Source: Acidobacteriota bacterium (GTDB lineage Bacteria; Acidobacteriota; Terriglobia; Bryobacterales; Bryobacteraceae). From it: 57,169 nucleotides of DNA. This document shows, in pieces, positions 1 through 57,169 of the stretch (positions are counted from its first letter, which is position 1; each line of letters opens with the position of its first letter). The notes under the pieces were generated by a model that ran no database searches, had not been told where the DNA came from, and saw only the letters and a program-made list of their open reading frames with translations. The DNA lies in the NCBI GenBank assembly GCA_016870995.1, contig VFZU01000022.1, positions 1-57,169 of the forward strand, given 5' to 3'. The translations under genes and the position numbers were made by a program.

Positions 1-227
1 AGCAGAGCTCGCTTCCGTCTCTCCCACTACAGCGATTCTGCTAAAACAAAGGCTGGCTGTCCAGTGCTTTTTCCGCCTGGCAGCCGACAGTGTCTAGACT
101 CGTGTCTCACGGAAGGGGACAAGCCCAAACTCTAACCGTGCTGCACAAGCATCTGGATGGTGCGGTGCTGACCAAAGTGACCTGGGGCAATACGCACAAG
201 CTTTACAAACTCCAGACCTCAGCGTGA
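1..227. other. Window edge with no supported gene
   Basis: No gene can be assigned here. One plus-strand frame is open from the window edge to a TAG at 92-94. Another is open from about position 45 to a TGA at 225-227, with possible GTG starts at 102 and 138 but no convincing ribosome binding site. Either could be the tail of a gene that begins outside the window or a degraded remnant. I see no tRNA, hairpin or repeat. Confidence 0.3.
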
Positions 228-836
228 CTACAGGCAGGCGTCTCGCTTCAGGTCCCAGAGGTTGGCCGAGGCTCCGAGCAGTTTCGCTTCGAGAGCTTGT
301 CCGCCGCGCTCTTGAACATATTGATATTCGGACTCAGTAATGGGTAGCGCTTCTACAAAACGAATTTGCAGACTGCCCATGGTCGCAGGAACAAGTTGCG
401 GGAAACTCCACAGGTTGGCATCGACAAAATACAAGTGAGGCACTGTCGCCTTGGGGTACCAATCGTGGAGGCAATTCACGAAAACAGTACCTGCCGAAGG
501 CTCGCGTTGCGTTCGCATGACTTTGAATGCAGCCGCTGCCAAGACTTCCCGGGCACCCTCGCGGGAAGCTTCGAAGATCGAAACCAGTTCCACTCTCTGC
601 GAGTCGGATGCTTTCGGCCCCTGAAGATTAGTCCGCCAAAGCCCAATGGTGCCGAGGCAACACAGCTCTGCTTCCGGCTTGCCTGGCATGGCCAAAACAT
701 CTACTTCGTACTTGCGAGTGTTGTGAACGACGCGGAAGCGAAGAGGTGACCCACCGAATGCGTTAGCGAGCAGATGTTCAATCTGTTTGTCCTCGCTCAC
801 GATTTCTGGCTTCACAGGATTCATCAATCCCATCAT
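228..836 (-). CDS. Suppressor-of-fused (SUFU/YqcF-like) domain protein
   Basis: This 202-residue cytoplasmic protein resembles the bacterial suppressor-of-fused-like family (PF05076). The visible pattern is a central strand block with KYEVDVLAMPG, then TIGLW, a VELVSIFEAS segment, and a C-terminal half with HLYFVDANLW and LPITESEYQYVQERGG. Bacterial members are often immunity proteins or antitoxin-like partners, but no toxin gene is adjacent, so the role is unknown. The start is uncertain: ATGs lie at 836, 833 and 824 and none has a strong ribosome binding site. The gene diverges from the secreted protein at 864 across only 27 bp, so their promoters must overlap. Confidence 0.7.
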   Translation of the reverse strand: MMGLMNPVKPEIVSEDKQIEHLLANAFGGSPLRFRVVHNTRKYEVDVLAMPGKPEAELCCLGTIGLWRTNLQGPKASDSQRVELVSIFEASREGAREVLAAAAFKVMRTQREPSAGTVFVNCLHDWYPKATVPHLYFVDANLWSFPQLVPATMGSLQIRFVEALPITESEYQYVQERGGQALEAKLLGASANLWDLKRDACL

Positions 837-863
837 CGTACCGTTTCGGCCTATAAAGGAAGG

Positions 864-1718
864 ATGAGGACTTTCCTACTCGCTCTGCTGATGTTCGCGG
901 GCGGCGCAGACAGCGATGGCGATTCCATAACGGATGAAGTCGAGCAGCAAGTCCTCCAGAAGTTCCTCCCGCGCTTCCACATTGCCGTCGCTGATTGCGA
1001 CCTGATGCCGGCTGAGTTTCTCCCTGGCGCGCAAAAGCCAACTTTAAAGGCCAAGAATGGAACGATTTATGGGCAGGCGTTTCCGGTGGACGGCGGGATT
1101 GAAGTTCATTATTACCATCTGTGGTCCATGGACTGCGGCCGAATTCAGCATCCACTGGATGCCGAGCACGTCTCTGGATTTCTGGTTCAAGTGAAAGGTG
1201 AGTGGCGAGCCCGCTATTGGTACTCGGCGGCACACGAGGATACGATTTGCGATCGTGGACTGGCCGCGAAAGCCAGCGAGCTCTACGCTGAGTGGCGAGG
1301 ACTCGACGTCTGGGTTTCTCGCGGCAAGCATGCTTCGTTCCTCAGCGAGTCGGCGTGCCGGTTGGGTTGTGGATCCGACAAGTGCGACCGAAGCGAACGT
1401 CTGGTGGTGCCTCAAATCGTGAATCTTGGGGAACCCGGAAAATTGGCAGTTGGGTCGGATTGGGTTGCATCCGAAGCTTGGCCTCTCAAAGAAAAGATGC
1501 AGTCAGATTTCCCATTGAGCTTGCGCGCCACGATCGACTCATCAAAGGGCATCGTTGCGGTAACGACTCCGGATCGGGTTGTGACTCAGCCTGTGATTTT
1601 GGCTGGAAGTTCGACCATCGACGCGCTGGCGTTAGCAAATACCAAAACGGAAGGTGCCTTGGCCAAGAGCAAGAAGAAGGTAAAAGCCTGGCTCGGCGCG
1701 CATTGGCCCAGGCGCTAG
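864..1718 (+). CDS. Secreted protein of unknown function with a DxDGD loop
   Basis: The 284-residue product starts at ATG 864, right after a strong AAGGAAGG site at 856-863. The longer open frame from 774 lacks such a site. The first 17 or so residues look like a signal peptide (MRTFLLALLMFAGG). They are followed by DSDGDSITDE, which resembles the calcium-binding loops of dockerin or thrombospondin type-3 repeats. The rest has several Cys, His and Trp residues, including HEDTICDRG and RGKHASFLSE, which vaguely recall the Vps62/DUF946 fold. I cannot assign a function. Its stop overlaps the stop of the convergent SixA gene in a CTAG tetramer. Confidence 0.65.
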   Translation: MRTFLLALLMFAGGADSDGDSITDEVEQQVLQKFLPRFHIAVADCDLMPAEFLPGAQKPTLKAKNGTIYGQAFPVDGGIEVHYYHLWSMDCGRIQHPLDAEHVSGFLVQVKGEWRARYWYSAAHEDTICDRGLAAKASELYAEWRGLDVWVSRGKHASFLSESACRLGCGSDKCDRSERLVVPQIVNLGEPGKLAVGSDWVASEAWPLKEKMQSDFPLSLRATIDSSKGIVAVTTPDRVVTQPVILAGSSTIDALALANTKTEGALAKSKKKVKAWLGAHWPRR

Positions 1719-2197
1719 CTCACCAGCCGGGGTGTCAGATACCACTTGAGCAATCCTGTGGGTTGAGACGAAAAACCTTCGAGATCGATGCGCATCACAG
1801 CGCCCTTCTTCATGTCGATTCGAAGGCCACTCGAGTTCAGAAGGAATGCCCCTGCGCTGCTCAAGAGCGGCTCATGGGAAACCAGCAGGAGCTTTTGTTC
1901 TGAGCGGTGGACTCGCACCTCTTCCCAAAGTTCCTGTGGATGGGCGTTGGGCACAAGCGAGTTTGATTCGACTAATTCGCCGGTGTAGTCGAGAGACTTG
2001 ACCGCAATGGCAGCCGTTTCGCGGGCACGTCGATAGGGACTCGTAATGATGAGAGTTGGGCGAAGATCCGCTTGCCCAGCAACCCTGAGGATTTCCTTGA
2101 GCTTCTTCTTGCCCTCAGCGGTCAACGCACGGTCGGCCTCACGGCCCGTGAGTGAAGAATCTTCGGCGATTCCATGACGAAGCAGATATAGTTCCAT
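1715..2197 (-). CDS. sixA: SixA-type phosphohistidine phosphatase
   Basis: This 160-residue protein is a small histidine phosphatase. It begins MELYLLRHGIAED, where the RHG motif (Arg7, His8) carries the phospho-accepting histidine, and it contains SPYRRARETA and a later VSHEPLL with the second active-site histidine. Length and motifs match the SixA branch, which removes phosphate from phosphohistidine domains of signalling proteins. No histidine kinase lies nearby, so the target is unknown. It overlaps the upstream secreted protein gene by 4 bp, tail to tail, and diverges from the O-antigen-ligase-like gene across 26 bp. Confidence 0.85.
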   Translation of the reverse strand: MELYLLRHGIAEDSSLTGREADRALTAEGKKKLKEILRVAGQADLRPTLIITSPYRRARETAAIAVKSLDYTGELVESNSLVPNAHPQELWEEVRVHRSEQKLLLVSHEPLLSSAGAFLLNSSGLRIDMKKGAVMRIDLEGFSSQPTGLLKWYLTPRLVS

Positions 2198-2223
2198 CGT
2201 TTGAGTCGAAATTCAATACTACG

Positions 2224-3405
2224 ATGAAAGCTGTGTCTATTTCGCGACAAGAGCTTGCTGAAATCGCGCTCGCTAGCGCAATCGTACTCTCGTTCTGTTC
2301 GATTGCGGCCAGTCAGGTGTTTCTCGGCCTTGCGCTAATGATGTTCATTCTGATCCGGCCCTCCATTCAGTGGCCCCCAGGTATGGCATGGGCGGCGGGA
2401 TTTCTTGCTTTGACTCTGGCAGCCGCCGTGTTGAGTGGCGAACCGAAAACTGCCCTGCCTCAGGTGAGAAAGCTCTACCTTTGGACTCTGCTGCCATTGG
2501 GTGCCACATTGTTTGCGGGTGGTTTTCAACGGGCAGCCCTGGTGTGGCCTGCCTTGCTCGCTGCAATGGCTTCGGGGCTTTGGAGTTTCTGGGAATACTA
2601 TTCGAAGTGGACAGCGGCTCAGACTGCCGGGCAGGATTTCTATCTCGCCTACGTAGCTGCGCGAATTACCGGCTTTATGAGCCACTGGATGACGTTCGGC
2701 GCACACATGATGATCGCGTTTTCACTGGCGGGTGCTCTGCTGTTATTCACCCGTCAATCGCTCCGGCGACGGATCGGACTTGGTCTTCTGTTGGCGATTT
2801 TTAGCGTGGCGATTCTGTTGGGGCAAACGCGTTCCATCTGGTTGGGTGTAGCTTGTTCGGCTGCGGTTCTGTTGGTTTGCTGGCGGCCTTGGTCTGTTGC
2901 CGCGATCCCTGTAGTTGCCGTCCTTGCCTATTTCGTCTCACCTGCTCCAATCCGCAGCCGCATGGAGAGCATTGTGAGACCCCACGGCCAAGTTGATTCC
3001 AATGAGCATCGCGTAGTGACTCGAGCGGCGGGTTGGAACATGATCGCGGCGCATCCCTGGATGGGGCTAGGGCCTGAAGGCCCCGGCAAGCACTTTAAGG
3101 AATATCTCCCGGACGACTACAAAACCAAGCCGTTGCCGGATGGCTACTATGGCCATCTGCACAATGTGTACCTTCAATATGGTGCCGAGCGCGGGCTGCC
3201 TGCGCTGCTCTGTCTGATCGCTTTTGTTGCCGTGAATGTGAGGCGTTGGTTGGCAAAACTCTCGGCAATGCGTTACTTTGCTCTGGCGGCTCTGGCTGGA
3301 CTTGCTTCGAGTGGATTGTTTGAACACAACCTGGGTGACTCTGAGGTCTTAACGCTATTTCTGGCTCTGTTTGGCATTGCTGCAGCAGATGAGAGACGGG
3401 TATGA
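2224..3405 (+). CDS. O-antigen ligase family (Wzy/WaaL-like) membrane protein
   Basis: A 393-residue protein with about ten hydrophobic segments and a long periplasmic loop after GWNMIAAHPWMGLGPEGPG. That loop ends in HLHNVYLQYGAERG, the hallmark of the WaaL/Wzy_C family, which joins or polymerises glycans on a lipid carrier at the outer face of the inner membrane. I take ATG 2224 as the start because the extra 24 residues of the longer frame overlap sixA and are not membrane-like. The next gene starts inside its stop codon (ATGA), so the two are probably co-translated. The glycan substrate cannot be told from sequence. Confidence 0.8.
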   Translation: MKAVSISRQELAEIALASAIVLSFCSIAASQVFLGLALMMFILIRPSIQWPPGMAWAAGFLALTLAAAVLSGEPKTALPQVRKLYLWTLLPLGATLFAGGFQRAALVWPALLAAMASGLWSFWEYYSKWTAAQTAGQDFYLAYVAARITGFMSHWMTFGAHMMIAFSLAGALLLFTRQSLRRRIGLGLLLAIFSVAILLGQTRSIWLGVACSAAVLLVCWRPWSVAAIPVVAVLAYFVSPAPIRSRMESIVRPHGQVDSNEHRVVTRAAGWNMIAAHPWMGLGPEGPGKHFKEYLPDDYKTKPLPDGYYGHLHNVYLQYGAERGLPALLCLIAFVAVNVRRWLAKLSAMRYFALAALAGLASSGLFEHNLGDSEVLTLFLALFGIAAADERRV

Positions 3406-4196
3406 TTCCAGCCCATTACTTTCCACTGCCAAGCCCGACTTATGATCTGCGCATCGGCGCGAGTCCAATGGGAGATGGCAGTTTCATCTTCGAAAAGGAT
3501 GATTGGCTCGAAGAGGAATTGTTGCTCAAGAAAGCTTGCCTGGATTTTGACGCAAACTATTACTGCCAGTGGTTGCCCGGCTCGGAGGCAGCCCAGCGTG
3601 AGCTGGCCTCGCTCGTCGGGTCCGATCCGCAATTGGGTATCCGCGGTGCTGGCGATATGGTGCAGGAAGACCTTTTGATTCTCGACTTGAAACAAACTGG
3701 TCTGCCTCTGATTGCGGGCCACCTCTGCTTTGCCAATGCTTGGTGTCTCGATGAAAAACTGGGGCTGCCGTTTATGGCGATTCATGGGCCAGTCCCGGAG
3801 TTTAGTTCCACAATTGGGCCATCCAGCGAAAAATTGATTGAGCGGTTGAAGCCTGGCCGGCCAGTGGCGCGGCTGAACTGGGCCGTGAAGTCCTCTGGAC
3901 AAATGGATCTGACATCCCGATGGAACGAATTCACCGCTGAGTGCAACGCGAAAGTCACGGCCGAGAATGCAGGAGGCAGATGCTGGATGCGTGCGGAGCG
4001 CCAAACGCTATCCCTGCTTGGCGAGACGGGCGCTGTGCTCTTTACAGTTCACACTTACACACAGACTGTCGAGACGCTTACGCGTCCACAGCAGGAGATC
4101 CTGCTGGGCGTGCTACAAACCTGTCCTGAACCCATGCTGCGCTACAAAGGCATCTGGCCATTCGCCAGCCCCTTGATGCAGTGGCTCTCCCGATAG
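3402..4196 (+). CDS. DUF3445 / heme-dependent oxidative N-demethylase family protein
   Basis: The 264-residue product resembles the DUF3445 family (PF11927), which includes heme-dependent oxidative N-demethylase subunits. Supporting signs are QEDLLIL near residue 87, the family block FANAWCLDEKLGLPFMAIHGPVP, an RLNWAVK segment and a C-terminal RPQQEILLGVLQTCPEPMLRYKG stretch. No signal peptide is seen. It overlaps the O-antigen-ligase-like gene by 4 bp (ATGA at 3402-3405). That is strong evidence for one transcript, although a functional link between the two families is not known to me. The true substrate is unknown. Confidence 0.7.
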   Translation: MIPAHYFPLPSPTYDLRIGASPMGDGSFIFEKDDWLEEELLLKKACLDFDANYYCQWLPGSEAAQRELASLVGSDPQLGIRGAGDMVQEDLLILDLKQTGLPLIAGHLCFANAWCLDEKLGLPFMAIHGPVPEFSSTIGPSSEKLIERLKPGRPVARLNWAVKSSGQMDLTSRWNEFTAECNAKVTAENAGGRCWMRAERQTLSLLGETGAVLFTVHTYTQTVETLTRPQQEILLGVLQTCPEPMLRYKGIWPFASPLMQWLSR

Positions 4197-4279
4197 CCTT
4201 ATAGCCCCTAACACTTCTTTGCATATCTTAACGGCCTGATTTGACTTGTGCATCGTCTTGTAGAGCAGGAGACGAAAAT

Positions 4280-4546
4280 ATGAAAACTTTTCTGATGATC
4301 ACGGCGATGACAATAGCGGCATTTCAACCCGGGCGGGCCGAAACCACCGCCAAGGAAGACGTAGCCCGTTTGCGGACAGAGATCAAGCAGAGCATGGATG
4401 AGCTTTCGACCGAGACGATCTTGATGCCCTACGAGCGATTCAACTCGCCGGAAGGTCAAAAGAATCTGCTCCGGCTCATCAAATTGGCACAGGCCGAAGA
4501 ACTGATGAAGCGCGTCGAGAAGATCTGCGACGAAGTTGACGACTGA
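4280..4546 (+). CDS. Small secreted protein, unknown
   Basis: This 88-residue protein is chosen from ATG 4280, preceded by AGGAGA at 4267-4272. The upstream in-frame codons from 4241 have no such site. The first 20 residues form a typical signal peptide (MKTFLMITAMTIAAF, then a cleavage-like GRAE). The mature part is about 68 residues, highly charged and predicted helical, with no cysteines. I recognise no family. A longer minus-strand open frame covers the same DNA but lacks a signal, a ribosome site or recognisable motifs. A TTTGACTTGT element 40 bp upstream may be part of its promoter. Confidence 0.6.
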   Translation: MKTFLMITAMTIAAFQPGRAETTAKEDVARLRTEIKQSMDELSTETILMPYERFNSPEGQKNLLRLIKLAQAEELMKRVEKICDEVDD

Positions 4547-4567
4547 AGTGCTAACAATAAAGGGCTG

Positions 4568-5491
4568 ATGCGTGTTTTGTACTATTGCGACCACCACGAC
4601 ATCCCGCTTGGGGCTGGTCACAAATTTCCGATGGAGAAGTACCGGCTGATCCGGCGCGAGCTGGAACGCACACCGCAGTTCCGCTTCGCGCCCGGGCCGC
4701 TGGTGAGTCGCGACGATCTCATCCGCGTTCACGATGCAGCCTACGTGGATGCCTTCCTCGAAGGGCGGCTCGACGCCTCGCAGGTTCGCCGCATCGGCTT
4801 CCCGCAAGTGCCGGAGTTGATCTCAAGAAGTCTGTCGAGCGTCGGCGGCACGTTGGCTGCCGCGGAACGCTCATTGATCGAAGGCTGGAGCGGCGTGCTG
4901 GCTGGCGGAACGCATCACGCCTTTCGAGATTTCGGGTCAGGGTTTTGCGTGTTGAACGATATCGCGGTTGCCGCGCGAAGCCTTCTTGATAGATCGCTGG
5001 TGAGACGTGTGCTGATCGTCGACCTCGATGTTCATCAGGGAGATGGCACGGCCGCAATTTTTTCAGAACATCCCGAGGTCTTTACTTTTTCGGCTCATGG
5101 CCGAAACAACTTCCCTTTCCGCAAGCAGCAGTCCGATTGGGACTTGGAGTTTGAGAATGGCGCGGAAGACGACGCGTATCTCAGCGCGCTGGCCCCAGCT
5201 CTCGCGCAGGTCTTCGCGCAAGAGTTCGACATCGTTTTTTACCAGGCTGGGGTGGATGGGCTCAGATCCGACCGGCTCGGCAAGTTGTCGCTCAGTGCCG
5301 ACGGGATTGCGGCCCGAGATCGCCTTGTTTTTGAGCACGTCGCCAGGTTGCACATTCCTTGCGTGGTGACGCTCGGAGGCGGATACGCCGAGCCGATTCA
5401 GGATACAGTGACGGCTGCGGCGAATACCTATCGTCTGGCTGATCAGGCCTTGTGCGCGATGAGCGCTACATTCTCGCGCCCATCCCAATGA
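4568..5491 (+). CDS. Histone-deacetylase-superfamily amidohydrolase
   Basis: A 307-residue zinc deacetylase of the HDAC/AcuC/acetylpolyamine amidohydrolase superfamily. The active-site features are visible: paired His116-His117 in GGTHHAFRDFG, the metal-binding DLDVHQGDG motif (Asp152, Asp154, His156), a second metal aspartate (Asp235) in GLRSDRLG, and the catalytic tyrosine Tyr273 in LGGGY. The substrate in bacteria may be an acetylated protein, polyamine or small molecule and cannot be told here. An AAAGGG site at 4559-4564 precedes the ATG. Its last 49 bp overlap the 3' end of the opposing methyltransferase gene. Confidence 0.88.
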   Translation: MRVLYYCDHHDIPLGAGHKFPMEKYRLIRRELERTPQFRFAPGPLVSRDDLIRVHDAAYVDAFLEGRLDASQVRRIGFPQVPELISRSLSSVGGTLAAAERSLIEGWSGVLAGGTHHAFRDFGSGFCVLNDIAVAARSLLDRSLVRRVLIVDLDVHQGDGTAAIFSEHPEVFTFSAHGRNNFPFRKQQSDWDLEFENGAEDDAYLSALAPALAQVFAQEFDIVFYQAGVDGLRSDRLGKLSLSADGIAARDRLVFEHVARLHIPCVVTLGGGYAEPIQDTVTAAANTYRLADQALCAMSATFSRPSQ

Positions 5492-6144
5492 ATACTCTGC
5501 GGTAGGTCTCTCCTGCGGAACATCCAACACTTCTCGACAATAAAGCCCGTATCCGCGAAAACGCGCCTCAATACGCGGTCATCCAGAAGCAAGATCGATT
5601 TTGGCAATTGATCGAGCAATCGATGCTGGGAGACTCGTCGCGTATTCTCAATCCAACCCGGCCACTGCGATTGCGAGGATTCGAATTCTGGGATGAAAGA
5701 CGAGAACGGAGCCATGTAAGGTGTAGCGGCAATGACGAACAGCCGCCCCTGAGGGCGCAGGATGCGGTGCAGGAGTAAAGCGCCCAACTCAAGCTGACGA
5801 CCCGTCAGGAAGTGAAACACGTTTGAGGCGTGGACAGCGTCGATGGAATCAGGTGGCAGCTTTAGGTCTTTCGGGAATCGCCCAGGATGCAGGATTAGTC
5901 GTTGCTTTGATTCTTCCGGCACAAGCGTGGCCAACTGTTTGAGATGCTCTGCTGAGGCGTCGTTGGCATGAACAATGGCCCCTGCGGCCAGAGCCGGAAG
6001 CGACGCGACACCCATAGCTGCGCCAATATCAAGGACCGTATGGCCGGGCTTGCAGAAATCGACGAACATCTCGCTCAGCTCATTGAGCGTGTTGGAGCTC
6101 CACCCCATCGAGTTTTTGGTTGTGATGCGCCGATGCGGAATCAT
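5443..6144 (-). CDS. Class I SAM-dependent methyltransferase
   Basis: The 233-residue protein has the Rossmann methyltransferase core. Motif I is VLDIGAAMGVASLPAL around residues 40-55, followed by an acidic HANDAS (motif II), DAVHASNVFHFL (motif IV region) and an LRPQGRLFVIAATPY segment. It lacks a recognisable substrate domain, so the acceptor is unknown. Its start codon overlaps the stop of the cytochrome c gene by 4 bp, making it the last gene of the purC-cvpA-gph-cytochrome unit. Its 3' end runs 49 bp into the deacetylase gene on the other strand. Confidence 0.8.
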   Translation of the reverse strand: MIPHRRITTKNSMGWSSNTLNELSEMFVDFCKPGHTVLDIGAAMGVASLPALAAGAIVHANDASAEHLKQLATLVPEESKQRLILHPGRFPKDLKLPPDSIDAVHASNVFHFLTGRQLELGALLLHRILRPQGRLFVIAATPYMAPFSSFIPEFESSQSQWPGWIENTRRVSQHRLLDQLPKSILLLDDRVLRRVFADTGFIVEKCWMFRRRDLPQSIHWDGRENVALIAHKA

Positions 6145-7259
6145 TGCGAAATGGTCAACCAGATTCGGAAAGTCTCGTCGAGGCCGTTCTCGGCGAATCT
6201 TACCTCGCGCAGCTTTTGATGAGGGTTGTATGGATTCTGCGTGGAGTTGTCATAGATTGCCTGGGCCTCAAGAACTTCGCCCTTGGCGAGGGGCAGCGGC
6301 CGGGCCAATTGGTAGCTCGACATTAAATGATGTTCGAAGGGCTCGATCCAAAGAAAGAAATCTCGCTGTCCCTTGACCTTCAACCGCACATCGGCGGCGA
6401 GCAACTGAAACACCGGAAGGACGGCATGTAGTTGAACATTGCTGGTCATGGCGAAAGAAGTTTTCTCAGGATGCAAATTCGCGCCTGCCGGAATTCGAAT
6501 GTCTGCTTTCGTAATTTCAACGAGTGAAGCCAGGCGGCGCGGGGTTTGCCGGCTGAAGTAAAGTGCGACTTTCGTCAGATCCCGACCAAGTCGCAAATTG
6601 CGTTTGAAATAGTGAAGCTCAATCGAAAGAGATTTTCCCTTGGGGAGTTTCCAGCCAATACCTGCCGGCAGACGAACTCCGTTGTCGCACATCGCCAAGG
6701 CGGCAATCGGTGTTGAGCCAACTCGCAAGATGGCATGATGCAGCAGGTTCCGATTCGAGGGCCTGAGCTCAATTGCCTGAACGAACCGATCCTCAAGTTG
6801 ACTGCCAAGTTCTTCGGCGCGAACTTCAAACGTGATGATGTCCACTGTCTTCTCAGCGAATACGGTGTGTTCCGTCGGTTGCGCCACCACCAGATCGGGC
6901 GTCCCAAGATTCCATTGCGGGTTGCGTTTGGGCAGGGTCGTCGGTGTCCCAGGTCGAGTTCCGCCATTGATCCAATTCAGGATCGTTGCAATCGCTTCCT
7001 CAGGAATGGCCCGTGAATTCGAAAAAGCCAGTGGTGAAGGCTTTGCTCGCCATGGAGGCATCTTGTTGCCGATAATGTAGCGAGCAATTTCGGGAGCATA
7101 GGCGGATGCTCCCTCGTAAGTTGTGAAATCGAACGGACCCACTTGGCCCGCTCGGTGACACCCATTGCACCACCGGTCCAGCAACGGTGCTGCTTCGCGC
7201 CAGGTGGTTCCTTGCGCCTGGCAAAGGATGGCCGTTAGCAAGCAGCAATACAGCTTCAT
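6141..7259 (-). CDS. Exported cytochrome c / copper monooxygenase-like protein
   Basis: This 372-residue protein has a signal peptide (about residues 1-16) and one c-type heme site, CNGCH at residues 31-35. A MPPW segment around residue 67 could give the distal methionine. The C-terminal 220 residues resemble the copper type II ascorbate-dependent monooxygenase-like fold found with cytochrome c in Acidobacteriota and Planctomycetes. They include paired histidines in LLHHAILRV, ELHYFKRN and HHLMSSYQL, and a closing AIYDNSTQNPYNPHQ. The probable role is periplasmic redox chemistry with an unknown substrate. Both ends overlap the neighbouring genes by 4 bp, indicating coupled translation with gph and the methyltransferase. 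Confidence 0.8.
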   Translation of the reverse strand: MKLYCCLLTAILCQAQGTTWREAAPLLDRWCNGCHRAGQVGPFDFTTYEGASAYAPEIARYIIGNKMPPWRAKPSPLAFSNSRAIPEEAIATILNWINGGTRPGTPTTLPKRNPQWNLGTPDLVVAQPTEHTVFAEKTVDIITFEVRAEELGSQLEDRFVQAIELRPSNRNLLHHAILRVGSTPIAALAMCDNGVRLPAGIGWKLPKGKSLSIELHYFKRNLRLGRDLTKVALYFSRQTPRRLASLVEITKADIRIPAGANLHPEKTSFAMTSNVQLHAVLPVFQLLAADVRLKVKGQRDFFLWIEPFEHHLMSSYQLARPLPLAKGEVLEAQAIYDNSTQNPYNPHQKLREVRFAENGLDETFRIWLTISQ

Positions 7260-7966
7260 AGATACGGAATCAGATCTTCCATTCTGTCGAGCAGCAGGTC
7301 CGGCGGTACTTCTTTCATTGACTCTGGTTGCAGGCCGTAGGTTAGACCCACGGAGCGCACCTTGGCATTGCGAGCGGTCATGATGTCGACGGAAGAATCT
7401 CCGATCATTACGGTTCGCTCTGCAGCAACGCCAGACTCACTTCTCAATGTGTCGATACCAATCGGATCGGGTTTCTTGGCTGGAAAGCTGTTGCCCCCGT
7501 AGATCTTAAAGAAGACATTTTGCAAGCCGAGGCCATCGAGAATCACATGGCTGATGCGAACCGGTTTGTTGGTCAGAACCGCCAGGTGGATTCCCTTGTC
7601 GCGCGCGACATCCAAGGTTTCTTGCGCTCCAGGGTAGAGTCGCGTGGCATCCAGACAATGGTCGTGGTAGTAACGGATGAAGAAGTCAAGGGCTGTCTCA
7701 ACTGCCTGATCGCTGGCGCCCTCGCCCATTGCTCTTCGAATTAACACTGGGGCACCGTTGCCAACATAGCTTGCGACCAGTTCGCCGGGCAGCGGTCGTA
7801 AAGCCATATGCACTCGCGTGGCGTTCACGCTGGATATCAGATCTTGCTTGGAGTCGATTAAGGTTCCGTCGAGGTCGAAGATCAGCAGCCCTGGAGACTG
7901 GATCGGCGCTACTGCTCGAAGGCCTGCGGCGCTTTCTTGAGGGTGTCCTGTAAGGTTTTCTTCCAC
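7256..7966 (-). CDS. gph: HAD-family phosphatase, phosphoglycolate phosphatase-like
   Basis: A 236-residue haloacid-dehalogenase phosphatase. Motif I is IFDLDGTLIDS with nucleophile Asp31 and Asp33, motif II is LTNKPVRIS, the motif III region has a PAKKPDP lysine, and motif IV is MIGDSSVDIMTARNA. The layout fits Gph, which clears 2-phosphoglycolate, but related pyrophosphatases look alike. The start is GTG 7966 with an AAGG four bases upstream, so the first 58 bp lie inside cvpA. No other start codon gives a complete motif I with room before it. The stop overlaps the cytochrome c gene by 4 bp. Confidence 0.8.
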   Translation of the reverse strand: MEENLTGHPQESAAGLRAVAPIQSPGLLIFDLDGTLIDSKQDLISSVNATRVHMALRPLPGELVASYVGNGAPVLIRRAMGEGASDQAVETALDFFIRYYHDHCLDATRLYPGAQETLDVARDKGIHLAVLTNKPVRISHVILDGLGLQNVFFKIYGGNSFPAKKPDPIGIDTLRSESGVAAERTVMIGDSSVDIMTARNAKVRSVGLTYGLQPESMKEVPPDLLLDRMEDLIPYL

Positions 7967-8478
7967 GTTACCTTCAGTTTCTCGTAGTTTTCGTGGAAGC
8001 CATCACGGATCTCCCGCGGTGTGAGGTAGACCAGCAATCTCGCGCTTTCCATGACGTAAGGCGCAATGCGCGATTCGGCAACAGCTGTCGGCTGGGGGCT
8101 CCAGGAAAACGCCGTCAGAATCATTACCAGAACGCTGGTGATCAATACCGCACGCACCAATCCGAATACCCCGCCTAAGAGCCTGTCCACCCATCCAAGG
8201 CCGGCTTGCTTGAAAAACATCGCTAGCAACTTTGCCAAAAGAACTCCTGAAAGTTGAACCACCACGAGAATCGTTACGAAGCCAAGGAAATTCGCTAGTG
8301 TTTCTTGTTTTAGATAAGGCGTGTAGAGCGACGCAGCCAAGCCATAAAACCAGCAGGCCAGCAATATCGAAAGCACGGTTGCAGCCAGGCCGATCGAGAG
8401 ACGGAAAAAACCCTTCCAGATCCCCGTGCCGATGGAAGTACTAATGATTGCAGCCAGCGTCAGGTCAAGCCAATTCAT
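7909..8478 (-). CDS. CvpA family inner-membrane protein
   Basis: This 189-residue protein has four hydrophobic segments and the family opening MNWLDLTLAAIISTSIGTGI. A GWVDRLLGGVFGLVRA stretch after the third segment is typical of CvpA (colicin V production protein family, PF02674). The family supports envelope homeostasis, but its exact function is not settled. The charged C-terminal tail (about residues 150-189) is predicted helical. It sits 2 bp downstream of purC and overlaps gph by 58 bp. CvpA often lies near purine genes in other bacteria, which fits this arrangement. Confidence 0.82.
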   Translation of the reverse strand: MNWLDLTLAAIISTSIGTGIWKGFFRLSIGLAATVLSILLACWFYGLAASLYTPYLKQETLANFLGFVTILVVVQLSGVLLAKLLAMFFKQAGLGWVDRLLGGVFGLVRAVLITSVLVMILTAFSWSPQPTAVAESRIAPYVMESARLLVYLTPREIRDGFHENYEKLKVTWKKTLQDTLKKAPQAFEQ

Positions 8479-8480
8479 GG

Positions 8481-9374
8481 CTAGCGCAATTCCTTGCCTG
8501 TAATCAAGCGATATGCCTCTTTGTACTTGTTGGATGTCTCCATGGCCACATCGTCAGGCAGTGCCGGTGCCGGGGGCTGCTTATTCCAGCCAATGCGTTC
8601 CAGGTAGTTCCGAACGTATTGCTTGTCGTAGGAAAGTTGCGCCCCGCCCGGCTTCCATGTGCCTTGCGGCCAGAATCTTGAGCTGTCCGGCGTAAGCACT
8701 TCGTCGCCGAGCACCAACGTGTCGCCGACAAAGCCGAATTCAAATTTTGTATCGGCCAACAAAATTCCTCTGGTGGCCGCATATTCAGCTGCCTTTTCAT
8801 AAATGGCAAGCGTTTTGGCCTTAAGTTCTTCCGCGAGAGCGGAGCCAATTCGATCTGTGACAGTGGCGAAAGAGATATTCTCATCATGGCCAGTGTGAGC
8901 TTTGCTTGCAGGAGTAAAGATCGTCTTGGGCAGTTTGCTGCCATCCTCAAGTCCTGCGGGCAAGTCGATTCCGCAAATGCTCTGATGGGCGACGTAGTCT
9001 TTCCAGCCGGAACCGCACAGATAGCCCCTTGCGACACACTCGACCTCAATCATCTTCGCCCGATGCACCAGCATCGATCGGCCTTCGAGTTGATCCTGGT
9101 AACCGCGAAGAGAGATCGGATACTCGCGGATGTCGGCGGTCAAGAGATGGTTCGGCGTCAAGTCGGCGAGAAAATCGAACCAGAACAACGACAGTTGTGT
9201 GAGTACGCGCCCTTTGTCTGGAATTCCGGATGCAAGAATATAGTCAAACGCCGAGATCCGATCGGTCGCAACAAAGAGCAGGGTTTCCGCGTCTATCGCG
9301 TATACGTCCCGTACTTTGCCGCGAGCATGAAGCGGGATTCCAGGGAGTTGAGTTTCTAGAATGACTTGAGACAA
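8481..9374 (-). CDS. purC: Phosphoribosylaminoimidazole-succinocarboxamide synthase
   Basis: PurC catalyses the ATP-dependent joining of aspartate to CAIR in purine synthesis. The sequence has the family block ARGKVRDVYAID near the N-terminus, FVATDRISAFDYILASGIP, and the later LLADTKFEFGF and LGDEVLTPDSSRFWP motifs. At about 297 residues it is the longer, yeast-like type. The frame is open up to TTG 9416, but I prefer TTG 9374. That codon has AGGA eight bases before it, gives the usual short N-terminus, and leaves room for promoters between purC and the divergent protease gene. It is the first gene of the purC-cvpA-gph-cytochrome-methyltransferase unit. Confidence 0.93.
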   Translation of the reverse strand: MSQVILETQLPGIPLHARGKVRDVYAIDAETLLFVATDRISAFDYILASGIPDKGRVLTQLSLFWFDFLADLTPNHLLTADIREYPISLRGYQDQLEGRSMLVHRAKMIEVECVARGYLCGSGWKDYVAHQSICGIDLPAGLEDGSKLPKTIFTPASKAHTGHDENISFATVTDRIGSALAEELKAKTLAIYEKAAEYAATRGILLADTKFEFGFVGDTLVLGDEVLTPDSSRFWPQGTWKPGGAQLSYDKQYVRNYLERIGWNKQPPAPALPDDVAMETSNKYKEAYRLITGKELR

Positions 9375-9429
9375 GCTTTCGGTTCCTATGATGTCGATCT
9401 CACTATTGTCCGACAACGGGAGAAGAATT

Positions 9430-11181
9430 TTGAAAACCAGATTTTCATTTACTTTCGCTTTGCTGGCTTGCTGCCAGCTTCAAGCCGCTTTAACCGAAGA
9501 ACAACGCGTTCAGGATTTCCAGTCGCTATCCGCGATTTACGCAAAGAGCTATGCCCCGGCGAACTGGAAGTTGCAGGCTCTTGGCATCAACATCTTCGAG
9601 ACGGGCGAGTGGATCAAGCGTGTTCGCGCTGCCAAGAATGATCTTGAGCACGTAAAGGTGCTGATGGAATATGCAGCCAGCTTCAAAGACACGCACACCA
9701 GCGTGACGATGGAGTCAAACTTCCTCGCGGATCTTGGTTTTTATTGCGATCTCTACGACGGCAAGGTTGTGATTGATGTCATCGACCGTTTCTTGCTGCC
9801 GCGGGCCCGGTATCCATTTGCCGAGGGCGATGAGTTCGTGAGTCTCGATGGCGTGCCTGCGATCGAGGTTGCTCGCGAACTGGAGAAAGAGCAAGGATGG
9901 GGCAACCCACGCGCTACGCTTCGCTACGCAATCTCAAGTGTCACGCTTCGCGCCCAATACCAAACGCCCCTTGCTGTGCATCTTCCTGACGAAAGCACCG
10001 TGGTGATCCGCAGACGAAGCGGAGCGACGGAGACCTATCGAATCAAATGGGACAAGTCTGGATTTCCGATTCGCGACTTGGGAAGCACGGCGGCTCCTCG
10101 ATCAGCGCTTTCTGGATTGGCGTTGACGGAGGAAAACCTCGAGCCTGAGCTTGATGGTCAAGACCGAGCGGAAACCCGTCCTGGGCGATATCTTGCGAAA
10201 CAGTCGAGACTAGCCAGGTACCGTGTAGGTCGACAAAAGAACGTTGTAGGCAACGAAGACGGATCGCGGATGCAACTGGATTCTGTGCGCGGGTTGGACC
10301 GCCCGGCTCCGATTTGGGCCCTGCCTGCCGGGTTTGTGCAAAGGTTAGGCCGCGGGGCGAATGACGTGTTCTTTACAGGAACCTATATTTCCGAGGGTCA
10401 GCGCATTGGGCTTCTGAGAATACGGAACTTCAGTTTTTATACCATTGCTCAGTTGAATCAGCTCAACTCCGAAATTGCGTATTTCAACAACAATACCGAT
10501 GGCTTGGTCGTGGACGTGATGCGTAATCCTGGCGGGGCAGACTGCGCAATCGTCGAAGCCTCAGCCATGTTGATTCCCAATCGCTTCACTGTGGATGGGG
10601 TGTCAATTCGTCCCAGCCTGAATTGGATCAGCTACTTCGATACGCAAGCGCTTTTTTCTGAATTCTTCGACGATCCACAATACTTCATTGACACGTTCAA
10701 ATTTCAGCGGGACCTGGTTGTCGCTGCGTACAACAACGGTCGTGGAATGACGGGCTCGATCCCAACTTGCTCGTTGGACTTTCAGGAGAGCAGCTATAGC
10801 TTTGCCTATCGAAAGCCCATGATCTTGCTGGTGGACGACTTCTCCACTTCGGCAGCTGATTCATTTGCAGGGATGATTCAAGACAATCGTCGAGGAAAGC
10901 TGGTTGGCATGAGAACGAACGGAGCTGGTGGAAACGTGAATCAAGCTCGCTCTGGACCGTGGTCTGAGACGGCCACGTCTTTCACCGATTCCCTGGTGAT
11001 TCGCTCGGTGGAGAGATCTTACGAAGGCTTTCCGAGATCGCCATTCATCGAAAACGTAGGCGTGAGGCCCGATATCGAGCTCGACTACATGAATGTCGAA
11101 AACATAGTAAATTCGGGCAGGCCGTTCGTTACGGCCTTCACCAAAATCATTGTTGAAGAGATTCGAGCAGCGCGGCCCTAG
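9430..11181 (+). CDS. Secreted S41-family (tail-specific protease-like) peptidase
   Basis: The product is 583 residues if it starts at TTG 9430, which follows a strong GGGAGAAG site at 9418-9425 and begins a clean signal peptide (MKTRFSFTFALLACC). Upstream ATGs at 9388 and 9391 lack a good site and would spoil the signal. The C-terminal half has the S41 core: GLLRIRNFSFY, VVDVMRNPGG and the nucleophile motif FSTSAADSFAGMIQDN, with Ser474 the likely catalytic serine. An N-terminal region of about 250 residues holds a helical cap and a PDZ-like stretch (FAEGDEFVSLDGVPAIEVAREL). The substrate is unknown. It ends in a 4 bp tail-to-tail overlap with the oxidoreductase gene. Confidence 0.82.
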   Translation: MKTRFSFTFALLACCQLQAALTEEQRVQDFQSLSAIYAKSYAPANWKLQALGINIFETGEWIKRVRAAKNDLEHVKVLMEYAASFKDTHTSVTMESNFLADLGFYCDLYDGKVVIDVIDRFLLPRARYPFAEGDEFVSLDGVPAIEVARELEKEQGWGNPRATLRYAISSVTLRAQYQTPLAVHLPDESTVVIRRRSGATETYRIKWDKSGFPIRDLGSTAAPRSALSGLALTEENLEPELDGQDRAETRPGRYLAKQSRLARYRVGRQKNVVGNEDGSRMQLDSVRGLDRPAPIWALPAGFVQRLGRGANDVFFTGTYISEGQRIGLLRIRNFSFYTIAQLNQLNSEIAYFNNNTDGLVVDVMRNPGGADCAIVEASAMLIPNRFTVDGVSIRPSLNWISYFDTQALFSEFFDDPQYFIDTFKFQRDLVVAAYNNGRGMTGSIPTCSLDFQESSYSFAYRKPMILLVDDFSTSAADSFAGMIQDNRRGKLVGMRTNGAGGNVNQARSGPWSETATSFTDSLVIRSVERSYEGFPRSPFIENVGVRPDIELDYMNVENIVNSGRPFVTAFTKIIVEEIRAARP

Positions 11182-12302
11182 CCTTTGCTGACCTTATCCC
11201 ACGTCACTTCACGGCCTGTGTAAATGGCTTCACGGGCCATCACGGCGGCCATTGTGGATTCTGCACCCCAGATGGCGGCGTTTTCCAATTTGCCAGTGCG
11301 CGAACCTTCGACGAATTCGTTCACCGCGTCAATAGTGATGTCGTAAGTGGTCGGCCACTCTTCGGCTTCCTTCATGCCTTTGCGCCAAACGCTAATACCT
11401 TTTCTCGAAGTGCGAACCGTGCCTTCGTCGCACATAAAGGTCTCGCTGACGTCCTGGAAGGCTTGGCCGGAGCCAAACTGGTTGGCCGAAAAGCTAGCCA
11501 CAAGCCCATCGGCGTATTGAAAGGTCACTGACAGCGAATCGAGCACATCGCCTTCTTTGCGCATTGCACGAGTACCGTAGCCGGCGGCTTTAACGGGGTT
11601 TTTGTCCGTGAACCAGTGGAGCACATCGATGTTGTGGCAATCCTGCTCGGTGATGATGTCGCCCGACATATCGCGGTAGAAATACCAATTGCGGATCTTT
11701 TCTTCCTGCCCCGTGAAATTGGGTTTGTAGGCAGGGCCTGTGCCCAGCCACGCTGCGCGAATCATGCGAATCTTTCCGAGTTGACCGGAATTGATCAGCG
11801 CATGTGCGTGGCGGTAGTCCTTGCCGTAGCGTTGTTGAAAGCCCATCGAGATTCTCTTGGTTGGGTCGGCCGCTTTCGCTGCTTTCAAGACGCGCATGCA
11901 ACCCTTGGCGTCGATCGCAGCTGCCTTTTCCATGTAGATGTGCTTTTTCGCTTTGGTGGCCAATTCGAAATGCTCTGGGTGGTACACGATCGGAGTGGCG
12001 ATCAGAACCGCGTCCACATCGGAGGCCAGCAGCTCTTTGATGTCTTTGAACTCTTGGGCGCCGCTGTACTTGGCTCTTCCCGCGGCCAGCTTATCGTCAT
12101 ATATGTCACAAATCTTGGTCACTTTGGCGTACTCGTTGCGCGCAAAAATTCCACTGACGTACATACCCCGATTGCCACAACCGATAAGGCCAACCGACAA
12201 AGCTGAGTTTGCCTGAGATCCGCGAACGGACTGCGGGGCAACAATCGAAAAAGCCGCCGTTGAGGCTGCCAGAAAAGAGCGACGTGGTGTCTGGTTTTCC
12301 AT
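11178..12302 (-). CDS. Tat-exported Gfo/Idh/MocA family oxidoreductase
   Basis: This 374-residue NAD(P)-dependent oxidoreductase starts with a twin-arginine signal (PRRSFLAASTAAFSIV). The Rossmann site SVGLIGCGNRGMYVSG follows near residue 36, then DAVLIATPIVYH and the catalytic-region motif MEKAAAID, a variant of the usual EKP. The C-terminal domain carries the substrate-side segment ITEQDCHNIDVLHWF. Exported Gfo/Idh/MocA proteins are common in Acidobacteriota and Planctomycetes and are thought to act on sugars, but the substrate is unknown. The gene diverges from the glycosyltransferase fusion across 57 bp. Confidence 0.88.
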   Translation of the reverse strand: MENQTPRRSFLAASTAAFSIVAPQSVRGSQANSALSVGLIGCGNRGMYVSGIFARNEYAKVTKICDIYDDKLAAGRAKYSGAQEFKDIKELLASDVDAVLIATPIVYHPEHFELATKAKKHIYMEKAAAIDAKGCMRVLKAAKAADPTKRISMGFQQRYGKDYRHAHALINSGQLGKIRMIRAAWLGTGPAYKPNFTGQEEKIRNWYFYRDMSGDIITEQDCHNIDVLHWFTDKNPVKAAGYGTRAMRKEGDVLDSLSVTFQYADGLVASFSANQFGSGQAFQDVSETFMCDEGTVRTSRKGISVWRKGMKEAEEWPTTYDITIDAVNEFVEGSRTGKLENAAIWGAESTMAAVMAREAIYTGREVTWDKVSKG

Positions 12303-12359
12303 GTTGACTTCGATTCTATCCGAACTCTTCTCTCAGGCGGGTATATTAAAGGATTGCTG

Positions 12360-13763
12360 ATGAAACTCTCGATCCTGATTCCTGTTTACAATGAGCGCAC
12401 GGTTGTTGAGAAGAGTTTGTCCATGGTCTTGGCGGCTCCATTGCCGGAAAACCTTGAAAGAGAACTCGTGATTGTCGATGATTGCTCAAAGGATGGGACC
12501 TCCGAAATTCTAAAAAAGTTTGCCGCCAACCATCCTGAAATTCGCCTTTTCAGGCATGAAGTCAACCAGGGTAAGGGAGCGGCAGTCCGGTTCGCGATTG
12601 AGAAGGCAGAAGGTGACTTCTGCCTGATTCAGGATGCAGATCTAGAGTATGATCCGAGCGAATATCCCGTCTTGATGGCTCCTTTGCTGTCCGGCAGGGC
12701 TGATGCTGTTTTCGGCAGCAGATATCTGTCTGGTGAGCAACGTCGAGTGTTGCCGTTCTGGCACTCCATGATCAATCTGTTTCTGACGCTGACCTCAAAC
12801 ATGTTCTCTAATCTCCATCTCACCGATATGGAGACCTGCTACAAAGTGTTTCGAACCGATTTGTTGAAGAGTATCCCCGTCCGCTCAGACCGGTTCGGTT
12901 TCGAACCTGAGATCACGATGAAATGCGCGAAACGCAAGCTTCGCATCTATGAAGTGCCGATCAGCTATCACGGCCGAACCTATGAGGAAGGCAAGAAGAT
13001 TGGATGGAAGGATGGCGTCAAAGCCCTGGGAGTCGTTCTCTATTTTTGGCTTGTCGATGACCTTTACAAAGAGAGCTATGGCCGCAACTACCTCAATACA
13101 ATGACAGGAACCCCCGCCTATCTCAATTGGCTGGTATCCATTGTGAGGCCTCATTTGGGTGATCGTGTCATTGAGCTGGGGGCGGGGCTTGGAAGCTTGA
13201 GCGGGATGTTGATGGGCAAGAGGCTTCGCTATCTCGCGGCCGAAACCGATCCGCTGAGTTTACATTCCCTGCGTAACCGTTTTCTGCGTACACCCAATGT
13301 GGAGGTCCGCGATTTGGGTGCCGAAGACGAACGTGGGTTTTCCGACCTCGACGATAGTTTTGATACCGCGCTTCTTCTCAAGACTCTTGAGTATGCTGAG
13401 GATCCAGCGAAAAGCTTGCGGCGCATGGCAGTTTGTCTCAGGCAGGGTGGCAATCTTGTGATTTCCGTTCCTCAAGGCAATCGACTCAATTCTCTCGATC
13501 GCGGCATGGGCTACAAGCACCGCTTCACAAAGCAATCACTGGTCTCAATGGTCGAGCAAAACGAATTTGTCGTCGAGCAAACCAGAGAGTTGAACAAGGT
13601 CGGCAAGCTTGCTTGGGCCGTTTTTGGCGGATTGCTTGGAAGCGAGAAGATCAACAAGTTGAACTTGAAACTATTCGACAAGACCGTTTGGCTTACAAAA
13701 CTTTTTGATTCGATCCTGCCCTGGAGTGGGCTGAATCTGATCGTAGTCGCAAGGAAAAAATAA
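12360..13763 (+). CDS. Glycosyltransferase family 2 fused to a class I methyltransferase
   Basis: This 467-residue protein joins two enzymes. Residues 1-230 are a GT2 glycosyltransferase with KLSILIPVYNE, VIVDDCSKDGT and the metal-binding QDADLEYDP, similar to dolichol-phosphate mannosyltransferases but without the membrane tail. Residues 255-467 are a SAM methyltransferase with motif I RVIELGAGLGSLSG and a LRQGGNLVISVPQ strand. ATG 12360 is preceded by AAAGGA at 12348-12353. The next gene starts directly after its TAA, so the three genes to 15535 form one unit. The likely role is building and capping a surface or storage glycan; the substrate is unknown. Confidence 0.87.
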   Translation: MKLSILIPVYNERTVVEKSLSMVLAAPLPENLERELVIVDDCSKDGTSEILKKFAANHPEIRLFRHEVNQGKGAAVRFAIEKAEGDFCLIQDADLEYDPSEYPVLMAPLLSGRADAVFGSRYLSGEQRRVLPFWHSMINLFLTLTSNMFSNLHLTDMETCYKVFRTDLLKSIPVRSDRFGFEPEITMKCAKRKLRIYEVPISYHGRTYEEGKKIGWKDGVKALGVVLYFWLVDDLYKESYGRNYLNTMTGTPAYLNWLVSIVRPHLGDRVIELGAGLGSLSGMLMGKRLRYLAAETDPLSLHSLRNRFLRTPNVEVRDLGAEDERGFSDLDDSFDTALLLKTLEYAEDPAKSLRRMAVCLRQGGNLVISVPQGNRLNSLDRGMGYKHRFTKQSLVSMVEQNEFVVEQTRELNKVGKLAWAVFGGLLGSEKINKLNLKLFDKTVWLTKLFDSILPWSGLNLIVVARKK

Positions 13764-14600
13764 ATGGAGTTTCGCCACGCAATTTGCAATGAGGCCTTTG
13801 AGAAGTGGGATTTTACTGAAGCATGCCGAACGATGAAGCGGCTCGGATACCAGGGAATTGAAATTGCCCCATTCACCCTGGCGAGCGACCCGCTTGAGGT
13901 TTCCTCAGCACGGCGCAAGGAACTGAAAGAGATCATGGCGGGAGAGGGCCTTTCCTTCGTCGGTTTGCACTGGCTCATGGTCTGTCCCAAAACACTGCAT
14001 GTCACCACTCCGGATGAAGCACTGAGGTCTGCAAGCTGGGAACATGTCCGAAATCTAATCGATCTTTGCGCTGATCTTGGCCCCAATGGAGTGATGGTTT
14101 TCGGTAGCCCCAAGCAGCGTTCTGCTACGGGTGGCATTAGCGTTGCCGAGGCAACCAGGAACTATGTGGACGGGCTGAGATCCGTTGCCCCTCACGCCGA
14201 GCAGCGTGGGGTCAAGATTCTTATCGAAGCATTACCGCGAGAGCAAACAGATGTTGTGCTCACGCTCGACGAAGCGGTGGCCCACGTGAAGTCCATCGGA
14301 AGCCCAGCCATTCAAACCATGTTCGACACTCACAATGCGGTGGACGAAGTAATCCCCCACGCCGATCTAATCGAAAGGCATTTTGAATGGATCCGGCATG
14401 TCCACGTGAACGAGAACGACGGGCGTCACCCCGGGACAGCCGATTACGACTTTGTTTCCGTGTTTAGGCGGCTTCATCAGTTGGGATATCAAGGCTGGAT
14501 TTCGATGGAAGCTTTCGACTTTAGCCCTGGTGCAGAAGTGCTGGCCAAGGAGAGCATCGATTATCTGAACAGAAAGATTGAGGAGGCGCTGAATTCATGA
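13764..14600 (+). CDS. Sugar phosphate isomerase/epimerase (TIM barrel)
   Basis: The 278-residue product resembles the xylose-isomerase-like TIM barrel family (PF01261). Visible elements are GYQGIEIAPFTLA after the first strand, GLHWLMV, KILIEALPREQTD with a metal-binding glutamate, TMFDTHNAVDEV and the closing WIRHVHVNENDGRHPGTADYDF, then GYQGWISMEAFDF. Members interconvert sugars or cyclitols using a divalent metal. ATG 13764 abuts the previous stop and its own stop overlaps the epimerase start by 4 bp. This tight linkage suggests that it supplies or modifies a sugar for the neighbouring glycosyltransferase. Confidence 0.8.
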   Translation: MEFRHAICNEAFEKWDFTEACRTMKRLGYQGIEIAPFTLASDPLEVSSARRKELKEIMAGEGLSFVGLHWLMVCPKTLHVTTPDEALRSASWEHVRNLIDLCADLGPNGVMVFGSPKQRSATGGISVAEATRNYVDGLRSVAPHAEQRGVKILIEALPREQTDVVLTLDEAVAHVKSIGSPAIQTMFDTHNAVDEVIPHADLIERHFEWIRHVHVNENDGRHPGTADYDFVSVFRRLHQLGYQGWISMEAFDFSPGAEVLAKESIDYLNRKIEEALNS

Positions 14601-15535
14601 AGGCGATCGTAACGGGTGGTGCAGGATTTATTGGATCTGCTTTGGTGAGGCACCTTCGACAATCTGGTGTGGATCTGGTCGTTGCTTTTGACAACTTGAA
14701 CAGTGGCCACAAGTCGAACCTTTATGGCTTAGACAGTGGTGTGTCGCTCATCGAAGGCGACATTCGCGATTATGATGCGGTGCATTCCGCGATGGAGAAT
14801 GCAGACTACGTTTTTCATCTTGCCGCCATTCCAAGCGTTCCGCGCAGCATCGTAGAGCCAATCCCTTCTCATGACGTGAACATCAACGGGTCATTCAATG
14901 TGTTCCGCGCCGCTGCGGATCGCAAAGTGAAGCGTGTCGTCTATGCGGCATCGAGCTCCGCCTACGGAGATACCGAGATTCTGCCCAAGGTCGAGACCAT
15001 GCAGCCGAACCCGAAAAGTCCCTATGCTGCGCAAAAGCTCATGGGCGAGTATTACGCCAGCGTGTTCTCAGCCTGCTTCGGGCTTGAAACGGTATCGCTT
15101 CGATTCTTCAATGTTTTCGGGCCTCGTCAGGATCCAGGCAGTGCCTATAGCGGCGTCTTGAGTCTGTTCATGAAGTCGCTGATCACAGGGCAAGCTCCAA
15201 CGATCTTTGGCGATGGGGAGCAGAGCCGCGATTTCACTTATGTGGAAGACGTGGCAGGTTTGGTTTGGAAAGCTTCACAGGCTCCCGGCGTGAGCGGCCG
15301 AGTGTTCAACGCGGGTAATGGTAATCGTTACACCTTGAACGAAACCTGGTCGATTCTTCAGAAGATCGCAGGCCGTGAGTTGCAGGCCAACTATGGGCCA
15401 TCCCGCCGGGGAGATGTGAAGCACTCACAGGCCGACACCAATTCGGCCGTCAAGTTTCTCGGCCACGCACCGCAGTTTACCTTCGAAGAGGGGCTTCGTC
15501 GAACATTTCAGTGGTATCAGCAGAGTCTTGCTTAA
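14597..15535 (+). CDS. NAD-dependent nucleotide-sugar epimerase/dehydratase
   Basis: A 312-residue extended SDR enzyme with the NAD site [12 protein letters not shown] at residues 5-16, the substrate-side [21 protein letters not shown] and the catalytic [13 protein letters not shown] (YxxxK). The pattern matches UDP-hexose 4-epimerases of the GalE/WbpP type, or UDP-glucuronate decarboxylases, and I cannot separate these. It is coupled to the upstream isomerase by an ATGA overlap. The three-gene unit would provide an activated sugar and transfer it. The last 59 bp overlap the 3' end of glgB on the other strand. Confidence 0.87.
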
Positions 15536-17687
15536 GCACAATCACAGATAGCGGTGGCAGTCTGAGCGTAAACCTTTGCGGGTGGAAGTGAGACTCCACC
15601 GATTCGGTCTGAATCTCACCTGTTATCACTACACCGCTGCCGCCATATTCAGCTGAATCGGTATTGAGGATCTCTTTCCAGACACCGGCCACAGGCGAAC
15701 CCAAATGGTAGTTTTCCCTTACCAGCGGAGTGAAGTTGCAAACGAACACGAGCATACTTTTCTTGTTCGCTGAATAGCGAATAAAGGAAATCACAGAGTT
15801 CTCGGTGTCGTTGAAATCAATCCACGAAAACCCTTCGTAGTGCGAATCGACTTCATACAGCGGTGGGTTATCCTCCATCAGCCGGTTCAAATCCCTTACA
15901 AGGCGCTGGACCCCTGCATGCAGGCTGAACTGAAGTAACTCCCACCGAAGAGGTCTCTTTTCTGACCACTCTTCATACTGCCCAAACTCTTGACCCATGA
16001 AGAGGAGTTTCTTGCCTGGATGTCCATACATGTATCCGAGAAATGCACGTACGTTGGCGAATCTACGCCATTCGTCTCCGGGCATTTTTCCGATCAGGCT
16101 GGATTTCCCATGCACCACTTCGTCATGACTGACAGGCAGCAAGTAGTTCTCGTTAAATGAGTAGAACAGGCTGAAGGTGATGTTTTGATGATGGTAGCGC
16201 CGAAACAACGGGTCGAACTTGAAGTACCGGAACATGTCGTGCATCCAGCCCATGTTCCATTTGAAGGTGAATCCGAGGCCGCCAAGGAATACCGGGCGAG
16301 TGACACCCGGGAAGTCTGTCGATTCCTCTGCCGCTGTGAATGCGCCGGAAACCGAATGGCACAACTCGTTGAAGCGTCTCAAGAATGAGATTGCCTCCAG
16401 ATTTTCCCGTCCCCCAAATTGATTCGGAATCCACTCTTTGCCTTCTCTTGAGTAGTCCAGGTACAACATCGATGCGACTGCATCAACCCTCAATCCATCG
16501 ATGTGAAATTCCTTGAGCCATTTCATGGCGCTGGACAAAAGAAAACTCTTCACTTCGTTGCGGCCGAAGTTGAAAATCAGAGTTCCCCAGTCGAGCTGTT
16601 CGCCCTTGCGCGGGTCCTCGTGTTCATAGAGCCGTGTCCCGTCAAAGAGCGCCAATCCATGTGCATCTTTGGGAAAGTGCGCGGGCACCCAATCCAAAAT
16701 CACGCCGATCCCCGATTGATGGCAAGCGTCCACAAAGTAGCGAAAGTCATCCGGGGTGCCGAATCGTGAAGTCGGGGCGAAATAGCCGGTAACCTGATAT
16801 CCCCAAGAGCCAGAAAAAGGATGTTCGAGAATTGGCATCAACTCAATGTGTGTATAGCCAAGATCTTTTACATAGCTGACGAGCCGGGAAGCCAGCTCCC
16901 GATAGCTGAGGGGCTTGTTATGCGCCCCATGCATCCAGCTCTCAAGATGAACTTCATAGATCGAAACAGGCTGATGCAGAATGTCTCCTGCGGCACGCTC
17001 GCGCATCCATTCCGCATCCTGCCAGTCGTAGGGCTGCTCTTCCCACACCACAGATGCATTGCGTGGAGCGATCTCTCCAAATGCAGCGTAGGGATCCGCT
17101 TTCATCTGTTGGTGGAGATTGAGTCGGGATCGAACGAAGAATTTATAAATTTCTCCGCCGCCAAGCCCGGGAATAAACAGTTCCCACACGCCTCCTTCTC
17201 GAGGCATCATCGGGTGGCAGTTCTTGTCCCAATGATTGAACACTCCACACACTTGAACGGATTCCGCGTTCGGCGCCCAAACCGAAAAGCGAACACCCTT
17301 CACTCCCTCAAGTTCCACTACATGCGCACCGAACGTACGATACGCCTCGTAGTTTGTTCCCTCCAGGAACAAATGCAGATCGAAAGCCGACAAAAGAGAA
17401 TCGAAGCGATAGGGGTCTTCAATTTCTTTTTCGTTACCCTGCCAGGTTCGATATCCAATTCGATACTTTCCGATTTCGCCCTTCAGCGGTAAGGAGAAGA
17501 ATCCAGCCGGATCCTCACGCTTCATTGCGTGCGATTTGCCTTTAATCAGTACATTCGCAGATTCAGCCTGAGGTAGAAATGCGCGCACTTCCCACTCATC
17601 AGTTTTGAATTGATGGGGGCCGAGAATTTTACGGGGATCGCCATGGTACCCGTTAACGATCGCGTGAACCTCGCCTGGGAGCATCAT
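15477..17687 (-). CDS. glgB: 1,4-alpha-glucan branching enzyme
   Basis: GlgB makes alpha-1,6 branches in glycogen. The 736-residue protein shows the GlgB N-terminal segment [13 protein letters not shown], two carbohydrate-binding-like beta domains, and the GH13 core with [17 protein letters not shown], the nucleophile region [20 protein letters not shown], the acid/base region [11 protein letters not shown] and [13 protein letters not shown] start it at ATG 17687, the first of two adjacent ATGs. The frame stays open to 17849 but those residues do not look like GlgB. The start codons of glgB and the divergent deaminase are only 7 bp apart. No other glycogen gene is in the window. Confidence 0.94.
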
Positions 17688-17694
17688 AGGTATT

Positions 17695-18612
17695 ATGGCA
17701 AGTTCCCAGCGGTACGCCGAATTGCATTTGCATCTCGAAGGATGTTTGGATGAGGAAACTCTGCTCGCAATCAATCCGGCACTGGCCCGGGCTGATGTTG
17801 ATCGACAGATGTCCTTTAGCGATTTCCCTGGATTTCTGAGCAGCTTCAAATTTGCGGTAATGCAGTTGCAGACTGTGGAATCGTTTCGCCTGCTCGCCCG
17901 GCGGGCCTTTGCTCGCCTTCATGCCCAGGGCATCGTCTACGCCGAGTTGATCCACTCCGCTGGTGTTTGCTTGTGGCGAAATCAGGATGCAAGAGCCATC
18001 GCGGAAGCGCTGATCGAAGAAGGGCAGCAAGCCCCACTTCAGGTTTGCTGGGTCTTTGACGCCGTTCGTCAGTTTGGTGCCGATCACGTACTTCAAACTG
18101 CGAAACTCACCATGGACTGCCGCCATCCCTCCCTGGTCGGCTTCGGAATCGGTGGTGATGAAACTGGAACGCCTTGGGCGCTGCTTCGTCCTTCCTTCGA
18201 TCTGGTTCGCGAAGCCGGCTTGAAAATTCTCCCTCACGCGGGTGAAACGTCGAGCGCAGAAAATGTTTGGGGAGCGCTCGAGGTAGGAGCCTATCGGATC
18301 GGACACGGGATTCGCGCGATCGAAGACCCAAAGTTGGTGGCGGAGCTAGCTCGGCGTCAGATCCCGCTCGATATTTCTATCACGTCCAACGTCATGACTG
18401 GAGCTGTTGGTTCTTATGATGTACATCCCGTGAAGCGTCTATTTGATGCGGGTGTGCCAATCACTCTGAATACGGACGATCCCGCATTTTTCAAGACCGG
18501 CATTGAGGATGAATTTCAACATGCACGCAATGCAGGCTTCAGCGAAGCGGAACTCGAGCAGCTGCGACTTAACGCTTTTCGCTTTGCGACTGGTGTCGCG
18601 CCGCAGCCTTAA
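17695..18612 (+). CDS. Adenosine deaminase family protein
   Basis: This 305-residue metal-dependent deaminase has the family motifs in order: the zinc-binding [10 protein letters not shown] near residue 10, [10 protein letters not shown] with a zinc histidine and the catalytic glutamate region, [23 protein letters not shown] and the final zinc aspartate in [11 protein letters not shown]. It is shorter than many adenosine deaminases and could equally act on adenine, aminofutalosine or another purine. ATG 17695 lies 7 bp from the divergent glgB start, so each promoter must sit inside the other gene. Its end overlaps the matrixin gene by 44 bp. Confidence 0.85.
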
Positions 18613-19153
18613 GCTGCAAGATATCTTGGGCGGAAAGCGGAGAGTTTTTCTTGATGTCAGCCCGGGTTTTTAAGCGAACTCGATATCGCTGAAAATACCC
18701 TACAAAGTCCCCGCCATACTCAAACGAATACATAATGTCGGCGTAGTCTCGTGTATGTACTGGCCCAAGCGCATGACCCGCTTCATGCACGCAGGTCAGG
18801 AATAGAATCACTTCCGCGTACAGAGGATCGTTTTGTGAGGCTTTCGCCATGTCCGGCCCCAGGCTTGCGAGATTTGGATTTACTACGATCTCTGAAATCG
18901 TTTTGCCATCTCGTTTGATCGCATAACTTTGCCCATACAGCCCGCGGCGCTCCGGGTCAATCCAGCGGAATCTCACATCCGCCTGATTCACATCCTGAAC
19001 TCGCTCTACAACCAAAAGTCCGGCTGAGGCGTCTGCCCATGCTTCCATAGCCCATTGAGCCAATTCCGCCTTTTCGTGCATCCCCGCCCAGTAGCGCACA
19101 GTCATTTGCGCGCTGGCGAGCTGTGCAAGGAAAAGCAACAGGGCCCACTTCAT
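18569..19153 (-). CDS. Secreted matrixin-like zinc metalloprotease
   Basis: The 194-residue protein has a signal peptide (about residues 1-15, MKWALLLFLAQLASA) and a short metzincin catalytic domain. The zinc site HEAGHALGPVHT matches HExxHxxGxxH and is followed by an ADIMYSF segment that can form the Met-turn. Matrixin-type enzymes cut proteins outside the cytoplasm, and no prodomain is visible. It begins inside the stop codon of the frameshifted cysE reading frame (4 bp overlap at 19150-19153). It ends 44 bp inside the deaminase gene on the other strand. Confidence 0.85.
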   Translation of the reverse strand: MKWALLLFLAQLASAQMTVRYWAGMHEKAELAQWAMEAWADASAGLLVVERVQDVNQADVRFRWIDPERRGLYGQSYAIKRDGKTISEIVVNPNLASLGPDMAKASQNDPLYAEVILFLTCVHEAGHALGPVHTRDYADIMYSFEYGGDFVGYFQRYRVRLKTRADIKKNSPLSAQDILQLKAAARHQSQSEKR

Positions 19154-19796
19154 GGCTTCGTTTTCTCTTCGAGCAAAGCACGAATCACTGATTCCAATTG
19201 ATCCACACGTTGCTGCACGTTCTCCAGATCCTGTCCCTGCGGGTCAGGCAGTTTTCCGTGTTCCAGATCGTCCGCGATTTGGCCACGGGTTCTGACGACT
19301 CTTCCCGGAATGCCCACTACCGTCGAATCGTCGGGAACCGAGTGAACCACCACACTGCCCGCCCCGATCTTGACGTTGTTCCCAGCGAGATATTGCCCAG
19401 CACTTTGGCGCCGGTGCCAACCACGACACGATTGCCTAATGTGGGGTGGCGCTTCCCGCGGTCTTTGCCGGTGCCCCCCAGGGTCACACCTTGATACAAG
19501 ATGACGTCATCTCCGATGACAGCGGTCTCGCCGATTACAACGCCCATGCCATGGTCAATAAAGAATCGGCGGCCAATCGTTGCGCCAGGGTGTATTTCAA
19601 TTCCCGTAAACCAACGTACCAATTGAGATACAAGGCGAGCCAACAGTCTGAGCCGCAGCCCGTAGAGCGAATGAGCTATCCGGTGCAGCACGACGGCATG
19701 CAATCCCGGGTAGCACAGCAACACTTCGAGCATGCTGGTTGCCGCGGGGTCTTCGCGGAAAATTGTGTCGATCTGTTCCCGTATCGAGCGCAACAT
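19150..19796 (-). pseudogene. cysE: Serine O-acetyltransferase split by a frameshift
   Basis: CysE makes O-acetylserine, the precursor of cysteine. The N-terminal frame from ATG 19796 has [21 protein letters not shown], a [15 protein letters not shown] hexapeptide block and [19 protein letters not shown]. After GNISLG (near 19380) it reads into an unrelated tail and stops at 19317. The next frame continues the family sequence as [21 protein letters not shown], with a coiled-coil-like C-terminus ending at 19150. Restoring one base at about 19378-19381 would rejoin the halves. It is either a real one-base deletion or a sequencing error. All other conserved residues look intact. Confidence 0.85.
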
Positions 19797-19840
19797 ATTC
19801 GGTTCGATGCTTCAACATTATTATCAGCTGAAGTTTTGCG

Positions 19841-19868
19841 TTGCAGTTTGACTTGTTTTTGGTATGCT
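19841..19868 (+). promoter_or_regulatory. Possible promoter for nuoA (extended -10)
   Basis: A TATGCT hexamer at 19863-19868 is preceded by TG at 19860-19861, giving an extended -10 form, with a weak TTGCAG sixteen bases upstream. If transcription began 7 bases downstream of the -10, it would start at the A of the nuoA ATG (19875) and give a leaderless mRNA. This is inference. The only purine-rich run before nuoA (GAGGA) sits too close to the ATG to act as a normal ribosome site. Confidence 0.3.
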
Positions 19869-19874
19869 GAGGAC

Positions 19875-20231
19875 ATGCCGGAAGGCTACTTGCCGATTCT
19901 CTTCCTTCTGGCTATCGCAATCGCGTTTCCCGTCATCGCGTTGATTGTCGCCCGCCTTCTTCGTCCTTCTATTCCAAACCCAGCCAAGCTTGAGGCCTAC
20001 GAGTGTGGGATCGAAGCGGAGGGCAGCTCCCGCGGCCGATTTACAGTTCGCTTTTACATCGTCGCGATTCTGTTCGTGATTTTTGATGTGGAAACGATCT
20101 TTCTATTCCCCTGGGCCGTCCGTTACAAACAACTGGGCTGGTTTGGGGTAGCGGAGGTGACGCTATTTCTCTCAATTCTTATTGCCGGTTACATTTGGGC
20201 TCGCAAGAAGGGCGCACTCGATTGGGTGTGA
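19875..20231 (+). CDS. nuoA: NADH-quinone oxidoreductase subunit A
   Basis: A 118-residue, three-helix membrane subunit of respiratory complex I. The family block after helix 1 is present (AYECGIEAEGSSRGRF), as is the conserved acidic helix FYIVAILFVIFDVETIFLFP, followed by a third helix ending in WARKKGALDW. Length and motifs are complete. It stands alone: no other nuo gene is in the window. Instead it overlaps the TIGR03437 protein gene by 4 bp (GTGA). The start at ATG 19875 lacks a normally spaced ribosome site, and a leaderless transcript is possible. Confidence 0.93.
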   Translation: MPEGYLPILFLLAIAIAFPVIALIVARLLRPSIPNPAKLEAYECGIEAEGSSRGRFTVRFYIVAILFVIFDVETIFLFPWAVRYKQLGWFGVAEVTLFLSILIAGYIWARKKGALDWV

Positions 20232-22009
20232 CCTCGACCGGCTTTCAACGAGCTCTCAGACTCCTTCTTAACCCCGCTTTGGCCATCGCGATTCTGCCCC
20301 TTCTGGGCGCAGGATCCGCTTTTGCCCAAGCAAAACTCAGGCTTACAGACACCGCGCTTGGACCCATTTCTGTCGCCGCCGGCAGCAATGGTGCTGCGCA
20401 AACGATTGAGGCTTTCAACGCGGGAACAGGCAACCTTGCTCTGACGTTCTCCTCCAATTCAACTTGGTTGACCGCCTCCGCAGCACCGCAGCGACCCTGT
20501 CAAATCGCAGTCCAGCAAAACCTTTGTATCCCGATCAGTGTCTCTCTCAATACTGCTACACTCGCCCGCGGTATCTACACGGGGCTAATCACAGTTCGTG
20601 ATCCCAATGCAATCGATGCCCCGCAGACGATTTCCGTCACGGTCCAAATGGGCGGTGGTGTGCCGGACACGGTTTTTCTCTACACTCCTCCCAACGGTGG
20701 GAGCGACAGTGCAACATTCTCAACCAATAGCGTGCTGACGACCAACGCCACAACTACTTCCGGTGGTGCTTGGCTCACCATCGCCTACGAGGGCCAGGGC
20801 AGTTTCCGCTTCGTCCAACCCTATCGGATCTCCGGCAGACATCTTCCCGGCATGCCCGAAGGTACCTACAATGGCAACATTCAACTGGGCGGCTCGGCAT
20901 TTGCGGGTGATAACAAATCGGTGCAAACCCGATTGGTGGTTACCTCTCAACCGATCGCGTTTTCCGGCCCCACTGCGGTCAGCACGCGCGTGGCTCAGAA
21001 CGGTGCTGCTTCTGTCGTCAACGTCGGAGTCGCAAATCGCGGCTTGGGTACATTGGCCGTCTCTGCAGTCACCGCAACACCAACGAATGGAACTGGGTGG
21101 CTCAGCGCTACTCTCTCGACTTCCTTTTCGGGAGCAGCCATTACGCTCACGCCCGGGTCTCTCTCTTCGGGTACTTATCGCGGCACGGTAAACTTCACGA
21201 CCAATTCGATCAATGCACCCAACCTTGCAGTTCCGGTAGAAATGGAAGTGATCGCCACACCGCCGCCCACGATTTCAACTGGGGGTATTTTGAACAATGC
21301 CACCTTTGCAAGAGGCGACTCCTTAGGCGTGGGTACGATTGCCGCAGTATTTGGCGAGTTCTTTGCGGATGGGCTGAACTTCGCACCCGGGGCTCCGCTT
21401 CCGACCACGCTCGGCGGTGTGCGAGTCCTGGTGAACGGTACAGCAGCACCCCTCTATTTCACCTCTGCAGGGCAGATCAATTTCCAGGTTCCATTCGAAA
21501 CACTGGGCGGAGATGCGATCGTTCAGGTGGAGCGCAATGGAGCGATTGGCAATCGAGCGAGCGTCAATATTGCCGCTCAAGCTGGCCGCATTCTTGTTTG
21601 GCCGGGGCTCAGCTACGGCATCATTGTGAATGCGGATGGCACGTTGCCGATGCCCCCAGCAATCCGTCTGGGTACTTTCGTTTCGAAACCGGTTCGCGCC
21701 GGAGAAACGCTCGTCATTTATGCCATCGGATTTGGCCAGACGACTCCGCCGGTTCAAACCGGAGCTGCTTCCCCAACCAGTCCCTTGGCCCAGCTTTCCA
21801 ATGTGGTTGTCCGCTTTGGAGTTCCTGGCTTGTTCGATAGCTCGATCGCGCAGCAAGCTTCCTTTGCTGGCTTAACTCCGGGCTTTGTAGGGTTGTTCCA
21901 AATCAATGTGCAAGTTCCCCCAGGAATCCCCACACAGGATGCCTACGACTTGTCCATTGAGTACAACAACCAGCTAACGAACCGAGTCAAGATCGCAACG
22001 CAACAGTAG
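20228..22009 (+). CDS. Secreted protein with Solibacter-type TIGR03437 C-terminal domain
   Basis: A 593-residue exported protein starting at GTG 20228, inside the nuoA stop, with a signal peptide ending near GAGSAFAQA. Residues 40-350 hold repeated Ser/Thr-rich beta domains of BACON or Ig-like type (patterns such as LALTFSSNSTWLTAS and GTYRGTVNFTTNS). The last 230 residues match TIGR03437, with ILNNATFARG, AAVFGEFFADG, GQINFQVPFE, LVIYAIGFGQTTPPV and FQINVQVPPGIP. That domain is a marker of Solibacter/Bryobacter relatives. It probably acts at the cell surface, possibly in adhesion, but no function is established. Confidence 0.85.
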   Translation: MTSTGFQRALRLLLNPALAIAILPLLGAGSAFAQAKLRLTDTALGPISVAAGSNGAAQTIEAFNAGTGNLALTFSSNSTWLTASAAPQRPCQIAVQQNLCIPISVSLNTATLARGIYTGLITVRDPNAIDAPQTISVTVQMGGGVPDTVFLYTPPNGGSDSATFSTNSVLTTNATTTSGGAWLTIAYEGQGSFRFVQPYRISGRHLPGMPEGTYNGNIQLGGSAFAGDNKSVQTRLVVTSQPIAFSGPTAVSTRVAQNGAASVVNVGVANRGLGTLAVSAVTATPTNGTGWLSATLSTSFSGAAITLTPGSLSSGTYRGTVNFTTNSINAPNLAVPVEMEVIATPPPTISTGGILNNATFARGDSLGVGTIAAVFGEFFADGLNFAPGAPLPTTLGGVRVLVNGTAAPLYFTSAGQINFQVPFETLGGDAIVQVERNGAIGNRASVNIAAQAGRILVWPGLSYGIIVNADGTLPMPPAIRLGTFVSKPVRAGETLVIYAIGFGQTTPPVQTGAASPTSPLAQLSNVVVRFGVPGLFDSSIAQQASFAGLTPGFVGLFQINVQVPPGIPTQDAYDLSIEYNNQLTNRVKIATQQ

Positions 22010-22019
22010 TAGATCATTC

Positions 22020-22053
22020 GAGCCACGAGGACGCAATCTCTTTCTTGTGGCTC
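22020..22053. terminator. Hairpin between two plus-strand genes
   Basis: Ten bases at 22020-22029 pair with 22044-22053 (GAGCCAC against GTGGCTC, plus three more positions with one G-T wobble), leaving a 14-base loop. It follows the TIGR03437 gene by 11 bp. No T-run follows, so it may be a Rho-independent-like pause site or a chance repeat. Confidence 0.25.
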
Positions 22054-22080
22054 CATTCACCAATGCGCTAAAGTATCGGT

Positions 22081-23205
22081 TTGACCGAAAGACTATACTT
22101 CCACGATTCTTACCTCTGGCAATTTGATGCTTCCGTTGTTTGGCGCTCCGACGACGGCCTAAGCATTGTATTGGATCGCACTGCCTTTTACCCCACTTCT
22201 GGCGGTCAGCCCCATGACATCGGCTCAATTCAGGATTGCCCCGTCCTCGACGTCGTCGATGACAATGGCACAATTGCACACTCCCTTTCAAAACCTCTTC
22301 CACTTGAGCATTCAACTGTAAACTGCCAGATCGATGCCTCCCGACGGCTCGACCACATGCGGCAACATACGGGCCAGCATTTGCTCAGTGCCGTCATGGA
22401 AGAGGAGTTTGGGCTCAAGACCGTCAGCTTCCAAATGGGCGCTACGTACGCCACCGTTGATGTGGAGCCTCAACCCGCTTCCATTTCGCTCCTGGAGCAA
22501 ATCGAAAAGCGCGCCAACGACAGGCTTCTTAAGAATCGTCCCATCCAGATTGCGTTTGAGGATGCTGCATCAGTACAGGGCTTACGCACGCCTCCGGATC
22601 GGGAAGGGATCGTCCGCGTTGTCTCCATCGAAGGTCTGGATCGTAGCGCCTGCGGCGGAACCCATGTTGGCCGCACAGGTGAAATCGGTTTGATAGCCCT
22701 AGGCAAAACAGAGAAGGTACGCAAGGCACTTCGTATCGAGTTTTACTGCGGTCCGCGCGCTTTTTCTTTTCTTCGAGGAAAGATTGCCGAGGCTGATGCC
22801 CAAGCTGGGCAAGCTAAATCAAAGCTGGCTGAGGCCGACAAGCAAAGGCGAAAGCTGGCTGAGGAACTTGCCGCTATTCACGGCAAGACCAGGTACTCCA
22901 ACACTCTTCCGGATAGCACTGGGCGTTTCCTCTGGGAAGAGTCTTTCCCAGCCTTTGCCGAAGATCTTCAATCTAAGATGAATTCTTTTCTCGAAGGTTC
23001 CGCATCCATCGCTCTTCTCACTTCAGTCGGCGATGGGCGTATCCTCTTCGGCGCACATCCAGGCTTGCAGATGGATTGCGGCAAGCTTCTCAAGGATGCT
23101 TTGACACAATTGGGTGGCAGAGGTGGCGGATCCCCAAAATCCGCACAAGGGACGCTTGCGGACCCGGCGAACCTCTCCATGCTCAAGAGTTTTCTGATTC
23201 CCTAA
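22081..23205 (+). CDS. Alanyl-tRNA editing protein (AlaX-like, with DHHA1 tail)
   Basis: This 374-residue protein resembles the editing half of alanyl-tRNA synthetase, which removes wrongly attached serine or glycine from tRNA-Ala. It has the FYPTSGGQPHD motif, zinc ligands His96 and His100 in HTGQH, Cys191 and His195 in CGGTH, and then a coiled-coil stretch (about residues 250-285) and a DHHA1-like C-terminal domain ending GGRGGGSPKSAQGT. That makes it the long AlaX form. The start is TTG 22081, chosen because the family begins with this RLYFHDSYL segment. Its stop overlaps the convergent transporter stop by 4 bp. Confidence 0.88.
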   Translation: MTERLYFHDSYLWQFDASVVWRSDDGLSIVLDRTAFYPTSGGQPHDIGSIQDCPVLDVVDDNGTIAHSLSKPLPLEHSTVNCQIDASRRLDHMRQHTGQHLLSAVMEEEFGLKTVSFQMGATYATVDVEPQPASISLLEQIEKRANDRLLKNRPIQIAFEDAASVQGLRTPPDREGIVRVVSIEGLDRSACGGTHVGRTGEIGLIALGKTEKVRKALRIEFYCGPRAFSFLRGKIAEADAQAGQAKSKLAEADKQRRKLAEELAAIHGKTRYSNTLPDSTGRFLWEESFPAFAEDLQSKMNSFLEGSASIALLTSVGDGRILFGAHPGLQMDCGKLLKDALTQLGGRGGGSPKSAQGTLADPANLSMLKSFLIP

Positions 23206-24296
23206 GCTTTTAGCGCCATCGTGGCCAGACTGACTCCGGCCAGAAGAAACACAGCCATAATCCAGATCAGTCGTCGTGTGCCGCCCTTTGCCTCAGAAAA
23301 TTCTTTCCAGATAACCATGCCAAAGAAGATACTGAGAATCGCCGCCCCATAGCCAGCCATATTGCTTACCACGGCTCCGACCTTCGCCTCGCCCTGCGCG
23401 GCGCCGGCAGAAAAATTGGCGCAAGCCCCGATCATCCAGATCATTCCACCGAGCAACCCCATCGCATGTTGTCCAAATTTTCCCGTGAAGTAAGCGAAGA
23501 ACGAAATCGGCAGGCCCTTCACTGGGAGATTCATGAAGTACAGGTTGTAGATGAAGGTCGTCACAAGAATTCCGATCGAGAACAGCAGGGTCACCGCAAA
23601 AGGATTGCTGAATCCTAGCTCACCCTCCATGCTCATTGCCATTACGGGATGGAAAGCTCCCAGGACAAGCCCGCCGGCAATGGCCAGAAAAATCCCCAGA
23701 GACGCGCCCGGGCTCTCTTCTTCCATTTGTTTTTTCTTTCGCACCGGTGCCACTCCGGCAGCTGCTTCTTCTTCCGCAAGTTGCGCCGCTGCCGCTGCTG
23801 CCTTTGCCGCTTTTCTGCGAATCGCTTCTACCTGGCTATGCGCCACCACTCCCAAAACCAAAGCGATCAAGCTCAAAACACAGCCACCAATGAGCATCCA
23901 GAGGTTGCCGCCTTGCAGCCCAACGAAATTCCAGATCCCTGTGACAAGCAAGGCAAGGCCAACCCCGATTGGCATGGCAACGCTCATACCGCTGACTTCG
24001 ATTGCAGCCATAATCAACATATTGCCCAGGTTGAAGATCGCTCCCGCTGCCACCGCCAGCAGAATGGGACGTTTGCTGACCAGCAAGAACGAATCCTGTA
24101 CGGACAGGTCTGTACCCATTGAACCAACCGTAAATGCGGCGATTAGGCTTGCAAGCAACGTGCCCAATGAGAAGTCGATATAAGACAGCTCGAATCTCCA
24201 GTTGGCCTTCTTGATTGCGCTGGCCCAGGCCCCCCAGCAAAAAATAGAAACCGCAATCAGTGCCAAGGTCAATGCGTATGAATTTGGAAGTAGCAT
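23202..24296 (-). CDS. DMT-superfamily transporter, ureide-permease-like
   Basis: A 364-residue protein with ten hydrophobic segments. It opens with YALTLALIAVSIFCWGAWAS and RFELSYIDFSLG, which resemble the ureide permease/sugar transporter group (PF07168) of the drug/metabolite superfamily. The two five-helix halves are joined by a loop (about residues 160-205) that is rich in Ala, Glu and Lys and probably faces the cytoplasm. In related bacteria such proteins may carry sugars or nitrogen-rich metabolites; here the substrate is unknown. It overlaps alaX by 4 bp and lies 61 bp downstream of the glycosyltransferase gene on the same strand. Confidence 0.7.
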   Translation of the reverse strand: MLLPNSYALTLALIAVSIFCWGAWASAIKKANWRFELSYIDFSLGTLLASLIAAFTVGSMGTDLSVQDSFLLVSKRPILLAVAAGAIFNLGNMLIMAAIEVSGMSVAMPIGVGLALLVTGIWNFVGLQGGNLWMLIGGCVLSLIALVLGVVAHSQVEAIRRKAAKAAAAAAQLAEEEAAAGVAPVRKKKQMEEESPGASLGIFLAIAGGLVLGAFHPVMAMSMEGELGFSNPFAVTLLFSIGILVTTFIYNLYFMNLPVKGLPISFFAYFTGKFGQHAMGLLGGMIWMIGACANFSAGAAQGEAKVGAVVSNMAGYGAAILSIFFGMVIWKEFSEAKGGTRRLIWIMAVFLLAGVSLATMALKA

Positions 24297-24357
24297 AGTG
24301 AACTTATTCGTTTCGAACTCAAAAGGTCCAACCTAACACAGACCGCGAGGGTTTTAG

Positions 24358-25329
24358 CTAACGAGCCGCCTCGGGAGCCTGCGTTTCCTTGCGGGTCCGC
24401 ACTTCTCGGACGGCATAAATCCTGCGTCCCTGGCTCTCAAAGTAGGTTCGCATTAACATCTCACCGAGGATGCCAGTGGAGAACATCATGATCCCCGCAA
24501 GCAACAGTAGAGCTCCTGCCATCATTAAGGGGCCGTGTTCCACCACAATGTCATGGCCAGTAATCTTGTAAACGAAAAGATAAGCCATAATCAGGCCACC
24601 GAGAATCGTGCCGGCAAGCCCAAGAGTGCCGAAAAAGTGCATCGGCCGCGTAAAGTAAGTGAGCAGGAACTTGATCGTCAGGATGTCGTAGAGCACGCGA
24701 AAGGTTCGGCTCAATCCATAATGGGAGTCCCCGGCGGCCCTCGGCGTATTCTTGATCGGCACTTCAATCACGCGTGCGCCATAGAGTTTGGCCAGAGCCG
24801 GGATAAACCGGTGTAGTTCGCCGTAGAGGTTAATGTCCTTAAGGATTTCAGAGCGGTACGCTTTGAACGTCGTGCCGAAATCGTGTAGCTCAATGCCGGA
24901 TGCCTTGGCCATCAACCAGTTGGCAATTCTCGAAGGGATCTTTCGAGTGATCGCATTGTCGATCCGGTTCTTTCTCCACCCGCTCGCGATATCCCACCCT
25001 TGCTCTACTTTTTCCAGCAGCGAAGGGATATCTTCCGGATCGTGCTGCAAGTCTCCATCCATCGATATGATAATTTCGCCTTGGGCTTCGTCAAATCCAG
25101 CTTGGAGCGCCGGCGTTTGCCCAAAGTTGCGTCGCAGCCGAATGACCTTCAGCCTGCCATCGGTTTCCACCAGATTTGCTAGAAGATCGAAACTACGGTC
25201 CGTTGACGCGTCGTCGACAAACAAAATCTCGTAAGGCCGTTGCAATCTTTCGAGCACTGCAGTCAATCGGTCGTACAGCGGCAGAATCGACGGCTCTTCG
25301 TTGTGAATTGGGATGACGATCGAGATCAT
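24358..25329 (-). CDS. Polyprenyl-phosphate glycosyltransferase (GT2, DPM1/GtrB-like)
   Basis: The 323-residue product is a GT2 enzyme that probably transfers a sugar to a lipid carrier at the inner membrane. Motifs are SIVIPIHNEE at the start, ILFVDDASTDRSF, the metal-binding ISMDGDLQHDPED and HDFGTTFKAYR. Two C-terminal membrane helices follow (about residues 232-255 and 268-292), as in ArnC, GtrB and Yfdh-type enzymes. The tail is charged. It diverges from the anion transporter gene across 43 bp and may share a transcript with the downstream transporter at 23202. Confidence 0.87.
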   Translation of the reverse strand: MISIVIPIHNEEPSILPLYDRLTAVLERLQRPYEILFVDDASTDRSFDLLANLVETDGRLKVIRLRRNFGQTPALQAGFDEAQGEIIISMDGDLQHDPEDIPSLLEKVEQGWDIASGWRKNRIDNAITRKIPSRIANWLMAKASGIELHDFGTTFKAYRSEILKDINLYGELHRFIPALAKLYGARVIEVPIKNTPRAAGDSHYGLSRTFRVLYDILTIKFLLTYFTRPMHFFGTLGLAGTILGGLIMAYLFVYKITGHDIVVEHGPLMMAGALLLLAGIMMFSTGILGEMLMRTYFESQGRRIYAVREVRTRKETQAPEAAR

Positions 25330-25372
25330 GAGATGATGTGGAACTCTATACCAGTCTAAACGAGAGGGTGAT

Positions 25373-26788
25373 GTGACGCGGATGCCGAAACGAATCTGGG
25401 GTCTGGGCCTATTGGCGGCCGTTTACCTTTTGATCGCCTATGTAGTGCCTAGGCCCGCTTCGATTGAGCCTGCTGGATGGCGTCTTTTCGCTCTATTCGG
25501 TGCCACCGTTGTCGGTATGATCTTCCAGCCGATCAGCGGAGGTGCGCTCGTTCTGATCGCGATCATCTTGTCGAGCCTGGTGGGAGGCTTGACGATTCAG
25601 CAAGCTCTTGCGGGTTATTCCGACCCCACTGCCTGGCTGGTGCTGGCAGCGTTTTTTATTTCTCGCAGCCTCTTGAACACCGGTTTGGCAAGGCGCATCG
25701 CCCTCTATTTCGTGCGCCTCTTCGGCAAAACCTCGTTGGGTGTAAGCTACGCGCTCTGCTGCAGCGATCTGGTGCTTGCCACCATCATTCCTTCCAATGG
25801 TGCCCGCAGCGGCGGAGTCATCCTTCCAATTGTGAGAGGTGTCGCAGAACTCTATGGGTCTAAGCCTGGTCCAACGGCACCAATGATCGGGTCCTACCTC
25901 ATGACCAGCGTTTATCAAGGCATCTGCATTACCTCGGCGATGTTTCTCACTGGTCAGGCTTCCAATGCTTTGGCTGCTCAGATGGCTGCCAAAATCGCTG
26001 GTTTCGAAATTGACTGGTTCGCCTGGTTCCGCGCCGGCCTGTTGCCAGGCGCGGCAAGCCTGCTCTTGGTGCCGTTCCTGATCAGCCGTATCTACAAACC
26101 AACAATCCAGCACACACCAGAAGCCGCGAACTTCGCACGTCGTCAGCTTGCCGAAATGGGCAAGCTATCTACGTCGGAATGGATTCTCTGTGTTGTCTTC
26201 GCAGGTGTCTGCATTGGCTGGTCCACGACGGGTTTACACCGTCTCGACGTCGCGGTACCCGCGCTGTTAGGAGCCGCCGCCCTGCTGGTAACGGGTGTTC
26301 TCACCTGGGATGACGTCCGGAAAGAAGATGCCGCCTGGGACATGCTCATCTGGTATGGTGGCCTGATCAATCTCGCCAAAGCCCTGAACGCCACTGGCAT
26401 TCCCACTTTGTTTGCCAAGACCGTCGGTGCATCCCTGGCGGGGCTGGATTGGCTGCCCTTGCTGATCGTTTCCCTATTGGTCTATTTCTTCGCCCACTAC
26501 GCGTTTGCCAGCATCACAGCCCACATGCTGGCTATGTTTCCAGCCTTTATCGCCGTCCTCATCGCTCAGGGTACCCCAGCTGGCCTTGCCTCGTTCGGCT
26601 TTGCCATGTTCACTAGCCTGTCGGCAGGGCTTACCAACTACGGCACAACTCCATCTCCAATGTTCTTCGCGCAAGGCTACGTAGAAATGAAGGATTGGTG
26701 GCGAATTGGCTTCGTTTGCGCCCTCGTCAATCTCTTGATATGGACGACGGTTGGCTTCCTCTGGTGGAAGTTCCTCGGGATCTGGTAA
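25373..26788 (+). CDS. DASS-family dicarboxylate/anion symporter
   Basis: This 471-residue membrane protein has about twelve helices and resembles the divalent anion:sodium symporter family, close to plastid 2-oxoglutarate/malate translocators and CitT. Landmarks are WLVLAAFFISRSLLNTGLARRIA, the substrate/sodium loop IIPSNGARSGGVILP, the mid-protein WDMLIWYGGLINLAKALN and the second loop FTSLSAGLTNYGTTPSP. It probably imports or exchanges C4 or C5 dicarboxylates. GTG 25373 is preceded by GAGAGGG at 25362-25368; ATG 25382 is an alternative. Its stop is only 5 bp from that of the sialidase-like gene. Confidence 0.87.
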   Translation: MTRMPKRIWGLGLLAAVYLLIAYVVPRPASIEPAGWRLFALFGATVVGMIFQPISGGALVLIAIILSSLVGGLTIQQALAGYSDPTAWLVLAAFFISRSLLNTGLARRIALYFVRLFGKTSLGVSYALCCSDLVLATIIPSNGARSGGVILPIVRGVAELYGSKPGPTAPMIGSYLMTSVYQGICITSAMFLTGQASNALAAQMAAKIAGFEIDWFAWFRAGLLPGAASLLLVPFLISRIYKPTIQHTPEAANFARRQLAEMGKLSTSEWILCVVFAGVCIGWSTTGLHRLDVAVPALLGAAALLVTGVLTWDDVRKEDAAWDMLIWYGGLINLAKALNATGIPTLFAKTVGASLAGLDWLPLLIVSLLVYFFAHYAFASITAHMLAMFPAFIAVLIAQGTPAGLASFGFAMFTSLSAGLTNYGTTPSPMFFAQGYVEMKDWWRIGFVCALVNLLIWTTVGFLWWKFLGIW

Positions 26789-26793
26789 CGCCT

Positions 26794-27777
26794 TCATTTG
26801 GGAAGTGCATCGAGCGGAATCGCAGCATGCTTCACACGCTTACGCTTCCACGTCCAGGTGGCATGAACGGTGCCATCCGCAGCTTGAATAATCGCAGGGT
26901 AAGAATATTCCCCGGGTTCTGATTCAAGCACAATCGGCTCGCTCCACTTGTCGCCATCTTTGCTTACCGCGATGTTCAGAGGGGAACGGCCCTTGGCCGT
27001 ATGGTTGTAGATCAAAACAATCCTGCCATCCTTCAGCGTTACCGCGTCAATGCCGCTATTCGGATTCGGCAAATTTGTAATCTTCGCGCTCGACCAGGTC
27101 TTGCCAGCGTCCTTCGAATCCGAATACGTGATGAACCCGATCTTCGTCGTTGAACGCATATACATGCGCAATGTCTTTCCTATAGTCACGACGGCTGGCT
27201 GAATGATTCCTTTGGGTTCTGCCGGATACACAATCGGCCCATGCTTGGTCCAGGTTTGACCGTTGTCGGTGGAGCGTTCCACCCAGCCCGTCCAGGCAAA
27301 GTCAGTTTCAACGCTCGTGCCCGAAATGATCGTGCCATCCGCCATCACCAGCGGCTTGTTCTTGATCGGGCCATAGACGCCACCGGCGAGATACTCTTTG
27401 TCGCGCCACGTTCTTCCGCCATCAGAGCTCGCAATTTTCGCGCCATTCCATGTGCTCGGGCTGAGACCAAATTTGTAATACAGCCAAAGTACTTTGTCCT
27501 TGGTGTGAAACAGCACCGGGTTGTATGTGGAGAAATTGGTTTCTCTCGCAATTTCCTGCGGAGCGCTCCATGCGCCTTCCTTCCAACGGGAACCCCAGAT
27601 CGCGACGTCTTTTGCACCCTCGCGAGAGCCTCCGAACCAGGCTGCGAAAAATTCGCCGGGTGCAGTCTCGACGATGGTCGAGGCATGACACTCCGGAAAC
27701 GGCGCACTCTCATAGATAAAGCTCTGTTTGATCTGCCCAAAGGCCATCAGCGGGAACAACAAAAATGCAAGTTTCAT
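26794..27777 (-). CDS. Secreted sialidase-family (BNR/Asp-box) protein
   Basis: The 327-residue protein has a signal peptide (MKLAFLLFPLMAFG) and a six-bladed sialidase-like propeller. Asp-box repeats are visible as SSDGGRTW, STDNGQTW, SKDAGKTW and SKDGDKWS, and the N-terminal FFAAWFGGSREGAKDVAIW block is typical of the BNR_2 group (PF13088). Members are often called exo-alpha-sialidases, but many act on other glycans, so the substrate is open. I start it at ATG 27777; the preceding TTG is in frame but has no ribosome site either. It diverges from a ROK sugar kinase across 33 bp, suggesting that a sugar it releases may be phosphorylated by that kinase. Confidence 0.8.
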   Translation of the reverse strand: MKLAFLLFPLMAFGQIKQSFIYESAPFPECHASTIVETAPGEFFAAWFGGSREGAKDVAIWGSRWKEGAWSAPQEIARETNFSTYNPVLFHTKDKVLWLYYKFGLSPSTWNGAKIASSDGGRTWRDKEYLAGGVYGPIKNKPLVMADGTIISGTSVETDFAWTGWVERSTDNGQTWTKHGPIVYPAEPKGIIQPAVVTIGKTLRMYMRSTTKIGFITYSDSKDAGKTWSSAKITNLPNPNSGIDAVTLKDGRIVLIYNHTAKGRSPLNIAVSKDGDKWSEPIVLESEPGEYSYPAIIQAADGTVHATWTWKRKRVKHAAIPLDALPK

Positions 27778-27810
27778 CAATGAATCAAGTCTATATTGGT
27801 AGCTGTCACT

Positions 27811-28659
27811 ATGTACGGAGCGATTGAAGCGGGCGGCACTAAATTCATCTGCGGCTACGGCAGCGGTCCCTCTGATATCCAGGTGAGCACATCCATCCCA
27901 ACGACAACCCCCAAAGAAACGATGCGCCGCGTGATCGAGTTCTTCGAGGGGCGCAAAGTCAAGGCCACTGGTATCGCCTGCTTTGGCCCACTCGAACTTT
28001 CGAAAGGGCGCATCGGCAAGCTAACTCCAAAGCTCGAATGGAGGGGCTTCCCGATCCAGGACGCCGTTGAACAGGCTCTCGGCTGTCCTGTGTCTCTCGA
28101 TACTGATGTGAACGGAGCGGCCTTGGGTGAGCATCTCTGGGGCGCTGCACAACAGAAGGATCACTTTGTTTATGTCACCGTTGGCACCGGAATCGGTGGC
28201 GGCGCGATGATCCATGGCCAGCTCGTCCACGGTCTTCTGCATCCTGAAATTGGCCACATGAGAGTGCGGCGATTCGCCGGCGACTCCTTTGCTGGAAACT
28301 GTCCGGTGCATGGGGATTGCCTGGAAGGCCTTGCCGCAGGGCCAGCGATTGCTGAGCGATGGGGCGTTGCAAAGGCCGAAGAGCTATCCGCAAACCATTT
28401 GGCTTGGCCGATGACAGCTCATTATCTCGGGCAGATGGCAGTCAATTTGGCCTGCGCCTACTCACCAGAGCTCTTGATTCTCGGTGGAGGAATTGCCTTG
28501 CGCCCCGGCATGATTGACATGATCCGTCAGTCGGCGAAGCAGGAGATGAATGGGTATGCACCGCTACCCAAAATCGTGAAAGCCAAGCTGGGCTCTCGCG
28601 CTGGCGTGCTTGGCGCTCTTGCTCTCGCTAAATTCCGTAAAGCATCAGGTAAACGATAA
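27811..28659 (+). CDS. ROK-family sugar kinase, fructokinase-like
   Basis: A 282-residue sugar kinase opening MYGAIEAGGTKFICGYG, the usual start of ROK fructokinases. ATG 27811 is therefore preferred over the upstream in-frame TTG at 27796. Other landmarks are FGPLELSKG, DTDVNGAALGEHLWGA, TVGTGIGGGAMI, and the zinc-site region HPEIGHMRVRRF with CPVHGDCLEG. The C-terminal LLILGGGIALRPG completes the ATP-binding fold. It phosphorylates a hexose with ATP, and fructose or mannose is likely. Its last 32 bp overlap the DUF420 gene on the other strand. Confidence 0.87.
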   Translation: MYGAIEAGGTKFICGYGSGPSDIQVSTSIPTTTPKETMRRVIEFFEGRKVKATGIACFGPLELSKGRIGKLTPKLEWRGFPIQDAVEQALGCPVSLDTDVNGAALGEHLWGAAQQKDHFVYVTVGTGIGGGAMIHGQLVHGLLHPEIGHMRVRRFAGDSFAGNCPVHGDCLEGLAAGPAIAERWGVAKAEELSANHLAWPMTAHYLGQMAVNLACAYSPELLILGGGIALRPGMIDMIRQSAKQEMNGYAPLPKIVKAKLGSRAGVLGALALAKFRKASGKR

Positions 28660-29041
28660 CGCCCGTGACCGAGACGTAAAGCCAGATCGGCAATGTGATC
28701 TTGGCAATCTTGCGATGCTTGTCAAACCGTTCTTGAAAAGCTCTCCAAAGCGTTAGAATCGCAAGCACTGGAACCGTTGCCGCCAACACCACGTGCGAAA
28801 TCAGGATTGCAAAATACACCGTTCGCATCGCGCCTTGGCCTTGATATGGCACGCTCCCTACGTTGTAGTGATACACGAGGTAGCAAATCAAGAACACAAT
28901 CGAGACCCCAAACGCGCTCAGCATCACTTTCTTGTGCTGCTCCCTCCTGCCTTGACGAATCAACGAATATCCGTAAAGCAAGAGTATGGTGCAGAGCGCA
29001 TTCAACGTTGCATTCAGAGTTGGTAAATCACGTACGGTCAT
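28628..29041 (-). CDS. DUF420 membrane protein, cytochrome oxidase assembly-linked
   Basis: This 137-residue protein has four hydrophobic helices and matches the DUF420 family (CtaM/YozB-like). It contains NALCTILLLYGYSLIRQG, CYLVYHYNVG and ILISHVVLAATVPVLAI, in which histidines could bind heme or metal. In Firmicutes, CtaM is needed for mature cytochrome aa3 oxidase. Here it is the last gene of a unit that also holds CtaA-like, CtaB and SCO proteins, which supports the same role. Its start overlaps the SCO gene by 14 bp and its end overlaps the ROK kinase gene by 32 bp. Confidence 0.8.
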   Translation of the reverse strand: MTVRDLPTLNATLNALCTILLLYGYSLIRQGRREQHKKVMLSAFGVSIVFLICYLVYHYNVGSVPYQGQGAMRTVYFAILISHVVLAATVPVLAILTLWRAFQERFDKHRKIAKITLPIWLYVSVTGVIVYLMLYGI

Positions 29042-29579
29042 GGAGTAGTTTCAAATCCTCGATTAGGTTATCGATGCCATCTTTGGCGAAAGAGTCGTAA
29101 AAACCACGGATTTTCATGGCTTGATCTACCAGAACAAATCGGGTGGAATGTTCCTGCATGCTATCCGCAAACCCGAGATAGAAAGATTCGCTCATCAGGT
29201 TCCGAATCAGATCTTTACGTCCGGTAAGAAACGCCCAGCGCTCCGGGCGGGCGCCGAATTTTTTCGAGTACTGCAGCAAAGTCGCCGCTGTGTCCCGGTC
29301 CGGGTCAACGGTGATGCTCACAAGCCTGACATTATCTAGTCCGCTTGTTTCCTGTTGCACGCGTTTCAATTGGTTCGACATGCGCGGACATGGTCCTGGG
29401 CAGTTGGTAAAGAAGAAGTCTGCCACCCATACCTTGCTCTTGAGTTGAGCGCTCCCATAAGGCTGCCCCGATTCGTTGATGAATTCAAAGGGCGGCACAG
29501 AACCCAATTCAGGCAGATTCACTGCAGGTTTGCAACCCGCCAATGCCAGCGCTCCCGCAATCCATTCACGCCGTCGCAT
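29028..29579 (-). CDS. SCO1/SenC family copper-delivery lipoprotein
   Basis: SCO proteins hand copper to, or reduce, the CuA site of cytochrome c oxidase. This 183-residue form starts at ATG 29579, giving a twin-arginine-like lipoprotein signal with a lipobox ending at Cys16 (ALALAGC). The thioredoxin-like fold carries the copper ligands Cys60 and Cys64 in TNCPGPCP (CxxxC) and His144 in QEHSTRFVL. The longer frame from 29645 overlaps the ABC permease too far. Its start lies 14 bp inside the permease gene, and the whole unit is packed with overlaps. Confidence 0.9.
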   Translation of the reverse strand: MRRREWIAGALALAGCKPAVNLPELGSVPPFEFINESGQPYGSAQLKSKVWVADFFFTNCPGPCPRMSNQLKRVQQETSGLDNVRLVSITVDPDRDTAATLLQYSKKFGARPERWAFLTGRKDLIRNLMSESFYLGFADSMQEHSTRFVLVDQAMKIRGFYDSFAKDGIDNLIEDLKLLHDRT

Positions 29580-30291
29580 GATCACTACGTCCCACCCAGA
29601 ACAAGGCAATGCCGAACAATCCAGTAGTCCATACCGCCAAAACACTCAAGCTCAACAGCGTTGAAAAAACTCCTTCCATGCCCAGACTTTCGTTCAGCAG
29701 TGAGATCCCGTAAGTCATTGGGTTCAGCGCCATCGCTGTCTTCATCCAGGGATGGGCTTCACCAAACCGGAACAACGATCCCGACAGCATCCACATCGGC
29801 ATCAGCAGCATATTCACAACCCCATGAAATGCCTGCGTCGAAGGCATGCGCCAAGCGCAGAGAAAACCAACCAGCGTAAACAGTAATGCAATCACCGCCA
29901 GAATTCCAAGACATGCCAGCACGCCGAAAAAACCGGGCTTGAGCCCCGCGAGTGGCAGAAACAACAGGAAAACCAGGCTTTGTAACCAGGCAAGCGCTGC
30001 GGCGCCAACCACCTTTCCCAAAACGATGCCAGCTCTCGGTGCGGGCGTAACCAGCACTCCGGCCAGAAATCCTTCCTTGCGGTCATCGATCAATGTCATG
30101 TTCGAGAAGACGGCAGAGAACATCAACGCCAGTGCAATCGATCCACTGTAAAACCGCGCGAAGTCGTTGAAGCCAGCGCTCACCACCAACCAGAACAGCA
30201 AGGGTGCCGCAGCAAAGCCGGCGACACGAGCCTTGTCCCGCCAAAACTTCAATAACTCCCGGTGCGCGAGCGCCGCCGCCGATAGCATCAT
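29566..30291 (-). CDS. ABC-2 type transporter permease
   Basis: A 241-residue membrane component with six helices. It opens with AHRELLKFWRDKARVAGFA, and the central part matches ABC-2 exporters (MTLIDDRKEGFLAGVLVTPAP, then GVVNMLLMPMWMLSGSLF and AMALNPMTYGISLL). It should pair with the ATPase encoded just upstream, with which it shares a 4 bp overlap. Its place between heme O synthase and SCO suggests a part in cytochrome oxidase assembly, for example copper or heme handling. That is inferred from position only. Confidence 0.86.
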   Translation of the reverse strand: MMLSAAALAHRELLKFWRDKARVAGFAAAPLLFWLVVSAGFNDFARFYSGSIALALMFSAVFSNMTLIDDRKEGFLAGVLVTPAPRAGIVLGKVVGAAALAWLQSLVFLLFLPLAGLKPGFFGVLACLGILAVIALLFTLVGFLCAWRMPSTQAFHGVVNMLLMPMWMLSGSLFRFGEAHPWMKTAMALNPMTYGISLLNESLGMEGVFSTLLSLSVLAVWTTGLFGIALFWVGRSDHATA

Positions 30292-31211
30292 ACGCTCACC
30301 GCCGCCCGTTCTCGGGATGTCATCTTGCGAAACACATCTCCCAGCGTGGGTTGATGAAATCCGATCGAAAGCACCTCTCCCGGCAGTGCATCCACAAGCC
30401 TTGGAATCATCCTGTGAGCCTGCTCCGCCTCTACCCAGATCACCCCGTCGATCAAACGCATCTGCGCATCAAATTGAGATTGCAAACTCTCGAGCGCCGC
30501 CTGCGGATCGCGGGCCCGCAGTTCCACGACTTGACCACCGATCGTTGCCTTCAGTTCTTCGGGAGTGCCTTCCGCCACGCGTACTCCGCTGCTCAGCAAG
30601 ATCAGCGAATCGCACTTCTCAGCTTCCTCGAAAAGATGGGTAGATACGACGATGGCCGTGCTGCGCCGTTCTCGCAACCCTTCGATCGCGAGCCAGAAGT
30701 CATCGCGCGCCACCGGGTCGAGACCTGTCGTCGGCTCATCGAGAATCAACATCTGTGGCTCATGCAGGAGAGCCCGCGCGATCTCAGCCCGGCGCTGCAA
30801 TCCTCCCGACAGACTCTTGCACAATTCATGCCGTCGCTCGGCGATGCCCAACTGTCCCATCACTTGCCTGACCCGATCGATAAGGCCCCTTCCAGACAGT
30901 CCATGGAATGCGCCACATGCTAGCAGGTTTTCCTCGATCGTTAGCAGTTTGTCGAGCGTCTGTGTTTGAAACACGACTCCGATACGGGCTCTCACCGCTT
31001 GGGGGTGCTTGGCCGCATCAAATCCGCAAACTTCCACCTTGCCGCACTGCGGCTTGCTGATAGTTGAAAGCAATCGCAGCAATGTGGACTTTCCCGAACC
31101 ATTGGGGCCCAGTAACCCCACGATTTCTCGCCGGTTCATGTGCATCGAAAAAGAGTTGAGCGCGATCAGATCCCCGTAACGATGCGACACATTTTCAACG
31201 GCAAGCAGCAT
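30288..31211 (-). CDS. ABC transporter ATP-binding protein
   Basis: The 307-residue ATPase has Walker A GPNGSGKST at about residues 35-43, a Q-loop VFQTQTLDK, the signature LSGGLQRR, Walker B LILDEPTTGLDP and the switch histidine in VVSTHLFEEAE. After the nucleotide domain (about residues 1-225) there is an extra C-terminal domain of about 80 residues, common in CcmA/NatA-like exporters that pair with ABC-2 permeases. It lies 3 bp downstream of ctaB and overlaps the permease gene by 4 bp. Confidence 0.92.
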   Translation of the reverse strand: MLLAVENVSHRYGDLIALNSFSMHMNRREIVGLLGPNGSGKSTLLRLLSTISKPQCGKVEVCGFDAAKHPQAVRARIGVVFQTQTLDKLLTIEENLLACGAFHGLSGRGLIDRVRQVMGQLGIAERRHELCKSLSGGLQRRAEIARALLHEPQMLILDEPTTGLDPVARDDFWLAIEGLRERRSTAIVVSTHLFEEAEKCDSLILLSSGVRVAEGTPEELKATIGGQVVELRARDPQAALESLQSQFDAQMRLIDGVIWVEAEQAHRMIPRLVDALPGEVLSIGFHQPTLGDVFRKMTSRERAAVSV

Positions 31212-31214
31212 GAC

Positions 31215-32078
31215 TTATCTCGGCGCAAAAATCAGTACGGCGTAAAGCACGGGCAGGTAAACCACTGTAGCGAGCAGCACTCCACGGGCGTTTTCGCGGC
31301 TTCTCTGACGGAACATCTTAAAAGCGCAATAAAGCAGCAATGCACCCATGATTAACGAGGCAGCCAGGTATACCTTCCCGCTCATCGCCAGTGCGATCGG
31401 GAGAAGGCTGGTTGGAACCATCAATACAGAAGTCCACAAGATGCGACTCGCCGTGGATTCGCCATCCGGCTCGACTACGGGCAACATGCGGATTCCGGCC
31501 TTGCCATATTCTTCTCGATACATCCACGCGATGGCATAAAAATGCGGAAACTGCCAGACAAACAAAATTGCATAGAGCGCCCAGGCTTCGAGCGTCAACG
31601 CATTGGTGGCGGCTGCATAACCAAGCAGGGGAGGCATGGCTCCCGGGATGGCTCCCACAGTCGTCGAATGAGGCGACATGCGCTTCATCGGTGTGTACAA
31701 GAACAAATAGCTTGTCAGCGTAAACAGCCCCAGCCCTGCCGTCAGCAGATTGCATCCCAGCCACAATTCAACAAATCCCAACGCAGCTAGCACCACTCCA
31801 AAGACAAGTGCCGGCATCGCCCCTACTTTGCCCGTAGGCAACGGTCTTCCGGCGGTTCTTGACATGTAGCGGTCTGAATCTCGCTCCCACCACTGATTCA
31901 GTGCCGCCGTGCCGCTGGCGATTAAGCCCGTGCCGAGCATGAGGTGAAACAAAACCCAGGGAAGGTCTGCCGATTTCAACATCGGCTTGCCGAAGTAGAA
32001 GCCGACTGCTGTGCTCATCAGGATGAGCCACGTAATCCTCGGCTTGGTCAGCGCAACGTAATCCTTAACTAGAGACAT
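31215..32078 (-). CDS. ctaB: Protoheme IX farnesyltransferase (heme O synthase)
   Basis: CtaB/CyoE adds a farnesyl tail to heme B to make heme O, the precursor of heme A. The 287-residue protein has about eight helices, the prenyl-diphosphate site NQWWERDSDRYMSRTAGRPL and the second polar loop YTPMKRMSPHSTTVGAIPGA, followed by WQFPHFYAIAWMYREEYGKAG. I start it at ATG 32078 (MSLVKDYVALTKPR), the usual N-terminus. The frame stays open to a TTG at 32135. It overlaps the CtaA-like gene by 14 bp. Confidence 0.93.
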   Translation of the reverse strand: MSLVKDYVALTKPRITWLILMSTAVGFYFGKPMLKSADLPWVLFHLMLGTGLIASGTAALNQWWERDSDRYMSRTAGRPLPTGKVGAMPALVFGVVLAALGFVELWLGCNLLTAGLGLFTLTSYLFLYTPMKRMSPHSTTVGAIPGAMPPLLGYAAATNALTLEAWALYAILFVWQFPHFYAIAWMYREEYGKAGIRMLPVVEPDGESTASRILWTSVLMVPTSLLPIALAMSGKVYLAASLIMGALLLYCAFKMFRQRSRENARGVLLATVVYLPVLYAVLIFAPR

Positions 32079-32733
32079 GTGCGCCTGTGGGCGGTAGTCC
32101 CGCAGCCTCCTGCTTACGTGAACTGGCTCGTACAAATTCCGCTAGAACCCAAACCGCTCCCAGAGCCACGGCGCTGGTGAGGATATGTGCAATCGTGAAA
32201 ATCCGCGTATCAGGTAACGCGTTGTTTGTGCCCTGCCCAAATCGCACCACATAGGCCGCGATTCCCAGCACCACCTGAACCAGCACCATCCAAAGCAGAA
32301 CGATTGAGGCGGATCGCGCGGGGTGACCCTTCGGTGCTGGCGACATAACGCCAGTCGCGAAATAAAGCAAAAATCCACCCACCAACATCGCGCCGGCCAC
32401 ATGCGAGATCGCGCCCATCAGTTTGTATCGTAGTGCCGCCCCCATCCCAATCTGTAGCATCACCAGCCACGGCGCAATGAATCCAAGGCTCGTCAACGAT
32501 GGGCTGCCATGGTCCACGAAAGTGCTCACGCCACCTACAGCCCCACTCGATTTCACCGCCCAAAGGCAACAAACCCCAAACCCGATTTGCAGGGAAACAT
32601 CAATTAGGGTCGCAACCACAGCTGCGTCTCTCGGCACGTCTGCCCTGAATGCAAAAACTGAAATCCCCGCCAGCAGTAGCGCGCACAACGCACTCGCGCA
32701 CAAGAACTGCCCATTTTGTTCTCGACTCTTCAT
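32065..32733 (-). CDS. COX15/CtaA-like membrane protein (possible heme A synthase)
   Basis: A 222-residue protein with six predicted helices, first in the unit with ctaB, the ABC exporter, SCO and DUF420. Its position and the helix histidines in MGAISHVAGAML and FTIAHILTSAVA suggest a heme A synthase relative. However, classic CtaA proteins have eight helices, four heme-binding histidines and a cysteine-bearing periplasmic loop, and I see neither the extra helices nor that loop. It may be a reduced or divergent family member, so the enzymatic call is tentative. It diverges from the kinase gene across 50 bp. Confidence 0.55.
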   Translation of the reverse strand: MKSREQNGQFLCASALCALLLAGISVFAFRADVPRDAAVVATLIDVSLQIGFGVCCLWAVKSSGAVGGVSTFVDHGSPSLTSLGFIAPWLVMLQIGMGAALRYKLMGAISHVAGAMLVGGFLLYFATGVMSPAPKGHPARSASIVLLWMVLVQVVLGIAAYVVRFGQGTNNALPDTRIFTIAHILTSAVALGAVWVLAEFVRASSRKQEAAGLPPTGAHVSS

Positions 32734-32783
32734 TCTGCCTGTTAAACTTTCATTCTAGCCGACCAGCCTCTATTGGATGCCTG

Positions 32784-35474
32784 ATGCCGCCCATTCGCGC
32801 TCTTCATTCCGGTGATTTATTTGGCCACTACCGCTTGGAGCAGCCACTCGGGGGTGGCGGCATGGGCGTGGTTTGGCGAGCTACCGATACCCGCCTGGGT
32901 CGCGGGGTGGCGATCAAGTTTCTTCCGGACGACTTTCATGAGGGCGGGGAAGTGCTTGAGCGATTCCGCCGCGAGGCACGCACAGCCAGCTCCCTGAATC
33001 ACCCCAACATCTGTATCGTCTACGACATTGGGGAAGATCACAATCGACCCTTCCTGGTGATGGAGCTGCTCGAAGGCAAAACCCTTCGCCAGTTTCTACA
33101 GGATCGCCCGCTCCGCGTTGGCGAAATCCTCGATGTTGGCCTTCAAGTCGCCGACGCCCTCGATGCGGCCCACCAGCAATCGATCATTCATCGCGACATC
33201 AAACCAGCCAACCTGTTCGTCCTTGAGAAATCGGGGGTTGGCATTCAAGCCAAACTACTTGATTTCGGTCTCGCCAAACGCGACATGCTGAATTGGGACT
33301 CTTCGACGATGACGGCTTTTCGCACAGACAGCGGAGTCGCCATCGGTACCGCAGCTTATATGAGCCCCGAGCAGGCTCTGGGTCAAACCATCGACGCTCG
33401 TAGCGACCTGTTCAGCTTCGGCATGGTTTTGTATGAGATGGCAACCCGCACGCTGCCTTTTCGAGGGGTCACCAGTGCTGCCCTCTTCGATGCCATTCTG
33501 AACAAGGCTCCGGCCAGTCTACTGGCCGCCAATCCCGAAGCTCCGGCGGAGCTCGAACGCATCATCCTCAAATTGCTTGAGAAGGATCCTGCCCTTCGTT
33601 ACCAAAGCGCCGCCGAACTGCGCACAGACCTTTCTCGGCTCAAACGCGATCTCAGTTCCCCCACGACAAACCGCCGCACGGCGCTTGAAAACTCGCACTC
33701 TCGCCTGCCCTTATGGTCTCGCGCTCCAGCCCAAGCCGCTTTCGCGGGCTTCGTCTTCGTCCTCGTGGTCTTCGCGGCCTGGCTTGCGATTCGCAGCCGC
33801 CCCGGCGCGGCCCCCCTAGAATTTGAGAGCGCCAGCTTCCGCGCGCTTACCGAGACCTCGCATGCCGAGTTCTTCCCTCAGATCAGCCCCGACGGGCGAA
33901 GCCTGGTCTACGCAAGCAACCAGCGTGGCAATTGGGACTTATTTTTGCTCGACACGGAGTCGCGTCAACCGCGCCTGCTGACGGAGTCAAACACTACTGA
34001 CGACACGGAGCCCGCGCTCTCGCCCGATGGCAACATAATAGCTTTCCGCAGCGAGCGTGACGGCGGCGGCATCTTCTTGTATGACCTTCGTGACAACAAG
34101 ATCCGCAAGCTCAGCCCGATCGGCCACAACCCTGCCTGGAGCCCCGACGCCACCGAAATCGTTTGCGCCACCGAGGGCATCATTCGACCAGAAGACCGCT
34201 ACACCACCGCAAGCCAACTCTGGGCGATCCGTGTCGACAATGGTGCACGCCGCCTCGTCTACAAGGGCGACGCTGTGCAGCCGCATTGGAGCCCGAATGG
34301 CGAACGCATCGCCTTCTGGGCTTCGCGCTCCGGCCAGCGCGATTTGTTCACAGTGCGCGCCCGACCCCGCAACGGTATCACTCCCGAACCAGTAGCGCTC
34401 TTGAGTGACCCATCGGTCGATTGGAATCCTGTCTTCAGCCCGGACGGAATCTTCCTCTACTTCCTCAGCGATCGCGATGGCAAGATGAGCCTCTGGCGCA
34501 TGCGCATCGACGCCGATAGCGGAGAAGCCCTTGGCTCTCCCGAAGCGGTTCATCTGCCCGTCGATGAAGTGGCTCACATCAGCTTTAGTCGCGATGGCCG
34601 ACGCATCGCATTCGTGCAATATGCACTGCTCGCCAACATCTATCGTGTCCGCTTCGATCCGAAAAACGAACAGCTCGAATCTGCGCCAGAGCCACTCACT
34701 CGAGGTAAAGTCCCCTTCACCCGTCCCGATCTCAGCGCCAACGGATTGTGGCTCACCTTCAGCTCTCAAACCAGCCGCGAAAATTTATTCGTACTCGGCA
34801 CGGATGGCTCGGGTTTCCGCCAGTTGACCGACGAGCAATACAAGGACCGCGGCCCTCGCTGGAGCCCCGACGGCAAACGACTCGCCTTCTTTTCAAACCG
34901 CAGCGGAGCCTGGGAAATATGGACCTACACAATGGACGGTGGCGGCCTTCAGCAGCTCACACGCGGGGCAACAGGCACGACTGCCTGGCCAGTCTGGAGC
35001 CCCGATGGCAAGCGCCTTGCCTACACGATCTTCGGATTCAACAGTTTTCTGCTCGATCCCAGCCGCCGCTGGAATGAACAAAGTCCGCAAGCCTTGCCGC
35101 CGATGGAGACGCAGAACGAAATGTTCTCTGCCTGGCATTGGAGTCCCGATGGCCAGCGGATCGCCGGCTTTAACCAACAAGCCGAAGGTGCCATCTCAGG
35201 AATCGCATCATTCGATCTTCGCGATTCCAAATTCACGAAGTGGAGCGATGTCGGCCAGGACCCTCATTGGCTCGCCGATTCCAAGCGCCTTTTCTTTGTT
35301 CACGAGGGCAAAATCTGGCTTCTCCATACGGAGACTGGCGTGCGCCGCATTGTCGTTCAATCGAAAGACTGGGACGTCGAACGTCGTGGCATTGCAGCCA
35401 GCAAAGACAACCAGTGGATTTACTTCAGCGGCTCCCGCAGCGAATCTGAAGTCTGGCTCGGCGTCGTCGAATAG
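32784..35474 (+). CDS. Membrane serine/threonine kinase with PD40 beta-propeller
   Basis: This 896-residue protein has an N-terminal eukaryotic-type kinase with a glycine loop (LGGGGMGVVW), catalytic Lys45, HRDIKPAN (Asp138) and DFG at 160-162, then YMSPEQ. One membrane helix at about 318-336 follows. The outer half holds about eleven WD40-like/TolB-type repeats with the pattern WSPDGKRLAF. The layout suggests that an external propeller controls an inner kinase domain. This architecture is common in Acidobacteriota. ATG 32784 is chosen because the kinase begins right after it. The last 55 bp overlap the FadB-like gene. Confidence 0.9.
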   Translation: MPPIRALHSGDLFGHYRLEQPLGGGGMGVVWRATDTRLGRGVAIKFLPDDFHEGGEVLERFRREARTASSLNHPNICIVYDIGEDHNRPFLVMELLEGKTLRQFLQDRPLRVGEILDVGLQVADALDAAHQQSIIHRDIKPANLFVLEKSGVGIQAKLLDFGLAKRDMLNWDSSTMTAFRTDSGVAIGTAAYMSPEQALGQTIDARSDLFSFGMVLYEMATRTLPFRGVTSAALFDAILNKAPASLLAANPEAPAELERIILKLLEKDPALRYQSAAELRTDLSRLKRDLSSPTTNRRTALENSHSRLPLWSRAPAQAAFAGFVFVLVVFAAWLAIRSRPGAAPLEFESASFRALTETSHAEFFPQISPDGRSLVYASNQRGNWDLFLLDTESRQPRLLTESNTTDDTEPALSPDGNIIAFRSERDGGGIFLYDLRDNKIRKLSPIGHNPAWSPDATEIVCATEGIIRPEDRYTTASQLWAIRVDNGARRLVYKGDAVQPHWSPNGERIAFWASRSGQRDLFTVRARPRNGITPEPVALLSDPSVDWNPVFSPDGIFLYFLSDRDGKMSLWRMRIDADSGEALGSPEAVHLPVDEVAHISFSRDGRRIAFVQYALLANIYRVRFDPKNEQLESAPEPLTRGKVPFTRPDLSANGLWLTFSSQTSRENLFVLGTDGSGFRQLTDEQYKDRGPRWSPDGKRLAFFSNRSGAWEIWTYTMDGGGLQQLTRGATGTTAWPVWSPDGKRLAYTIFGFNSFLLDPSRRWNEQSPQALPPMETQNEMFSAWHWSPDGQRIAGFNQQAEGAISGIASFDLRDSKFTKWSDVGQDPHWLADSKRLFFVHEGKIWLLHTETGVRRIVVQSKDWDVERRGIAASKDNQWIYFSGSRSESEVWLGVVE

Positions 35475-36577
35475 CGAAACATCGGTCCACCCAGTTCCTC
35501 AGGGTATCCGTAACCTCTCACCATCAACACGTCCAGATCACTGGCCCGCAATGTTTTTCCTTCTTTCACCAACCGCTCGCCCGTAGACGCGTCCAGGTCC
35601 TCTCGGCCCAACCATTCCCCTTGGCACACTACAGCCAATTTGCCTTGCTTGCGCAGAAACTCAAGCGTGGCCGCCAGATCCTCGAGCGATGTCATTGATC
35701 GCCTCATCACCTCCACCACCGCCCCATTCGGACTCTCACGCATCTCGCATCGTGCTTCTCCCGCGAGCCCCTTCGGCAATCCGGCGATCTTGCCGAGCTC
35801 CCTTTCGGCAAAAAACAGATAAACCATTGCTCTCGCCTGTTCATCGAGAAGTGCTTCCCGAAACAGTTTTGCCTCCACAGCCAATCCTTCTTCGAATTCC
35901 AAATACGCCGCACGAATCGCCTCAATGGCTTTTTGCTGCGATCGGATGCGCCAGCTCGATCGGTCCCAATCCGAGTAGGGTGCGCAGGTCATCAAGTCCG
36001 TCCGTCGCCCTTGCTCGATCTGGAGCGCTCTCGCCACCACATCCCCATCGCTCAACGCATCCACAATCCCGAGCTTCAAGGCTTCTTCTGCCTTCACAAC
36101 ATCGCCGCCCAGGATCATTCGCAGCGCTGTTTCCACACCAGCCAGACGCGGCAACCGCTGTGTCCCTCCAGCGCCTGGAAAAAGGCCCAACTTCACTTCT
36201 GGCAACCCAACAAAGGCTTTACGTTCGAGCACGCGGTAGTGACCCGCCATGGCCAACTCAAGGCCAATTCCCAAGGCTCCCCCATTCATCGCCATCACCA
36301 CGAGTTTTCCAGACCTCTCAATCATCGAAAGCAAATCATTGAGATAACTCAAGTCGGGCGCGAGTTCTCCGCGTGTGATCCGCTCGATCTCTCGAATGTC
36401 CGCCCCGGCAACAAACATCTTGCCGCTGCCTGTCAATACGATTTTGCTCGCATCCGTTTCGGTCCAAGCCGTTCGCAGCGCCTCGGCCAACTCCCGCGAC
36501 AAAGCGTTCACCGGTGGGTTCATCATGGTAAGGATGGCTGCGGATTCCTTGCGTTCCACACTGACGAGACGGTCCAT
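35420..36577 (-). CDS. Enoyl-CoA hydratase fused to remnants of a FadB-type dehydrogenase
   Basis: Residues 1-190 are a complete crotonase domain. The oxyanion-hole and catalytic regions are GKMFVAGADIRE, GIGLELAMAGHY (Glu108) and GLPEVKLGLFPGAGGTQRLPR (Glu127). After the linker FFAERELGKIAGLPKG, the protein lacks the NAD-binding GxGxMG region of multifunctional FadB proteins. It keeps only short matches to later parts: VVEVMRRSMTSLEDLA near 288-301 and DLDVLMVRGYGYPEELGGPMF near 347-367. It is 385 residues rather than about 700. It may still hydrate enoyl-CoA but should not oxidise 3-hydroxyacyl-CoA. Its ATG at 36577 overlaps the start codon of the opposite gene. Confidence 0.82.
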   Translation of the reverse strand: MDRLVSVERKESAAILTMMNPPVNALSRELAEALRTAWTETDASKIVLTGSGKMFVAGADIREIERITRGELAPDLSYLNDLLSMIERSGKLVVMAMNGGALGIGLELAMAGHYRVLERKAFVGLPEVKLGLFPGAGGTQRLPRLAGVETALRMILGGDVVKAEEALKLGIVDALSDGDVVARALQIEQGRRTDLMTCAPYSDWDRSSWRIRSQQKAIEAIRAAYLEFEEGLAVEAKLFREALLDEQARAMVYLFFAERELGKIAGLPKGLAGEARCEMRESPNGAVVEVMRRSMTSLEDLAATLEFLRKQGKLAVVCQGEWLGREDLDASTGERLVKEGKTLRASDLDVLMVRGYGYPEELGGPMFRYSTTPSQTSDSLREPLK

Positions 36578-37043
36578 GCTTCTGACGCTACCACTCACCT
36601 TGCGAGCCGTCGACTCGATCCGCCTCTATGTCTTCCTCGCCACGGCGTGTCCGATCTCCAACCGCTACATCCCAGAACTCAACCGCATCGCAGCCACCTA
36701 CCAGCCCAAAGGCGTTCGGATTCAGGCATGCTTCCCAGAGTCTGATCTCACGCAGCAAGCCCTCGACGCTTGGGCACGCGAATACAAGCCGGCCTTCGCA
36801 TTCAAGCTCGATCCGCATGCGGTTCAGGCCCACGAGCTTCGCGCAACCCTCACCCCTGAAGCGGTCATCGTTCAGGGCGGCAGGCTCGTCTATCGTGGTC
36901 GCATTGATGACCGCTACGTCTCCTGGGGTAAGTCGCGCCCGCAACCAGCCCGGCGCGATGTAGTTAAAGTTCTCGATGAACTACTCGCGGGTCGTAGCCC
37001 AGCTGCACGCTTCACTAAGGCTTGGGGCTGTGTGATCGAATAG
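36576..37043 (+). CDS. Thioredoxin-fold redoxin-like protein
   Basis: The 155-residue protein resembles AhpC/TSA-type redoxins, with FLATACPISNRYIPELNRIA around residues 15-35. The redox site is CPIS, so only the first cysteine of the usual CxxC is present. The C-terminal TPEAVIVQGGRLVYRGRIDDRYVSWG is typical of the redoxin domain found next to cytochrome c monooxygenases in this phylum. The start is unsure: ATG 36576 shares a CATG with the divergent gene. ATGs at 36525 and 36534 would add an RRSMLL stretch like a Tat signal. Confidence 0.65.
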   Translation: MLLTLPLTLRAVDSIRLYVFLATACPISNRYIPELNRIAATYQPKGVRIQACFPESDLTQQALDAWAREYKPAFAFKLDPHAVQAHELRATLTPEAVIVQGGRLVYRGRIDDRYVSWGKSRPQPARRDVVKVLDELLAGRSPAARFTKAWGCVIE

Positions 37044-37054
37044 AGACTCCCGTC

Positions 37055-37561
37055 ATGGCAGCCACTCACATCACTTTCCTTCGCGGCATCAATGTAGGCG
37101 GCAACAACCTCATCAAAATGCCAGCGCTCAAAGCTCACTTCGAGTCCCTTGGCTTGACCGATGTCTCCACTTATCTTCAGAGCGGCAACGTTCTGTTCAC
37201 TCCCAAGTCCAAACGGCTGCCAACAGATTTCAGCCTCGACGTGCCTGTGGTTGTCTTTTCGGCCAAAGAAATTGAATCCGTGATCCAGCGCAATCCATTC
37301 CCCGCTGCTACTTCCGATCCAACGAAGCTACTCGTCATGTTTTTAGCTGCAACGCCAACTGAAGCCCGAGTCACCACTCTCGATCCGCATCGTTCCGGCG
37401 AAGACCGCTTCAAAGTTCTCGACCGTCAGATCTACGTCCACCTCGTCAAAGGTGCCACCACTACAAAACTGACCAACGCCTATTTCGATTCAAAGCTAGG
37501 CATGGTGTCAACCGGTAGAAATTGGCGTACGGTCACCGCAATTTTCGACCTGATACGCTAG
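37055..37561 (+). CDS. DUF1697 family protein
   Basis: A 168-residue protein starting ATHITFLRGINVGGNN, the conserved opening of the DUF1697 family (PF08002), followed by YLQSGNVLF and the C-terminal TGRNWRTVTAI. The family is widespread and structurally known but has no established function. ATG 37055 sits 11 bp after the redoxin stop; the upstream in-frame codons overlap that gene. It lies in the long plus-strand run leading to glmU. Confidence 0.88.
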   Translation: MAATHITFLRGINVGGNNLIKMPALKAHFESLGLTDVSTYLQSGNVLFTPKSKRLPTDFSLDVPVVVFSAKEIESVIQRNPFPAATSDPTKLLVMFLAATPTEARVTTLDPHRSGEDRFKVLDRQIYVHLVKGATTTKLTNAYFDSKLGMVSTGRNWRTVTAIFDLIR

Positions 37562-37583
37562 CCGCTCTTGATAGCCTGAGTAG

Positions 37584-38516
37584 GTGACTGAATATTCAAT
37601 CGGAGTTGACCTCGGTGGCACCAATCTCCGAGCTGCCGCTGTCGACCAGGATGGCAAACTCCTCGCCCAGGTCTCGGCCAGCACCAGCCCGGAAAAAGGC
37701 CGTGAACACGTAATTGGCGAGATTGTCGATTCCATCCAGAAACTCCGCTCCAAGCAGATTCAAGGCCGCTTCGCCGGCGTTGGCATTGGCGTGCCTGGCT
37801 TCATCCTCATGGAACAAGGCATCATTCTCAACTCCAATAATCTTGCCTTTCTCGAGAACATTCCTCTTCGCGATGAAATCGAGAACCGGCTTGGCGCTCC
37901 CGTAATTCTTGAAAACGACGCCAACGCAGCTGCGCTCGGCGAGAGCTGGATTGGCGCAGGTGCCGATGTCGATGACCTGGTTTTGCTGACACTCGGCACG
38001 GGCATCGGTGGCGGCATCGTCTACAAAGGTCACATCATGCACGGCTTCCTCGGCATGGCAGGCGAACTCGGCCACATCACCGTCGTCCCCAATGGCAATC
38101 CATGCGGCTGCGGCAATGTCGGCTGTCTTGAGAAACATGCCTCGGCCACAGCCATCACCTGCCTTGCAGAACTCATGAAAGTCACGCCTCATCCGAATCC
38201 GACTGCCGAAGACATCTTCAAACTCGCCCGGGCAGGAGATGTCAAAGCACAGCAGGTCTTCCGCTCCATGGGAGAAGCGTTGGGCATCGGCATTGCAACG
38301 CTGATCAATACCTTTAACTTCCCCTTGTACCTGCTGAGTGGCGGCCCGCTTCCTGCCTGGGATTATTTTGCTCCTGTGATGCTCGAACAGGTGACACGCC
38401 GCAGTTTTACTTTCCGCAATACCAAGACGCGCATCGAGAAGGCTAAGCTCGGTAATCAGGCGGGGCTCTTCGGTGCGGCATTTCTTCCCTTTCAGGCGCA
38501 GCGAGACCGCCTGTAG
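37584..38516 (+). CDS. ROK-family glucokinase-like sugar kinase
   Basis: This 310-residue kinase has the phosphate loop VDLGGTNLRAAAV, the catalytic ENDANAAALGE, TLGTGIGGGIVY, the zinc-binding GHITVVPNGNPCGCGNVGCLE and FPLYLLSGG. These features fit bacterial ROK glucokinases, which make glucose-6-phosphate. The start is GTG 37584. It is followed 21 bp later by a xylulokinase-type gene, suggesting a sugar-phosphorylation unit. It is a different ROK branch from the fructokinase-like protein at 27811, which lacks this cysteine-rich zinc motif. Confidence 0.9.
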   Translation: MTEYSIGVDLGGTNLRAAAVDQDGKLLAQVSASTSPEKGREHVIGEIVDSIQKLRSKQIQGRFAGVGIGVPGFILMEQGIILNSNNLAFLENIPLRDEIENRLGAPVILENDANAAALGESWIGAGADVDDLVLLTLGTGIGGGIVYKGHIMHGFLGMAGELGHITVVPNGNPCGCGNVGCLEKHASATAITCLAELMKVTPHPNPTAEDIFKLARAGDVKAQQVFRSMGEALGIGIATLINTFNFPLYLLSGGPLPAWDYFAPVMLEQVTRRSFTFRNTKTRIEKAKLGNQAGLFGAAFLPFQAQRDRL

Positions 38517-38537
38517 TACGATTCGAGATCTGAAACT

Positions 38538-40022
38538 ATGTATTGGCTAGGAATAGATATTGGCACGGGCGGTACCCGCGCCCTGTTGCTGAACGAACAG
38601 GGTCGCATTGTGGCCAGCCACACTGCTGCTCATGAAGATTTCCGCATGGAACGTCCCCTTTGGGCCGAGCAGGACCCGGACGATTGGTGGCGCGCCGCTC
38701 AGCTCGCCATTCGCGGCGTTCTTCAAGAAGCTCAAACGGATGGCTCAGCAATCAAGGGCATTGGATTCTCGGGGCAAATGCATGGCCTTGTCATGCTCGA
38801 TGCTGAGGGCAAGGTCATTCGCCCCAGTCTGATCTGGTGCGACCAAAGAAGCCAGCCGCAGGTTGATGCGATCCATTCGAAGGTCGGTCGCGACCGCATG
38901 GTTGCGCTCACTGCCAACCCAGCCATCACTGGCTTCACCCTGCCCAAGCTGCTCTGGGTTCGTGACAATGATCCCGCCAGTTACGATCGCCTCCGCACGG
39001 TGCTCGTGCCTAAGGACTACGTTCGCTTCAAGCTCTCTGGCGAGCTGGCACAGGATGTCTCGGACGCCTCGGGCACGGGCGTCTTTGATGTCGTCAACCG
39101 CACCTGGTCTCGGCCGCTGATGGATGAACTCGGGCTCAACCCGGCCTGGTTCCCCCAAGTCTTTGAAAGTTCCCAGATCTGCGGTCGCGTCACAGAAGCA
39201 GCTGCCAGCGCCACCGGCCTGCGCGCGGGCACACCAATGGTTGCCGGTGCGGGAGATCAAGCCGCCAGCGCCGTCGGCAACGGTATCGTCGAACACGGCA
39301 TCGCCAGTTGCACTCTCGGCACCTCCGGCGTCGTCTTTGCCCACATGGATGCCCCTGCCTATGATCCGATGGGCCGCGTTCACACGTTCTGCCATGCGGT
39401 TCCCGGTAAGTGGCATGTCATGGGCGTCACTCAAGGTGCAGGCCTCAGTCTTCAGTGGTTCCGAAACACGCTGGCACCGGATACTTCCTACGACAACCTG
39501 ATGCAAGAAGCGGCCCAGGCAGAACCTGGATCGGATGGCCTTTTCTGGCTGCCCTATCTCATGGGCGAGCGCACACCTCACCTCGATGCACTGGCTCGTG
39601 GTGGCTGGATCGGTCTCACCGCACGGCATCAACGACGCGATTTGGTTCGCGCCATCGTCGAAGGCGTCAGTTTTTCTCAAAAGGATTGCCTCGATGTCAT
39701 TCTCGAAATTGGCGTCGATGTCAGCCGCGTCCGCGCCTCAGGCGGGGGAGCAAAGAGTGCTCTATGGCGTCAGATCCTCGCCGATGTCTTTCATTGCAGG
39801 GTCACTACGCTTGAGTCTCAAGAGGGTTCAGCCTATGGTGCTGGCCTGCTCGCCATGGTGGGCACCGGCGGTTTTGGTTCGGTCGCCGAGGCTTGCAGCG
39901 CCTGCATCACCGAGACCACCATCATCGATCCTCGCCCGCGCGAAAGTGCCACCTATCGCGCCCACCACGAGATCTACAAGACTTTGTATCCGGCCCTCAA
40001 AACCAGCATCCGGCTGCTATAG
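38538..40022 (+). CDS. xylB: Xylulokinase
   Basis: XylB phosphorylates D-xylulose in pentose use. The 494-residue FGGY kinase has the first phosphate motif GIDIGTGGTRALLL, WAEQDPDDWW, the substrate region IGFSGQMHGLVMLD and IWCDQRS, then GAGDQAASAVGNG and TSGVVFAH, and a C-terminal ASGGGAKSALWRQILADVF. Length and motifs match XylB better than glycerol or gluconate kinases. No xylose isomerase or regulator is adjacent, but the glucokinase-like gene lies 21 bp upstream. priA starts 6 bp downstream. Confidence 0.9.
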   Translation: MYWLGIDIGTGGTRALLLNEQGRIVASHTAAHEDFRMERPLWAEQDPDDWWRAAQLAIRGVLQEAQTDGSAIKGIGFSGQMHGLVMLDAEGKVIRPSLIWCDQRSQPQVDAIHSKVGRDRMVALTANPAITGFTLPKLLWVRDNDPASYDRLRTVLVPKDYVRFKLSGELAQDVSDASGTGVFDVVNRTWSRPLMDELGLNPAWFPQVFESSQICGRVTEAAASATGLRAGTPMVAGAGDQAASAVGNGIVEHGIASCTLGTSGVVFAHMDAPAYDPMGRVHTFCHAVPGKWHVMGVTQGAGLSLQWFRNTLAPDTSYDNLMQEAAQAEPGSDGLFWLPYLMGERTPHLDALARGGWIGLTARHQRRDLVRAIVEGVSFSQKDCLDVILEIGVDVSRVRASGGGAKSALWRQILADVFHCRVTTLESQEGSAYGAGLLAMVGTGGFGSVAEACSACITETTIIDPRPRESATYRAHHEIYKTLYPALKTSIRLL

Positions 40023-40028
40023 GCTTTC

Positions 40029-42443
40029 ATGGCGCACTACTGCGATGTTTGCCTTCCAGTGCCTCTCGATCAGCCCTTTACCTACGCGCTGACAGGCAAC
40101 GATCGCGAACTTGCTTGTGAAGGTTGCCGGGTGCTGGTTCCGTTCCAGCAACGCAAGCTAACCGGGACGATCCTGCGGCTCCACGACATACCGCCCGATT
40201 ACAAGGTGCGTCCCATCGAGAAGCTCCTTGAGGCTGAGCCCATCTTCGACGCCAAGCTGATTGCCCTCGGCCTTTGGGTAGCTCGCTACTATATGGCTCC
40301 TGTGGGAGAAGTCTTCGGCATCATGGCCCCGCTTGGCGGCGAGATTAAGCGCAGTAAGCTCTATTCGCTCACCGATGCGGGCCGCGATCTTGCCCGTCAA
40401 TCGTTACTTGGCATCACCGAGGCCGACGATCCGGCTCTGATTTTGCTGAAAGCACTCGATGAACGCCCACTTTCCATTGAGGCGATGCGCCGTTGCTCGC
40501 CCGAGGCGCCGGTAATTCTCAAAGAGTTTCTTCGCAAGGGGTTGCTGCGTGTCGAAGAAGAAGCGCATGAACGGGATCCTTTGCGCGCTCCGGCATCAAA
40601 GCTCAACATCGAAGGTCTTGCCGTCGAATCCATGGAGAAGCTCCCGAAGTGGGAACGCGAACTCCTGGCTTTCCTCCATCTGCATCCAGGGCAACACCCT
40701 CTTGATGAGCTGGAAGGCATGGTCAAAAACGCGAGCGTCAGCGCTCGTGCACTGGCACGTCGATCCTTGGTCAAGCTGAGTCCGCGCATGAGCGCAATTC
40801 GCCTCCCGGCTGATCGTCCTCCACATGCGCTCAACGTCTCTCAGCAAGCGGCCTTTTCCCGCCTCTCTGCCGCAGTCTCTGCCAATCAATATGCCGCTTT
40901 TCTCTTGCAGGGCGTCACTGGTAGCGGCAAGACCGAAGTGTATTTGCGAACCATTGAAGCCGCACTGGCTGAAGGTCGCAGCGCCCTTTTGATGGTTCCT
41001 GAAATTGCTCTCACTCCACAGGTAGCCGGTCAGTTCGCCGTTCGTTTCGGCGAGCAGGTTGCCATTCTTCACAGCGCCTTCAGTGAGAGCGAACGCGCTG
41101 AATATTGGCGTCGTATCCGCCGTTGTGAGGCACGTGTCGTCGTGGGTACTCGCAGCGCTGTATTTGCTCCCATGCCCGACCTCGGGCTCATCCTGGTTGA
41201 CGAAGAGCACGATGGCAGCTACAAGCAGGAAGAGACCCCTCGCTACAACGGCCGAGATGTGGCCGTCGTCCGCGCCCAACAGATTGGAGCCGTCGTTGTC
41301 CTGGGCAGTGCGACGCCGTCGCTGGAAACTCGCCACAATGCCGACCTCGGAAAGTACGAACGCCTGTTACTTCCCGAGCGCATCGAACAACGCCCCATGC
41401 CTCAGGTCGAGATCGTTGATCTCCGTCAGGAATTCCTAGAAACCAAGAAGAACGTCCTGTTTTCGCGTCGTCTCATCGAAAACGTTCAGGAAAAACTGGC
41501 CTTGGGCGAACAGGCCATGCTCTTGATGAATCGTCGCGGTTATTCAAGCTTTGTAGCCTGCCGCTCCTGTGGCTACAAAGTCGAATGTGTGAATTGCTCG
41601 GTCACGCTTACCTATCACCGCCGGGATCGCAGACTCCTGTGTCACTACTGCGGTTACGCCGAAAAGGTCCCGCAGACTTGCGTCAAGTGCGAAAGCGAAC
41701 ACATTCAATTCATTGGCTCGGGCAGCGAGAAGATCGAGGAAGAACTCAAAGAAGCCTTCCCCGCTGCCCGTATCGCCCGCATGGATCGCGACACGATCAA
41801 CTCCAAAGGCGATTACGAAAACATTCTGAACGGCTTTCGCGAAAAGAACTTCGATATCCTCGTCGGAACCCAGATGATCGCCAAGGGCCACGACATCCCC
41901 AACGTCACGCTAGTCGGAATCGTCAACGCCGACATCGGTCTCGGCATGCCCGACTTCCGTGCCGCTGAGCGCACCTTCCAATTACTCACTCAAGCGGCTG
42001 GCCGTGCCGGGCGCGGCGGTGTTCCTGGTACGGTGATTCTCCAAACCATCAATCCTGAACATTACGCCGTCCGCTTCGCTGCTGTTCAAGACTACGAGCT
42101 GTTCTACACCAAGGAGCTGCACTTCCGCAAAGTAATGCGTTATCCACCCTTTGCGTCCCTTGCCAATATCGTGTTTCGCAGCGAACGACAGGAAGAAGCC
42201 CTTCGCATGAGCGGCGAGGTGGCCGAGCTTCTCAAGGAGGAAAAAGAAGGCGTCCGCATGCTCGGCCCTGCCGAAGCTCCTGTCCCTCGTGTCAACAAAG
42301 AGTTTCGCTATCAGATGCTCATTAAGGCTGCTCAGCGTAAGAGACTGGCTGCAATTCTCGACCTCATCCGCCAACGCGCGATCGATCGCAATTGGCCCGC
42401 TACAGCTTTGGTAATTGATGTGGATCCCCTGAATTTGCTGTGA
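40029..42443 (+). CDS. priA: Primosomal helicase PriA (replication restart)
   Basis: PriA restarts stalled replication forks. The 804-residue protein has the 3'-DNA-binding N-terminal domain (VPLDQPFTYALTG), Walker A GVTGSGKTEVYLR, the DEEH box LILVDEEHDGSYKQEETPRY, and paired cysteines for two zinc ions between CRSCGYKVECVNC and CHYCGYAEKVPQTCVKC. The helicase C-terminal motifs QMIAKGHDIPNVTLVG and QAAGRAGRG follow. All helicase motifs look intact. It overlaps the GNAT gene by 4 bp (GTGA). Confidence 0.95.
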   Translation: MAHYCDVCLPVPLDQPFTYALTGNDRELACEGCRVLVPFQQRKLTGTILRLHDIPPDYKVRPIEKLLEAEPIFDAKLIALGLWVARYYMAPVGEVFGIMAPLGGEIKRSKLYSLTDAGRDLARQSLLGITEADDPALILLKALDERPLSIEAMRRCSPEAPVILKEFLRKGLLRVEEEAHERDPLRAPASKLNIEGLAVESMEKLPKWERELLAFLHLHPGQHPLDELEGMVKNASVSARALARRSLVKLSPRMSAIRLPADRPPHALNVSQQAAFSRLSAAVSANQYAAFLLQGVTGSGKTEVYLRTIEAALAEGRSALLMVPEIALTPQVAGQFAVRFGEQVAILHSAFSESERAEYWRRIRRCEARVVVGTRSAVFAPMPDLGLILVDEEHDGSYKQEETPRYNGRDVAVVRAQQIGAVVVLGSATPSLETRHNADLGKYERLLLPERIEQRPMPQVEIVDLRQEFLETKKNVLFSRRLIENVQEKLALGEQAMLLMNRRGYSSFVACRSCGYKVECVNCSVTLTYHRRDRRLLCHYCGYAEKVPQTCVKCESEHIQFIGSGSEKIEEELKEAFPAARIARMDRDTINSKGDYENILNGFREKNFDILVGTQMIAKGHDIPNVTLVGIVNADIGLGMPDFRAAERTFQLLTQAAGRAGRGGVPGTVILQTINPEHYAVRFAAVQDYELFYTKELHFRKVMRYPPFASLANIVFRSERQEEALRMSGEVAELLKEEKEGVRMLGPAEAPVPRVNKEFRYQMLIKAAQRKRLAAILDLIRQRAIDRNWPATALVIDVDPLNLL

Positions 42444-43243
42444 CAGAAGAATTCGAACCCCAGCGCGCGCTTATGCTCGCCAATTTGCTTGACACCATGC
42501 GCACCTTTGCCGGCGTGCGCTCTGGCGCCCAGGTTTGGGAAGACGACGGCATCCTTTGCATCTACTCCGGCTTCCCTGGCGCAGTGTTCAATTCCGTCTT
42601 GCTCACCAAGCCGGTCCACACAGAGGAAGAACTCAAACTGAAATTCGATTATGTCGACGCCATGTATCGCCAGCGCCGCGCTCGCTGGAGTCTTTGGCTT
42701 GCAGATTATCTGGTGCCAGGCAAGATCCTGCTGTGGCTCAAGCCAATACTGGATCGTTATGGTGCCACGGTCGTCTCTCGCGGTTCCGGCCTGTTCGCTG
42801 AAAAGCTCTTGCCAGCGCGCAAGACTCTGCCGACGCTCGAATTTCTACCAGTCGGCATACCCGCTACGCGCTTTGATTTCTGCCATGTCATGTCGGCTGC
42901 TTTCAGAACTCCGCTGGCGACTTTCCTCGATGTCTATCACAACACTGAGTATTGGTCCGGTGAGATTCGCGGCTTCCTCGCATACTCTGGCAATCGCGCA
43001 GTTGCTACAACTTGCATTATGCCCTCTCGCGGCGTACTCGGCGTTTACGGCGTTGCTGTTCTTCCTGACGTCCAGCGCAAAGGAATCGGTGAGCGCATAG
43101 TTCGCCATGCGCTCGAAGAAATGAGTGGCAAGACGGGTCTCACATCAGCCGTTCTTCAATCCAGCGAAATCGCCGAGAATCTCTACCGTCGTATGGGCTT
43201 CCGCCGCATCACCTCCGTGACCATTTACAACGAGGCCCGATAA
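42440..43243 (+). CDS. GNAT-family N-acetyltransferase
   Basis: A 267-residue protein in which the last 130 residues form a GNAT fold. The acetyl-CoA site is VYGVAVLPDVQRKGIGERIVRHAL (RKGIGE), followed by AENLYRRMGFRRI. The first 130 residues are a second, weaker domain with CIYSGFPGAVFNSV and a KFDYVDAMYRQRR segment that may be a degenerate GNAT half. The substrate is unknown. The gene starts with GTG 42440 inside the priA stop, so the two are translated together. Confidence 0.82.
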   Translation: MTEEFEPQRALMLANLLDTMRTFAGVRSGAQVWEDDGILCIYSGFPGAVFNSVLLTKPVHTEEELKLKFDYVDAMYRQRRARWSLWLADYLVPGKILLWLKPILDRYGATVVSRGSGLFAEKLLPARKTLPTLEFLPVGIPATRFDFCHVMSAAFRTPLATFLDVYHNTEYWSGEIRGFLAYSGNRAVATTCIMPSRGVLGVYGVAVLPDVQRKGIGERIVRHALEEMSGKTGLTSAVLQSSEIAENLYRRMGFRRITSVTIYNEAR

Positions 43244-43303
43244 GGGCGCTACAATGTGTCGGTGGGCTCACTGCGGATGAGCCTGCGGATAACAGGAATT
43301 TCG

Positions 43304-43840
43304 ATGCAGAAGAGCAATAGCAAAGCGGCCGCCAAGCAGACGAGCCGATCCCAATCCAGCACTCCAGAACCTTCGCCTCAACAGAAGTCTTTCGATTCGG
43401 CCATGCAGGCCTTTCACATGCGTGACTTCGCCAAGGCCAAGTCTCTCTTCGAGGCTTCTCTTGAAGGCCCGGTCAAGGAAATTGGTTACGCCGCCAAGCA
43501 GCATTTGTTGATGTGCCAGCAACGTCTTGCCAAGTCATCGCTCAAGCTTGAGACTGCCGAAGATCATTACAACTACGGCATCTCGCAAATGAACAAACGC
43601 GACCTCGACGGGGCCCTGGCCAGTTTCGAAAAGGCACTCCGCCAGGATGATGCCGACTACATGCACTACGCTATGGCGTTGGTGAAGGGGCTTAAGCAGG
43701 ACATCAATGGGGCCGTTACGCACTTGCGGCGAGCCATCGAGATCTCTCCCCGCAACCGTGTCGCCGCACACAATGATCCTGACTTCGCCGAGCTCATGCA
43801 GCATCCTCCCATTCGCGAGCTCCTCACCGGCGCAAACTAG
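43304..43840 (+). CDS. TPR-repeat protein
   Basis: This 178-residue cytoplasmic protein has a basic, Ser/Thr-rich N-terminus (residues 1-28) and then helical repeats resembling three or four TPR units, such as FDSAMQAFHMRDFAKAKSLFE, HYNYGISQMNKRDLDGALASFEKAL and AVTHLRRAIEISPRN. Such repeats mediate protein binding; the partner is unknown. ATG 43304 is favoured by AGGA at 43293-43296. The in-frame upstream start at 43256 lacks a site. It lies just before yvcK. Confidence 0.8.
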   Translation: MQKSNSKAAAKQTSRSQSSTPEPSPQQKSFDSAMQAFHMRDFAKAKSLFEASLEGPVKEIGYAAKQHLLMCQQRLAKSSLKLETAEDHYNYGISQMNKRDLDGALASFEKALRQDDADYMHYAMALVKGLKQDINGAVTHLRRAIEISPRNRVAAHNDPDFAELMQHPPIRELLTGAN

Positions 43841-43846
43841 CCTTCG

Positions 43847-44875
43847 ATGATCGCTCCGCCTCCCGGTTTTCGTGACCCCGCTGGCCCTCTTCGGATCGTG
43901 GTCATTGGTGGAGGCACTGGTTTATCGACTTTGCTCCATGGGCTGAAAGAATACGCCCGCCAGTCGATCGTAGATATTTGCGCAATTGTCACTGTTAGCG
44001 ATGATGGAGGCTCCTCGGGTCGGCTGCGCCGGGAATTCGATATTCTTCCTCCCGGTGACATCCGTAATTGCATGGTGGCTTTGAGCGAAGACGAGACACT
44101 GCTCTCCAAGCTATTCCAATACCGCTTCGCCTCCGGCAAGGGCTTGGTGGGCCACAGCTTCGGGAACCTGTTTCTTGCTGCACTCACTCATGTCACTGGC
44201 GACTTTCCCCGCGCTGTGAAGGTGTCAAGCGAGGTCCTCGCCATCTATGGGCGAATCTACCCATCCACCAGCCAGAACATTGGCTTGCGCGCAATCATGC
44301 AAGATGGCTCCGTGGTTCAAGGCGAAACAAAAATTACCCGCAGCCGCAAGCGCATCCAGCGGCTGGAACTCACCGAGCCGAAGGTAAAGCCACTCAAGGA
44401 CGCCCTCGACGCCATTGCCGCCGCAGATTTGATCACTCTCGGCCCCGGCAGCCTCTATACCAGCATCATTCCGAACCTCCTCGTCGACGGTATCGCGCGA
44501 GCCATCCGACGCAGCAAAGCTGCCAAAGCCTACTTCTGCAATCTAATGTGGCAGCCTTGGGAAACCATGACCTACTCTGCCTACGACCATGTCAAGGCAT
44601 TGCTCGATCATGGCGGTAAAGGAGCCATTGAAAGGGTCATCCTGAACACCACTCCTTTGACCGGCCCCCAACGCAGGCTCTATGCTGCCGGCAAAGTATT
44701 CCCCGTGGAACTCGACTCACCCCGAATCGCCGAGCTTGGCCTCGAAGTAGTCGGTCGCCCCTTGCTCGCTAAATCAGACAAAGTGCGACACGACCCGCGA
44801 GCGATTGCCCGAGTTGCAGTCGAACTAGCCGCCGCATCTCGCAGTGCGCGCTCACAGACAAAAAAGGATTCCTAG
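43847..44875 (+). CDS. yvcK: YvcK/CofD-family gluconeogenesis/morphogenesis factor
   Basis: YvcK-type proteins bind UDP-sugars and influence central carbon flow and cell-wall synthesis. The 342-residue sequence has the family fingerprints VVIGGGTGLSTLLHGLK, VSDDGGSSGRLRREF and PPGDIRNCMVALSEDE, and later TLGPGSLYTSIIPNLLV and YFCNLMWQPWETMTYSAYDH. It is not followed by whiA or rapZ as in Firmicutes but by glmU, 2 bp downstream. glmU makes UDP-GlcNAc, a plausible ligand, so the pairing may be functional. Confidence 0.9.
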   Translation: MIAPPPGFRDPAGPLRIVVIGGGTGLSTLLHGLKEYARQSIVDICAIVTVSDDGGSSGRLRREFDILPPGDIRNCMVALSEDETLLSKLFQYRFASGKGLVGHSFGNLFLAALTHVTGDFPRAVKVSSEVLAIYGRIYPSTSQNIGLRAIMQDGSVVQGETKITRSRKRIQRLELTEPKVKPLKDALDAIAAADLITLGPGSLYTSIIPNLLVDGIARAIRRSKAAKAYFCNLMWQPWETMTYSAYDHVKALLDHGGKGAIERVILNTTPLTGPQRRLYAAGKVFPVELDSPRIAELGLEVVGRPLLAKSDKVRHDPRAIARVAVELAAASRSARSQTKKDS

Positions 44876-44877
44876 TC

Positions 44878-46260
44878 ATGACCTCTCCCCTTCAGGCCAT
44901 TGTCCTCGCCGCTGGTCTCGGCACACGCATGAAGAGCCGCAAAGCAAAGGTGCTTCATGAAGCTGGTGGGCAGGCCCTAGTTCAACATGTCCTCGATGCC
45001 TCCGAATCCTCGATTCCCGCAACTGCGACCACGGTTGTGGTCGGCCACCAGGCCGAAGCTGTCACTGCCTTGCTCAAGCCGCGCGGCTGTTCCTTTGTCT
45101 CCCAGACCGTCCAGAAGGGCACAGGCCACGCCGTTGCCATGTGCCGCGATCTCGCCTGCCACGAAGGCCTCACGGTAATTCTCTACGGTGATTGCCCACT
45201 CCTCACTGCCTCTACGATTACGCGTCTGATCGACACCCAACGAGCTGGCAGTTCCGCCGCAACTCTAATTACCACCCTTCTCGACAACCCTCACGGCTAT
45301 GGCCGCATCATTCGGGCCGACGATGGAGGTGTCGCTGCGATTGTCGAAGAAAAGGCTGCAACTTCGGATCAGAAGTCCATTCGCGAGATCAACTCTGGGA
45401 TCTATTGCATCGATTCCGCGCTTCTCTGGAAGCACATCGGCGACATTCAGCCGAATCCGGCATCAGGCGAAATTTACCTCACCGACCTTGTCGAGATTCT
45501 CCGCGCTGCCGGGCACTCCGTTGCAGCTCTGTTGCTTGAAGATCCCAACGAAATCCTCGGCATCAACCAACGGATTGAACTGGCCGAAGCCGACAGAATC
45601 CTCCGCGCCCGCAAGACCCGGCAACTCATGCTTGACGGTGTGACGATTCTGCAGCCGGAAACGGTCTCGATCGACTCGCGAGTCTCGATTGGTCAGGACA
45701 CGGTCGTCGCTCCCTTCACTCAAATCCTCGGCAATACCAGCATCGGCACAGATTGTTTCATCGGAGCGGGTTCAGTGATCCGCGATAGCAGCATCGCAAG
45801 CAACGTGGTCATCTCCGAATATTGTTTCGTTGGCACTTCCACCGTGGATTCCGGCGCTCGCATCGGCCCCTTTAGCCGCCTCCGCCAGGACAACCATGTG
45901 GAATCGAATGCCCACATCGGTAACTTCGTTGAGCTGAAGAAGACACGCTTTGGAGCTGGCTCCAAGGCGATGCATCTCGCTTACCTGGGCGATAGTGACA
46001 TCGGTCCGGGCGTCAATATCGGCGCGGGTACCATCACATGCAATTACGATGGTGTCGCGAAGCATCGCACTACAATCGGCGACAACGTCTTCGTCGGCAG
46101 CAACTCTACCCTTGTTGCCCCTCTCACGCTCGAAGCCAGCTCCTACATCGCGGCGGGAAGTGTCATTACCAAGACCGTTCCCACCGATGCGCTCGCCTTC
46201 GGTCGCAGCCCGCAGACCAACAAGCCCGGCTGGGTGAGTCGGCGTCGCAAGAAGTCCTAA
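44878..46260 (+). CDS. glmU: Bifunctional UDP-GlcNAc pyrophosphorylase/GlcN-1-P acetyltransferase
   Basis: GlmU makes UDP-N-acetylglucosamine for peptidoglycan and lipopolysaccharide. The 460-residue protein has the uridyltransferase domain (VLAAGLGTRMKSRKAKVLHE, then YGDCPLLTASTI, EEKAATSDQ and INSGIYCID) followed by a left-handed beta-helix acetyltransferase with HLAYLGDSDIGPGVNIGAGT and NYDGVAKHRTTIGDNVFVGS. Both halves are complete. It overlaps the stop codon of the opposing truB by 4 bp. Confidence 0.96.
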   Translation: MTSPLQAIVLAAGLGTRMKSRKAKVLHEAGGQALVQHVLDASESSIPATATTVVVGHQAEAVTALLKPRGCSFVSQTVQKGTGHAVAMCRDLACHEGLTVILYGDCPLLTASTITRLIDTQRAGSSAATLITTLLDNPHGYGRIIRADDGGVAAIVEEKAATSDQKSIREINSGIYCIDSALLWKHIGDIQPNPASGEIYLTDLVEILRAAGHSVAALLLEDPNEILGINQRIELAEADRILRARKTRQLMLDGVTILQPETVSIDSRVSIGQDTVVAPFTQILGNTSIGTDCFIGAGSVIRDSSIASNVVISEYCFVGTSTVDSGARIGPFSRLRQDNHVESNAHIGNFVELKKTRFGAGSKAMHLAYLGDSDIGPGVNIGAGTITCNYDGVAKHRTTIGDNVFVGSNSTLVAPLTLEASSYIAAGSVITKTVPTDALAFGRSPQTNKPGWVSRRRKKS

Positions 46261-47159
46261 ATCACCAGAATTGGATGGTAAACGTTCGGCAGCCTCTGCT
46301 CGCCGATTGCGATCAATTCACCCTGCTGGTTCATCGCCTTTACGAGACGCGCCGCCTGCGATACGCGAAAGGGAGAAGTTCTGAAATCCCGTCCCTGCCG
46401 GATCTGCGATTCCGTCAAGAGGTCCACGGTTTCGACGGGAATCTCAGGCAGCAACCTCGTCCCCCGCAACATCGCCTCAGCGAATTTCCCTTCGCGCGAA
46501 AACCCCTCTAACTGTTCGAGCGTAAATGCGTCTTCGATCGAGAACTCTCCGCTCAACGTACGGCGCAACTGATCCACATGTGCTCCACATCCTAATCTTT
46601 GCCCGAGGTCATGCGCCAGTGACCGTACATAGGTGCCCGCCGAACACTCGAGGTATAAATCCAGCTCGTTTCCTTCCAGCCGCTCTATCTCCAGCTTGAA
46701 GATCTCAACTTCAACTTCGCTTAGCTCCACAGGCTTATTCTGTCGCGCCAACTTGTAGGCTGGTACGCCTTGGATCTTCTTGGCAGAGATGGCCGGCGGC
46801 ATCTGCTTGAACTTGCCGCGAAATTCACCAAGCAGTCCTTCAACCGTTCCAAGCTCCAATTCAATCGCTACCTCCGGTCCAACTGCTTCGCCTTCGCGGT
46901 CATAGGTGTCTGTCGCGTAGCCAAACTTTACGGTCGTCCGGTAAGCCTTGCGATCCTTCACGTAAAACTGTGCCAGTCGCGTTGCCCTTCCAATTACCAA
47001 AGGCAGCACACCCGTCGCCAGAGGATCGAGCGTCCCGAGATGGCCTACCTTCTTGGTGCCGGCGATCCGCCGCATCTTGTTTACCGCATCATGTGAGGTC
47101 CAGCCAGCCGCCTTATCCAGCACAACCACACCACACATCCGTTCAATTTCTTCGCTCAA
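46257..47159 (-). CDS. truB: tRNA pseudouridine(55) synthase
   Basis: TruB makes the universal pseudouridine 55 in the T-loop of tRNA. The 300-residue enzyme has GVVVLDKAAGWTSHDAVNK, the catalytic GHLGTLDPLATGVLPL (Asp45), KAYRTTVKFGYATDTYD, the ECSAGTYVRSLAHDLG motif and a C-terminal PUA-like region. I keep TTG 47159 as the start because GGAG sits seven bases before it, while ATG 47138 has a weaker site and would trim only seven residues. It diverges from an unknown gene across 29 bp. Confidence 0.94.
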   Translation of the reverse strand: MSEEIERMCGVVVLDKAAGWTSHDAVNKMRRIAGTKKVGHLGTLDPLATGVLPLVIGRATRLAQFYVKDRKAYRTTVKFGYATDTYDREGEAVGPEVAIELELGTVEGLLGEFRGKFKQMPPAISAKKIQGVPAYKLARQNKPVELSEVEVEIFKLEIERLEGNELDLYLECSAGTYVRSLAHDLGQRLGCGAHVDQLRRTLSGEFSIEDAFTLEQLEGFSREGKFAEAMLRGTRLLPEIPVETVDLLTESQIRQGRDFRTSPFRVSQAARLVKAMNQQGELIAIGEQRLPNVYHPILVI

Positions 47160-47188
47160 ATCGTTCTCCGCGCTACCATCAATTCTGG

Positions 47189-47773
47189 ATGGCTGATCGT
47201 CTTTATCTGTCTCTTTGGCTTGAGAACCATTCGGCTCTTGCCATGCATCGTAACTTCGCTGTTGCCTTGCGCAAGTTCCCCTTTTCTACTCAGGCCCCGC
47301 AATGCTACTTCAGGGTCTCCGCAGTTGACCCTTCCGAACCGGCTCTTCTCGAACAGGTCTACCAGCTGCCGGAACAACTGGAAGAAATCGTCGAGGACAT
47401 GGAAAAGTGGCGCTCTGCCGACGCTTGCTTTGAATTGGAAGCCTTTTGGGATCTCTGGCAGGAAAAGCCGGAGGGTTGGCGCCTCGTGCCGGGCAGGGTG
47501 AATCTCTTCTTCCATGGACCAGATTACCCCACTGAGCTGGGAGAATCCATTCGCTACGAACTCGGAATTGAAGCGCAGTTTATACCCGACAAAGATCAAC
47601 CAGCAGAAGTCCTCAATTTCTTCCAGTCCAACATCAAGAGCCTTTTGCGGCTTTCCGCAGATGCTGCCTCTGCCCTGCGCCTCGCCGATAGAAAACTTTG
47701 GAGTGAAGCGCCGCAGAACCTTGCAGAGCGCCTGCGCTTTCTATCCGACTCTTCTTCGACTCTTCGCAACTAG
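47189..47773 (+). CDS. Conserved-looking protein of unknown function
   Basis: A 194-residue acidic cytoplasmic protein that I cannot assign. It opens ADRLYLSLWLENHSALAMHRN, has aromatic-rich segments (FELEAFWDLWQEKPEGWRLVPG, then VNLFFHGPDYPT) and a helical C-terminus. ATG 47189 is chosen since upstream codons overlap truB on the other strand. No signal or membrane helix is seen. The codon pattern looks coding, and the stop overlaps the barrel-protein stop by 4 bp, as in other real pairs here. Confidence 0.6.
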   Translation: MADRLYLSLWLENHSALAMHRNFAVALRKFPFSTQAPQCYFRVSAVDPSEPALLEQVYQLPEQLEEIVEDMEKWRSADACFELEAFWDLWQEKPEGWRLVPGRVNLFFHGPDYPTELGESIRYELGIEAQFIPDKDQPAEVLNFFQSNIKSLLRLSADAASALRLADRKLWSEAPQNLAERLRFLSDSSSTLRN

Positions 47774-49119
47774 CGAATCGAAATCGGTACTTCTCTCGGG
47801 CTCCATGTAAAGCCGGCTGCAACGAAGTAGGAATTTCTCGAGAACGAATTGGTGGGCGAGCCAAGAAACCTGCGGTTTCCGAGACTCGCTGTCGCAAAAA
47901 TTTGCCCTGTCAGCCTTCTGCTTGCGTTGCCGCTGAACATCAAGGCTTCAAAGATTTGATTTCCTGCGATCAAGCTTCCCATCCGATTGTAAGTTGCACT
48001 AACGCTCAACCCAAGTTCGCGAATTCCAGAGTAGGAGTATCCCCCGCCGACGTTGAGGTTCCTCGAAGTGTTGATCACGCCATTCCCGGGGCCTGGCATG
48101 ATGCCTCCATTTACGTTCAGATCATGAAAGCGACTGACTCGATAGCTGGCTGATAACTGAGCGGTGGGCAAATACATCTTGCTGTAAAACACTTCAGTGA
48201 CCGACGAGAAACCGATCAGCGCCGCGATCACAGGATCAACCGAGGCAGTTCTGAGTCCGAGGGACTCTAGCCGGAACACCCCTCCCTGCAGGCCAACTTG
48301 GGCTCGACGTCCCAATTGCACTGAATAGCCTGCAAAAGCTCCATGCCCGAAAGTATCTCCAAAGTTGCGCGTGAAGTTGAACATCAAGAACTGATAGCCA
48401 GCACTGATTGTCTGGCGTCTCGACACGCGATAGCTCGCTCCCGAACTCAGCGTTGTGCCATTCACTCCAAATAGGATGTTACCTGTTCTCCTGACCAGGA
48501 AGCCATTTCCAGAAATATTAAATGACAGGCGGGCTGACTTCTGGATCGAGTATTCGAGATTTCCATTTGTCGCATAGATACGATTGTCGAAAAGCTCTCC
48601 AGTGGGGCTTACCAGAGTTCCTGCAAAGGGATCCAGGCCGGTTCCGGCCATGTTGAAGCCGAATGGACGGTTGGTTGTTGTTGCGCTCAAGAAGGAGGAA
48701 ATTGTGGACCGCTTCGTAAGCTGTCGTGTCGCAAACAAGCCCAAAGATTGGTCGGTTCCGTTAAAGTTTCCAAGTCCGGAATATTGCCGGTAGTGTCCGT
48801 TGTAGTTGATGCCAACGGATCCTCTGCGAAGGCGTTTGCTCCCGAACACGCCCGCAAATCCATCGATCCCCTTACCTGCAGAGTTGTTGATGTTGCCATT
48901 CGCGTCCACCGCCAAGCCAGTCAGTCCACTGTCAATTGTCCCCATGATCCCGGCAAAAAAGCTAACTCCCATGTCTGCCCCACCGCGTTTGCCCGTGTTG
49001 GCACCTGCGCCACTTCCCATCACTGCAGGGCCGCCGAATCCGCCCATTCCGCCGCCACCCATCTGGCCGAATATAGGTGCTGCCATTGCCAAGGCCAATG
49101 CTAAGTTCTTCAGTTTCAT
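47770..49119 (-). CDS. Secreted protein, probable outer-membrane beta-barrel
   Basis: The 449-residue protein has a signal peptide (MKLKNLALALAMAAPIFG) and then a Gly/Met-rich linker (QMGGGGMGGFGG). The remainder is a run of alternating amphipathic strands such as GNLEYSIQKSARLSFNISGN and SVQLGRRAQVGLQGGVFRL, ending in an aromatic-containing strand near FVAAGFTW. This suggests an outer-membrane barrel, but no named family is recognised. The start is ATG 49119, with AGGAA upstream at normal spacing; the preceding ATG 49122 is too close to it. A 185 bp gap separates it from acyP. Confidence 0.65.
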   Translation of the reverse strand: MKLKNLALALAMAAPIFGQMGGGGMGGFGGPAVMGSGAGANTGKRGGADMGVSFFAGIMGTIDSGLTGLAVDANGNINNSAGKGIDGFAGVFGSKRLRRGSVGINYNGHYRQYSGLGNFNGTDQSLGLFATRQLTKRSTISSFLSATTTNRPFGFNMAGTGLDPFAGTLVSPTGELFDNRIYATNGNLEYSIQKSARLSFNISGNGFLVRRTGNILFGVNGTTLSSGASYRVSRRQTISAGYQFLMFNFTRNFGDTFGHGAFAGYSVQLGRRAQVGLQGGVFRLESLGLRTASVDPVIAALIGFSSVTEVFYSKMYLPTAQLSASYRVSRFHDLNVNGGIMPGPGNGVINTSRNLNVGGGYSYSGIRELGLSVSATYNRMGSLIAGNQIFEALMFSGNASRRLTGQIFATASLGNRRFLGSPTNSFSRNSYFVAAGFTWSPREVPISIR

Positions 49120-49304
49120 CATGTTTCCTGTGTCGGGCAGTTCTCTAAGCAATTCTCCAACTCAATCAAAGTGTGACTTCAACTCCAGGTCAAGTCAAGC
49201 CGCCTCAGTCTCGGCCCACTTCGCAGTGCATTCATCTTTCGGCCAATTCCTGAAAATTCTTTACTTCGGCTGTTGATGCCTCCCCCTCGTCCTATCATCA
49301 AGAA

Positions 49305-49571
49305 ATGACTGCTCGCAGGTGGCTTGTCACTGGCCGCGTCCAGGGTGTTGGCTTTCGCAACTACATCCAGAAGCACGCTCTCAAGTTAGACCTTACCGGC
49401 TATGCCAAAAACCTCGCGGATCGCTCCGTCGAGGTTCATGCCGTCGGAGACGATGCTGAATTGAATCGGCTCTCGGGCTATGTCCGCCGCGGCCCAATGC
49501 TGGCAGAAGTTCGAACGGTCGACGAGCAATCTGCTGAGCTCGTTCGCTACGATGGTTTTCAGATCCGATGA
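49305..49571 (+). CDS. acyP: Acylphosphatase
   Basis: A complete 88-residue acylphosphatase, which hydrolyses acyl phosphates. It has the phosphate loop [13 protein letters not shown] with catalytic Arg18, and Asn36 in [14 protein letters not shown]. The length is typical. It is the first gene of the housekeeping run to 56887 and overlaps apt by 4 bp (ATGA). Confidence 0.93.
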
Positions 49572-50083
49572 ATGACCTCAAAACAATGATCCGCGAAGTG
49601 CCCGACTTCCCCAAGCCCGGCATCAACTTCTACGACATCACCACTCTCCTCAAGAACCCTGCCGGCCTCAAGCGAACCCTCGATGCACTCAAGGAACGAT
49701 ACAAAGGGTCCCAGATCGATACAGTTGTCGGCATCGAAGCTCGCGGCTTCTTCTTTGCCCCCGCCGTTGCCTACTCGCTCGGTGCAGGTTTTGTACCCGT
49801 CCGCAAGCCGGGAAAGCTTCCCTACAAGACCAGGCAGATGGAATACGCTCTTGAATACGGCACGGACAAACTCGAAATCCACGAAGATGCCATTCAACCC
49901 GGCCAGCGCGTTCTTATCGTCGACGATGTCCTTGCAACAGGTGGCACTGCCAAGGCTGTTGCTGATCTCGTCACGCAATCCGGCGGGCTCCTTCAGGGTC
50001 TTAGCTTTGTCATCGAGCTCGACTTCCTGGCCGGTCGCAACCACCTCGACGGTCACGATATCTTCAGCCTCCTGCATTACTAA
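49568..50083 (+). CDS. apt: Adenine phosphoribosyltransferase
   Basis: Apt salvages adenine to AMP using PRPP. The 171-residue protein has the family opening [21 protein letters not shown], the [31 protein letters not shown] segment and the PRPP loop [16 protein letters not shown]. All are intact. It overlaps acyP by 4 bp and ispE by one base (TAATG). The PRPP synthase prs lies two genes downstream and supplies its co-substrate. Confidence 0.95.
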
Positions 50084-51054
50084 TGCCGATTCTTCAGGCC
50101 TTTGCCAAGCTCAACCTTGGCCTCAAGGTCCTCTACAAACGTCCTGACAATTTCCACGAGATCGCGACGCTGTTTCAGACGATATCGCTTGCCGATTCGA
50201 TCCACATCGATGCAATTCCGGCTTCGAAAACAATTGTCGAGACGACAAGCGATGTCGAGATTTCAGGCACGAATCTCGCGACGCAGGCTGCTCTTGCCTG
50301 GCTCACGGCGACAGGGATTGAGGCCCATGTTCGCATTCACATCGAGAAGCGCATCCCCATGGGCGGCGGTCTCGGCGGCGGCTCAACCGATGCAGCCGCC
50401 GTTCTCCTTGCCCTACCTGCGCTGCTCAATGCAACGACCGAGAGCCATTCCATCGCTGCCAGGCTAGGCTCAGACCTTCCCTTTTTCCTCCACGGCGGCA
50501 CTGCTGAAGCCTCGGGGCGTGGAGAAGTTCTGACTCCGGTCGGCGATCTGACTTCCGTCCATGGCGTTCTGGTCGCGCCCGGACTTCACATTTCGACCCC
50601 CGATGCCTACCGCGCCCTCAATCGGCCCTCTGTCGCAAGTTTGACAGAGGACGCCCAAGTCGAGATAATAAAGAGGTTTCGCTCTCTCGTGCGTAGTGTG
50701 CGCGAGGATCAGCCGCTGGCAGCATGGGCGGCAGTTTGCGAAAACGACTTTGAGCCCGTTGCGTTCAAACAACATCCCCAGTTACTTTTCCTTGTGAAGG
50801 CGATCAAGGATTCAGGGGCCCTCTTGGCAAGAATGTCAGGAAGTGGTTCCACACTGTTTGGACTTTACGAGTCTGCGGAAGCCGCGGCAGCGGCCGAAAC
50901 TTTGCTCAGAGCCGAAATATCGGGGCACGCGACGGCAATTCGAGTGGAGAAATTCCACTCAATCAGCCGCCGCCGTTACGAGCGTGCCTGGCATACAGCT
51001 TTATCATCCTTCACGGATGGCGCGAGTTGGCCGCCCCGGTCTCGATTTGTGTGA
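50083..51054 (+). CDS. ispE: 4-diphosphocytidyl-2-C-methyl-D-erythritol kinase
   Basis: IspE is the GHMP kinase of the MEP isoprenoid pathway. The 323-residue protein shows AFAKLNLGLKVLYKRPDNFHEI, the ATP site PMGGGLGGGSTDAAAVL and the C-terminal MSGSGSTLFGLY. Compared with the usual 280-300 residues there is a slightly longer tail ending in a basic-aromatic segment (RRRYERAWH). It begins in the apt stop (TAATG) and is followed after 32 bp by prs, an order seen in many bacteria. Confidence 0.94.
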   Translation: MPILQAFAKLNLGLKVLYKRPDNFHEIATLFQTISLADSIHIDAIPASKTIVETTSDVEISGTNLATQAALAWLTATGIEAHVRIHIEKRIPMGGGLGGGSTDAAAVLLALPALLNATTESHSIAARLGSDLPFFLHGGTAEASGRGEVLTPVGDLTSVHGVLVAPGLHISTPDAYRALNRPSVASLTEDAQVEIIKRFRSLVRSVREDQPLAAWAAVCENDFEPVAFKQHPQLLFLVKAIKDSGALLARMSGSGSTLFGLYESAEAAAAAETLLRAEISGHATAIRVEKFHSISRRRYERAWHTALSSFTDGASWPPRSRFV

Positions 51055-51086
51055 ACGGAAAGTTAGCGACCCTTTAGCTCAGCGCC

Positions 51087-52034
51087 ATGCAATTTGACCG
51101 CGTCAAAATTCTCACCGGCAACGCCAACCCTGCTCTAGCGCAGGAGATTTGTGCGCACCTCGATGTCGAGGTCGCCCGCACTTCCGTCAAGACGTTCGCC
51201 GACGGTGAAACCTGGATCCAGGTCCACGAGAATGTCCGTGGTTCCGATGTATTTGTCGTCCAGCCCACCTGCACTCCGGTCAATCACCACTTGATGGAGC
51301 TTTTGCTCATCATCGATGCCCTCAAGCGCGCCTCAGCCGACCGTATCACCGCCGTCTTCCCCTATTTTGGCTACGCCCGTCAGGACCGCAAAGATCAGCC
51401 CCGCGTGCCCATTTCGGCGCGCCTGGTCGCTAATCTGGTCGAGCGAGCCGGTGCCGACCGGGTTCTCGCCCTCGACCTTCACGCCGCCCAGATCCAAGGA
51501 TTCTTCGACATCCAGGTCGACCATCTCTTCGTAACCCCCGTGATGCTCGACCACTTCAAAGAAACGCCCCTCGATGACCTCACGGTTGTCTCGCCCGACG
51601 CCGGCGGCGTCGAACGCGCCCGGGCCTTTGCCAAGCGCCTCCAGGCGCCACTGGCTATTATCGATAAACGCCGCGACCAACCAAACGTTGCCGAAGTGAT
51701 GAATATCATTGGCACGGTCGAAGGTCGCAATTGCCTGCTGGTCGACGATCTCATCGACACAGCCGGCACCCTCGTCAAGGCTGCCGAGGCCCTCTCCAAG
51801 CGAGGCGCTCTCTCGGTTCAAGCCTGCGCCACCCACGGTGTCCTTTCCGGCCCTGCGGTGCAGCGGATTACGGAGTCTCCGTATCTCCAGCAGGTTGCCA
51901 TCACCAACAGCATCCCCCTGAGTCCGGAAGCCGCGCGGTGCGACAAAATCCGCGTTCTCTCCGTGGCCAAGCTACTTGCTCGGGCCATTGACTCCATCCA
52001 CGGCGAAACTTCGATCAGCGTACTTTTCGAGTAA
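51087..52034 (+). CDS. prs: Ribose-phosphate pyrophosphokinase
   Basis: Prs makes PRPP from ribose-5-phosphate and ATP. The 315-residue enzyme has the N-terminal KILTGNANPALAQEI, the flexible loop region YFGYARQDRKDQPRVPISAR, the metal-binding VLALDLHAAQIQGFF and the PRPP loop LLVDDLIDTAGTL. Length and motifs are canonical. It lies between ispE and rplY. The 32 bp before it contain no tRNA gene, unlike some proteobacterial ispE-prs junctions. Confidence 0.96.
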   Translation: MQFDRVKILTGNANPALAQEICAHLDVEVARTSVKTFADGETWIQVHENVRGSDVFVVQPTCTPVNHHLMELLLIIDALKRASADRITAVFPYFGYARQDRKDQPRVPISARLVANLVERAGADRVLALDLHAAQIQGFFDIQVDHLFVTPVMLDHFKETPLDDLTVVSPDAGGVERARAFAKRLQAPLAIIDKRRDQPNVAEVMNIIGTVEGRNCLLVDDLIDTAGTLVKAAEALSKRGALSVQACATHGVLSGPAVQRITESPYLQQVAITNSIPLSPEAARCDKIRVLSVAKLLARAIDSIHGETSISVLFE

Positions 52035-52064
52035 ACGACAGAAAGACCATTAGAGGCAGATTTT

Positions 52065-52781
52065 ATGCGTAAAGATATTACCCTCGTTGCCGAGCCCCGC
52101 GAAACCCGCGGTAAGAACGCCGCACGCCGCCTGCGTGTCGACTTCAAAAGCCCGGCCGTTCTCTACGGCACCGGCGGCGACCCGGTTGCCCTGACCCTGA
52201 GCCCCAAGGAGATCACCAAGATCCTCACCAGCTCGAGCGGTTACAACACCATCTTCAATCTCGATGTGCAGGGCCAGGTGGCTCCTGTCATCATCATCGA
52301 CTGGCAGACGCATCCCATCAAAGGCAATCTGCTCCACGTCGACCTGAAGCGCGTCGATCTCACCAAGAAGATGAGCGTCAAGGTCCCTGTCCACACGACG
52401 GGCGATCCGGTTGGCGTTAAGCTCCAGGGCGGCCATTATGAATTGGTCAACCGCGAAGTCGAAATCGAAGTGCTGCCCGATGACATTCCGGAACACTTCA
52501 CCGTCGATGTCTCCCAGCTCAAGCTCAACGACAGCGTTCGTGGCAAGGACATCCCGCTCTCTGGTTCGATGCGCCTGATCTCCGATCCAGAACTCGTTCT
52601 CTCGCACGTTGTTTCGCTTCGTGCCGAAGCAGAAGCCACTGCTGAAGGTGGTGCTGCTGAGCCCGAAGTTGCCAAGAAGGGTAAGAAGGTAGAAGCTGCT
52701 CCTGCCGCGAAGGCTGCCAAGGGCGCCGCTCCTGCGGCAAAGGCCCCGGCCGCCAAGGCTCCGGCTGCCAAGAAGAAGTAA
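52065..52781 (+). CDS. rplY: 50S ribosomal protein L25/CTC with Ala/Lys-rich tail
   Basis: The 238-residue protein has the L25 5S-rRNA-binding domain (EPRETRGKNAARRLR, then PAVLYGTGG and VDWQ-like strand patterns) and the second CTC/TL5 domain (VPVHTTGDPVGVKLQGGHYELV and VSQLKLNDSVRGKDI). After about residue 190 comes a low-complexity tail of Ala, Lys and Pro (repeats like AAKAPAAKAP). The gene sits between prs and pth, the usual order. A purine-rich ribosome site is weak (TTAGAGG). Confidence 0.93.
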   Translation: MRKDITLVAEPRETRGKNAARRLRVDFKSPAVLYGTGGDPVALTLSPKEITKILTSSSGYNTIFNLDVQGQVAPVIIIDWQTHPIKGNLLHVDLKRVDLTKKMSVKVPVHTTGDPVGVKLQGGHYELVNREVEIEVLPDDIPEHFTVDVSQLKLNDSVRGKDIPLSGSMRLISDPELVLSHVVSLRAEAEATAEGGAAEPEVAKKGKKVEAAPAAKAAKGAAPAAKAPAAKAPAAKKK

Positions 52782-52793
52782 TCGGTTTTTCCT

Positions 52794-53414
52794 GTGGGTT
52801 CCTGGCTCATCGTCGGTCTTGGCAATCCTGGCCCCGAATACGACTGGACCCCGCACAATGTTGGATTCCTGACCGTAGACCGCTTCGCTTCTCGCAACGG
52901 TCTACGGATCTCCCGCCCCGAATGCCAGTCTCTGGTTGGGGTCGGAGACGTGAAGGGCGACCGCGTCGTTGTTGCCAAGCCGTTGACTTACATGAATCTC
53001 AGCGGCCCTGCCGTAAAGCAGCTCCTCGATAAGTACGAGCTCTCGGCGGCAAACCTGATTGTTGTTTTTGATGAACTCGCGCTCGAGTGGGGCCATCTCC
53101 GCATTCGTGCTCGTGGTTCGGCCGGCGGACACAACGGGATGAAATCCATCATCTCTGCCATCCGCACGGAAGAATTCACCCGAGTCCGGCTTGGTATCAA
53201 TCCGGGCTCCCCGCAAGGCAGCGGGCCCATTACACTGGGCGAAAAAGCCAGGCATTATGTGCTTGCGGTCATTCCAAAAAGCATGCGTGCCGATTTGGAT
53301 CTCTGGTTGGATGAAGCTTCATCCAGCATCGAGTCCATAATCGCCGAAGGCGCCGAAAAGGCCATGACGAGGTTTAACCGTCGCGCCCAAGGTTCAAAAG
53401 AAGAGGAAAAATGA
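52794..53414 (+). CDS. pth: Peptidyl-tRNA hydrolase
   Basis: Pth frees tRNA from stalled peptidyl-tRNA. The 206-residue enzyme has SWLIVGLGNPGPEYDWTPHNVGF, with Asn11 and catalytic His21, then KPLTYMNLSGPAV, VVFDELALEWGHLRIRARGSAGGHNG and RVRLGIN. The start is GTG 52794, 12 bp after rplY. Its stop overlaps the rpsF start (ATGA). The C-terminus is about 15-20 residues longer than in many species and basic. Confidence 0.95.
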   Translation: MGSWLIVGLGNPGPEYDWTPHNVGFLTVDRFASRNGLRISRPECQSLVGVGDVKGDRVVVAKPLTYMNLSGPAVKQLLDKYELSAANLIVVFDELALEWGHLRIRARGSAGGHNGMKSIISAIRTEEFTRVRLGINPGSPQGSGPITLGEKARHYVLAVIPKSMRADLDLWLDEASSSIESIIAEGAEKAMTRFNRRAQGSKEEEK

Positions 53415-53941
53415 GTCTCAGACTTTACGAAGAATTGTTTATCGTAAAACCCGACTCGACTGACGAGTTGGTCGATCCGCTGGTCGAACAAATGACCCAG
53501 TTGATTGTCAAAGACGGCGGCAATGTGCAGTTCACTGAAAAGTGGGGCACCCGCAAGCTCGCCTACCAGGTGGGCCGTTATCTCGAGGGTTATTACATCC
53601 TGCTGCGCTTTGAAGCCAGCGGTGCAACCATCAAGGAAATCGAACGCCGTCTGCGCGTCAACGATCTCGTGATCAAGTACCTCACTGTCCGTCTCGATGA
53701 AGAGATGAAGTGGGTCGAAAAGCGCAAGAAGCGTCGCGAAAAGCGCGCTGCCCGCAAGCCTCAGGTTGCTGCTCCCGCTGCTCCGGCCGCTGCTCCTGGT
53801 GCTCCTGGCGCTGCTCCTGGTGCTCTTGGCGCTGCTGCTCCCGCCCTCCCGGCCGAGCCCGCCGTGCCTGCTCCTGGCAAGCCCAACGAGCCTGCCGCGA
53901 ATGCCCCCGCCGCCGCTGCTCCCGCTCCGGCTGCTGAATAA
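53411..53941 (+). CDS. rpsF: 30S ribosomal protein S6 with long Ala/Pro tail
   Basis: Residues 1-100 are a normal S6 (MSLRLYEELFIVKPD, then WGTRKLAYQVGRYLEGYYILLRFEA and VIKYLTVRLDEEMKW), followed by a basic KKRRE linker. Residues 117-176 are almost only Ala and Pro with a few Gly and Glu, partly encoded by a tandem 21 bp repeat at 53789-53830. S6 is usually 95-140 residues, so this tail is unusually long. The gene is coupled to pth by a 4 bp overlap and followed by rpsR and rplI. Confidence 0.95.
   Translation: MSLRLYEELFIVKPDSTDELVDPLVEQMTQLIVKDGGNVQFTEKWGTRKLAYQVGRYLEGYYILLRFEASGATIKEIERRLRVNDLVIKYLTVRLDEEMKWVEKRKKRREKRAARKPQVAAPAAPAAAPGAPGAAPGALGAAAPALPAEPAVPAPGKPNEPAANAPAAAAPAPAAE
53789..53830 (+). 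repeat. Tandem 21 bp repeat inside rpsF
   Basis: Two head-to-tail 21-base units at 53789-53809 and 53810-53830 differ at one base. They encode the seven-residue units AAPGAPG and AAPGALG in the S6 tail. Related GCTGCTCC fragments lie on either side. The repeat length is a multiple of three, so copy number could change without breaking the frame. Confidence 0.8.
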
Positions 53942-53972
53942 CCCGTGGAAGCGATAAAGGAGAACACATAAC

Positions 53973-54284
53973 ATGGCTGAAGGAAGAGGCGGCCGCCCCA
54001 TTGCGGCCTCGATGCGCCCCACCGGTGGTGACAAGGCGAACATCGTCAACAAGAAGCAGTATTTCCGTCGTAAGAAAGTCTGCCGGTTCTCGGTCGAAAA
54101 GATCGACTACATCGATTACAAAGACATCAACCTGCTGCGCCAGTACATCTCTGAGCGCGGCAAGATTGTCCCCCGTCGTTTGACCGGCACCAGCACCCAG
54201 TTCCAGCGCCGTTTGGCCGTCGCCATCAAGCGCGCCCGCAACATCGCCTTGCTGCCCTTTGCAACGCGGGAAGGAGAAAAGTAA
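53973..54284 (+). CDS. rpsR: 30S ribosomal protein S18
   Basis: The 103-residue S18 has the core [21 protein letters not shown] and [37 protein letters not shown], with an N-terminal extension of about 25 residues rich in Gly and Arg. An AAGGAG site precedes ATG 53973 at normal spacing. rplI starts directly at the next base after its stop. No ssb gene lies between rpsF and rpsR. Confidence 0.96.
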
Positions 54285-54731
54285 ATGGAAGTCATTCTCC
54301 GCGAAGATATCGATAAGCTCGGCTCCCGCGGTCAGGTTGTGAAAGTGAAGGACGGCTTTGCCCGTAACTTCCTTCTCCCCCGCCGTCTCGCCGTGTTTGC
54401 CACCGAGGCCAACAAGAAGATCGTCGAACAGGAACGCCAGTCCTGGCTTCGTAAAGAAGCCAAGGTGAAGGCCGATGCCGAAGGTCTCGCTCAATTGCTC
54501 AGCGGCGTAACTCTTGAGTTCGCCCGCAAGGCCGGCGAAGAAGATCACCTCTTCGGCTCCGTGACCGCCTCTGACATCGAGACCGGTCTGTCGAAGAAGA
54601 ACTTTACCATCGACAAGAAGAAGATCCATCTCGACGAACCGATCAAGGTCCTCGGCGAACACAAGGTCACGCTCAACCTCTACAAGGGCGTTACCGCCGA
54701 GATCACTGTCAACGTCGTCAAGGAAAGCTAG
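54285..54731 (+). CDS. rplI: 50S ribosomal protein L9
   Basis: A complete 148-residue L9 with the N-terminal rRNA-binding signature EVILREDIDKLGSRGQVVKVKDGFARNFLLPR, a long central helix and a C-terminal domain (EDHLFGSVTASDIETGL, then KVTLNLYKGVTAEITVNVV). An AAGGAG site lies 10 bases upstream, within the end of rpsR. It is the last ribosomal gene of the run. Confidence 0.96.
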   Translation: MEVILREDIDKLGSRGQVVKVKDGFARNFLLPRRLAVFATEANKKIVEQERQSWLRKEAKVKADAEGLAQLLSGVTLEFARKAGEEDHLFGSVTASDIETGLSKKNFTIDKKKIHLDEPIKVLGEHKVTLNLYKGVTAEITVNVVKES

Positions 54732-54743
54732 GTCTCAAAACTC

Positions 54744-55490
54744 ATGGCATACTTCGATCTCACTGGCCAAACCGCGATTGTCACAGGCGCGGCAGGCGGC
54801 ATCGGCGAAACCATCGCCCGCCGTCTTGCCAACTCCGGCGCCACCGTAGTCGTTGCTGATCTCAATCTCCAAGCCGGTGAGGCCGTTGCTGCCTCGCTTC
54901 CCAACAACTCGTTTGCGCTCTCGCTCGACGTCACCTCGAGCGAGAGCTGCGATCAACTGGCAGCCGCTGTCGTCGCCCGCACCGGGCGCATCGACATCGT
55001 CGTCAATAACGCAGGCGTCGCAGGCAAGGCCGCTCCCGTTTGGGAACAATCCGATCAGGATTGGGCCTGGTGCGTAGCCGTCAATCTGAATGGCCCCTTT
55101 TACCTCTGCCGCGCCGTTGTCCCCTTCATGCGCGAACGTAAGTACGGCCGCATCGTGAATATCGCCTCCATCGCCGGCAAAGAAGGCAACCCCAATATGA
55201 GTGCCTATTCCGCCACGAAGGCCGGCCTCATCGGTTTTACCAAGTCCCTCGGCAAAGAAGTCGCCCTCGACGGCATCACTGCCAACTGCGTCACTCCCGC
55301 CGTCGTCCGCACCAAGATCCTCGAACAACTCACGCCCCAACAGGTCGATTACATGACTCAGCGCATCCCCATGCGCCGCACCGGTGAGCCGGAAGAAATC
55401 GCCGCAGTCGTTCATTTCCTCTCGAGCCCCGACTCTTCCTTCATCACGGCTCAGACCTACGACGCATCTGGCGGCAGAGCTACCTACTAA
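54744..55490 (+). CDS. SDR-family oxidoreductase (FabG-like)
   Basis: A 248-residue short-chain dehydrogenase with the NAD(P) site VTGAAGGIGETIARRL, VVNNAGVAG, the catalytic serine in VNIASIAGKEG and YSATKAG (YxxxK). The C-terminal LSSPDSSFITAQTYDASGG is typical of FabG and related 3-oxoacyl or sugar reductases. The substrate is unknown. It begins 12 bp after rplI and ends in TAATG with the next gene. Confidence 0.9.
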   Translation: MAYFDLTGQTAIVTGAAGGIGETIARRLANSGATVVVADLNLQAGEAVAASLPNNSFALSLDVTSSESCDQLAAAVVARTGRIDIVVNNAGVAGKAAPVWEQSDQDWAWCVAVNLNGPFYLCRAVVPFMRERKYGRIVNIASIAGKEGNPNMSAYSATKAGLIGFTKSLGKEVALDGITANCVTPAVVRTKILEQLTPQQVDYMTQRIPMRRTGEPEEIAAVVHFLSSPDSSFITAQTYDASGGRATY

Positions 55491-56887
55491 TGCTCATCCA
55501 GCCTTCGAAGTTCGATTCCACCCCCGTCAATACTCTGATTGAACAGGCTGGCCTTGGGCGTATCGGCTTTGATCAGCGCCTCGTCAAATCGTTGACCTCC
55601 CGCCCGAAAGACTCCGTCCCTGCCTTGGTCCGCTACGGCTTGGACACCCCAGAATCTGCCCGCCTCCAGATCGATTCCGACCTGCTCAACCTTCTCGCCG
55701 CCATGCCCGGCAACAATGGTCTTGATTACGTAATTTCTCTCCTTCGGGATGGCTTCTCCGAGATTCCGGAGAGCATGCTCGATATCGCGCGCCGCGCCGG
55801 TTCGACCGCGGTCGATGCCCTTGTGACGCTGTATCGCGAACTCGAAGAAGACTCTTCGAGTGAAGTTGCATTTCTCCTCTCTGGTCTCGGCCTGCGCGAT
55901 CCCCGCATCCTTCAGATCAACATGGAACGCCTTGAATTCGACATGGAAGACGGTGCGATGCTTCTCGGCCTTTATGGCGATAAGGCTGGCATTCCTGCGC
56001 TCGAAAAACTCTCGATCGAACTCGGCAAAAACCGCGAAATCGATTTCGCCCTCGAACAACTTCGCCAAAGCAACGGGGAAGCGTACTTCCCAGAAATCGA
56101 TCACCTCGCCGACTACCCGGAAACTGCAGGCCCGGAATTCGAAGTCCTCGACGACGATGAGATTGTTGAGTTCGCCACCAGCTATGAGGATGAATCCGTT
56201 CGCCTCGCTGCCCTCGATGTCCTCGAAGATCTCGACTTGCCTCAATCTGTTGCCGAGCCTCTCATCAAACTGGCTTCCAGTGCGGACTCTGTCCTGGTGC
56301 GCGCCGCGGCTTTCCGTGCTCTTGCTCGCCTAAACCAGATCGAAGAAGTCCGAGCCCTCGCTGACGCCACTTTGGGCAACCTTGAAACCCCTCCCGCGAT
56401 CCGCGCCGCCAGTCTCATCACGCTTCTTCCTGACAGCATCTCTCCTGTTCGCACCCGCGCCTTGATCGATGAACTCATCGCCAATCCCGAGTCCCGCGCC
56501 GACGCAGTCCACGCCATGTGGCGCTCTCGCGAAGCTGCCTATAGCAGCCGCTTCGGAACATTTCTCGACGATCCTGATTTGGCCGTTCGCCGTCAGGCCA
56601 TTCGTGGCGCGGGGGTCTGCGGCGACGTCACTGCGATCGCCAAACTTCGCGACCTCATGATGGATGACGAACTCCGCAAGGATGCCATTTTCGCTTATGC
56701 CATGGCGATCCCCTCTGATATCTCGTCTAGCCGCGTGCGCAGCCTCTATACCCGCATCGAGAAGGAGGCCGGCGGCCTCAATCGCGATGAAGCCACCTCG
56801 GTCGGCATTGCCCTCGACATGCGCCTTGAGGCCGCTGGTAAAGAACCTGTCTTCTTCACAAGTGAAGAAGACGATGACGAAGCCTAA
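55490..56887 (+). CDS. HEAT-repeat protein
   Basis: The 465-residue protein is built of helical repeats, seen as recurring segments such as RLAALDVLEDLDLPQSVAEPL, LVRAAAFRALARLNQIEEVRAL and LAVRRQAIRGAGVCGDVTAIAKL. It starts at ATG 55490, one base inside the SDR stop. There is no signal peptide. The C-terminus is strongly acidic (SEEDDDEA). Such proteins usually act as binding scaffolds; the partner is unknown. Confidence 0.82.
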   Translation: MLIQPSKFDSTPVNTLIEQAGLGRIGFDQRLVKSLTSRPKDSVPALVRYGLDTPESARLQIDSDLLNLLAAMPGNNGLDYVISLLRDGFSEIPESMLDIARRAGSTAVDALVTLYRELEEDSSSEVAFLLSGLGLRDPRILQINMERLEFDMEDGAMLLGLYGDKAGIPALEKLSIELGKNREIDFALEQLRQSNGEAYFPEIDHLADYPETAGPEFEVLDDDEIVEFATSYEDESVRLAALDVLEDLDLPQSVAEPLIKLASSADSVLVRAAAFRALARLNQIEEVRALADATLGNLETPPAIRAASLITLLPDSISPVRTRALIDELIANPESRADAVHAMWRSREAAYSSRFGTFLDDPDLAVRRQAIRGAGVCGDVTAIAKLRDLMMDDELRKDAIFAYAMAIPSDISSSRVRSLYTRIEKEAGGLNRDEATSVGIALDMRLEAAGKEPVFFTSEEDDDEA

Positions 56888-56910
56888 TACAAATCTGCCT
56901 CATTTTGATT

Positions 56911-56925
56911 TGGTTTTTCTAACCA
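56911..56925 (+). terminator. Weak hairpin with T-run
   Basis: A 5 bp stem (56911-56915 with 56921-56925) and a 5-base loop are followed by CCTTTT, 24 bp after the HEAT-repeat gene. The stem is short and AT-rich, so it is at best a weak terminator for the long housekeeping run. Confidence 0.25.
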
Positions 56926-56942
56926 CCTTTTCATAGCCTAAA

Positions 56943-56948
56943 TATAAT
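56943..56948 (+). promoter_or_regulatory. Possible -10 element
   Basis: A perfect TATAAT lies 31 bp before the GTG of the truncated Tat gene. No good -35 is seen at the proper distance, so it is only a candidate. Confidence 0.3.
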
Positions 56949-56978
56949 CCTGTAAACAAACCCGGTCAAACTCAGACC

Positions 56979-57074
56979 GTGGCTAAGACTTTCCTTCGTC
57001 GGGATTTGCTCAAACTTCCCCTCGGCTTGCTTTGCCTGGCGCCGCTCGCCGCCTCAAGCGATACCTCCCACTGA
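56979..57074 (+). pseudogene. Tat-signal protein gene interrupted by an insertion sequence
   Basis: From GTG 56979 the frame reads AKTFLRRDLLKLPLGLLCLAP, a clear twin-arginine export signal with a hydrophobic core and an AAS cleavage-like end. It stops after 31 codons at a TGA (57072-57074), which is also the tip of the insertion-sequence end. The natural gene was probably longer, and its 3' part would lie past the element, outside the window. The passenger protein cannot be named. An alternative is that this is a chance short open frame. Confidence 0.6.
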
Positions 57075-57169
57075 CCTGACGCCCTAAAATCGTACCAGCG
57101 GAAATCATAGGATCTTTCAAGAGGAAAGGAGAGATCAATGAAGAAGAAGCGGTACAGCAATGAAGAGAT
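57072..57169 (+). mobile_element. Left end of an IS3-family insertion sequence
   Basis: The element probably starts at TGACCTGACGCCC (57072-57084), which looks like the TG-tipped terminal repeat of IS3-family elements. A transposase gene begins 66 bp later and the window ends before the right side. The boundary is supported by the Tat-signal frame that stops exactly there. The right repeat and target duplication cannot be seen. Confidence 0.65.
57138..57169 (+). CDS. IS3-type transposase OrfA, 5' end only
   Basis: Only ten full codons are in the window, reading MKKKRYSNEE. This matches the usual start of IS3-family OrfA proteins, which carry a helix-turn-helix that binds the element ends. 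AAAGGAGAG at 57125-57133 gives a strong ribosome site for ATG 57138. The rest of orfA and any orfB lie beyond the window edge. Confidence 0.65.
   Translation, partial: MKKKRYSNEE

Follow-up and report, generated by a model that had tools for sequence, protein, structure and literature searches.

Fusions of a hydratase with a dehydrogenase in one protein are well known. According to a study of rat MFE1 (PMC5715344), the hydratase site is covered by helix-10 of the linker, which domain E in turn stabilises; full hydratase activity remains after deletion of domain C and is lost in constructs without D/E. The same study describes the crotonase oxyanion hole as formed by main-chain NH groups. In a literature search that covered few subscription papers, we found no report of a natural MFE1/FadB protein whose dehydrogenase half has been lost.

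The locus described here lies in a stretch of 57,169 nucleotides (the window; contig VFZU01000022.1 of GCA_016870995.1, Acidobacteriota bacterium, Bryobacteraceae). Its genome, G000, is assembled in 215 contigs. The crotonase gene in the window (Table 1) encodes a protein that resembles MFE1, FadB and FadJ (rat MFE1, PDB 2x58; FadB, 1wdk) in its crotonase domain with both glutamates, its helix-10 motif, its block order and its best structural matches. Unlike them, it lacks the NAD-binding motif and the residues Ser410, His431 and Asn481, it has lost almost all of domains C and D, and its last domain is cut down to one segment. Monofunctional enoyl-CoA hydratases/crotonases (PF00378) share the domain and both catalytic glutamates, and the orthologue in one related genome (G055) is of ordinary size, whereas the window protein adds an MFE1-derived tail of ~110 residues and has Ile at the oxyanion-hole Gly. 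A laboratory rat MFE1 mutant without domain C (Kiema et al. 2002, as cited in PMC5715344) likewise retains the hydratase half and helix-10. The window form, in contrast, is natural, retains the end of C and has in addition lost domain D and most of E, which were needed in the rat MFE1 constructs described there.

Table 1 Features of the crotonase locus in the window
Feature	Position	Strand	Basis or remark
Crotonase gene, MFE1/FadB-derived, without dehydrogenase	35420..36577	minus	385 codons plus stop; ATG 36577 to stop 35420-35422, product 385 aa; ORF, Pfam, phmmer and profile matches
Residues 1-190, crotonase, domain A	36008..36577	minus	Pfam, phmmer, alignment
Ile104	36266-36268	minus	Replaces oxyanion-hole Gly100
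Glu107	36257-36259	minus	Rat MFE1 Glu103
Glu127	36197-36199	minus	Rat MFE1 Glu123
Residues 191-272, linker domain B with helix-10	35762..36007	minus	phmmer, alignment, model
FFAER, residues 255-259	35801-35815	minus	Holds equivalents of rat Phe271, Glu274 and Lys275
Residues 282-319, domain C remnant (end of the NAD-binding domain)	35621..35734	minus	Pfam, profile, alignment; strand-helix-strand (model)
Residues 332-367, remnant of last domain E, ending at GGPMF	35477..35584	minus	phmmer, hhalign, profile
Residues 368-385, tail found in this genome alone	35423..35476	minus	Inside 55-base overlap with kinase gene
Protein kinase with PD40 repeats, convergent neighbour	32784..35474	plus	Neighbour kept across genus; overlaps crotonase gene by 55 bases
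Redoxin-like gene, divergent neighbour	36576..37043	plus	Pfam Redoxin below cut-off; neighbour kept; its start codon overlaps that of crotonase gene

The hydratase half and its linker helix

The crotonase domain is matched by ECH_1 (PF00378) at residues 9-182 (E 5e-35, 121.4 bits against a gathering cut-off of 27), and both catalytic glutamates, as found N-terminally in MFE1/FadB proteins, are present. The initial annotation had called this domain complete, with Glu108 and Glu127. Glu127 stands, the first glutamate is residue 107, and "complete" does not hold at the second oxyanion-hole position, where Ile104 replaces the family-typical Gly. Ile occupies this position in all five short forms of the genus that cover the site and Ala in a short form from another genus (G170, below), against Gly in 25/25 full-length relatives inspected; a crotonase paralogue in G129 (L039), compared by eye, has Glu. 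The Ile in 5/5 sequences and a long stem branch indicate that the hydratase half is changed, and hydration could suffer from the exchange of Gly100 for Ile.

The linker helix acting as crotonase helix-10 in MFE1/FadB is also present, as a helix at residues 246-261 of the structure model, where confidence is low. F255, F256 and R259 are invariant in 18/18 aligned sequences; F255 maps to rat Phe271 and R259 to Lys275, through which helix-10 contacts the pantetheine and the pyrophosphate. The rat Glu274 position is Ser in the tail-less G055 and Gln in G170, and much of the linker is missing from the G129 orthologue. A first structure model (pLDDT 54.8) was set aside; in the second, residues 336-385 are unfolded, with pLDDT mostly 27-45, so that the model displays no bracing contact. 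Residues 3-325 of the model align with 0-481 of the rat MFE1 chain (Z 28.1, 311 residues, rmsd 4.2). At position 360, which corresponds to the salt-bridge residue Arg657 of rat MFE1, G000, G167 and G175 have Glu, G129 has Pro, G146 has Gln and 10/12 full-length relatives have Ala; the rat-type salt bridge via Arg657 is thus absent.

Remnants of the dehydrogenase half

The 3HCDH_N match covers only positions 146-178 of 180 (residues 287-319; E 0.035, below the Pfam cut-off). A phmmer search of the PDB gave three collinear stretches on rat MFE1 (11-189, 217-272 and 334-370), of which the second (i-E 1.4) and third (i-E 0.01) are weak when taken singly, and a 693-position profile built from 14 full-length relatives was matched at 1-288, 441-472 and 616-654. 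The tail blocks therefore align with full-length relatives in the order of a full FadB, as initially proposed. The frame is open, as had also been noted, and the single loss of about 300 residues is corrected to two internal gaps, one of ~150 and one of ~140 profile positions, with a further ~40 missing C-terminally. The real score of the NAD-end block was reached by 0/2000 shuffles in each of G000, G175 and G146, 3/2000 in G167 and 14/2000 in G129. The last-domain block aligned in hhalign with E 2.4e-11 across 37 columns; the NAD-end block is absent from the hhalign output. Profile order and shuffles rule out chance similarity of the tail.

The GxGxxG columns are deleted or degenerate in 6/6 genus sequences (G146 being a fragment and G055 tail-less), which bears out the earlier reading that no GxGxMG NAD site follows the crotonase domain. 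The columns of rat Ser410, His431 and Asn481 are empty in 6/6; those of Ser434 and Glu443 are, by spacing, still occupied in the remnant. Curated equivalog scores are missed for both FadJ (155.3 bits; 869 needed) and FadB (128.7 bits; 870 needed). Transfer of the dehydrogenase to a separate gene was rejected, as the stand-alone 3HCDH in G055, G129, G167 and G175 resembles another subfamily, on a scan of the G055 copy only. In G000, nothing matches PF00725, and the matches to PF02737 are all partial (22-29 bits). An Rfam scan of the window gave no match reaching the gathering score.

Orthologues and a second short form

The same architecture occurs at the same locus in three other assemblies (G167, G175 and G129), with substitutions and in-frame indels, and G146 holds a contig-edge fragment of the short form adjoining the kinase gene; the locus between the kinase and redoxin genes is common to five genomes of the genus. 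These orthologues rule out a single-genome oddity. The five genus sequences form one clade (support 99/95 in one tree, 100/99 in another), and the stem of the short-form clade and the G129 and G055 branches are long. In five neighbourhoods of full-length relatives, no kinase or redoxin of the short-form locus was matched. The idea that the short forms share a C-terminal truncation with relatives of 643-645 aa in g12 and g70 finds no support, since the tree separates these two and places the short forms with neither. Alignment, tree and synteny together show that the gene derives from a bifunctional protein of MFE1/FadB type, and that an ancestor of the genus lost the 3-hydroxyacyl-CoA dehydrogenase half. 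Loss of the tail or of the gene followed in some lineages: G129 has a decayed tail, no tail match was found in G055 (ECH_1 matched almost end to end, 5-245 of 251), and the orthologous contig of G104 lacks the crotonase gene.

Among the matches listed, at least 5 of the 237 genomes of the family match the tail profile over its full length, and all of them belong to this genus; among 396 sampled phylum genomes, the window genome alone does so. From these tail-profile matches, we re-checked 16 regions, mostly with short frames, and one proved to be a second short form in another genus, which rules out restriction to a single genus. This G170 gene (L137) is a closed 474-aa frame with the same layout. 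Its matches to the full-length profile lie at 4-287, 422-494 (i-E 2e-8) and 581-652, and it ends just past GGPMF; it has both catalytic Glu motifs and FFAQR and lacks GxGxxG. Its genome also contains full-length MFPs. The tree places G170 among full-length relatives, and one clade with the genus short forms is not rejected (p-AU 0.21). The short form, whose uniqueness to this genome would have spoken against the initial annotation, is thus present elsewhere in the genus and once beyond it.

The remaining 15 regions were discarded: eight are parts of full-length MFPs that run off a contig end (G018, G101, G121 twice, G153 twice, G211, G236), G145 is full length across two frames, G307, G373, G573 and G334 match dehydrogenase positions 289-571 only, G040 resembles a crotonase and matches helix-10 weakly, and G401 is a dehydrogenase spread over three frames. 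A plasmid match that spans 84% of the query belongs to a long protein carrying both halves, in a frame of 684 aa. Scans of viral contigs yielded a single locus.

Selection on the tail

In a GY94 fit, the tail has an omega of 0.132 (95% upper bound at most 0.25) in G167-G146, the sole unsaturated pair, and omega = 1 is rejected (p 2.7e-11); the remaining tail pairs gave saturated estimates (t 4 to 33). Codon-position periodicity is seen in the tail in 6/6 pairs among G000, G167, G175 and G146 (p 7.2e-3 to 6.0e-7). On the omega of the unsaturated pair, the tail is under purifying selection and not the relaxed selection against which the initial annotation was to be checked. In the three pairs of G000, G167 and G175, the identity ratio to the hydratase is 0.90-1.06 for the E block and 0.52-0.84 for the C block, compared with 0.89-1.34 (median 1.13) and 0.80-1.28 (median 1.03) in 66 full-length pairs. 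The E block is more conserved than the C block in 48/66 full-length pairs; in G175-G146 the C block is above the E block (67 to 63% identity). Codon use of the gene is atypical in G000 and G175, with scores of -9 (own region) and -35 against +54 in G167 and +51 in G055. An antisense frame outscores the gene in G129 (121 to 67), and a simple gene caller lists the crotonase gene in G167, G055 and G146 only.

Interpretation

Taken as a whole, the gene probably encodes a monofunctional acyl-CoA hydratase or delta3-delta2 isomerase with a vestigial brace. The crotonase domain would supply both glutamates for hydratase/isomerase chemistry. Judging from the rat MFE1 work and from conservation, helix-10 would still close the active site through Phe255 and Arg259, the domain E piece would have been kept because domain E braces helix-10 in the parent, and would brace it here as well, and the domain C piece may be mostly spacer. 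The Ser at the Glu274 position of the tail-less G055 and the lower conservation of the C block in the short forms speak for this reading. Against it count the missing Arg657 bridge, the Gln of G170 at the Glu274 position, the unfolded end of the model, Ile104, the codon scores and antisense frame, the E block being the better conserved one in most full-length pairs as well, the reduced linker of G129 and the absence of the gene in G104.

A slow decay, in which the gene has been eroding since beta-oxidation was abandoned and the tail is a relic under weak residual constraint, would account for the decayed, unmatched or missing copies in G129, G055 and G104, the long stem, G129 and G055 branches, the missing PF00725 match in 4/8 genus genomes including G000, the C remnant falling below full-length relatives in conservation, and the atypical codon use. 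We nevertheless regard it as unlikely, given the rejection of omega = 1 for the tail, the periodicity in six pairs, an E remnant that in three genomes is conserved to much the same degree as the hydratase, the retained catalytic glutamates and helix-10 contacts, and the like layout in G170, whose genome also has full-length MFPs. Of the initial proposal of a retained, repurposed protein rather than decay, retention is upheld by the purifying selection; "repurposed" goes further than the direct observations, the hydratase half is changed, and "rather than decay" does not extend to G129, G055 and G104.

The Ile of the genus short forms and the Ala of G170, set against the uniform Gly of full-length relatives, together with the accelerated stem branch, could also mark a new acyl-CoA reaction, isomerase-like or other, with the tail shaping a new pocket. 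Some enoyl-CoA isomerases have a non-Gly residue at this position, which we count in its favour. Side chains may however be tolerated in a hole that uses main-chain NH groups, the G129 paralogue has Glu there, and both hydratase glutamates are retained, so that a changed chemistry of this kind seems quite improbable. A deletion or chimera in the window contig, conceivable for so fragmented an assembly, is scarcely credible and is refuted by the same architecture and locus in G167, G175 and G129 and by the G146 fragment.

For the hydratase or isomerase with a vestigial brace, the wider picture is as follows. In some soil bacteria the dehydrogenase half appears to have been lost, with the same scraps kept, on two or more occasions, and this suggests that these pieces still hold the hydratase half together; the layout shared with G170 suggests that the remaining pieces are what this half needs. 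More tentatively, and with considerable doubt, these proteins may represent a minimal MFE1 of natural and repeated origin. Selection would have spared only those dehydrogenase segments by which helix-10 is steadied, which together with the exchange at the oxyanion hole (Ile; Ala in G170) would have produced a crotonase of altered chemistry, the genus preserving the steps from bifunctional to monofunctional to lost. The genus series and G170 offer a ready test of which dehydrogenase pieces the hydratase half needs, a question so far approached through laboratory deletions of rat MFE1.

Domain layout of the short protein

Position of the crotonase gene in the window
Feature	Position	Strand	State
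Crotonase gene (MFE1/FadB-derived), 385 codons open	35420-36577	minus	open frame

The window protein gives a strong ECH_1 match in Pfam and a weak 3HCDH_N match that covers only the end of that domain. In a phmmer search of PDB chains, it matches rat MFE1 in three collinear stretches, 11-189, 217-272 (i-E 1.4) and 334-370 (i-E 0.01). Against a 693-position profile built from 14 full-length bifunctional FadB/MFE1-type proteins (MFPs) of the same family, it covers positions 1-288, 441-472 and 616-654. The short middle block, a remnant of the end of NAD-binding domain C, falls on identical profile positions in three other genomes of the genus (G167, G175, G146), and shuffled sequences seldom equalled its real score (0/2000 in the window genome G000, G175 and G146, 3/2000 in G167, and 14/2000 in a further genus genome, G129).

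Active site and helix-10

In the portions of PMC5715344 and PMC10988713 that deal with rat MFE1, linker domain B serves as the crotonase fold's helix-10, CoA is contacted by Phe271 and Lys275, and Glu274 is bound to Arg657 of domain E, which holds helix-10; the enzyme without domain C keeps hydratase activity, whereas without D/E it loses it. Rat numbering was transferred through the phmmer alignment (chain index minus 5, anchored on Glu103 and Glu123), which puts Phe255, Glu258 and Arg259 of the window protein at the places of Phe271, Glu274 and Lys275. Because Glu360 occupies the Arg657 position, we only infer that the domain E remnant may brace helix-10 over the hydratase site, without the Glu274-Arg657 salt bridge. 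A second AlphaFold model, from 7 sequences, reached pLDDT 65.2 and pTM 0.62, with the crotonase part fair to good, the C remnant moderate and the E remnant poor. Residues 3-325 of the model superpose on rat MFE1 0-481 (Z 28.1, rmsd 4.2, 311 residues). This superposition places the C remnant at the end of domain C, a placement that the full-length MFP among the model's 7 rows may favour.

In rat MFE1, N(Ala61) and N(Gly100) form the oxyanion hole (PMC5715344); the corresponding residues of the window protein are Ala59 and Ile104. At the second position, all five genus short forms in which it is covered have Ile, and 25/25 full-length relatives inspected have Gly. Since the hole employs main-chain NH groups, as stated in a section of PMC13126182, a change from Gly to Ile need not abolish activity.

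Distribution and genomic context

The eight genus genomes, including the window's, comprise four with the short form (G000, G167, G175, G129), one with a fragment of it at a contig edge (G146) and one, G055, whose version has 254 residues and no tail. The search of these eight genomes found no close match to the window protein in G104 or G158, and the latter result carries little weight, as that assembly is 79% complete. Among the matches listed, the whole tail profile is spanned in five of 237 genomes of the family, each belonging to the window's genus. Elsewhere in the family it finds a match in 133/237, none with a full span among the matches listed, and no match in 99/237. Among 396 sampled phylum genomes, the window genome alone gave a full span.

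The crotonase gene is flanked by kinase-PD40 and redoxin-like genes in G000, G167, G175, G055 and G129; in G055 and G129 an inserted gene separates it from the kinase. In G146 the contig end cuts the crotonase gene and the kinase neighbour is present. A 9.3 kb contig of G104 keeps the kinase orthologue (78%) and the genes upstream of it; neither a crotonase nor a redoxin remnant was found on this contig. The start codons of the crotonase and redoxin genes overlap back to back (CATG) in 5/5 genomes (window 36560-36600; loci L041-L044). The redoxin frame runs on upstream into the crotonase gene, whose 5' end contains a conserved TRR of that frame; G129 has an ATG immediately ahead of this TRR. 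The redoxin may thus start within the crotonase gene, on its antisense strand, and might carry a Tat-like signal.

Searches of the eight genus genomes with PF00725 gave no match in G000, G104, G146 or G158, while acyl-CoA dehydrogenases and Thiolase_N matched in all eight (the Thiolase_N match in G146 being weak and partial). The G000 thiolase gene is of the PRK06064 kind, and the window-protein query found a single further crotonase there, with an acyl-CoA dehydrogenase gene ~1.4 kb away. The PF00725, acyl-CoA dehydrogenase, Thiolase_N and crotonase searches do not point to a complete beta-oxidation cycle in G000. Four of the eight genomes (G055, G129, G167, G175) carry a stand-alone gene resembling 3-hydroxyacyl-CoA dehydrogenase (L046-L049), and none was found in the rest.

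Selection on the tail

For the unsaturated pair G167-G146, tail residues 276-367 gave an omega of 0.132 (upper bound <=0.25; p 2.7e-11 vs 1); the remaining pairs are saturated and show just omega <1. All six pairs drawn from G000, G167, G175 and G146 showed significant codon-position periodicity (p 7.2e-3 to 6.0e-7), and pairs with G129 gave p 0.012 to 0.12. In a crude neutral simulation, 2.6-12.3% of the runs for each pair ended with an open frame. Relative to the hydratase, conservation in the three pairs formed by G000, G167 and G175 was 0.52-0.84 for the C block and 0.90-1.06 for the E block, versus 0.80-1.28 and 0.89-1.34 in 66 full-length pairs, although the E block exceeds the C block in 48/66 full-length pairs as well and is not the more conserved one in G175-G146. 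Both ratios drop in G129 pairs (C block 0.44-0.58, E block 0.66-0.77). Region-trained codon scores of the crotonase gene are atypical in G000 (-9) and G175 (-35) compared with G167 (+54) and G055 (+51), and in G129 the antisense frame outscores the gene.

History of the short forms

The genus short forms make up a single clade on a long stem (support 99/95 and 100/99 in two trees). G129, a long branch of deviant composition in which a degenerate stretch still occupies the former NAD-motif place, falls outside the other four sequences (90/85 and 94/89; below the strict bar), and G055 groups with G175 (94/93 and 98/94). If the tree is right, the tail of G055 would have been lost within the genus.

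Genera g12 and g70 have full-length MFPs (L007-L010, L013; 643-645 aa) that stop soon past GGPM, without the usual final 40-60 residues, a shortening that may have happened twice, because the trees set the two groups apart. In a two-contig genome, a full-length MFP (L147, G145:C1:8050800-8054300) is broken into two frames, one matching profile 1-139 and the other 136-692, a frameshift or sequencing error. A viral-collection contig (L099, 229-1137) carries an MFP-like crotonase whose match ends just past helix-10 (profile 4-281). This crotonase overlaps a terminase-like frame at that frame's end, and the contig may hold the border of a prophage within a fadB gene.

A closed 474-aa frame in G170, a genome from a different genus (g25), covers profile positions 4-287, 422-494 and 581-652 and terminates directly past GGPMF, which rules out a short form confined to one genus. 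Its product has both catalytic Glu motifs, the helix-10 motif FFAQR and Ala at the oxyanion-hole position; GxGxxG was not found in it, and Pfam gives ECH_1 plus only a weak 3HCDH trace. Other G170 contigs carry MFP frames of full-length size. The protein shares 32-41% identity with the genus short forms (aligned lengths >280) and is closer to full-length relatives, with up to 57% across crotonase and linker; the tree places it among full-length proteins (98/99) on a long branch; one clade of G170 and the genus short forms was not rejected in a topology test (p-AU 0.21). This second case makes both the brace and the reading of the short form as a natural minimal MFE1 of repeated origin and altered chemistry slightly more probable.
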